Assembly: GCA_026388415.1 (NCBI GenBank)
Contig: JAPLJV010000043.1
Location: forward strand, 72,478 to 105,164
Source of the DNA: Deltaproteobacteria bacterium
GTDB lineage: Bacteria; Desulfobacterota; Syntrophia; Syntrophales; JACQWR01
Reading direction: 5' to 3'
Length of the DNA stretch: 32,687 nt
This document shows positions 1 to 32,687 of the stretch, piece after piece. The notes below the pieces were generated by a model. It ran no database searches. It had not been told where the DNA came from and saw only the letters and a program-made list of their open reading frames with translations. Each line of letters starts with the position of its first letter. Positions within the stretch are counted from its first letter, which is position 1. A program made the position numbers and the translations under genes.

Positions 1-147
1 CCATTCAGCGAGAGATATTTCCCTTCCTGGATGGAAATTGTCATCACCCTGGCCATCATATTGACCGAGGTCTGGGTATTCAGATGGATCGCCACCCGGA
101 TGCCGGTGTTCAGCAAACCACCCGCATGGGCTGCAGAGAAACATTAA
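1..147 (+). CDS. NrfD-like membrane subunit, C-terminal end (partial)
   Basis: The reading frame is open from the window edge to a TAA, giving 48 residues. They contain one hydrophobic helix (IVITLAIILTEVWVFRWIA) preceded by YFPSWME and followed by MPVF and a short polar tail. This is the typical last transmembrane helix of NrfD/PsrC/HybB-type quinone-interacting subunits of respiratory complexes, where a YxPSxxE segment introduces the final helix. The protein would sit in the cytoplasmic membrane and exchange electrons with the quinone pool. Only the tail is visible, so the particular complex (Hmc, Qrc, Act, Nrf and so on) cannot be told. The gene starts outside the window. Confidence 0.6.
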   Translation, partial: PFSERYFPSWMEIVITLAIILTEVWVFRWIATRMPVFSKPPAWAAEKH

Positions 148-200
148 CTTTGATAAGAAAGAGGGTAACACCATGGAAGGCTGAGTGCTGAGTGCTGGGT

Positions 201-282
201 GCTCAACCGTCAGCGTTTTTATTACCGAAAGCGTCAGGCCGGGGGAGACTATCTGCTCCTCCCCGTTAATCTCGACGGTTAC
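201..282 (-). pseudogene. Possible ThiS/MoaD-like N-terminal fragment
   Basis: Read on the minus strand, this stretch gives VTVEINGEEQIVSPGLTL, which resembles the first beta-hairpin of ThiS/MoaD-type sulfur carriers (pattern xxVNGExxxxxxGxTL). There is no good start codon and the reading runs into a short tandem heptamer (GAGTGCT-like units, about 183-203), so no complete small protein can be built. The interpretation as a decayed sulfur-carrier gene rests on one short motif only. Confidence 0.25.
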
Positions 283-330
283 GCTCCCGGCCGGCAAGGA
301 ACAGCTCGTTATTAACTGGGCCTAACTGAT

Positions 331-1599
331 TCAGTCATTCAGCGCCTGCCGATAGACAGCGATGATCTTTTCGGCCGCCTGTTCCCACTTGATATTCTTC
401 AGCTCTTCGCGGGCGCGGGCGCTCATCTCATCGCCCAGGGAAGGATGCCTTAAGAGGGCAATCATCTTATCGGCCAGTTCCCGGACATTCCAGAAATCAA
501 CCTTCAGGGCATGATGCAGAATTTCCGCTACCCCCGACTGTCTGGAAATAATTACAGGAACATCGTAGAGCATGGCCTCCAGCGGGGAGATGCCAAAGGG
601 TTCGGAGACGCTGGGCATGACATAGAGGTCGCTCATGGCAAAGATCCGTTCCACATCCTGCCCCTGCAGAAAGCCCGTAAAATGGAAATGGGAGCCCATA
701 TGCAGACCGGCCACCTTTTCGATCATCTGCGGCATCATATCGCCGGCGCCGGCCATCACAAAGTGGACCCCGGCCATGCTCTGCAACACAAGGGAGGCCG
801 CTTCCACAAAGTAGTCCGGCCCTTTTTGAAAGGTAATCCGGCCCAAGAAAAGGACTAACTTCTCGGCGTCCTTTTTATTGGTACGGGCAAGCACCTCACT
901 TTCGCCGCGGGAAACAGCATTGTGCACCACTGTGATCTTTTCCGGGCTCAGGCCGTAACGGCGGATGATATTTTCTTTTGTATAGTGACTCACGGCGATT
1001 ACATGATCCGCCGTTTCCATGCCGTACTTCTCCATATCGTAAACAATCTGGTTGATATTTTCACCGCTGCGGTCAAATTCCAGGGCATGGGCATGATAGA
1101 CATAGGGCTTGCCGCTTATCTTTTGGGCGCGGACACAGGCCAAAACAGAGGTCCAGTCATGACCGTGAATGATATCGAATTTTTCCTGTTGAGCGATGCC
1201 TTCCGCCACCTTTCCATAACGCCAGATTTCCGCGAGCAAGTTGGGGCCGTAAGTGCCGGACATGGCGAAGTGGGAGGTGCCCTTATGATCGCCTTTGGTC
1301 AGCAGCGACTGATACTGTTTCTCGTTCATATATGAACGCAGTGCGGAATCTACAATCCTCACTTTCAAATTTTCCCACACAGCGCCAAAAGATGTCGCCT
1401 CTCTCCACTCGGAAAAAGGATATTCCTCCGCCGCAAGGAACTTCATGCGGGCATGGTTTATTTTATCCTTGATCCGGGGAAGAACGAAGATAACTTCCTG
1501 CCCCAGTTCCGTCAACCCCCGGGTAATTCCGAAACAGGCAGTGCCCAGGCCGCCGCTTATGGCGGGTGGAAATTCCCATCCAAACATCAGGACACGCAT
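331..1599 (-). CDS. Glycosyltransferase family 4, starch/glycogen-synthase-like
   Basis: A 422-residue GT-B fold glycosyltransferase, predicted to transfer a sugar from a nucleotide-sugar donor in the cytoplasm. The N-terminal domain opens with MRVLMFGWEFPPAISGGLG, the glycine-rich acceptor-side loop of starch-synthase-like enzymes, and carries HGHDW near residue 145. The C-terminal domain has LFLGRITFQKGP (about residue 250) and the donor-binding motif SEPFGISPLEAM (about residue 340) with the conserved E-x7-E type glutamates. Bacterial glycogen synthases are usually near 480 residues with a KVGGLGD start, so this is more likely a GT4 alpha-glucan or trehalose-type enzyme than GlgA itself. 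The ATG is the only well-placed start. It is transcribed away from the glycerol-3-phosphate dehydrogenase gene. The donor and product cannot be assigned from sequence. Confidence 0.85.
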   Translation of the reverse strand: MRVLMFGWEFPPAISGGLGTACFGITRGLTELGQEVIFVLPRIKDKINHARMKFLAAEEYPFSEWREATSFGAVWENLKVRIVDSALRSYMNEKQYQSLLTKGDHKGTSHFAMSGTYGPNLLAEIWRYGKVAEGIAQQEKFDIIHGHDWTSVLACVRAQKISGKPYVYHAHALEFDRSGENINQIVYDMEKYGMETADHVIAVSHYTKENIIRRYGLSPEKITVVHNAVSRGESEVLARTNKKDAEKLVLFLGRITFQKGPDYFVEAASLVLQSMAGVHFVMAGAGDMMPQMIEKVAGLHMGSHFHFTGFLQGQDVERIFAMSDLYVMPSVSEPFGISPLEAMLYDVPVIISRQSGVAEILHHALKVDFWNVRELADKMIALLRHPSLGDEMSARAREELKNIKWEQAAEKIIAVYRQALND

Positions 1600-1646
1600 G
1601 ATACCCCCCCCTCCTCCTGTTCAGCAGGGAAACAATAAGGCTTCAC

Positions 1647-1670
1647 GCCGGGTCGGGTCACCCGGCCTAC
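1647..1670 (-). repeat. REP-like palindrome with GTAG head
   Basis: On the minus strand a GTAG tetranucleotide (1667-1670) is followed at once by a 7-bp perfect stem, GCCGGGT / ACCCGGC, around a 6-base loop. GTAG plus a GC-rich hairpin is the usual layout of RAYT-associated REP sequences. It lies in the divergent gap between the glycosyltransferase and the dehydrogenase and has no T-tract, so it is not a convincing terminator. Confidence 0.45.
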
Positions 1671-1791
1671 TTGAAACAAGACGAGCATACGTAAAAACAA
1701 ATTACCAGTGTGTTTGTCTCATAAAAGCCATCTCAATGTCAAGCTTCAATTAGTTATCTATTGGAAATCATTGAATGCAACCGCTTTGCCC

Positions 1792-1820
1792 TTGACAGGC
1801 AGCACTCCCTTCCCTATACT
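1792..1820 (+). promoter_or_regulatory. Sigma70-type promoter for the glycerol-3-phosphate dehydrogenase gene
   Basis: TTGACA (1792-1797) and TATACT (1815-1820) are separated by exactly 17 bases, a near-perfect housekeeping promoter. The start of transcription would fall near 1827, inside the longer possible reading frame that begins at 1761. This argues strongly for translation starting at the ATG at 1869. Confidence 0.75.
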
Positions 1821-1868
1821 GCCCCACGAATTTGCCCTATCAAAGCAGGCAGGGGGGTTTCTCAGCAG

Positions 1869-3074
1869 ATGAATTTGACCAATTTGGACTGCAGCAGAAT
1901 AGCGATCATCGGCCCGGGCCGCTTGGGGACTTCCTTTGCGTACAAGTTCGGCAGAGATAATAAAGGGGTGACCTTGTATTATCACAATACGGAAATCTGT
2001 CGGGAAATCAATAAGGAGCACTTGAATCCCAAGCACCTGACGCACGATATGGCTACCAGGCTGGGGGGCATGGATAATGTCCCCCGGCTGTCAGCGCGCG
2101 TATTTGCCACCAATGATCTGGAACGGGCCGTAGAGGATAATGATTTTATCTTCCTGGCCGTAACGATGGACCGGCTCCCCGAACTGCTTAATTATCTTAA
2201 ACCCTTGATAGAAAAAAAAGGCGGCGATACCTGCATCATCTCTCCCATGAAGGGTTTGATCTCTGACGAAATCACGAAAGAACTGATTACCCCCTCCCAA
2301 CTGATCAACACCTATATGTCCAATCTTTCCTATAAATACGAGGTGGTGTGCGTTGGCGGCCCCTTTTTTGATATGGATATCGCTTTAGGAAACCCGGTTT
2401 GCGTCACCGTTGCCGGACCAAGTGGCATCTCCAGACTGATTATCCAGGAATTGACCCGATTCAACCGTCGGGAATTGTATGCCTATTATAATTTTGACAT
2501 TGTCGGCATCGAGGCTTGCGGCTCCCTGAAAAACATTGTCGCCAACATCAAAGGTCTGACGGATCGCCTGGAACTGGGGGATTCCATTCCCGGCACCATC
2601 TTTGCCAGATCAGGCGTCGAGATCAGGTCGCTCTCCATGCTGCTGGGAGGCAGTTTCCAGGCCTTTCACAGCCAGGCCGGCGTGGGAGACATGTATGTCA
2701 CCGTTTCCTCCGAGGCCAGCAAAAATTATCGCTATGGAAGACTATTCTACGAGTTATTCAGCGGCAATCCCATTGAGACCGATATCAAGGTGCGGGCGCA
2801 GATTGACGGTACGCCGGAAGGGCCGAACACCATCAGAAACGTCCACCGGTATTTAGAAATGAAAAACATGTACAGCCCCCTTTTCCATTGCGCCTATAAA
2901 ATATTCAACGAAGGCGTAAACAGAAAGGAAATCAAGGAACAGATCATCCAGGCCTGTCAGTTCGATAAAAGGAGAAAAGAGTATATCGGCCCCCTTTCGC
3001 GGGCCTTATACAAGGTCATCCCCAATCTCTGGTACCGCAGGCACAAAGGCCTCCTGTCCAAGCTGGATATCTGA
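1869..3074 (+). CDS. NAD(P)-dependent glycerol-3-phosphate dehydrogenase family protein
   Basis: Predicted cytosolic oxidoreductase interconverting dihydroxyacetone phosphate and sn-glycerol 3-phosphate, the entry step of phospholipid synthesis. The 401-residue protein has an N-terminal Rossmann motif IGPGRLGTSF, the NDLERAVEDNDFIFLAV strand-loop typical of GpsA, the active-site helix EACGSLKNIVANIKG with its lysine, and the C-terminal GVGDMYVT...SKNYRYG block that matches the family GLGDL...SRNRRFG signature. Usual GpsA proteins are about 330-340 residues. This one carries a basic C-terminal extension of about 60 residues (KRRKEYIGPLSRALYKV), as in divergent clades. The ATG at 1869 is chosen over 1761 because a promoter lies between them and a G-rich ribosome site (about 1850-1857) precedes it. 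It converges on the phosphatase gene with only 6 bases between stop codons. Exact substrate specificity is inferred. Confidence 0.8.
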   Translation: MNLTNLDCSRIAIIGPGRLGTSFAYKFGRDNKGVTLYYHNTEICREINKEHLNPKHLTHDMATRLGGMDNVPRLSARVFATNDLERAVEDNDFIFLAVTMDRLPELLNYLKPLIEKKGGDTCIISPMKGLISDEITKELITPSQLINTYMSNLSYKYEVVCVGGPFFDMDIALGNPVCVTVAGPSGISRLIIQELTRFNRRELYAYYNFDIVGIEACGSLKNIVANIKGLTDRLELGDSIPGTIFARSGVEIRSLSMLLGGSFQAFHSQAGVGDMYVTVSSEASKNYRYGRLFYELFSGNPIETDIKVRAQIDGTPEGPNTIRNVHRYLEMKNMYSPLFHCAYKIFNEGVNRKEIKEQIIQACQFDKRRKEYIGPLSRALYKVIPNLWYRRHKGLLSKLDI

Positions 3075-3080
3075 AGCGCC

Positions 3081-4478
3081 TCACTTTTCCGAACGGGTTG
3101 ACTTCAACCGGAGCGCAGCCTTCATCAGCGTAAATATCTCTGTGTTGTGCAGCAACCCGCCGATCTTCCCGGAACCCGGCCCGCTCCCGAACAGGAAGAG
3201 CGGCGAAGCGGTATGGGTCTGGCTGCCCCAGCCCACCCGCAGGTAGGGCCGAAGCACAAAGCCCAGCGAGTGCGTATAGTCGTAATTGTAGTTGTACGGA
3301 TCCAGCTTCTTCATGGTGTCGTCGGCCACCGTCTGGGCCTCGTCATCGGTCAGGGCGATGCCCAGGAATTGCTCGACGTCCTCCTTGATCTTCTCCGGTG
3401 TTGGCTTCTTGCCCCATTTCCCGACCATCACCTCGAAGGAGGCCGTCGCCTTTTCAATGTACTTCAGGTTGATGCCGATATACTCCTTGCTTTCCTTGCT
3501 GTGACCGATCAGGGCCATGCCGCCGGTCTCATGATCCGCCGTAACGATCAGCAGGGTGGCGGGGTTCTTTTTGACGAAGTCCATGGCCACGCCGACCGCC
3601 TCGTCGAAGGCCAGGGTGTCGCGGATCGTGGCGGGGGCGTCATTGCGGTGCGCCGCATGGTCAATCCTGCCACCCTCGATCATTGCGAAGAAGCCGCTCT
3701 TGTTTTTGGAGAGGATCTGCAGCGTCTTGCGGGTCATCTCGGCCAGACTCGGCTCATGGGTGGCGGCCCGGTCTATTTCGAAGCTCATGTTGCCCATGTT
3801 GAAGAGACCGAGCACCTTGCCGGTTGATGCCGCCTTCAACTCCTCGGCCGTTCCCGCGACGGTGTAGCCCGCTTTTTCCGCCTCTTCCAGAAGATTGCGG
3901 CCGTCCTTGCGCTTTCCGCCGGCGCTTTCGGGGAGGAAAAACTGTTTGCGTCCTCCCATGAGTACATCAACACCGAACTTCAGTTCCTGTTCCGCGACCG
4001 ACTCCTCGTTGGAACGGTGGGCCACATGCGCGGCAAAGGCTGCCGGAGTTGCATCAGTGATTCCGGAAGTGGTGACAAGTCCCGTCGCCAGCTTCTTTTC
4101 CTTGACCATCTCCATGATCGTCCTGACGGGGGTATTGCCGTCGGCAGCCATACTGATCGCGCGGGCGGTCATGCGTTTCCCTGTGGCGATTTGGCCGGCG
4201 GCGGCGGCCGACTCGGTCACGATCGCGTCGGCCGTATCGTTCATGAGATAGGCGGTCCGCCACTGCTTCATCAGTTCGGACATGCGTAGATCCCGGTTGA
4301 GGACCCGGTTGCTGTAGATCCAGGCCGCCCCGAACTGGCTCGGGCCCATCCCGTCGCCAATGAGGAGGATCACGTTTTTGGCCTGAATTTTTGTCTGCGC
4401 GGCCTGTCCGCTCGACGGCATTAACAGCACGGCAACTGCGAACAATAGGGTGAACAGGCGGAATAATCTATTCTTCAT
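3081..4478 (-). CDS. Secreted alkaline phosphatase
   Basis: A 465-residue metal-dependent phosphomonoesterase of the PhoA family, exported to the periplasm. Residues 1-27 form a Sec signal peptide (basic MKNRLFRLF, hydrophobic core, cleavage near GQAA). The metal-binding GDGMG is at 41-45, the phosphoserine motif TESAAAAG with S90, a second metal site TADHETGG about two thirds along, and the final HTASPLFLFGSGPGS loop. Most family members have Asp before the catalytic serine (DSAA); here it is Glu, a conservative change. The start at 4478 is chosen over the upstream in-frame 4568 because AGGAGGGAAGC precedes it, the signal peptide begins there, and a promoter lies in the intervening DNA. It probably scavenges phosphate; no Pho box was looked for with a matrix. 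Confidence 0.92.
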   Translation of the reverse strand: MKNRLFRLFTLLFAVAVLLMPSSGQAAQTKIQAKNVILLIGDGMGPSQFGAAWIYSNRVLNRDLRMSELMKQWRTAYLMNDTADAIVTESAAAAGQIATGKRMTARAISMAADGNTPVRTIMEMVKEKKLATGLVTTSGITDATPAAFAAHVAHRSNEESVAEQELKFGVDVLMGGRKQFFLPESAGGKRKDGRNLLEEAEKAGYTVAGTAEELKAASTGKVLGLFNMGNMSFEIDRAATHEPSLAEMTRKTLQILSKNKSGFFAMIEGGRIDHAAHRNDAPATIRDTLAFDEAVGVAMDFVKKNPATLLIVTADHETGGMALIGHSKESKEYIGINLKYIEKATASFEVMVGKWGKKPTPEKIKEDVEQFLGIALTDDEAQTVADDTMKKLDPYNYNYDYTHSLGFVLRPYLRVGWGSQTHTASPLFLFGSGPGSGKIGGLLHNTEIFTLMKAALRLKSTRSEK

Positions 4479-4563
4479 GCTTCCCTCCTTCGATGGTGCC
4501 ATAAAAGCCGGGTTGATTTGAACCTCGCGACGAAATTGAGTCGAGTTGCTTTTCCATGGCAGA

Positions 4564-4593
4564 AGCATAGGGGAGGCTGTTTTTGCTTGTCAA
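4564..4593 (-). promoter_or_regulatory. Sigma70-type promoter for the alkaline phosphatase gene
   Basis: On the minus strand TTGACA (4593-4588) is followed after 18 bases by TATGCT (4569-4564). Transcription would begin near 4557, about 80 bases before the phosphatase start at 4478. Confidence 0.6.
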
Positions 4594-4631
4594 TGGATAT
4601 TTTGCATCTATTTTACATCGAAAAGTATGCC

Positions 4632-4742
4632 GGTTGGATTAGCGGAGCGTAATCCATCTTTAAATTCAGTGCATTTTCGGTGCGTTACGTCCTTAGACAA
4701 GCATGTCCTGAGCAACGTCGGAGGGCTCAGGGCTAACGCACC
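4632..4742. repeat. Composite REP/BIME-like element
   Basis: Two palindromic units lie side by side. The first is GGATTA (4636-4641) / TAATCC (4650-4655) inside a GTTGGATTAGCG...CGTAATCC context. The second pairs GGTGCGTTA (4679-4687) with TAACGCACC (4734-4742), and a nested 7-bp stem CCTGAGC (4707-4713) / GCTCAGG (4725-4731) sits in its loop. Both sequence classes look like widely dispersed RAYT-type REP palindromes in bacterial genomes. The element occupies the phosphatase/liv intergenic region and could fold in transcripts from either side. Confidence 0.55.
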
Positions 4743-5158
4743 TTACCTTTACCCCCAATATGGCAAGAACCCTCTATTGTGTCAATACATTTTCACGTAC
4801 TCCTCGGCCTTGATATACGCTTTGAGGATGTGCGTGAACAGTATCCGCTTGAGCATGGTTCGTTTGCACATGTTCACTCCAAAAGTAATTATATTGCCGC
4901 CAACCCAGGATAAAAAACCTGTGGACTTTTTCTGAATTTTTAACGATAACCGGCTGAAAGCTACAGTTTTGGGGCGGCGGTTTTTCGGATGAGCTGGGGC
5001 GGGGACAACTTCCTGAAGTCCACAAAATGTCAACCTTACAGAAAACTCTTGACTTCGAACGGAAATAAATGATGCTAATCCCGCAATAGAGCGGCCACCG
5101 ATCCACCTTCCTTACCCAATAGCATCGCCAGCCCCTGATTTTCGATGGAAAATATCCC
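4743..5158. other. Intergenic stretch, one possible 29-codon ORF
   Basis: No recognisable gene. A minus-strand frame at 4782-4871 starts with ATG after a fair ribosome site (TTGGAGTGAAC) and encodes a very basic 29-residue peptide (CKRTMLKRILFTHILKAY...). I cannot match it to a family and it may be a gene remnant. The rest has no clear hairpin or terminator. Confidence 0.3.
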
Positions 5159-5187
5159 TTGACACGAAAAAACAGCGCTCCTATACT
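5159..5187 (+). promoter_or_regulatory. Distal sigma70-type promoter of the liv operon
   Basis: TTGACA (5159-5164) and TATACT (5182-5187) are spaced by 17 bases, close to consensus. It points towards livK, whose start codon is about 180 bases downstream, leaving a long leader. Confidence 0.65.
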
Positions 5188-5258
5188 CCAAGCCGTGAGA
5201 AGCAATGTCTTATCAATCGATTATCAATCAATTCAATTCAATTCAGTCCAAAAATTCC

Positions 5259-5288
5259 TTGACATGTATGCCCCCATTCCAGTATAGC
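5259..5288 (+). promoter_or_regulatory. Proximal sigma70-type promoter of the liv operon
   Basis: TTGACA (5259-5264) is followed after 18 bases by TATAGC (5283-5288). Together with the distal promoter this gives a tandem arrangement 100 bases apart. Between them lie short ATTCA direct repeats (about 5230-5245). The leader after it contains a C-rich/G-rich hairpin (about 5328-5343) close to the ribosome site. Confidence 0.5.
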
Positions 5289-5370
5289 TGCCGCTAAAAT
5301 ATGAGCTGCCAAGCGGTGCGGTTCGGACCCCCCCGGCAGGGGGCATCAACCTTATACAGAGGAGGGTCGT

Positions 5371-6534
5371 ATGCGGAAAAAAAGTCTCATCCTGTTGGCT
5401 ATTGGAATTTCTTTGACGTTGTGTAGTGTCCCTGTCGCGGCGAAGGACACGGTGAAAGTGGCGTTCATCAGCCCTCTGACCGGCGGCGTGTCGGCCATCG
5501 GCGTGGGCGGCAGGAACTCGGCCGAGCTTGCGGTTCGACTCAAGAACGCCGACCCGAAGGCCAAGTACAAGTATGAGCTTCTGGTCCTGGACGACGAATG
5601 CAAACCCAACATCGGCGTGCAGGTCGCCACCAAGGCTGCGGCAGACAAGCAGATCATCGCCGCCGCCACGCACTACTGCTCCGTGGTGGCCCTGGCCTGC
5701 GTGGACGTATACCATAAATTCGGCCTGCCGGTGGTCGTATGGGGCGCGGTGCATCCGGACATCACCTACGGGCACAATCACAAGGAGATCTTCCGGGTCA
5801 ACGGCACCATGATCAACCAGAACGACCTGGCCGCCAAGTTCGTGGCATCTCTGGGGTACAAGACCTGGGCGCTGCTCCATGACACGACCGACTACGGCAA
5901 GGGCATGAAGGACTACTTTTCGAAGTACCTGACGGCGGCCGGGGGTAAGATCGTGGGGGTCTACGGAGTCAACGCAGATCAGCAGGACTTCACGGCCGAA
6001 CTCACCCAGATCAAGCAGAGCAACCCGGACGTGATCTGGTTCGGCGGGTTGACCCCGCTGGGGGTGCGCATCCGGCTGCAGATGGCCCGACTGGGAAATG
6101 AATCGCAGTTCCAGAGCTGCTCGGGCATCATCTCCGACGCCTACATCGAAGGGACCGGCAAACTGGGCGAGGGGACCCTGGCGTTCCGCGAGGGCGAGCC
6201 GGTAGAGCACCTGCCGGGAGGCAAGTGGTTCATGGCCGAATACGGGAAAGCCGGCTACAAGGAGGCCCCCGATGCCTTCGGCCCCTTCGCATTTTCAGCT
6301 ATGAACCTGGTCCTGGAGGCCATCGAGAAGGTCGGCCCGAACCGGAAGGCAGTCACGGAATACCTGAGAAAGGTCAAGGACCACCAGGCCATCATCGGCG
6401 CGGTTACCTTCGACGACCACGGCCAGAACATCAACCCCTCCATCACCCGCTACGTGGTCCAGGACGGCAAGTGGGTGCCCTGGCAGGAGTCCCTGTACGC
6501 CTCGGGCAAGCGGCAACTCAAGAGGCTGCCGTAG
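5371..6534 (+). CDS. livK: Branched-chain amino-acid ABC transporter, substrate-binding protein
   Basis: A 387-residue periplasmic binding protein of the LIVBP family (type I fold). Residues 1-24 form a signal peptide with an AA|KD cleavage site. The mature start VKVAFISPLTGGVSAIGVGGRNSAELAV... is the family hallmark: a first beta strand, then the ligand-contacting loop. LLVLDDECKPNIGVQVATK follows, with THYCSVVALACVDVY carrying the cysteine pair usual in the lobe-1 binding region, and LLHDTTDYGKG (about residue 170) opens lobe 2. The ATG has a strong ribosome site (GAGGAGGGTCGT). It is the first gene of a tight operon with livH, livM, livG and livF. The ligand could be leucine/isoleucine/valine, another amino acid, urea or an aromatic acid; the family is broad. 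Confidence 0.93.
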   Translation: MRKKSLILLAIGISLTLCSVPVAAKDTVKVAFISPLTGGVSAIGVGGRNSAELAVRLKNADPKAKYKYELLVLDDECKPNIGVQVATKAAADKQIIAAATHYCSVVALACVDVYHKFGLPVVVWGAVHPDITYGHNHKEIFRVNGTMINQNDLAAKFVASLGYKTWALLHDTTDYGKGMKDYFSKYLTAAGGKIVGVYGVNADQQDFTAELTQIKQSNPDVIWFGGLTPLGVRIRLQMARLGNESQFQSCSGIISDAYIEGTGKLGEGTLAFREGEPVEHLPGGKWFMAEYGKAGYKEAPDAFGPFAFSAMNLVLEAIEKVGPNRKAVTEYLRKVKDHQAIIGAVTFDDHGQNINPSITRYVVQDGKWVPWQESLYASGKRQLKRLP

Positions 6535-6571
6535 AGGTCAGACCCAGTCCGGCATGAGGCGACACTAACCA

Positions 6572-7492
6572 ATGGATCTATCCTTCATCGGCCAGCTTGT
6601 GGTCAACGGTTTGATGCTGGGGCTCATCTACGCCCTGGTTGCCGTAGGCTTCACCCTCTTTTTCGGCGTCCTGGACGTGATCAAGTTTTCTCACGGAGAC
6701 GTGGTCACCTGCGGGGTATTCACCGCCTTCGCCGCCTTCCTGGGTCTGCAGGCCCTGGGCATTGAATCGAAGCCCCTGATGCTGGTCATCATCGGAGCCC
6801 TGAGCATGGCCGCCATGGCGCTCTTGGGCATGGTCATCGCCAAGGTCCTGGTGCTTCCCCTGAAGGGCGCGCCGCCGCTGAACGTCCTGCTCATCACCCT
6901 GATGCTGGGCACGGTACTCCGCGAGTCCATCCGGCTCTTCTTCCCCGACGGCGCGAACCCGAAGCGGTTCCCGGCCCTGCTGCCGGACTGGAGCCTGTCC
7001 TGGGGGCACTTTTCCCTCCGCTTCGATAACACGGTCCTGCTGGTCGCGGGGCTGCTCCTGATCGTGGCCGTGCAGCTCGCAATCCGGCACACCAGGCTGG
7101 GGATGGCAATTAGGGCCGTGAGCCAGGACGAGGAAACGGCCAGGGTGATGGGTATCAACTTCAACTTGGTGGTGTTCATCACCTTCGCCATCGGCTCGGC
7201 CCTGGCCGCGTTCGCCGGGGTGGTCTCCGGGCTCTACTACAACGAAATTACCTTCAACATGGGGCTTATGCTCGGGGCCATCGGGTTCAGCGCCGCGGCG
7301 GTGGGGGGATTTGGCAATCTCTACGGCGCCATCATCGGCGGGTTCCTGTTCGCCCTCCTGCAGACCGTCGGCGCGGCGGTCCTCCCCTTTGCCAGCGCCT
7401 ACAAGGACGTTTTCGCCTTCGGGGTCGTCATCCTCATCATGGCCATAAAGCCCACCGGGCTTCTGGGCGAGAAGGAAACCCAGCGGGTATAG
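6572..7492 (+). CDS. livH: Branched-chain amino-acid ABC transporter permease LivH
   Basis: A 306-residue integral membrane permease of the LivH family, one half of the translocation pore with LivM. It starts with FIGQLVVNGLMLGLIYALVAVGFTLFFGVLDVIKFSHGDVV, the conserved N-terminal signature in which the usual NFAHG becomes KFSHG. The cytoplasmic coupling segment TRLGMAIRAVSQDEETARVMGIN around residues 177-200 contacts the ATPases. About eight hydrophobic segments are visible. It lies 37 bases after livK and 3 bases before livM, so the genes are surely co-transcribed. Length is normal for the family (about 290-310). Confidence 0.93.
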   Translation: MDLSFIGQLVVNGLMLGLIYALVAVGFTLFFGVLDVIKFSHGDVVTCGVFTAFAAFLGLQALGIESKPLMLVIIGALSMAAMALLGMVIAKVLVLPLKGAPPLNVLLITLMLGTVLRESIRLFFPDGANPKRFPALLPDWSLSWGHFSLRFDNTVLLVAGLLLIVAVQLAIRHTRLGMAIRAVSQDEETARVMGINFNLVVFITFAIGSALAAFAGVVSGLYYNEITFNMGLMLGAIGFSAAAVGGFGNLYGAIIGGFLFALLQTVGAAVLPFASAYKDVFAFGVVILIMAIKPTGLLGEKETQRV

Positions 7493-7495
7493 ACC

Positions 7496-8668
7496 ATGAA
7501 CCAGCAGGCACCTACCCCGATTTCCTTCCACCCATCGCTTGCGGCGGTTCTGATCAGCGCGGCCTTCGCCGCCCTCGTCTTGGGGAGCGAATCACAAGCC
7601 CTGGTGTTCGGTCTGCTGGCGGGGGGGGGCGCGGGAACCCTCCTGGCGCACCGTCTGGGGTGGCTAGACCGGGTGGGCAGTAGCGCCGCTGCCTGGCCGC
7701 GTGCCTTCGGCATGGCAATCGTGGCCGCCACGGTTGCCGTCTGCCTCGGTTTTCACGACGACGCCTTCGTGCTTTTCCTCGTCGCCACGGTCATGGTCTA
7801 CATGCTGGCTTGCTTCGGGCTGAACATCCAGTTCGGCTTCGTGGGCGTGGTCAATTTCGCCGGGGCCTCCTTCCTGGGGGTGGGCTGCTACACCGCTGCC
7901 ATCCTGACCAAGCACACGGCCATGCCCCACCTCCTGGTCCTGCTGGCCGGGGGGCTGGCCGCGGCCCTGGTGGGGAGCATGCTCCTGGTGCCGGTGCTCA
8001 AGACCCGGGGCCATTACGCGGCCCTGGTGACGATCGCCTTCGCCCTCCTCTTCAAGGTCTTCCTGGAGGTAAACGACGTCCTGGGCGGGCCACAGGGGCT
8101 CAAAAGCGGCGGGTTCAAGCTCCTGGGCTGGGAATTCAACCGCGACATCGCCCTCGGCTCCTCTTCAGGCTCCTTTTACCTGAGCTACCTCGCCCTGATC
8201 CTGACGCTGGTCGTGCTGGGATTTGTCCTGGCCCGGAGGCTCGAGGAATCCTGGCTCGGGCTCAAACTCGACGCGGTACGCCTGGACGAGGTGAGCAGCG
8301 CCTGTTTCGGCCTCGCCATCCCCCGCTGGAAGATCCTGGCCTTCACGATCGGCAACTTTTACTGCGGCGTGGCTGGCGCGTTTTTAGCCACCCTCCTGGG
8401 CTACATTGCACCAGCGAACTTTGCCTTCGGCGACTCGCTCATCCTGATCTCCATCATCATCCTGGGTGGCCTGGGGTCTCTGTGGGGCACGGTGGTGGCC
8501 ACGGCCATCGTCATCATCCTGCCCGAGAAGTTTCAGATTCTCCAGGAGTACCGCTTCTTGCTCTACGCATCCCTGGTCATCGTCATTCTCCTGTTCAGGC
8601 CCCAGGGGCTCCTGCCCCGCCGGGTGCGCCGGTTCGAACTGCTTAGGCGGGGGGGCGGCCATGAGTGA
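7496..8668 (+). CDS. livM: Branched-chain amino-acid ABC transporter permease LivM
   Basis: A 390-residue permease that pairs with LivH. The family core starts near residue 95 with MLACFGLNIQFGFVGVVNFAGASFLGVGCYTAAI, matching the usual GLNLLxGYxGxxSxGxAAFxGIGAY pattern. ALVTIAFALLFK and ILGGLGSLWGTVVATAIVIILPE near the C-terminus are also diagnostic. The first 95 residues add two or three hydrophobic helices beyond the shortest family members, comparable to the long N-terminus of the E. coli protein. The stop overlaps the livG start by 8 bases, indicating translational coupling. The coupling loop differs from consensus (LGLKLDAVRLDEVSSACFG in place of GRAxxAIRxxExAA), which may go with the unusual LivG partner. 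Confidence 0.92.
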   Translation: MNQQAPTPISFHPSLAAVLISAAFAALVLGSESQALVFGLLAGGGAGTLLAHRLGWLDRVGSSAAAWPRAFGMAIVAATVAVCLGFHDDAFVLFLVATVMVYMLACFGLNIQFGFVGVVNFAGASFLGVGCYTAAILTKHTAMPHLLVLLAGGLAAALVGSMLLVPVLKTRGHYAALVTIAFALLFKVFLEVNDVLGGPQGLKSGGFKLLGWEFNRDIALGSSSGSFYLSYLALILTLVVLGFVLARRLEESWLGLKLDAVRLDEVSSACFGLAIPRWKILAFTIGNFYCGVAGAFLATLLGYIAPANFAFGDSLILISIIILGGLGSLWGTVVATAIVIILPEKFQILQEYRFLLYASLVIVILLFRPQGLLPRRVRRFELLRRGGGHE

Positions 8669-9437
8669 ACCTCTGCTCACCACCGCAGCGCTATGCCGGA
8701 TGTTCGGGGGCCTCACGGCCCTGTGCAATCTGGACATGGCGGTGGAACGCAACGCTATCCTGGGGCTCATCGGACCCAACGGTTCGGGAAAGACCACCTT
8801 CTTCAACGTCATCACCGGGATCTATCCGGTCACGTCGGGCAAGGTGAGCTTCGAGGACCGCGACGTAACCAACTTCTCCCCCCAGGCCGTGTACCGGGCG
8901 GGCATCGCGCGCACCTTCCAGCGCTCGCGGCTCTGGCTGCCCCTGTCCATCTTCGACAACGTCATCCTGGGGGACCGCAGGCACATCCACGACGGGCTTG
9001 TGGACAACCTCTTCCGCCGTCGGCGCCTCAAGGCCCAGTTCGAAGAGGGCCTGGAGCGGACCCGCGAGCTCCTCGCCATCTTCGACCCGGGCCTCGCTGA
9101 TAATCCGTTCGAGCCCGTGGCCAACCTCCCCATGATCTCCCGGCGGAGGATCGAGATCTGCCGCGCCCTCATCTCCGGCCCCAAGCTCCTCCTTTTGGAC
9201 GAACCCTCGGCAGGCATGACCCACGAGGAAACCTTCAGCCTGGTGGACGATATCCTGGAGATCAAGCAGCGGGTGGAGGATCTGACCATTATCATCATCG
9301 AACACGAGATGTCCGTGATCGAGCGGATTACCCACCGCTGCGTGGTGCTCAACTTTGGACAGAAGATCTGCGAGGGCACCTATGAGGAGGTGACGGCAGA
9401 TCCGCAGGTCCAACAGGCATACCTGGGGGTGGACTGA
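8661..9437 (+). CDS. livG: Branched-chain amino-acid ABC transporter ATPase LivG, degenerate signature
   Basis: A 258-residue nucleotide-binding subunit energising the LivHM permease from the cytoplasm. Walker A GPNGSGKTT is at 38-46, followed by the LivG-typical block GIARTFQRSRLW, Walker B LLLLDEPSAGM and the H-loop IIIEHEM. The C-terminal segment on cargo ATPases of this family (FGQKICEGTYEEV) is present. The striking departure is the ABC signature: where LivG proteins read LAYGDQRRLEIARAL, this one reads LPMISRRRIEICRAL, so the serine/glycine/glutamine core is lost while the flanking RRxEIxRAL is kept. The start ATG overlaps livM by 8 bases, and an upstream in-frame start at 8466 would lie inside livM. 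The stop overlaps the livF start (ATGA-type, 1 base). Confidence 0.9.
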   Translation: MSEPLLTTAALCRMFGGLTALCNLDMAVERNAILGLIGPNGSGKTTFFNVITGIYPVTSGKVSFEDRDVTNFSPQAVYRAGIARTFQRSRLWLPLSIFDNVILGDRRHIHDGLVDNLFRRRRLKAQFEEGLERTRELLAIFDPGLADNPFEPVANLPMISRRRIEICRALISGPKLLLLDEPSAGMTHEETFSLVDDILEIKQRVEDLTIIIIEHEMSVIERITHRCVVLNFGQKICEGTYEEVTADPQVQQAYLGVD

Positions 9438-10150
9438 TGGCTGCAAACGCGCTCACGGTGGAAAGACTCTACACAGCCTACGACCACGTGGACGTCCTGG
9501 AGGACCTCACGCTCGAGGTCGCCGAGGGATCGGTTACCTGTCTTCTGGGTTCCAATGGTTCGGGCAAGACCACCCTGATCCGTTCAATCCTCGGGCTCAC
9601 CCGTCCCCGCGCGGGCCGCATCACCTTCTTCGGCCGGGACATCACTGACCTGCCCACCCACCGCATCGTCCGCGCGGGCCTCGCCAGCATCCCGGAAGGT
9701 CGGAAAGTCTTTCCGGCCATGACCGTAGCGGAGAACCTGCGGCTCGGTGCCTACCAGGAACGGGACCGCGGCGAGATCGAACGGCGGCTGGAGCGGGTCT
9801 GCGAACTCTTCCCGGCCCTGCGCCTCCGGATGGGCCAGACCGCGGGCACCATGAGCGGCGGCGAGCAGGCCATGGTCTCCATCGGCCGTGGACTCATGGG
9901 GGCGCCTAAGCTCCTTGTGCTCGATGAGCCCTCCCTGGGCCTCTCCCCCCTCCTGGTCAAGGAAAACTTCCGTATCGTCCAGCGCCTGAACCAGGAGGGA
10001 ATCACCATCTTCCTGGTGGAGCAGAACGTCCGTCAGACCCTGGCCGTCTCCACCTACGGCTACGTCCTTTCCAAGGGACGGGTGGCGGCCCGGGGCCCCG
10101 CGCAGGAGTTAAGCGAGAACCTAGAATTCCGCCAGGCCTATTTCGGCTAA
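9437..10150 (+). CDS. livF: Branched-chain amino-acid ABC transporter ATPase LivF
   Basis: A 237-residue ATPase forming the heterodimer with LivG. Walker A GSNGSGKTT is at 38-46, GLASIPEGRKVFPAMTVAENLRLGA is the LivF-specific block (usual form PEGRxIFxxLTVxENL), the signature MSGGEQ is intact, Walker B LLVLDEPSLGLSP follows and the H-loop FLVEQN is present. Length is normal (about 235). It starts in the stop codon of livG. With an intact signature here and a degenerate one in LivG, the two composite ATP sites of the dimer should be unequal. Confidence 0.93.
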   Translation: MAANALTVERLYTAYDHVDVLEDLTLEVAEGSVTCLLGSNGSGKTTLIRSILGLTRPRAGRITFFGRDITDLPTHRIVRAGLASIPEGRKVFPAMTVAENLRLGAYQERDRGEIERRLERVCELFPALRLRMGQTAGTMSGGEQAMVSIGRGLMGAPKLLVLDEPSLGLSPLLVKENFRIVQRLNQEGITIFLVEQNVRQTLAVSTYGYVLSKGRVAARGPAQELSENLEFRQAYFG

Positions 10151-10169
10151 GAGCGGCTAAGGAGGAGCC

Positions 10170-11306
10170 ATGACAAAGTTTCCCGAACCCCCGGACCCCG
10201 TTGACCTGACCCGCTCGCTCATCGAACTGGACACCATGGATCCGCCCGGCAACGAGTCGGTCGCGGCGGACTTTCTGGGTGGAATCCTCGCCGCCGCCGG
10301 CCTGCGGGTCGCCTATCATACCCTGGCCGACGGCCGCAGGGGCCTCGTGGCCACACTGCCGGGCAAAGGAGACAGGCCGGCCCTGTGTTTTTGCGGCCAT
10401 CTGGACACGGTACCCGCAGGCGGGGCAGCCTGGCAGGGCCATCCCCTGGAGGCGCGCTTCAGCCAGGGCAAGATCATCGGCCGGGGCGCGAGCGACATGA
10501 AGAGCGGCTTGGCCGCTATGACGACTGCCATCCTGCGCCTCGCCGCCGTCCCCCGGCGGCAGGCCGACGTGGTTGCGATCTTCACCGCCGGGGAGGAAAC
10601 GGGCAGCGAAGGTGCGAGCCGAATGGTCACCGATGGCGTGCTGCCGTCACCGGCAGGGGCGCTGATTCTGGGCGAGCCGTCGGGGAATGTCCCGTTCCTC
10701 GGACACAAAGGCACCCTGTGGCTCCAGTGCCGCGTCCGGGGCAAGTCGGCCCACGGATCCATGCCCGATCAGGGCAAGAACGCCGTCATCGCAGCGGCCC
10801 GCGCCATCCTCGCCCTGGAGGGCCTGCTGGACGAGGTCGCCGCCGACCCCCGCCTGGGCCGGCCCACCCTCAACGTGGGCACCTTCAACGGGGGCACCAA
10901 AATCAACATGGTCCCCGACCTGGCGGAATTCACCGTGGATATGCGCACCGTGCCGGGCCTGTCGCACGAATGGCTCTACCGGCGGGTCTGCGACCGGCTC
11001 GGCCCCGCGCTGGAGATCCTGAAGCTGCTCGACCTTCCCCCGGTCCTCACCGACGAGAACGAGCCCTGGATCCGGGAGGTGCTGCAACTGCTCGAAGCGG
11101 CAGACTTCCCCGCCCGGCCGGGGTATGTCAACTACTTCACCGACGCCTCGACACTCGCCCCGGGACTTGGAAACCCTCCCGTCCTCATCCTGGGGCCGGG
11201 CGAAGCCACCCAGGCGCACCAGACCGACGAATGGTGCCGGGTGGACGACATCCACCGGGCAGCCGAGATCTATCTGCACATCGCCCGGGCCTGGTGCCGG
11301 GTGTAA
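10170..11306 (+). CDS. M20 family metallopeptidase (ArgE/DapE/CPG2-like)
   Basis: A 378-residue cytosolic zinc amidohydrolase likely to remove an acyl group or amino acid from a small N-acylated or dipeptide substrate. The di-metal ligands are visible in order: H77 and D79 in GHLDTVP, the bridging D109 in GRGASDMKSG, the catalytic/metal pair E142-E143 in TAGEETGSEG, E169 in ILGEPSG and a C-terminal histidine in ATQAHQTDEW. A lid domain with KSAHGS lies between. It follows livF by 19 bases with a strong ribosome site (AAGGAGGAGCC), so it belongs to the liv operon. This suggests that the imported ligand is an amino-acid conjugate which it hydrolyses, but substrate is not determined by the sequence. 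No start ambiguity is evident. Confidence 0.88.
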   Translation: MTKFPEPPDPVDLTRSLIELDTMDPPGNESVAADFLGGILAAAGLRVAYHTLADGRRGLVATLPGKGDRPALCFCGHLDTVPAGGAAWQGHPLEARFSQGKIIGRGASDMKSGLAAMTTAILRLAAVPRRQADVVAIFTAGEETGSEGASRMVTDGVLPSPAGALILGEPSGNVPFLGHKGTLWLQCRVRGKSAHGSMPDQGKNAVIAAARAILALEGLLDEVAADPRLGRPTLNVGTFNGGTKINMVPDLAEFTVDMRTVPGLSHEWLYRRVCDRLGPALEILKLLDLPPVLTDENEPWIREVLQLLEAADFPARPGYVNYFTDASTLAPGLGNPPVLILGPGEATQAHQTDEWCRVDDIHRAAEIYLHIARAWCRV

Positions 11307-11503
11307 CCGTGCGCTCGATCCCCACCGGATCGCGCCGCCGCGTGTGCCCCGTCTGAATGTCTTTCCGAAGTCCTGAAGGGGGCTACAGGAGAGATTTTTC
11401 AATACCGATGGACAGGTTCTATAGGCCGGCCGACCGCGAGGGTTCTCGTTAGAACAATTTAAACGACTTTGTGCCAGCCGTCATTTCAGCCGCGGTATAG
11501 CCG

Positions 11504-12054
11504 GTGGTGGCGGCCGTTGAATCAAGAGATCCCTATACCGCTGGTCATCAAATCCGTTCGGCAGATCTCGCCCGCGCAATGGCCATAGAAATGGGACTAT
11601 CCCAGGAGAGAATTGACGGCATCCGCATGGCGGGGACCATACATGACATCGGGAAATTATCCGTCCCAGCGGAAATATTATCCAAACCGACAAAACTGTC
11701 TGAACTTGAATTTGCCCCTATTAAAGAACATGTCCAAAAACGATTCGAGATGCTGAAGGATGTAGAATCGCCCTGGCCGCTGGCTGAGATTGTCTACCAG
11801 CACCATGAGCGGATGGACGGTTCCGGCTATCCAAGGAGCCTGAAGGGGATGAAATTCTGATCAAGGCCCGCACCCTGATGGTTGCCGACGTGGTGGAAGC
11901 CATGGCTTCGCACAGGCCCTATCGTCCAGGCTTGGGAATCGATGCAGCTCTGGAGGAAATCGTGGAAAACAGAGGGATCTTTTACGATAGCACCGTCTCC
12001 GATGCCTGCCTGAAATTATTTCGGGAAAAAGGTTTTCAGCTTGCGGAGGCTTGA
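11504..12054 (+). pseudogene. HD-GYP domain protein, truncated and frameshifted
   Basis: The segment encodes most of an HD-GYP domain, the cyclic-di-GMP phosphodiesterase module. The first frame (11504-11860) has RDPYTAGHQ, the catalytic HDIGK with HD, and the HHERMDGSGYPRSLKG loop containing the GYP signature. It then stops, but the next frame continues the domain as DEILIKARTLMVADVVEAM, SHRPYRP and so on to the TGA at 12054. Restoring one G in the GGGG run at about 11846-11849 rejoins the frames exactly. A stop lies directly upstream of the first codon shown and no sensor or receiver domain precedes it, so the gene also lacks its 5' part. The frameshift could be a sequencing error; the missing N-terminus suggests a real remnant. 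Confidence 0.75.
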
Positions 12055-12653
12055 GTTCAAACGGTATTCCTCACCTCAACGCAGAATCGAAAGTTACGCC
12101 TTTGTATGTGCTGTAACTAGGCGGCACACTTCATTTATTCGGTGATCTCACCCGTTTATTTCGGGTCGAAAGGTTCAGCTTTTGGAGGACGACTTTGCTG
12201 GTGATTGGGGTCAAGGATCATTGGGGTAGGCAGTCAAAAACAACTTCATCTAAAAGTGTGTGGACGCGAATTATTGTTGATTAGTAGATTTCGAACATAA
12301 ATTGTGATAGTGAATCCTGAAATATTAAAGACCGTTAAATAAGTCCCATGCCGTATAACCATGGTGGAGGGAATATGGACTGGCTGATACAACCCCGTTT
12401 TCTTGCAAACAAGAACGGGGGGGTATCGCTGACCTGTGTCTCGCGGTAGGTATTCTGACCCGCATAAAACGCCTAGCCGACGAATATATCAAGTTTGGAG
12501 GCCGCCTTGACTGACTACATCGTAAAGTAAATCTCCACCCACAAAGGCAGTAAGAGACATCCGGACAGGTGAATAATTTGATTATTGAGGCACAACTCTC
12601 CTGATTCTTTTACTCGTGGAAAATGAAATTCTGAAAAAGTTAGGAGAGCTGCT
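12055..12653. other. Intergenic stretch with hairpin and G7 tract
   Basis: No complete gene is recognised. A hairpin joins CCCCGTTTTCTTG (from 12393) with CAAGAACGGGG (to 12420). It overlaps a small frame that begins with ATG at 12375 after GGAGGGAAT and runs 24 codons to 12449. The +1 frame beyond a run of seven G (12417-12423) continues as GIADLCLAVGILTRIKRLAD and ends at 12514. A single-base change in the G tract would merge them into one peptide of about 46 residues. It is unrecognised and may be a gene remnant. Confidence 0.3.
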
Positions 12654-13793
12654 ATGTTTGAATTTAATGAAGAACAAAAATTAATTAAGAAGAGCATTTA
12701 TAAGTTTGCTAAAAAAGAATTAGCTCCCCGGGCTTCTCATTGGGACACCTCTGAAGAGTTTCCATGGGATTGTGTAAAGAAGATGGCAGAAATTGGGCTA
12801 ACGGGCTTACGGCTGCCATCGGCTTATGGTGGAGCAGGAGCCGACCGGATAACCTTTGGCATAGCCTTGGAAGAAGTTGCCAGATTTGACCAGAGCTGCG
12901 CCATCATCCTTTGCGCCTGTAACATTACTGGGAGAGTACTTTTACAGGCATCGGAAAAAATTAAAGATACCTTCTTGACCGATATCGTAAAAGGCAGGAG
13001 TATTGTAGCGTTTGGTGCCACGGAGCCAGAGAGTGGCTCAGACATCAGAGCAGCAAGAACCGTTGCACGGGTAGAGGGCGATTTTTATGTAGTGAGCGGG
13101 GAGAAGTCAATGATCACCTTTGCCGGAGTTGCCCAAGGGTTTATCGTCCTTGTAAAAACAGAGGGGGAGGGAGGAAGAGGTATCAGTTGCATCTTTATAG
13201 AGGCTGACAGACCGGGAATAGAAATCAAACTACTTCAGGGTTTTGGCTGGAAAGCCACAAAATGGGGAAACGTTGCTTTTAACGAGGTGAAAGTTCCAAT
13301 CGCGAATCTCATCGGAGAAAAAAATAGTGCCCTATCTATGTTGAAAAACACAGTACAGGAACAGAGGGCTTTAACAGGTCTCATCGCTTTGGGCACCGCC
13401 AGAGAAGCCTTGGAAGAAGCTATAAAATATGCGAAGATACGCAATGTGTTCGGGAAGCCTCTAGGGAAGTTCGAGGGAATCCAATTTAGACTGGCGGATG
13501 ATTTTACTTCGCTTGAAGCTGCAAAACTTGTATGCTATCGGGCACTCTCTTTGATTGAGAAAGGCGCTGATGAAGCTTCGGTTTGGGCGGCGATGGGCAA
13601 CTTAATCGGAGGAGAAACCGCTTATAAAGTAGTTAACAATGCAATGGATGTATTCGGAGGAATGGGGTATTCGAAGGAGCTCCCATTTGAGCGCTATCTC
13701 AGGGATGTGAAAGCAATACAAATTGCTAATGCCACCCTAAAAATGGAAATAGGTCAAGGACTTTTAGGGAAAGAATTCCTTCCTTACGCATGA
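12654..13793 (+). CDS. Acyl-CoA dehydrogenase family protein with altered catalytic position
   Basis: A 379-residue flavoprotein of the acyl-CoA dehydrogenase fold, normally oxidising an acyl-CoA to the 2-enoyl-CoA and passing electrons to ETF. The N-terminal helical domain begins FEFNEEQKLIKKSIYKFAKKEL. The FAD/substrate motifs FGATEPESGSD and VVSGEKSMITFAG are clear, as are the C-terminal FGKPLGKFEGIQFRLAD and FGGMGYSKELPFERYLRD. In most members the RD is followed by K-I-x-x-I-Y-E-G-T with the catalytic Glu. Here it reads KAIQIANAT, placing Asn at residue 359. The alternative catalytic Glu of isovaleryl- and long-chain enzymes (next to Arg in helix G) aligns with Gln in VQEQR. The ribosome site is AGGAG. 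It stands upstream of, and opposite to, the CoA-transferase genes. Substrate unknown. Confidence 0.85.
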   Translation: MFEFNEEQKLIKKSIYKFAKKELAPRASHWDTSEEFPWDCVKKMAEIGLTGLRLPSAYGGAGADRITFGIALEEVARFDQSCAIILCACNITGRVLLQASEKIKDTFLTDIVKGRSIVAFGATEPESGSDIRAARTVARVEGDFYVVSGEKSMITFAGVAQGFIVLVKTEGEGGRGISCIFIEADRPGIEIKLLQGFGWKATKWGNVAFNEVKVPIANLIGEKNSALSMLKNTVQEQRALTGLIALGTAREALEEAIKYAKIRNVFGKPLGKFEGIQFRLADDFTSLEAAKLVCYRALSLIEKGADEASVWAAMGNLIGGETAYKVVNNAMDVFGGMGYSKELPFERYLRDVKAIQIANATLKMEIGQGLLGKEFLPYA

Positions 13794-13917
13794 GCTGAGA
13801 AGAAAGCCCCACTTGTTTCCCCCGTTATCAATACCGACCATGACTGTCTGCCGCTATCAATCGCCGCATAAATCCACAGTTACCTGGCTATTAAAAGTGC
13901 GTAGATAACAATTTTGA

Positions 13918-14049
13918 GACCTTCCCCTGAGTTATGATGAACATTATCCATATCAGTATGGGTTTTGCCAACCCTATATCGAGCAGGTTATTTACCACTA
14001 TCTCGATTGTGGCAATTTCTACGACGGCTTTGCATGTCTTGAAAAGTAG
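13918..14049 (+). pseudogene. IS91-like transposase N-terminal remnant
   Basis: The frame reads YDEHYPYQYGF, CQPYIEQVIYHYLDCGNF and YDGFACL before a stop. This matches the start of IS91/IS801-type transposases with the Tnp zinc-binding domain (consensus YGxxRPxVxxVVxxYLxCGxxxxGFARxxC). Only about 43 codons are left, with a stop just upstream and none of the zinc ligands or the catalytic tyrosine region after it. It is a dead fragment in the gap between the dehydrogenase and the CoA-transferase. Confidence 0.55.
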
Positions 14050-14079
14050 CGGCCACAATCGGAAATAAACAACATCTAA

Positions 14080-14271
14080 TTATTTTGGTTTCTGTTTGTT
14101 TGGAGGTACCGTGCCTTTTTGTGTAAGGTAGCTCGTTGTTGTCGTAGCAGGCATAGACGACACACCTTTCATTTCCATCTTTGTGGTGATTTCCCACTTC
14201 CCGCCTTTCATGTTTGGTTCTGCGGTATTACCCGAAAAATACTGCCGAAATTGTTTTACCACGCGATCCAC
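14080..14271 (-). pseudogene. DUF3617-like protein remnant
   Basis: On the minus strand the reading NMKGGKWEITTKMEMKG...MPATTTTSYLTQKGTVPPNKQ matches the beginning of mature DUF3617 proteins (xMKxGxWEITTKMEMPGMP...TxxxCLTxxxxVP). The cysteine usual at the TQCLT position is replaced by Tyr. Neither a proper signal peptide nor the second half with its cysteines follows before the stop. It is likely the leftover of a small periplasmic protein of unknown function. The remaining parts of the 13794-14313 gap show nothing else. Confidence 0.45.
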
Positions 14272-14313
14272 ATTCTTTAATGATATGATATTGCAGCTTT
14301 ATCATTCTTTCTC

Positions 14314-15072
14314 TTAAAGAATCAATTTCTGAGGGTCCACTTCTTCTCTTAATATCCTCAATTCTTCCCGGGAGGGAGCAGGGGACTCACTGGCCTGGTA
14401 GACGTCAATATCAAAGCCCGTATTTTCAATGATCCTTTCTTTAGAAATGCCGGGATAGTATGCGGCAAGATACATCTTTTTTGTCTCCTCGTCGAATTTC
14501 ATTACCCCGAGATTGGTCACAACTGCGGTTGCCCCTCCCCGGACAAGGCCGAGCTTGCTGCGGCTGTCTCCTCCCTTGTACCACCCGACGCTGGTAAGAT
14601 AATCAAGTTTCTCGACAAACCGTCTTCTCTCATGCTGCATAAAGGTAATAACACCCGATGCAATAGAAGCGACATCGCAGGCACCGCCGCTTCCGGAAAA
14701 ACGTATTTTTGGCCTCATGTAATTGCCCAGAGAGGTGGTATTAAGATTTCCATATATATCAATCTGGGCAGCGCCAAGAAAGGCTATTGTGTTGAGCTTT
14801 CTGTGGCCTGCAATGGAAAATGCATCAATGAGTCCGGAATTGAGACAGGTCCCGCTCATAACCCTGAGATCAGCAACGGCCATGGGTATCTCTTCCAAAG
14901 AGGGGTCAATCCCGCCGGTCTCAAAAAAAATAACGGCCTTCGGCGCGTAGATTCTTTTTGCCGCAGTTGCCGCAAGTATCGAAACGCCGGTGCCGGCAAA
15001 GACAATATCGCCGTTTTTGATTAGCCTCCCTGCACTGATGGCCATCATTTCGTTATCGGTATAATCTGCCAT
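14314..15072 (-). CDS. Glutaconate-type CoA-transferase, subunit B
   Basis: A 252-residue beta subunit of a class I CoA-transferase, which moves CoA between a carboxylic acid and an acyl-CoA in the cytoplasm. The glycine-rich DIVFAGTGVSILAATAAKR is followed by FFETGGIDP with E51, aligned with the catalytic Glu of the Acidaminococcus GctB ESG motif. SGGACDVASIASG is the second conserved loop (usual GGxGGxxDxAxxA). Presence of the Glu argues for a true transferase rather than an IpdAB-type hydrolase. The ATG at 15072 is chosen because AAGGAG precedes it; the longer frame to 15144 would overlap subunit A. It lies 40 bases after subunit A. Substrate may be glutaconate, an aromatic acid or another carboxylate. 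Confidence 0.85.
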   Translation of the reverse strand: MADYTDNEMMAISAGRLIKNGDIVFAGTGVSILAATAAKRIYAPKAVIFFETGGIDPSLEEIPMAVADLRVMSGTCLNSGLIDAFSIAGHRKLNTIAFLGAAQIDIYGNLNTTSLGNYMRPKIRFSGSGGACDVASIASGVITFMQHERRRFVEKLDYLTSVGWYKGGDSRSKLGLVRGGATAVVTNLGVMKFDEETKKMYLAAYYPGISKERIIENTGFDIDVYQASESPAPSREELRILREEVDPQKLIL

Positions 15073-15112
15073 GAGAATCTCCTTATTAACCCGCAGCAAG
15101 CCGCAGGGTGAT

Positions 15113-16090
15113 TCATTTCCTGTCAAGGCCGGCTGCGTAACCAAGCACGGAGTTTGCTTTTATCTTTTGCATCTGTGTCGTGCCGATCTTTTCAAGATAC
15201 TCTTCGTGTGAATTGACACCATAGACCCATTCATTGAGATATGCCCTGAACAGGGCATCATCGCCGGCAATCTTTTTATAGAGGTTGAGATGTATGGGAT
15301 CATAGTCATAAAAGGAAAAACATGCTGTAGGGTGTGCTCCGTGGGGTACCTTTACGATGGCGTCTACAAGGAAGGGGGGGAGTGAATTCTGATCAGGATC
15401 AAGGCGGATAAAGGAGCGGGGAACAATCTCTTCGCAGGTAACGATGACCGTATCTGCTGATTTTGCCTGTTCCAGATCGGCAAAGGTTAGCCCTTTGATG
15501 CGTACCGTGCCGTCATCACCCACATACTGGGCATGAATAAGCGCCACATCAGGAGATAAGGCAGGGAGAAGCACGACCTTGTCGTCAATATCATTGAAAG
15601 GGTTCTGAATGGTAACGTACTTTTTTCGCGCAACCTTTCTTTCTTTCCGCACTTCTTCAGAAAACCCTTGGTAGTTCAGGATATCGGAGCCAAGGCCTGA
15701 TTTTGTCGATATAAAAGGGATGCCTATCGCGCCTGCAAGAAATCTCAGACTCATCTGGTAGTTTGAATAATCTTCGAATTCTATCTCCCCACCCTGGATG
15801 GCCTTTTTAAAACGAATACAGGTGGGGGCGTATCTGCCATTCCCGCCATAGGCGATTTCGAGCCTCTTGACTGAACCGGCGCCTATGAGAACATCAAGCC
15901 CCTGACCGTGTGAGTGACAGACAAGATGGATGTCTTTAATCTTCTGCCGCACGATTTCGTATATTACTGCCATCGGGTTCCGTGTCACGGTAAATCCGCC
16001 TATAGCGATCTGGCTGCCGTCCTTGATAAACCGTGACACAGCCTCTTTAAGGGTCATAAGTTTATCGTTTATCTCTGGGTACATACTCAT
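15113..16090 (-). CDS. Glutaconate-type CoA-transferase, subunit A
   Basis: A 325-residue alpha subunit that forms the heteromeric CoA-transferase with the following gene. It begins with DKLMTLKEAVSRFIKDGSQIAIGGFTVTRNP, the usual N-terminal block of GctA-like subunits (LxxAVxxFVxDGDxIAxGGF). LVCHSHGQGLDVLIGAGSVKRLEIAYGG, GIPFISTKSGLGSDIL and DVALIHAQYVGDDGTVRIKG follow, as in the family. A strong ribosome site (GGAGGGGCCC) precedes the ATG; a second ATG two codons later is possible. Subunits A and B form an operon, downstream of and on the same strand as the TAXI-TRAP transporter genes, suggesting that the transported carboxylate is the CoA acceptor. Confidence 0.87.
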   Translation of the reverse strand: MSMYPEINDKLMTLKEAVSRFIKDGSQIAIGGFTVTRNPMAVIYEIVRQKIKDIHLVCHSHGQGLDVLIGAGSVKRLEIAYGGNGRYAPTCIRFKKAIQGGEIEFEDYSNYQMSLRFLAGAIGIPFISTKSGLGSDILNYQGFSEEVRKERKVARKKYVTIQNPFNDIDDKVVLLPALSPDVALIHAQYVGDDGTVRIKGLTFADLEQAKSADTVIVTCEEIVPRSFIRLDPDQNSLPPFLVDAIVKVPHGAHPTACFSFYDYDPIHLNLYKKIAGDDALFRAYLNEWVYGVNSHEEYLEKIGTTQMQKIKANSVLGYAAGLDRK

Positions 16091-16142
16091 GGGCCCCTCC
16101 TCCGTTGATAGGGTTAATAATTATAGTGTGCCGGTATATCCC

Positions 16143-18063
16143 TTATGCAGCGGCATGTACGGCGCCGGAATCATTCTTCCTTAATACCTTCTGCATGAAA
16201 AGCACAAGGGCAAGACAGATGAATCCGACGATATCACCAAATGCATGAGGATAGACAAAACACAAGGCACCTATAATGGTAATGACCCGTTCAAGGATAT
16301 TTTGTCTTTTCAGCAACCACCCCGAACAGCCGGATGCAAGCATGCCTATACCAAGAAAGGCGGTAAAGATCGTCCAGATCCCTTCAGGTATGCCTATACC
16401 TTCGAAATGCATTAGGAGGGCTCTCCCTCCGGGCAAGAGTACAAAAATAAAGGGGATAAGGAAGGCAGTGATGGCATATTTCCATGCCATCACTGTGGTT
16501 TTGTAGGGGTTGCCGCCGGTAATCGCCGCCGCGGCAAAGGGCGATAGTGCGGTGGGGGGTGATACCTCCGAAAGCAATGCGTAATAGAAGATGAACATAT
16601 GGGCTGCATAATCCGGCACCCCAAGGTTTGTAAGGGCAGGAGCCACGATGACTGCGGCAATGATGTAGGTTGCGGTAATGGGAACGGCAAGGCCGATCAC
16701 CCACAGAATGACCCCCGCAAGAATGGCGGTTATTACCAGATTACCTCCCGCGTATCCAATTATGATTGTAGAGAGTTTGAGGCCGAGCCCTGTGAGGCTT
16801 ACGGTCCCTACGATAATGCCTGCTGCTGCACATATGGCTGCAACATTAAGCACCGTGATAGACCCCTCTTTTAAGGCCCGAATGATTTTAGGTAGGGTAA
16901 ATCGTGTATCCTTCCTGATAAAGGAAACCAGGAAACAGGTGATGATTGCGGCAAGGACTGAAACCTGGGGAGTGAAACCTTTCACTAAAAAGACGACAAT
17001 GGCAATGAGGGGGAGAAACTGGAAGCCATACATCTTTGTGAGCTGCCAGAGGGTATATTTTTTCTCGATCTGGACAGCCCTGAGTCCAAATTTCTTTGCA
17101 TCAAACTCAACCATGAGGAGGAGTCCCCAGTAATAGAGGGCTGCAGGAATAGTGGCAAGGAAAATCACGTCAACGTAGCTGATCTTGAGAAACTCGGCAA
17201 TGAGGAATGCTGCGGCGCCCATCACGGGTGGCGTGATAACAGCGCCCATGCCTCCTGCTGCGAGAAATCCGCCCGCATTGTCCCTGTCATAACCTGCTTT
17301 TCTCAGCATAGGGTATGCCACGGAGCCTATTGCCACGGTATTTGCAACCCCTGATCCTGAAGCCATTGCGAGAAGATAGGATGTTGCAACTACAGACCTG
17401 CCTGCAGCGGTCGGTTTTCCTCCCATGGCGGTAAAGGCAAAGTCAACAAAGAATTTTCCTGCGCCGGACACGGTGAGGAAGCCGCCGAATATACAGAACG
17501 TGACCTATGATACGTTCTATGTCATAGCCCCTGTGTGTCCACGGCGCAGGAAGCAACGGACCATAATAGGTGTACGCGAGAAAGATGATACAGGTGATGG
17601 GCATAATCAAACCGGAACTTCTCCTTGTCGCCTCCAGGACAAGGAGGATAAATATGATCCCGAAGATCTTATCCCAGGGTTCTGGCGTTACTGCACGGTA
17701 GATAAAATCCTCAAAGTCAATGAACATATAGGCAATGCATGCAATGCTTAAAAGGGCAAGAAATATGTCTATGAGATTAATCTTACCTTTAAACCTTTTT
17801 GCCATGGGATAGTAAAGAAAGGAAAGAGTAAGCAGAAAGGCAACGTGGATGCCGCGCAATATCTGGGTTGTTACGGGAAAAATGGCAGAGTATATTGCAA
17901 ATAATGACATTGATACGGCAAGCACTGTGATTGCAATATCCCAGAAACCTGTTACCTTTCTTGTGATACCTTCTTCCTCTTGAATGAGTTCATCAATCTT
18001 TTTCCTTTGTTCTTCAGTAAGACTATCGGAAGCGCTATCGACCAAGCTTATTTCTTTCTCCAT
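16143..18063 (-). pseudogene. TRAP transporter fused permease (4TM/12TM), frameshifted
   Basis: Two overlapping frames together make one TRAP fused permease, the membrane part of a sodium- or proton-driven carboxylate importer. The 5' part (18063 to about 17500) starts MEKEISLVDSASDSLTEEQRK after GGAGGGATAATA, has EEEGITRKVTGFWDI and five or so helices, and reaches YDIERIIGHV. The 3' part (to 16143) resumes with FCIFGGFLTVSGAGKFFVDFA, the DctM-like domain, and runs through SGSGVANTVAIGS to the end. The frame changes near 17500. About 20 residues normally found here (the helix between HLxxTxEGIFG and the GAFL loop) are missing, so this is not a simple one-base error. The gene is probably inactive or the assembly is faulty here. 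Confidence 0.75.
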
Positions 18064-18147
18064 TATTATCCCTCCGGAAAGTTTTTGAGATATACCGGAA
18101 CAAAGCGTACAGGAGACGGGCAATCCCCCTGTACGCTCACACTTGTT

Positions 18148-19158
18148 TCATGCAAAGACGTTTATCCCCTTTTCCTTAAAGAATTTCTGAGCGCCTTTAT
18201 GGAATGGGACAAATTTATTTGACCCATTATCCTTCATAATTATATTTTGCGCTTCCTTGTGAATGGCGACCAGTTCTTTTAAGTGTCCAAAAATCGTATT
18301 TACTACATCATAGGCCAGTTGCTCATCCATATCCTGGTGACACATGAGCAGGTTGCTCACGGCAGATACGGGAGTATCAACCTCTATACCGGTATAAATC
18401 TTTTTGGGAATGACCGACTTATAATAAATGGGACCGTATTTGGCGGTCATTTTGCCAACAAGATCATCATGGGGGATAAGATAGATATTTACCCCCGGAG
18501 AGGCAGCAATGTCGAGAACTGAAGAGGTGGGAACGCCTCCTGACCAGAAATAGGCATCAATTTTTCCGTCCTTCAGTGCACCTGAGGATTCTGAAGCGCC
18601 CAAACGATCCTTTTTTATATCTTTTTCATGGCTGATACCTGCTGCTTCAAGTATTCTGAAGGCAATAACCTCTGTTCCGCTTCCCGGAGCGCCGGTAGAT
18701 ACCCTTTTTCCCTTGAGATCAGCTACTTTTTTTATTCCCTTCCCATCTATCGTCACAATATGGTTCATGTGAGGATAGAGGACGCATAGTGTCCGGAGGG
18801 GAATAGGTAATTTGAAGTTCCCCGAACCTTTGTATGCATCATATCCAGTGTCGGCAATAACCATAGCGATGTCAGATTTTTTTGCGCCAAGGAGTTTGCA
18901 ATTGTCTACCGATGCGGCAGTTACCTCCGCCGCAGCTTCTACACCGGCATACTTTGTGAGGATGCTCGCAATGCCTCCCCCGATTACAAAATAGACCCCC
19001 CCCATCCCCCCTGTGGCGATAGAAATCCTTTTCTTCTCCAGGGCAAAGAGGCTGAGAGGATTGCCCAATAAGATCGTTCCTGCTGCCGCTGATGTGAGTG
19101 TGAGGAAATCCCGCCGATCAATTTCTTTGCCTTTGTCAAAAAACGTATTGCTCTCCAT
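18148..19158 (-). CDS. TAXI family TRAP transporter solute-binding protein
   Basis: A 336-residue extracytoplasmic binding protein of the TAXI group, which delivers a carboxylate to the fused permease. After the leader it begins KKRISIATGGMGGVYFVIGGGIASILTKY, the TAXI signature (IxTGxxxGxYYxxGxxIA). VADLKGKRVSTGAPGSGTEVIAFRILEA is the second diagnostic block, and KDGKIDAYFWSGGVPTSSVLDIA the third. The N-terminus carries DRRDFLTLTSAAAGTILLG, which fits a twin-arginine export signal. The ATG at 19158 is preceded by GGAGGG; the frame upstream to 19209 lacks support. It is the first gene of the run permease - CoA-transferase A - B on the minus strand. Confidence 0.9.
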   Translation of the reverse strand: MESNTFFDKGKEIDRRDFLTLTSAAAGTILLGNPLSLFALEKKRISIATGGMGGVYFVIGGGIASILTKYAGVEAAAEVTAASVDNCKLLGAKKSDIAMVIADTGYDAYKGSGNFKLPIPLRTLCVLYPHMNHIVTIDGKGIKKVADLKGKRVSTGAPGSGTEVIAFRILEAAGISHEKDIKKDRLGASESSGALKDGKIDAYFWSGGVPTSSVLDIAASPGVNIYLIPHDDLVGKMTAKYGPIYYKSVIPKKIYTGIEVDTPVSAVSNLLMCHQDMDEQLAYDVVNTIFGHLKELVAIHKEAQNIIMKDNGSNKFVPFHKGAQKFFKEKGINVFA

Positions 19159-19401
19159 TAGATAAACCCTCCTTTTTATTATTAAAATACCTTGCCATTT
19201 CCTGATCACCCCCTATGTTTTATTTATTGGGGTATGCACTTAGCTCAACCGACCACAATATGTCGTGGGCGATCAGATTTTAGTTTGTCAGAACCCGGCG
19301 CTGGCGTAGCGGCTTGGCGGGGGGTTGCGTGGATAGTCTCCCGCGGTTAGGCGTAACATGTAGGAGGTGGTTGAGTCAAGTGCTTACCCCCAATTTTATT
19401 A

Positions 19402-19660
19402 TTATTCCCCCGACCTTCTTTCATCTTTGCCCGAAATATAGCCGAGAGCGAGAGATATCTGGGCATCAGTTTTCATAACTGCCGGAACGATTTCCTTTTT
19501 AAGGCGCTTTAGGATGGTAGTGGATACTAAACCTGATACGTTGATGGCTGCAACGGTCTTCTGGTAGTTTGGACAAGGCCCCGATTGATCATCTGAGTCG
19601 TAGGCACAATTTGTCTCGCCAAGGCATTTATGATCTGGTAAAGCGGGTGAACGAGAAGGG
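19402..19660 (-). pseudogene. IclR-family regulator, C-terminal remnant
   Basis: The minus-strand reading ends YQKTVAAINVSGLVSTT, ILKRLKKEIVPAVMKTDAQI, SLALGYISGKDERRSGE and a TAA. This is the end of an IclR effector-binding domain (usual xxVVAAISVSGPxxRLT...LxxxVxxTAxxISxxLGY). Upstream the frame stays open as CAYDSDDQSGPCPNY but the expected GVxCIAAPIF strand appears eroded, and no HTH or start codon is found. It points at the TRAP/CoA-transferase genes from the same strand, so it is probably the decayed local regulator of that cluster. Confidence 0.55.
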
Positions 19661-20014
19661 CATCATAGGAGTGAAGAAAAGCGTTCCGGTCGCCCCAGCA
19701 GTTTGAAGAATCCCCAGAGGAAATGCGGAAACCTTCATATCAACCATGGACCTGATAAAGGAAAGTTACAGTAATTACTCACGAATAACTTTGTGCATCG
19801 ATAATGCTAAATGGCATAATGGGAAAAATAGTCACCATTTATGTCAACTTATTTAATGGATCGCATATATTGCTTCCGTGCCTGGACGGGTGGTGAAAAA
19901 GATTCTATGACCACTAAAATATGTAGTGCCAGAAAACGAGATTTGCTGTCTTTAAGCTACTGTTATTATAGACGAATATTCTTGCCTTCATGAATTTGGG
20001 CTAGGGATTGGCGA
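19661..20014. other. Intergenic stretch, nothing recognised
   Basis: AT-rich DNA between the IclR remnant and the DUF1850 gene. I see no convincing ORF, tRNA, promoter pair or terminator. It probably contains further eroded sequence of the regulator's 5' part, but no frame can be followed. Confidence 0.4.
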
Positions 20015-20476
20015 ATGCATAAACTTTCTATATGGGTTTTTCTGGGTATTGTGATCTGTTCGCAGACAGCCATGGTAGCCAGACCGGTTGTATATCTGGC
20101 TGTTTTAAGCGGTGATTCGAAAAGGGTATCAGCCTGCCTTCCACTGGAAGTGGGAATGCCCTTCTATTTTGAGTTTATTAATTCCATATATCTTGCGCCT
20201 GTCCGTGAAACCTTGGTATACACGGAATCACAGGGTGTTTCTGTTGTCATGGTAGAGAGTCCTTCTGCAGGGGTATTTGAATACTATGGACTTCAACCCG
20301 ATGGTTCGGGTAGTGTTGTGTTGCATCGCAGGGTAGGCGATATCAGGATCAGGAGTCACAACTATGAGAACCATAAACTGACCGTTGGTGAAAAAACCAT
20401 CTATTTTAAAGAATTTGCAGAAAACGGTCAGCTTGTAATTATTAAGGTTTCGAAGGGTACACCCTGTGTGCCCTGA
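20015..20476 (+). CDS. DUF1850 domain protein
   Basis: A 153-residue exported or membrane-anchored protein with an N-terminal hydrophobic leader (LSIWVFLGIVICSQTAMVA). The remainder shows the DUF1850 pattern: a strand LPLEVGMPFYFEFINSIYLAPVRETL (family form FxLxYxHSVExTPVxExF), then VVMVESPSAGVFEYYGL. Proteins with this domain are typically encoded directly upstream of TAXI-type TRAP fused permeases; their molecular role is not established. Here the expected permease follows only as a short remnant (20506-20601), and the intact binding protein with its broken permease lies on the other strand about 850 bases away. The ATG at 20015 has no strong ribosome site. It may now be an orphan. Confidence 0.65.
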   Translation: MHKLSIWVFLGIVICSQTAMVARPVVYLAVLSGDSKRVSACLPLEVGMPFYFEFINSIYLAPVRETLVYTESQGVSVVMVESPSAGVFEYYGLQPDGSGSVVLHRRVGDIRIRSHNYENHKLTVGEKTIYFKEFAENGQLVIIKVSKGTPCVP

Positions 20477-20505
20477 AGGTTTGCAGCTAGGAGGAACCTG
20501 GGGAC

Positions 20506-20601
20506 GATGAAAAAGAAAAAATAGACAAGATATCCGACGAGTACCTTAAGGAGGCGCAGAAGTATGTTGGGGAAGAAGAAGGGGAAACCAGGCGCCTGTC
20601 T
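20506..20601 (+). pseudogene. TRAP fused permease N-terminal remnant
   Basis: The frame gives DEKEKIDKISDEYLKEA followed by QKYVGEEEGETRRLS. This is the cytoplasmic N-terminus of TRAP fused permeases, and it parallels the broken copy on the other strand (KKIDELIQEEEGITRKVTG). A ribosome site AGGAGG (20490-20495) and ATG (20507) lie just ahead, but the ATG is in another frame and stops after five codons (an A-rich run has shifted). After RRLS the homology ends abruptly and unrelated sequence follows. This is the permease that normally follows DUF1850, deleted to about 30 codons. Confidence 0.6.
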
Positions 20602-21063
20602 ATGCACTTTGAACACAGGGGGATGGGGCCAATCTTCCTGTTTGCCAGGACAGATGACAGAAAACTATCAATGAGCTCTGCATTCTATTTCATCCGTTTC
20701 GTGAGTTTCTTCCCACATACGCAACATGTATCCGCCATTTAGAGCCTCCAGTTGGAAAATACTTTTATGATTTTCTATCATTGCTTCATTTCTAAACAGC
20801 CTGCGGTTTTGTACAATAATTTGGCTATGGAATACAAATGGAAAATCTCGCCGTAACGGTTTTAGGTAACTGGATGTAGTTCAAGTGGAAATGAACTGTA
20901 TCGCTCACGGAAATATTTCTTGACAGCAACGTACCGTAGGAGTATCCCTCAATCATTATCAGTCCCCCTGTAATCCCGTGAGCCTTATGACTGAATCTCG
21001 ATTCAACAGGCAATCTCTTTTGGAATAGTCCGCAGTTAACGATATAATATCTGGTTGAAATAT
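20602..21063. other. Intergenic stretch, one tiny ORF
   Basis: No full gene. A 17-codon minus-strand frame (20738-20685) with a good GGAGG ribosome site reads MADTCCVCGKKLTKRMK. It resembles the zinc-binding start of CxxC-type small proteins, cut short at the edge of the TRAP remnant. The remainder up to the pilin gene shows no recognisable feature. Confidence 0.3.
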
Positions 21064-21519
21064 ATGAAAAAACTGTCAAAACATGGTTTACTATTCTGGC
21101 CGACAAAGAAGAGCGGTTTTTCCCTTGTCGAATTACTGGTAAGCATCATTATCCTGGCGATAATGGTCGGGGTTGCCATCGGCGCGTTTCAGGTATTTAT
21201 CGCAAAAGCATGGAAAATCACCATGCAGCATGATTTAAGAGACTTTATTAAGGCGCAGGAGCATTACATGATTGATCACGGGCATTATCTCGGCGCTTCG
21301 GGCGATTTCGTACAATATGACCAGCCATCCTCGGGAACACTGTCGGCAAATGCCCTTCCCTTTACCCCGTCGGAGGGCATTCGGATTGAAATAATTTCGG
21401 GAAACGGATTGAAGTTTTCCGGTCCACCTGACTTCAAGGTTATAGTCAGGCATGTCCATTCAAATCTTGCCTACGAATACAATTTTACATTGCGACAAAC
21501 TAAGGAAAGGAAGCATTGA
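21064..21519 (+). CDS. Pseudopilin-like protein with prepilin N-terminal motif
   Basis: A protein of about 151 residues with a class III signal: a basic leader (KKLSKHG...PTKKSG) followed by the cleavage site G|FSLVELLVSIIILAIMVGVAIGAF. The +1 Phe and +5 Glu are those recognised by prepilin peptidase and needed for pilin packing. The first helix is hydrophobic for about 22 residues. The rest is a short globular head with an aromatic HYMIDHGHYLG stretch and predicted beta strands (FKVIVRHVHS, YEYNFTL), as in minor pilins or type II secretion pseudopilins. ATG at 21064 is used; a TTG at 21055 is an alternative. It is 3 bases from the HAMP gene, so they are co-transcribed. No assembly ATPase or platform protein is nearby. 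Confidence 0.75.
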   Translation: MKKLSKHGLLFWPTKKSGFSLVELLVSIIILAIMVGVAIGAFQVFIAKAWKITMQHDLRDFIKAQEHYMIDHGHYLGASGDFVQYDQPSSGTLSANALPFTPSEGIRIEIISGNGLKFSGPPDFKVIVRHVHSNLAYEYNFTLRQTKERKH

Positions 21520-21522
21520 TTC

Positions 21523-22146
21523 ATGGGGAATGAATACAAGAGGAGCTTTCGCAATTATCTTATAGATACCGATCTGCAGTTACACCTGATACGCCAGAGC
21601 CTCATCTATGTACTCGCCATTTTATTTGTAATGGTGAGCATCCTCCTTTATCCTCTGGTACGCGACATGATGTTCTCAAATGATCTGGACCGTGAGTATC
21701 GTGCAGCGCAAACTTTTCTCATGCTGATTCAATGGTTGATTCCGGCTATTTTGATCATGCTGGTTCTATTGATGGCGCGCTTGATTGTTATGACACACAG
21801 GATGTGCGGCCCTCTGCTCAACTTTACTCGTACCTTCAACAAGCTTGCCGAGGGAGATTTGACGCGCAAGGTCTATTTGAGGAAACATGATTATTTCAAG
21901 GCGGAATGTGATAGAATCAATAAGATGATCGATGGAATTGCGGGCATTATCGGGCAGCTGCTGACAGATCATGAGAAGTTGACGGTTACTTTGCAAGATC
22001 TTAAAGGACGTGTCAATGATTTGGATACAAAAGAAAAAATAGAATATTCATTGACGATAATAAATCAGGAAGCGAAGTACGTATCGGACGCCCTTGCCCA
22101 TTTCAAGGTTCAAAATAACATGTCACAGGAAAACAGGAGCATCTGA
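21523..22146 (+). CDS. Small HAMP-domain membrane protein
   Basis: A 207-residue inner-membrane protein with two hydrophobic helices, about residues 25-46 and 66-92, separated by only about 20 residues. A HAMP domain follows at about 88-140 (HRMCGPLLNFTRTFNKLAEGD then LTRKVYLRKHDYFKAECDRINKM), and the C-terminal 60 residues are probably coiled coil. HAMP domains normally relay signals to a kinase or methyl-accepting domain, but none is attached here. It sits directly between the pseudopilin gene and an unknown membrane protein, with start and stop codons 3 and 12 bases apart, so the three likely work together. The function is unknown; a signalling adaptor or structural partner for the pilin is an inference only. 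Confidence 0.75.
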   Translation: MGNEYKRSFRNYLIDTDLQLHLIRQSLIYVLAILFVMVSILLYPLVRDMMFSNDLDREYRAAQTFLMLIQWLIPAILIMLVLLMARLIVMTHRMCGPLLNFTRTFNKLAEGDLTRKVYLRKHDYFKAECDRINKMIDGIAGIIGQLLTDHEKLTVTLQDLKGRVNDLDTKEKIEYSLTIINQEAKYVSDALAHFKVQNNMSQENRSI

Positions 22147-22158
22147 GAGGAGAACCTC

Positions 22159-22710
22159 GTGTGGGGAGACGAAACCCATTATAAACTCAATGAAACCCCC
22201 TTTATAAAGAAGGTAGAAGAAAGGCGGTGGGTTAACATCTGCTATGATTGTTGTCTGTATATAGTTGCCTTCGTAGTGTGTTTCGCGGCTTATAGCGCGG
22301 TCAAAGCAGTAATTGGCGTATTAGAAAATCTAGCAACACAGGCAAAATATGAAGCAGAATACGAAGTCTATAGACATTCTTTATGCGACTTGCTTAGCTC
22401 TGAAGGTTTGACAAACAGGGAATGCGGCATTCCATTGGATAGAATGATTGATCCCGGGTTTCCTAAAGATGTGGAAAGAGTATTAAATAATGCGCTTCAT
22501 ACAAATGGAATAAAGGCTCAGTGGAATAATGTGCATTCCTCCCTGCTGGACAACGATCGAATCTTTAGAAAATTTATGTTTTACAGGGTGGCTCCGGATG
22601 GCTCTGCCATCGCAGGCAGCGAGGCGTCGCTAACCGATGTTTCGTTGGTCGTAAATAAATATCTTACGCAAAGACGACATGATGTTATTTCTCAACATCT
22701 CAAGCAGTAA
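22159..22710 (+). CDS. Unknown single-pass membrane protein of the pseudopilin/HAMP set
   Basis: A 183-residue protein that I cannot assign to a family. It starts at GTG after GAGAGGAGAACCTC, close behind the HAMP gene. A hydrophobic helix occupies about residues 29-55 (ICYDCCLYIVAFVVCFAAY), with a charged cytoplasmic N-terminus (KKVEERRW) that makes a type II membrane anchor likely. The outside part of about 125 residues is mostly helical and charged, with a few cysteines (CDLL, RECGIP). Codon use and base composition resemble the two genes before it. It completes a three-gene operon; no homologue can be named from sequence reading. Confidence 0.6.
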   Translation: MWGDETHYKLNETPFIKKVEERRWVNICYDCCLYIVAFVVCFAAYSAVKAVIGVLENLATQAKYEAEYEVYRHSLCDLLSSEGLTNRECGIPLDRMIDPGFPKDVERVLNNALHTNGIKAQWNNVHSSLLDNDRIFRKFMFYRVAPDGSAIAGSEASLTDVSLVVNKYLTQRRHDVISQHLKQ

Positions 22711-22992
22711 TTGTTACATTTTATCGTACCCCGTCCCCAACAGTTATAGGTGGAGAGTCTTTCTGCCATCCCCATGCCCTTCTGCAAGAGGATTCGCTGA
22801 TTACCAAGAGAAAGTCTGTTTATTTAGTGCTCAAGTAAAAATGATTCCCCAAAGGTCGGTTAGATGCGTTAATTACCGTGCAGAACATCCATCCTTTTGA
22901 TTGCTCCCGTATCGGTGATTAGCATCGCGACCTTAGACGACTACTTCTCCATGCTGGAGGTCAGTTTCGCCTGATAACGCGCCCCCCTTCTC
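22711..22992. other. Intergenic stretch, nothing recognised
   Basis: DNA after the pseudopilin set, before the anti-sigma kinase remnant. No convincing ORF or RNA. The plus-strand reading IAPVSVISIATLDDYFSML (about 22899-22955) is open but cannot be matched. Confidence 0.35.
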
Positions 22993-23136
22993 TCACAGCA
23001 CGGCCATGGTGGCGGTCGGAAGGGTGAGGATGTTCCGTCCATCTTCCAACCGGTACCGGATGGCGGGAATCAGTTGCTTCACAAAGAACACCCCCGGTCC
23101 GCCGATGTTCCTCTCCGCAATGTTATTTGTATATTG
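22993..23136 (-). pseudogene. RsbW-like anti-sigma kinase, C-terminal remnant
   Basis: On the minus strand about 47 codons read NIGGPGVFFVKQLIPAIRYR and LEDGRNILTLPTATMAVL then stop. This is the end of a GHKL ATPase of the RsbW/SpoIIAB type (usual RGLGIFLVRxLMDxVxYxxxxGRNVLTL), with the GLG box kept as GGPG. The rest of the ATPase domain is absent and a stop interrupts the frame upstream. It is a gene fragment, presumably left by a deletion. Confidence 0.5.
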
Positions 23137-23260
23137 TCAAAACCTAACACCGATGAACGATGGTCAGTTATTCCATTGACATGCAGGGCACATTGACATA
23201 CAAGAAAGCTACCCAATCATCCTTTTTCTGTTATAGGGCAGAGAAAAAAAGGCCCACAAT

Positions 23261-24457
23261 ATGACTGAACCCCGCCGACTTTTGACCTTTGAGTTCCTGG
23301 GTCTGTGTTTCGTAACATTCGTGGCCTACTGCAATATCTCGGTCTTCTACAACCTGTTCAATTATCTGCGGACGCTCGGGATACCGGCCGACCTGTGTGG
23401 GCTGGTGATCGGCGCCTACTCGCTCACCGCCATGTTCCTCTACCTGCTGGTGAGCCCCTTTCTTACCCCTGCCAACGCGCCGCGGACAATGCTGGCGGGG
23501 ATGGCAGGGCTGGCCATCTGCGGCTTTTGTTATTTTTTTGTCCAGTCCTTTTGGGGTTTACTCGTCTTGCGCATGTTGAACGGTCTCGGGCAGTTTCTCC
23601 TGGGAGCCGGAACGATGGCGCTTTTCGTGTCCTTCATTCCCAAGGAGAAAAGTGGGCAAGCCTTTGCCATCTACTCCGTGGCCATGCTGTTGCCCTTCGG
23701 GACGGTGCCGGCAGTAATGGATGCGCTGACCTTTTTTATCCCAACTCCTCCGCACGGTTATGCGGGGGCTACTGTGATGCTGCTGCCGGCGGCGTGGGTT
23801 ACCTGGCAGATCCGTCGCCGCCACCGTGAGCAGACGGACGAGGCGGAAAGTACGCATTTCCCTGGCTGGGCAGCCATCCGCGCCAATATAACGCAACTGC
23901 CGGTGGCGCTTCTGCTGCTCCTGCACCTCGTCTACATGATGAACTGGAGCAGTATATTCTTTTTATTCAAGGGGTTTGCCGATCAGCAGGGTATCATCAA
24001 CGTGGGGTCCTTTTTCTCGGTGCAGATGGGTGTGATGATTGTCCTCCGCCTGCTGGCAGGGCGACTTTTCGATGCCGTTGACAAGGCCTGGATGCTGGCG
24101 GCCACCTTTGCCATTATCGCCCTGGGACATCTGGGGCTGTACCACCTGCCGGGGGCCTGGGCGATCTCTCTGGTGGCGCTAATATTTGGCGCGGGTATGG
24201 GAATGGGGAACCCGAGTTTAAACGGCTTGATGCTGGAGGTTTCCGCCCCCCGGCTTCGCCCTTTTAATGCCAACCTGATGCTCTTCGCCGTTCAGGCGGC
24301 ATATTTCCTCGGCCCCGTACTGGGCGGCGCCCTGGTGGGTCGGTGGGGCTACCATGGCTACTTTCTGTTCAACATCGGGCTGGCGCTGGCGGCCATGCTG
24401 CTCGTCGCCGCGCTGGCCGGCAAACATCGCTTGAGAGCGATTGGCGATCCCTCTTGA
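23261..24457 (+). CDS. Major facilitator superfamily transporter
   Basis: A 398-residue membrane protein with about 12 hydrophobic helices, fitting an MFS exporter or importer driven by an ion gradient. Typical features are the short N-terminal tail, FNYLRTLGIPADLCGLVIGAYSLTAM in helices 1-2, the loop LRMLNGLGQFLLGAG near helix 4, a basic central loop (QIRRRHREQ, about residue 185) and the repeat-half motif RLLAGRLFDAVDKAW (the second half's loop 8-9). Homology does not indicate a substrate. The ribosome site is weak. TTGACA at 23176-23181 with TACAAG 17 bases on is a possible promoter. Base composition is GC-richer than the pilin set before it. Confidence 0.85.
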   Translation: MTEPRRLLTFEFLGLCFVTFVAYCNISVFYNLFNYLRTLGIPADLCGLVIGAYSLTAMFLYLLVSPFLTPANAPRTMLAGMAGLAICGFCYFFVQSFWGLLVLRMLNGLGQFLLGAGTMALFVSFIPKEKSGQAFAIYSVAMLLPFGTVPAVMDALTFFIPTPPHGYAGATVMLLPAAWVTWQIRRRHREQTDEAESTHFPGWAAIRANITQLPVALLLLLHLVYMMNWSSIFFLFKGFADQQGIINVGSFFSVQMGVMIVLRLLAGRLFDAVDKAWMLAATFAIIALGHLGLYHLPGAWAISLVALIFGAGMGMGNPSLNGLMLEVSAPRLRPFNANLMLFAVQAAYFLGPVLGGALVGRWGYHGYFLFNIGLALAAMLLVAALAGKHRLRAIGDPS

Positions 24458-24482
24458 CAAAACAGGGCCTCTGGCCTTAAAC
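24454..24482 (+). promoter_or_regulatory. Possible promoter for the nitroreductase operon
   Basis: TTGACA (24454-24459) overlaps the MFS stop codon and is followed after 17 bases by TTAAAC (24477-24482), a weak -10. It would serve the nitroreductase gene starting at 24506. Confidence 0.35.
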
Positions 24483-24505
24483 TCCTAGAAAACTGGAGGA
24501 TTGTC

Positions 24506-25015
24506 ATGGATTTTCAGGAATTGATCGGCAAGAGATACAGTGTGCGGGCCTATAAGCCCGATCCGGTGCCGGATGATAAGCTGCAGAAGGTGCTCGAGGC
24601 CGCCCGGCTGGCCCCCACGGCGCATAATTACCAGCCTTTTCAGCTTATTGTCCTGCACACCGCCGGCCGGACAGAGGAACTGAAGCGAATTTACGAGCGG
24701 GATTGGCTAAGTCAGGCCCCGGTAATAGTCGTTGTCTGCGCTGTTTATGAAGGGGCCTGGCTGCGGATGGACAACAAGAACTATGCCGAAGTGGATGCCA
24801 CGATTGCCATGGATCACCTGATCCTGGCGGCGACTGACCTGGGCCTGGGCACCTGCTGGATCGCGGCCTTCAACCCCCAGGAGCTGCGGGCCTTGCTGAA
24901 ACTGCCCGAGGGTGTGGAGCCGATTGCCTTAACGCCCATCGGCTATGCAGCAAACCAGCAAAAAGCGAACCACAGAAAACTATTGCCGGAACTGGTGCGC
25001 TACGAACACTGGTAA
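24506..25015 (+). CDS. Nitroreductase family FMN-dependent oxidoreductase
   Basis: A 169-residue cytosolic flavoprotein that would reduce nitro groups, quinones or related electrophiles with NAD(P)H. The N-terminus FQELIGKRYSVRAYKPDPVPDD carries the RxSxRxY FMN-phosphate motif, LEAARLAPTAHNYQPFQLIV the second FMN loop, and DLGLGTCWIAAFNPQELRALL the C-terminal flavin contact. Length (about 170) is that of the short monodomain clade. The ribosome site is CTGGAGGATTGTC. It precedes the TIGR04283/TIGR04282 glycosyltransferase pair on the same strand with a 34-base gap, so shared transcription is likely, but a functional link is not evident. Confidence 0.88.
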   Translation: MDFQELIGKRYSVRAYKPDPVPDDKLQKVLEAARLAPTAHNYQPFQLIVLHTAGRTEELKRIYERDWLSQAPVIVVVCAVYEGAWLRMDNKNYAEVDATIAMDHLILAATDLGLGTCWIAAFNPQELRALLKLPEGVEPIALTPIGYAANQQKANHRKLLPELVRYEHW

Positions 25016-25049
25016 CCATGACCGGCAGCCGGCATTCGTTAATAACGCC

Positions 25050-25757
25050 ATGAGCATGCGTTTCTCCGTAATTATTCCCGTCCTGCATGAAGCCGCCGGA
25101 ATAAATGATCTGCTTGATCATCTGCGCCGGTTGAAAGACGCCGGGCACTGCGAGATCATCGTTGTAGATGGCAGCGCCGATCAGGACACCATGCTGCCCA
25201 TCGCGGCAAGCGATGTCATCTGTCTTCCCTCACCTCCCGGCAGGGCCCGGCAGATGAATGCGGGGGCCGCTTTGGCATCAGGCGATGTCCTTATTTTTCT
25301 TCATGCCGACACCCGCTTGCCGACCGACGCCCTGCAGCTGATTGGCCGGGCGATGACCGGCTCCGCTTATTGGGGAGGGGCCTTCAACCTGGGCATCCGT
25401 TCCGGTAAATGGATTTACCGGTTAATTGCCTGGATTGCTTCCTTACGTTCCCGTCTTACCCGCATCCCTTACGGTGATCAGGCCATTTTTATCCGCCGCA
25501 CCGCCTTCCGGAATCTGGGGGGATTTCCGGTCATACCCATTATGGAAGATGTCGCCCTGATGCGTCAGATCAAGAAAAGGGGTGGCAAGATCACCATTAT
25601 CCCCCGCCCGGTCGTTACTTCCCCCCGCCGCTGGGAAAGCGAGGGTGTGCTCTGCGCCACCCTGCGCAACTGGCTGCTGCTGGCGGCCTATATGCTGGGT
25701 AGACCGCCGGAAAAGCTGGCCCGCTATTATAAAAACGCAAATCACGATCTGAATTGA
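25050..25757 (+). CDS. Family 2 glycosyltransferase, TIGR04283-like
   Basis: A 235-residue cytosolic GT-A glycosyltransferase. FSVIIPVLHEAAGI opens the nucleotide-sugar fold, then EIIVVDGSADQDT, the GRARQMNAGAALASGDVLIFLHADT block with its DxD-type HADT, and YGDQAIFIRRTAFRNLGGFP with MEDVALMRQIKKRG. The ending VVTSPRRWESEGVL is specific to the TIGR04283 group. Members are usually about 220-235 residues and lie next to a TIGR04282 gene, exactly as here. The start at 25050 is selected because the frame upstream overlaps the nitroreductase. The group has been linked to arsenosugar biosynthesis through genomic context, but no arsenic gene is in view, so the product is unknown. Confidence 0.82.
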   Translation: MSMRFSVIIPVLHEAAGINDLLDHLRRLKDAGHCEIIVVDGSADQDTMLPIAASDVICLPSPPGRARQMNAGAALASGDVLIFLHADTRLPTDALQLIGRAMTGSAYWGGAFNLGIRSGKWIYRLIAWIASLRSRLTRIPYGDQAIFIRRTAFRNLGGFPVIPIMEDVALMRQIKKRGGKITIIPRPVVTSPRRWESEGVLCATLRNWLLLAAYMLGRPPEKLARYYKNANHDLN

Positions 25758-25770
25758 AGGCAGGAAGATT

Positions 25771-26469
25771 ATGGCGGCGAGCGAAAGAAATAAGGATTGC
25801 ATCCTTTTTTTTGTTAAAGCACCGGAGCAGACGACCGTTAAATCACGGCTGGCAGAGGCGGTCGGCGAAGTAACGGCGAGGGAACTCTATCGTAATTTTG
25901 TCCTGGATATGCTGGATACCCTGTCCACTATCACAGCCAGGGTCAAGTATGACCTGTGGGTGTGCTTTTATCCCCCTGAGGCCGGGCAGGAGATCCGGGC
26001 TTGGCTGGGCAGCTCCTATACCTGCGTCCCCCAGCAGGGGAGTGATCTGGGCGAACGGATGCAAAACGCCTTTCTGGCCAGCTTTGCGGCGGGATACAGC
26101 CGGGCAATCCTGCTCGGGAGCGATACCCCCGACCTCACAAGTGAAATCATTAACGAGGGATTGACCCGCTTGACCACCCACCCCGCCGTCATCGGGCCGG
26201 CCTGTGATGGCGGTTATTATCTGCTGGGTTTTCAGTCGCAGGCCTTTCTCCCGGCTATTTTTTGCGGGATGCCCTGGAGTACGTGGAAAGTTTATTCGCT
26301 TACCCGGGAGGTTTTCCGGCGTGCGAACTTTAACGTCTCCGTCCTGCTGCCCTGGCGGGATATTGATACCATCGCCGACCTCCAGACTCTCCGGGTAAGT
26401 TGCCGAAACAGCAGCTTTGCCCATTCCCGAACGATGCGTTATATGCTGCAAGGTAATGAAGAGGTCTAA
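25771..26469 (+). CDS. TIGR04282 family (DUF2064) glycosyltransferase
   Basis: A 232-residue protein with a nucleotidyltransferase-like GT-A fold. Family motifs are FVKAPEQTTVKSRLAEAVG at the start (usual FxKxPxPGxVKTRL), LYRNFVLDMLDTL, GSDLGERM, LLGSDTPDLTSEI, the acidic GPACDGGYYLLGF and PWSTWKVYSLTREVFRR. The P-G of the first motif is altered to EQTT. The preceding TIGR04283 gene ends 13 bases upstream; the two are frequent neighbours and probably act in one glycosylation path. Ribosome site AGGAAG. Substrate not known. The C-terminal tail (SCRNSSFAHSRTMRYMLQ) is unremarkable. Confidence 0.82.
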   Translation: MAASERNKDCILFFVKAPEQTTVKSRLAEAVGEVTARELYRNFVLDMLDTLSTITARVKYDLWVCFYPPEAGQEIRAWLGSSYTCVPQQGSDLGERMQNAFLASFAAGYSRAILLGSDTPDLTSEIINEGLTRLTTHPAVIGPACDGGYYLLGFQSQAFLPAIFCGMPWSTWKVYSLTREVFRRANFNVSVLLPWRDIDTIADLQTLRVSCRNSSFAHSRTMRYMLQGNEEV

Positions 26470-26714
26470 ATCTATTACCGCAAATGACGGTTGGGTAATA
26501 CCAATCTCCCGTTATTAAAGGTTAATGCTACCGGCTGTTTTCCAATTATCAACTATATGAACCTCTATTCGGGGCAAAATTTAATATAATTCTTCGTTTC
26601 TGTTGACAAAATCATATCTACAACTGTGGGTTATTATTATCATAGTTATGAAGAAAACAAAATCAGTGATTTTATTTCAGAAGATAATGTTGTGATTGCC
26701 CTTGATCAAATCAA
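26470..26714. other. AT-rich intergenic stretch
   Basis: Nothing functional is recognised. A TTGACA occurs at 26603-26608 without a good -10 at the right spacing. A GTG-started frame of 65 codons (26626-26823) overlaps the first selC-like repeat and lacks a ribosome site. Confidence 0.4.
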
Positions 26715-26715
26715 A

Positions 26716-26772
26716 CGGACAATTCAAGTCCGGTGTGGTGCGCAAAAAAAACGAAGGTTAACAAAAGTTGAA
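26716..26772 (-). repeat. selC-like repeat, copy 1 (most diverged)
   Basis: The plus strand reads CGGACAATTCAAGTCCGGTG, then TGGTGCGCAAAAAAAACG and AAGGTTAACAAAAGTTG. The first part forms a 4-5 bp stem with a 7-base loop (GGAC-AATTCAA-GTCC), like an anticodon arm. It resembles copies at 27110-27180 and 28080-28154 and lies 12 bases beyond the stop of the small minus-strand gene at 26785-26949. Confidence 0.6.
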
Positions 26773-26784
26773 TCCGTAGGAGCC

Positions 26785-26949
26785 CTACTTCTTTTTCCCT
26801 GCCGCCGTTGGAAAGTCTTTTAGCGTATCAATCGAAACCTGCAGTTGCGGGCCTTGTCCCTGAGCAACTACATTCTCTTGTCTCTCGATAAAGATCATCG
26901 TGCAAATCATAATCAACAAGAAAGCCGCGATTAAATAAAGCCATTTCAT
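26785..26949 (-). CDS. Small membrane-anchored protein, 54 residues
   Basis: A complete short gene on the minus strand: ATG at 26949, TAG at 26785, 54 codons. It is preceded by a clear ribosome site (AAAGGAGCTTGGGGG). The protein starts MKWLYLIAAFLLIMICTMIF, one transmembrane helix or uncleaved signal anchor, and continues IERQENVVAQGQGPQLQVSI and ends in a lysine-rich tail (AAGKKK). I do not recognise the family. It sits alone between two copies of the selC-like repeat, downstream of the unknown gene at 27206-27850. Good start signals, a sensible hydrophobic leader and lack of competing frames support it as real. Confidence 0.6.
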   Translation of the reverse strand: MKWLYLIAAFLLIMICTMIFIERQENVVAQGQGPQLQVSIDTLKDFPTAAGKKK

Positions 26950-27109
26950 CCCCCAAGCTCCTTTCCCCTTGTCAGCTCAACTTTATAGCGATATTTTTAT
27001 ATTAAACCGAGTATTAGTGAGCTCATACGGAGTTAAGGTTTCAAAGTCAAGCAAAATGTACCATTTTTAAGGAGTAATATTTAGGTGGAGGGTGGTACAA
27101 TTTCAATAG

Positions 27110-27180
27110 CATGAATAATTGATACGGATAATTCAAGTCCGGTTATGGGCGCTAAAACCGAAGCTTAACAAAAGTTAATG
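27110..27180 (-). repeat. selC-like repeat, copy 2
   Basis: The plus strand reads CATGAATAATTGATACGG, then ATAATTCAAGTCCGG, then TTATGGGCGCTAAAACCG, then AAGCTTAACAAAAGTTAATG. The 14 bases GGGCGCTAAAACCG are identical to the variable-arm region of the tRNA-Sec gene (28237-28250 read on the minus strand), and TTCAA-TCCGGT matches its anticodon arm. It begins 26 bases beyond the stop of the gene at 27206-27850. Confidence 0.75.
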
Positions 27181-27205
27181 GTTAAAAAAACCGCACAAAA
27201 TCTTA

Positions 27206-27850
27206 TCAAAAGAGTTTGTTTAGGAAATTGGTGATCAGGCCGCCATTCTTTTTACTTGCCCCTCGGCTGGGAATGTTGGGTTGAATAATGGTTCTGCTGA
27301 AAACGATCCGCCACTCTCCTCCCTCTTTGATCATCTCCAGGTTTAAGGTTTCGCGGCCATAGAGCAAGAAGGGGCTTGAAAGCGTAGCTACAGCTTGACT
27401 ATTATCGTATTTGTTAAATATGACCTCATGGATGATGAAATTTTGGAACTTTATCTGCTTTTCCTTATGATCGTCGGCGAAATCTTTCAAGGTATATGTT
27501 TTTTTAGACGTCTCGGAGAGTTGTTCATAAGCCCCCTGATATTCACCTGCCGTGACATTTTGCATAAAAACATTTATCCGCTTGACGATGGTGGATGTAT
27601 CGCGGTTGGGCGCAGTAATAAAAAATAGAACGACAAGCATTATGGTGGCCAACAAGAAATATACCGCTGCGGCATAACGTTTATTACCTCTAAATACGTT
27701 CTCGAAAATCCATGCTCGTTCTATGAAAATTATAGTGACGATTAAGATGACGATGAGAGCGTAAGCAAGGATACTGCCCTTCAGAAGGGAGGTAAGGCCC
27801 ATTCCGATCAAAGTGTTTATAAGAGCAATGTAAAGATTTTCTTTTTTCAA
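27206..27850 (-). CDS. Unknown membrane protein with NTF2-like C-terminal domain
   Basis: A 214-residue protein with hydrophobic helices at about 7-23, 26-44 and 58-78 and basic residues between (RGNKRYA). The soluble part from about residue 85 reads DTSTIVKRINVFMQNVTAGE then YQGAYEQLSETSKKTYT and ends in strands EWRIVFSRTII. That layout (helices carrying a YxxAYxxLS motif followed by a curved sheet) is that of DUF4878/DUF3887-type lumazine-binding-like or NTF2-like domains, usually outside the membrane. The C-terminal tail is polar and basic. It is flanked on both sides by selC-like repeats, forming one unit of the array. Function unknown; the domain call is by pattern only. Confidence 0.65.
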   Translation of the reverse strand: MKKENLYIALINTLIGMGLTSLLKGSILAYALIVILIVTIIFIERAWIFENVFRGNKRYAAAVYFLLATIMLVVLFFITAPNRDTSTIVKRINVFMQNVTAGEYQGAYEQLSETSKKTYTLKDFADDHKEKQIKFQNFIIHEVIFNKYDNSQAVATLSSPFLLYGRETLNLEMIKEGGEWRIVFSRTIIQPNIPSRGASKKNGGLITNFLNKLF

Positions 27851-28079
27851 CTTGTCAGCCTTTCATGCAGCCCCGAGGTAAAACAGAAATATCTTCCAGA
27901 GTAATGCATCAGCAGTCAGAAAGCCCTATATTTTAAGAACTTGCCATAATTTTTGATAAGGTATTATTTTTTAATATATGTATAAGCAGACCAGATTTGT
28001 ATGTCAATGACATAGTGGCTATAAAACGTTAATTGGGGTACCTGTTGCACAATGAGGTTGATATGCGCCTGCTTCAAAG
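27851..28079. other. AT-rich intergenic stretch
   Basis: DNA between the unknown membrane protein and the third selC-like repeat. No gene, promoter pair or hairpin with T-tract stands out. Confidence 0.35.
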
Positions 28080-28154
28080 CATGAATAATATTGATACGGA
28101 CAAATTCAAGTCCGGTTATGGGCGCTAAAAACCGAAGGTTAACAAAAGCTAATG
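28080..28154 (-). repeat. selC-like repeat, copy 3, next to selC
   Basis: The plus strand reads CATGAATAATATTGATACGG then ACAAATTCAAGTCCGG, TTATGGGCGCTAAAAACCG and AAGGTTAACAAAAGC. It is nearly the same as copy 2 over about 70 bases. It lies about 48 bases beyond the 3' end of the tRNA-Sec gene and is inverted with respect to the part of selC it resembles. Confidence 0.75.
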
Positions 28155-28201
28155 ACAGGTTAAAATATTTATTCGCTAAAATGCGAAATTCATTAATAAA
28201 T

Positions 28202-28299
28202 TGGCGGAAGTGCATGGGAATCGAACCCACCCAGGACGGTTTTAGCGCCCTACACCGGATTTGAAGTCCGAGAGGCCCACCAGTGACCTTGGCACTTCC
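28202..28299 (-). tRNA. selC: tRNA-Sec (anticodon TCA)
   Basis: Read on the minus strand it has an 8-bp acceptor stem GGAAGTGC / GCACTTCC, a G discriminator and an encoded CCA. The anticodon arm is CGGA-CTTCAAA-TCCG with anticodon TCA, the variable arm is long (AGGGCG...CGTCCT) and the T arm is GTGGG-TTCGATT-CCCAT. The extended acceptor, long variable arm and UCA anticodon identify selenocysteine tRNA, which inserts Sec at UGA with SelB and a SECIS element. Total length is 98 bases including CCA. It lies 29 bases after moeA on the same strand. selA, selB and selD are not in the window. Confidence 0.95.
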
Positions 28300-28328
28300 G
28301 CAAAATAAACAATAAATTCCTGTTCTGG

Positions 28329-29570
28329 TCACAGGTATTCAGGCTGCGACGTCCAACTCAGCGAATTGTCGAGCATTTGCACCTTGACCTCTGTGCCGGC
28401 CTTCACTTTCTCCGTGTTCTCCGGCAGCACTATAAGGCCATTGGCCCGGACCATGGATTTCAGGATTCCCGACCCTTGCTCACCCGTAGTGGAGACGGTA
28501 TAGCCACCGGCGCCGGCCTTCACAAGGGCCCTGATAAAGTGCGTAAAACCCTTTCTTTTTTCAATATCTTCTTGCAGGACGGCGCGGACCGTTTTGCGAA
28601 ATATCTCCTGGTGCCCCATCATCTTTAAGATGGCCGGCCTGATGAACTGCTCAAAAGATATCATCGAGGAGACGGGATTGCCGGGCAGACCAAACATGGG
28701 AACATTGCCTATCCTCCCGAATGCAAGCGGCTTGCCCGGTCTCATGGCGACCTGCCAGAATTGCATCCGGCTGCCCACTTCCTGCATGATGTCCTTCACC
28801 AGATCGTAGTCCCCCACGGAAACGCCGCCGGAGGAAATAATGACGTCGGCCCGCATGGCGGCCTGGAACCTGGCGAGGAGGTCTTCGCGCTTGTCTTTGG
28901 CGATGCCCATTTGCATGACCAAGGCGCCGCAGTCCAGCGCCTGGGAGGCAAGAGAATAACTATTGCTGTTGATGATTTTCCAGGGCGAAGGGCTTTCGTC
29001 TATATCCAACAGCTCGTTTCCCGTTGCCAGAACGGCAATTAAGGGCCGCTGATAGACACTGACAAAGGAACGTCCCAGGGAGGCCAGCATGCCGATGCCC
29101 GCCGGCCGGACGCTGGTTCCCCGGGGGATAACCAGCTCTCCTTCCCGCACGTCCTCGCCGGCCCGCCTGATGTCCTGCCCGCTTTGGGCCTCCGCCATAA
29201 TCCTGATTTTTTGCCCGTCTTTTTCCGTATCTTCCATTTTCAGAACGGCATCGGCTCCCACCGGCAGGGGAGCGCCCGTCATTATCCGCGCCGACTGGCC
29301 GGCGGCAATGCTTTTTTGGGGGATGGCGCCGGCCGGAATATCTTCAATTACCTCAAGCACGACGGGATGATGCGGGGATGCTCCGATCGTATCTTGAAAC
29401 CGGAGGGCATAACCGTCCATGGCGGAATTGTCCTTGGGGGGGATATTGCGACCCGCAGTGATGTCCTCACCCAAAACCCTGCCCAAGGCATCCAGGATAT
29501 TTACCCTTTCCAGGCCGAGGGGATTAATGGTCTGCAATATTTGCTCAATGGCTTCGGCAACGGTGATCAT
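28329..29570 (-). CDS. moeA: Molybdopterin molybdenumtransferase MoeA
   Basis: A 413-residue cytosolic enzyme that inserts molybdate (or tungstate) into adenylylated molybdopterin to finish the molybdenum cofactor. Domain order is as in E. coli MoeA: N-terminal domain with VNILDALGRVLGEDI and NIPPKDNSAMDGYAL, domain 2 with RIMTGAPLPVGADAVLKMEDT, the MPT-binding MogA-like domain with VLATGNELL, NSNSYSLASQ and ISSGGVSVGDYD, RPGKPLAFG and MFGLPGNPVSSMISFE, then a C-terminal beta-barrel domain. Length is normal. The start ATG is followed by ITVAEAIEQI, as usual. The neighbouring selC suits selenium-containing formate dehydrogenases, which need both molybdenum/tungsten cofactor and selenocysteine. 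Confidence 0.95.
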   Translation of the reverse strand: MITVAEAIEQILQTINPLGLERVNILDALGRVLGEDITAGRNIPPKDNSAMDGYALRFQDTIGASPHHPVVLEVIEDIPAGAIPQKSIAAGQSARIMTGAPLPVGADAVLKMEDTEKDGQKIRIMAEAQSGQDIRRAGEDVREGELVIPRGTSVRPAGIGMLASLGRSFVSVYQRPLIAVLATGNELLDIDESPSPWKIINSNSYSLASQALDCGALVMQMGIAKDKREDLLARFQAAMRADVIISSGGVSVGDYDLVKDIMQEVGSRMQFWQVAMRPGKPLAFGRIGNVPMFGLPGNPVSSMISFEQFIRPAILKMMGHQEIFRKTVRAVLQEDIEKRKGFTHFIRALVKAGAGGYTVSTTGEQGSGILKSMVRANGLIVLPENTEKVKAGTEVKVQMLDNSLSWTSQPEYL

Positions 29571-29663
29571 GATTTTCTCTTAGTAAGTTAGGATTTGTTT
29601 ATGCGTTCAAGCTACTCCATAGTCTGGCCTTTGTCAATGAATATGGCAATATGCTGGCAGGTT

Positions 29664-30314
29664 TTACAAAATCAGGCCGGGCAACATGATGTCTTCAACA
29701 TATTTCCGCTGCCTTTCCAGTTCCTCCGGGGTATCCGTAGGAGTGAGATTGATCATGGCGCCGAAACGCAGCGTGACGCGGGAAAAGGGTTTGGGGAGCA
29801 TGAACCTGTCCCAACTGTTGAAGTGCCAAGCCTTGTCGGCGGAAATATACATCGGGACAATGGACGCGCCGGTGGCCTGGGCAAGGTAAATAGCGCCGCG
29901 TTTCAGTTTGCCCGCCGGTCCCTGGGGACCGTCAGCGATATGGGCGGCCAGGCCGTTTTCTTTTAATTTTTCCACAAGGATCTTCAGCGCCTGACTTCCT
30001 CCCCGTGATGAGGAGCCTCGGACGGGGAGCCAGCCGCACTTCGCCGCAACACCGGCAATCATTTCCCCATCCTGACTCTGACTGATCATGATGCTGGGCC
30101 GGTATGAACGATAATTTTCAAAGTGCCTGATGATGGCGAAAAACTGCTGATGCCAGCCACACAACAGGACCTTCCCTCCCCCTTGCAGGTAAGCAAGCCA
30201 GGCAGCTTCATTTTCCACGGTCAACCGGAAAGTCCGGCTATAGCAGCGCACTATCCAGTAAAGCAGCACTGTAATCAAGGGGTGAGTGAGAATGGATTTC
30301 AGTCTGCGGGGCAT
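29664..30314 (-). CDS. DUF374 lysophospholipid acyltransferase-like protein
   Basis: A protein of about 216 residues with an N-terminal hydrophobic segment (HPLITVLLYWIVRCY) and the DUF374 domain, related to LPLAT acyltransferases and placed at the inner membrane. Motifs are LLCGWHQQFFAIIRHF (active-site His region), ISQSQDGEMIAGVAAKCGW, VRGSSSRGGSQAL and HIADGPQGPAGKLKRGAIYLAQ followed by GASIVPMYI, all as in the family. It may acylate a lipid A or other lipid precursor, but no member-specific role can be read. ATG at 30314 is preferred over the GTG at 30326 because AGGTG lies upstream at a good distance; that sequence is the edge of a palindromic repeat (30325-30380). It reads towards moeA with a 93-base gap. 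Confidence 0.8.
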   Translation of the reverse strand: MPRRLKSILTHPLITVLLYWIVRCYSRTFRLTVENEAAWLAYLQGGGKVLLCGWHQQFFAIIRHFENYRSYRPSIMISQSQDGEMIAGVAAKCGWLPVRGSSSRGGSQALKILVEKLKENGLAAHIADGPQGPAGKLKRGAIYLAQATGASIVPMYISADKAWHFNSWDRFMLPKPFSRVTLRFGAMINLTPTDTPEELERQRKYVEDIMLPGLIL

Positions 30315-30324
30315 AAAGAGTTTC

Positions 30325-30513
30325 ACCTGAAAATGGAGATCAAATCCCCCTTGCTCCCCCTTTTCTAAAGGGGGAATTTACGGTTCCCCTCTTTGGCAAA
30401 GAGGGGGTAGGGAAGATTTTCTTTGTCCTTTGTGATGGCATGCTGTCATCAGCGATTGACCTGAAAATGGAGATCAAATCCCCCTTACTCCCCCTTTGCT
30501 AAAGGGGGAATTT
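30325..30513. repeat. Pair of direct repeats with palindromes
   Basis: Two copies of a unit of about 55 bases, 30325-30380 and 30459-30513, both reading ACCTGAAAATGGAGATCAAA then TCCCCCTT-CTCCCCCTTT and a palindromic AAAGGGGGAATTT. They differ at only a few positions. Between them is another palindrome, CCCCTCTTTG / CAAAGAGGGG (30386-30406). CCCCCTTT...AAAGGGGG elements of this kind are dispersed repeats in many genomes of this type. Copy 1 reaches the start of the DUF374 gene and supplies its ribosome site. Confidence 0.7.
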
Positions 30514-30524
30514 GTGGTTTCCTG

Positions 30525-30553
30525 TAAAAAAGGGGCGCGATATTCCGCGCCCC
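30525..30553 (-). terminator. Rho-independent terminator of the thiolase operon
   Basis: On the minus strand GGGGCGCG (30553-30546) pairs perfectly with CGCGCCCC (30539-30532) around a 6-base loop, followed by TTTTTT (30531-30526). It lies about 30 bases after the enoyl-CoA hydratase stop codon. Confidence 0.9.
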
Positions 30554-30584
30554 TGGTTATTAAATCAACAATAGAAACAAGGCA

Positions 30585-31352
30585 TTACCTGTTTTTCCAT
30601 TCCGCCTTGCGTCTCTCGAAATAACTGTTCATGCCCTCCTGTGTATCCTCGGTCTTCATGAGGGTGTTCAGGAAGAGATTTCCCACATCCGCCAGGGCCG
30701 CGGCAAATCCCTTATCCAGGTTCTGCCGGACGGCGCGTTTGTTGAGGCGAATGATGAGCGGGCTGCTTGATTTTATTTCGCCCACCAGTTTTTCCAGCTC
30801 CGCGCTAAACTTGTCATCGTCCGTCGTCTGGGATACGAACCCCAGGGAGCGGGCCTCGTCGGCCGTGTAGCGCTTGCCTGTAACGCAGACTTCCAGGGCC
30901 TTGGCCTGTCCAATCAGTTTGGGCAGACGGATGGCCGCGTAGGGAGGAAAGAAGCCCAGCTTGATTTCGGGCTGGCCGAAGGAGGCGCCTTTGGCCGCGA
31001 TGATCATGTCGCAGGCGATGGCCACCTCCATCCCTCCGCCAAGGCAGGCGCCGTGCACCGCTGCGATGGTCGGGATCTCCAGCTTGTCCATGAGTTCAAA
31101 GAGCCGGTTGAAGGTGGCGATCATCTCGTCCACGAGTTCCGGCTTATGGTCACCCACATCTACGCCGGCGCACCAACTGGGCCCCTCGCCGGTGATGACT
31201 AAGCATTTCAGGTCCTTGTCCGCCAGGAGCGCCGAAAGTTCGCTGTTGATTTCCTTCATCATGGCGATGCTCAGCATGTTGTGTTTGGGCCGATTGAAGA
31301 TAATGCGGGCAATGCCGCCATCTTTTTCCGTTTTAATGTATGTGTACGCCAT
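30585..31352 (-). CDS. Enoyl-CoA hydratase/isomerase, dienoyl-CoA-hydratase-like
   Basis: A 255-residue crotonase-fold protein. Oxyanion-hole residues are in WCAGVDVGDH (about 60-69) and ACLGGGMEVA (102-111), and both catalytic-position glutamates are present (E109 and E129 in FGQPEIKLGFFPP). The GVDVxxHxPE segment, the CLGGGxEVA and GQPEIKLGxFPP loops and the C-terminal LNTLMKTEDTQEGMNSYFER / RKAEWKNR resemble cyclohexa-1,5-dienecarbonyl-CoA hydratases (Dch/BamR) of anaerobic benzoyl-CoA degradation. A generic beta-oxidation enoyl-CoA hydratase is the alternative. The ribosome site GAGGTG precedes the ATG. It is the last gene of a tight operon with DUF35 protein (8-base gap) and thiolase. 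Confidence 0.85.
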   Translation of the reverse strand: MAYTYIKTEKDGGIARIIFNRPKHNMLSIAMMKEINSELSALLADKDLKCLVITGEGPSWCAGVDVGDHKPELVDEMIATFNRLFELMDKLEIPTIAAVHGACLGGGMEVAIACDMIIAAKGASFGQPEIKLGFFPPYAAIRLPKLIGQAKALEVCVTGKRYTADEARSLGFVSQTTDDDKFSAELEKLVGEIKSSSPLIIRLNKRAVRQNLDKGFAAALADVGNLFLNTLMKTEDTQEGMNSYFERRKAEWKNR

Positions 31353-31360
31353 TATTCACC

Positions 31361-31795
31361 TCATGCCTTATGAAAGACATAGTTAATCTGACCGTTTGGC
31401 AGGGGATTGGGCGCGGCCTTCATCGCCATGCCTACTTTTATATCCGCTTCGGGTACATCGGCGGCGAGCCGTCCGAATACCTTGTAGGTTCCGTAGTCCA
31501 AAAGGGCAATGGAGTAGGGCAAGTCGCCCTCAAATCCTACCGGTGCATACTGCAGCTTGCTGTAGGTAACGAGCTTGCCCGTGCCGGTCACCGTGAACCA
31601 TTCCATATCGCTGGAAAGGCACTTGTAACAGTCCGCCCGGGGCGGAAAAAACACCATGCCGCAGACCTTGCATTTGGTGCCCGTGACCTTGCCCTCTTCG
31701 AGTTTCGTGATGAAATCATTTGTTTTCGTCAGGGAGGTAAAGCTCACCGTCCCGAATTTTTTGAAGCGCGCATCTACTTCTTTTTTCTCAGCCAT
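31361..31795 (-). CDS. Zn-ribbon/OB-fold protein (DUF35), acyl-CoA-associated
   Basis: A 144-residue protein with an N-terminal rubredoxin-like zinc ribbon, C42 and C45 in KCKVCG and C56 and C59 in DCYKC, then an OB-fold domain (WFTVTGTGKLVTYSKLQYAP, IALLDYGTYKVFGRL). DUF35 proteins are usually encoded next to SCP-x-type thiolases or HMG-CoA synthases, and in structurally studied cases form a complex with the thiolase and channel its acyl-CoA substrate. That is its likely role here: the thiolase gene ends 4 bases upstream. The start at 31795 has a fine ribosome site (GGAGGTAGAATA) inside the thiolase stop region, so the upstream frame to 31864 is not used. Confidence 0.9.
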   Translation of the reverse strand: MAEKKEVDARFKKFGTVSFTSLTKTNDFITKLEEGKVTGTKCKVCGMVFFPPRADCYKCLSSDMEWFTVTGTGKLVTYSKLQYAPVGFEGDLPYSIALLDYGTYKVFGRLAADVPEADIKVGMAMKAAPNPLPNGQINYVFHKA

Positions 31796-31799
31796 TATT

Positions 31800-32687
31800 C
31801 TACCTCCCCAAGATGGTGACGTTGCCGTAAAGACCAACGCCGCCGATGTTATGCACCAGACCAATTGCCGGATCCTTCACCTGCATCGCGCCCGCTTCGC
31901 CCCTGAGCTGCAGGACGATCGTCCTGATCTGCGAGCCGCCGGTGGCGCCGATGGGATGCCCCTTGGACAACAGGCCGCCGTCAACATTCACGGGGATCCT
32001 GCCCTCCTTGTAGGTTTCCTTGTTCCGGATCAGGCCTATGCCTTCTCCGGGCTTGGCAAAACCCAGGGCTTCATAGGCCAGCAGTTCAGCAATCGTGAAA
32101 CAGTCGTGCACCTCTGCTACATCAATATCCTTCGCGGTAACGCCCGCCATCTTGTAGGCCTGCTCGCCGGATGCCTTGGCTGCAGAAAGACCCGTAAACA
32201 GGTCCCGTCCCGCCATGTTTACCGCCGTGGTGGCCGAACCGAGGCCCATGATCCAAACGGGTTTCTTGCAGAAGGATTTGGCCTTCTCTTCGCTGGCCAC
32301 GATTACGCAGGAACTGCCGTCAGCATTGGCGCAACAGTCTCCTACGCGCAGCGGGGTCGCTACGGGGCCCGCCATGGAGCCCTCGGGCTGGGTAAACATA
32401 TCGAGGGTTACGGCCTTGCGGTAAACGGCCTTTTCGTTGATCTGGCCGTAGGTGGCGGCCTTGACCCGGATCAAGGCCAGGTCTTCCGAGGTTGTGCCGT
32501 ATTTAGCCATGTGCGCCTGGGCGTAGGTGGCGTAGTAAGCGGGCATCATGGTGCCGAAGGGGCTCTCCCATTGAATGTCGGCGCCGCGTCCCATCCGTTC
32601 CTGCGACTCGGCAGAGGATATCTCGGACATCTTCTGAAAGCCGACTACGGCCACGCAGTCGTGAAGCCCGGATTTTACTAATGAATA
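31800..32687 (-). CDS. SCP-x-type thiolase / acetyl-CoA acetyltransferase, partial
   Basis: The gene runs off the right edge; 295 residues are visible, about three quarters of the usual 390. It starts in view at YSLVKSGLHDCVAVVGFQKM. NADGSSCVIVAS, EVHDCFTIAELLAYEALGF, VDGGLLSKGHPIGATGGSQI with the catalytic His region, and the ending VHNIGGVGLYGNVTIL mark the SCP2/SCP-x branch of thiolases. The reactive N-terminal cysteine lies outside the window. The enzyme cleaves or forms 3-oxoacyl-CoA; the DUF35 partner and a hydratase downstream suggest beta-oxidation-like degradation. The operon reads leftwards to the terminator at 30525-30553. Confidence 0.88.
   Translation of the reverse strand, partial: YSLVKSGLHDCVAVVGFQKMSEISSAESQERMGRGADIQWESPFGTMMPAYYATYAQAHMAKYGTTSEDLALIRVKAATYGQINEKAVYRKAVTLDMFTQPEGSMAGPVATPLRVGDCCANADGSSCVIVASEEKAKSFCKKPVWIMGLGSATTAVNMAGRDLFTGLSAAKASGEQAYKMAGVTAKDIDVAEVHDCFTIAELLAYEALGFAKPGEGIGLIRNKETYKEGRIPVNVDGGLLSKGHPIGATGGSQIRTIVLQLRGEAGAMQVKDPAIGLVHNIGGVGLYGNVTILGR

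Follow-up and report, generated by a model that had tools for sequence, protein, structure and literature searches.

Repeats downstream of selC in a Syntrophales bacterium are probably P'-arm ends of tyrosine-integrase elements at class II tRNA genes

An attP of the lambda type is made up of P, core, H', and P'1-3. Genomic islands of the Islander type, which lie at tRNA and tmRNA genes, use a tyrosine integrase and have the tRNA gene regenerated at one end and, at the opposite end, a displaced 3' fragment pointing the same way (PMC4383910). CIMEs keep their att ends after the integration genes are lost, and by tandem accretion they stack at one tRNA gene (PMC5704250). In Dehalococcoides, serial T-loop insertions lie downstream of one RNA gene, ssrA, and about half of these islands have no integration module (PMC3146451). 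A search of a literature library found no paper on the element family analyzed here or on inverted selC blocks.

The window (the whole stretch of DNA that was analyzed, 32,687 nucleotides) contains the attachment gene selC (tRNA-Sec, TCA) on the minus strand at 28202..28299 (ARAGORN; Rfam RF01852, 72.8 bits), and an Rfam search of the region found nothing besides tRNA-Sec. Near selC, the preliminary description had placed three copies of a repeat, each preceded on the minus strand by one gene and each containing an inverted segment of tRNA-Sec, and all of this was confirmed. The copies are present at 26716-26772 (copy 1), 27110-27180 (copy 2), and 28080-28154 (copy 3), just 3' of a 54-aa ORF (26785..26949, minus strand), a 214-aa ORF (27206..27850, minus strand), and selC, respectively. 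They have ∼28 bp in common with selC, from the anticodon loop to the variable arm and inverted relative to it; in copy 2 this match covers 29 bp (86% identity), exceeds chance (E 5e-5 within the window), and includes a stretch identical to selC (GGGCGCTAAAACCG). Identity between copies 2 and 3 is 91% over ∼75 bp, and the two also have the sequence left of the selC-like block in common. An integrase profile search found no tyrosine recombinase in the window, in agreement with the preliminary description.

That description had also proposed a genome-wide search for the repeat. When copy 2 was used as the query in a DNA search of the whole genome, copy 3 (E 5e-21) and copy 1 (E 3e-8) were recovered along with a fourth, weaker place on another contig, C23 (E 9e-5), and nothing else matched. 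In the fourth copy, the selC-like block overlaps the 3' end of a small HTH_17 gene, and a primase gene adjoins it. Around position 100 kb of contig C23 (locus L008), AEP-TOTE/D5 primase and HTH_17 genes lie beside a putative ComM/YifB remnant, as read from the ORF, and an island may have been inserted there. Elsewhere in the window, upstream of a 220-aa ORF on the minus strand, lie two direct repeats of 72 bp (30317-30522; 89% identity), and both contain a short CCCCCTTT..AAAGGGGG palindrome.

To describe the repeat across genomes, one model (R1) was built from an alignment of 14 units and a second (R2) from 31 longer units (alignment A3). At copy 3 the conserved unit extends past the repeat as first delimited and reaches the 3' end of selC (∼28103-28201), adding three TTAAC-type repeats and an AT-rich dyad to the earlier account, whose positions otherwise stand. 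The selC-like block of copy 3 (28105..28134, plus strand, inverted relative to selC) is followed by three arm-type-like repeats at 28135..28164 (GGTTAAC, GCTAATG, and GGTTAAA on the plus strand, ∼11 bp apart), recognized from the sequence, alignment A3, and model R2 (70.4 bits). Between these and selC is an AT-rich spacer (28165..28201) with a dyad, TTCGCTAAAATGCGAA (28172-28187), that is conserved in the 31-sequence alignment A3, and we infer that this spacer is an H'-like bend between the tRNA end and the arm repeats. Copy 3 is a whole P' arm, and copies 1 and 2 consist of the block and some of the arm repeats. In copy 2 the block (27132..27160, plus strand) is followed by arm-type-like repeats (27163..27187; sequence and model R2), with no tRNA fragment or dyad left alongside; in copy 1 the block (26723..26753, plus strand) is the most diverged of the three, and two arm-type-like repeats are recognizable (26756..26774; sequence and model R2). 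A survey of 64 sites found no tRNA 3' fragment beside window copy 1 or 2. We therefore read each window copy as a portion of a P' arm, as in attachment sites for tyrosine integrases, and the P' side alone is recognizable in the window.

Other genomes of the order have the same arrangement. Moving away from the tRNA, the P' arm consists of the tRNA 3' end, an AT-rich dyad of ∼40 bp, one to three TTTAACC repeats ∼11 bp apart, the inverted selC-like block, and then cargo; read in the other direction downstream of selC in several relatives, the inverted block is followed by AGGTTAAA repeats ∼11 bp apart and the AT-rich dyad. At the far end of the element, two TTTAAC repeats (the P arm) are located ∼70 bp before several of the displaced tRNA 3' fragments. 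Among the 155 genomes of the order, 39 contain the P' arm according to model R2, at ∼70 places and in 16 of 53 genera; a search of the class is the same as this search, as the class has one order. When 395 genomes sampled from the phylum were searched, four were positive for the P' arm, all within the order, and none of the sampled genomes from outside the order contained it. Named records with the arm motif are from Smithella, Syntrophaceae MAGs, and other MAGs labeled Deltaproteobacteria, and pattern scans of viral contigs gave no match. Two MAG contigs labeled Bacteroidetes or Bacteroidota (L174 and L176) have a Syntrophales-type selC with the element and are likely misbinned.

Of the 64 sites examined, 51 abut a tRNA 3' end. 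The abutting gene is intact at 31 of them, window copy 3 included (21 Sec, 9 Ser, and 1 Leu; the last two groups are seven Ser-GCT and one each of Ser-GGA, Ser-CGA, and Leu-GAG), and a displaced 3' fragment abuts another 20 (17 Sec and 3 Ser). At the other 13, the tRNA fragment is absent or decayed. All of the targeted tRNAs belong to class II, with a long variable arm. The displaced fragments in relatives start at TTCGATTCCC or TTCAAATCCC, which would place the crossover in the T-loop (TTCGATT in selC) and not in the selC-like block. The preliminary description had suggested successive insertions at selC, with att-like sites bounding one-gene cassettes. This idea is supported by the P' arm behind Sec, Ser, and Leu tRNAs in 39 genomes and by the P arm opposite it, and it needs amending in that the crossover is not in the block and tRNA-Ser and tRNA-Leu genes are also used. 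The units that genome G074 has at Sec and at Ser fragments show 94% identity, and G064 and G063 share one cargo gene (80% DNA identity, ∼1.1 kb), which in the former lies at tRNA-Ser and in the latter beside a Sec-type fragment; we count both cases as support for a possible movement of elements between tRNAs.

The selC flanks of relatives contain other insertions as well. Direct selC 3' fragments of 65-67 bp that start at the anticodon loop (L055, 7501-7567; L059, 6184-6248) represent classical anticodon-type insertions, and selC in G144 (L142, 310-407) differs in its variable arm from the genes of G139 and G142, which would fit replacement of its 3' half by an element. Other element families at these flanks (L117, L118, L135, and others) each have their own arm repeats, for example GTGCCGAT with Zn-ribbon integrases and a CCCCC type.

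Complete elements without an integrase were found in G072 (5.07 kb), G064 (4.30 kb), G065 (1.79 kb, with an HU gene inside), and G063 (3.17 kb); all four have kept the P arm, the P' arm, and the duplicated tRNA end. Larger elements at L176 and in G078 have the same arm next to selC, with genes for an integrase (PF00589), HU, and a primase-helicase near it (the HU gene of G078 is putative, being read from an overlapping frame). Close homologs of this integrase are present in unit-bearing loci of G065 (78%), G073 (73%), and G117 (69%) and as a pseudogene in G004, a tally that excludes one G073 fragment (contig C119); a moderate homolog in G154 (57%) is in an element with other arms. The match to an N-terminal arm-binding domain is weak (PF12167, E 0.007, below the cut-off), and the putative tie between the integrase and the TTTAACC arm is one of neighborhood only. 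The Zn-ribbon integrases beside selC in G072 and G154 were rejected as the cognate enzyme because they go with other arms (GTGCCGAT-like). XerC/D sequences dominated an initial integrase profile, which was uninformative.

Most elements of the family have one or a few cargo genes and no integrase of their own. In relatives this cargo includes genes for AbiEi/AbiEii, Schlafen AlbA_2, CsgG, TPR, PEP-CTERM, and caspase-WD40 proteins; its direction is modestly biased to one orientation (38:19), often that of the tRNA. In the window, the 54-aa product has an N-terminal hydrophobic segment and no family match, and its ORF is putative cargo. The 214-aa membrane protein, to which it is unrelated, has no Pfam family above the cut-off and a sub-threshold match to NTF2-like MecA_N. 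Across the order, just three further genomes have homologs of the 214-aa gene (65-69% identity); these lie at sites other than selC and have no repeats alongside, and the DNA homology stops at the ORF ends. On these sequence comparisons the 214-aa gene is cargo, and the presence of separate homologs in distant relatives indicates that it was acquired. The preliminary description had held that conservation of the genes without the repeats would speak against a link between them; such conservation was found in part, in the three relatives and for the 214-aa gene, and it fits cargo capture while ruling out an obligatory gene-repeat pair. It had also asked whether relatives that lack the two genes have a clean region downstream of selC; in some the unit is still present (as in G001), and in others it is absent.

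Based on the above findings, we consider it probable (roughly 0.84) that the repeats are P'-arm ends of tyrosine-integrase elements at the 3' ends of class II tRNA genes (Sec, Ser, and Leu) and that the window contains eroded, tandemly accreted, integrase-less elements, as indicated by three ends with single cargo genes between them, the lack of an integrase, and the missing tRNA fragments beside copies 1 and 2. In such a system, an integrase would bind the P and P' arms and, once bound, recombine the T-loops of the element and the tRNA gene, so that the tRNA would be regenerated at the P' side. The window elements may once have moved by means of an integrase supplied in trans, as in a cis-mobilizable-type element.

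A similar array could have arisen through ordinary local duplication instead of serial integration, if recombination, homologous or illegitimate, had copied one attachment remnant beside selC along with a gene. The 91% identity of copies 2 and 3, which continues left of the block, is consistent with this explanation, and because copies 1 and 2 have neither the tRNA 3' fragment nor the dyad of a clean junction, one of them could have been made in this way. However, the cargo genes show no relation to each other, the 214-aa gene was acquired, and relatives have serial arrays with intact tRNA fragments, so we regard duplication as an unlikely origin for the array.

The inverted selC-like block, present in about three-quarters of the sites, ranks with the best-conserved portions of the unit and has no established place in attachment-site anatomy. 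The preliminary description had offered a family of tRNA-derived 3' elements as an alternative, and a tRNA-derived RNA element was rejected since no conserved RNA structure of the unit was predicted from the 31-sequence alignment A3. A candidate promoter within the block, considered on sequence grounds, lacks conserved spacing. Transcripts of the copies could also act as antisense or regulatory RNAs, base-pairing with tRNA-Sec at its anticodon and variable arm, as a sponge or to control processing. In keeping with this, the copies on the selC strand are complementary to ∼28 nt of tRNA-Sec, and cargo is frequently co-oriented with the tRNA. Against it, the host's own selC fits the block better in just 1 of 14 comparisons (the consensus of the order was better in 7, and 6 were ties), units behind Ser and Leu tRNAs carry the same selC-like block, about one-quarter of arms are without the block, and no RNA structure is conserved, all of which makes an antisense role very improbable. 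The block is carried along by the element and probably represents either a DNA site bound by a protein or the relic of a former attachment site. We give almost no credence to an integron-like cassette array with the repeats as attC sites (single-strand hairpins recombined in trans by IntI, as in a CALIN), which would account for the gene-repeat-gene-repeat layout, the 55-75 bp sites, the absence of an adjoining integrase, and the modest cargo bias, since inspection of boxes and folds did not find attC sites with R''/R' boxes and a foldable strand in the window copies (an attC-like GTTRRRY box is in copy 2 only, and single-strand folds are weak, z -0.2 to -2.1) and since sites directly behind tRNA 3' ends, duplicated fragments, and P/P' repeats are the anatomy of tRNA integrases.

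Placing the locus as a set of tyrosine-integrase elements allows comparison with the known systems. Elements in relatives resemble Islander-type islands in having the tRNA regenerated at one end and a displaced 3' fragment at the other, but most have no integrase, some are smaller than 2 kb, and their P' arm usually includes the inverted selC-like block; given the missing integrase and small size, the Islander integrase and length filters would drop them. They are like CIMEs in their tandem stacking and in the two att ends without integration genes seen in G072, G064, G065, and G063, and unlike them in that no conjugative helper was identified here, several class II tRNA types are used across one order, and cargo is often one or a few genes. 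The Dehalococcoides islands use the serine recombinase DsiB at ssrA (PMC3146451), whereas PF00589, HU, and primase genes are found here at Sec, Ser, and Leu tRNA genes. As in a lambda-type attP, three phased P' repeats lie beyond an AT-rich bend site with a P arm opposite; the inverted selC-like block beyond the P' repeats is additional.

A broader proposal, which we put forward tentatively and hold to be doubtful, is a helper-dependent cassette system that spans the order: integrase-less elements would stack up behind class II tRNA genes, and the inverted mimic of selC would be a working part of the P' arm (for example, an extra site for the integrase or a regulator) that links mobility to selC. 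The block raises the question of whether part of the targeted tRNA gene can serve an attachment site as a decoy. Island finders that require an integrase or a minimum length miss integrase-less elements this small, and the P' arm model provides a handle for mapping their cargo. With selC and further class II tRNA genes as their sites, these elements seem to shuffle single genes (for secreted proteins, lipoproteins, AbiE toxin-antitoxin, and Schlafen-type proteins) between syntrophic bacteria.
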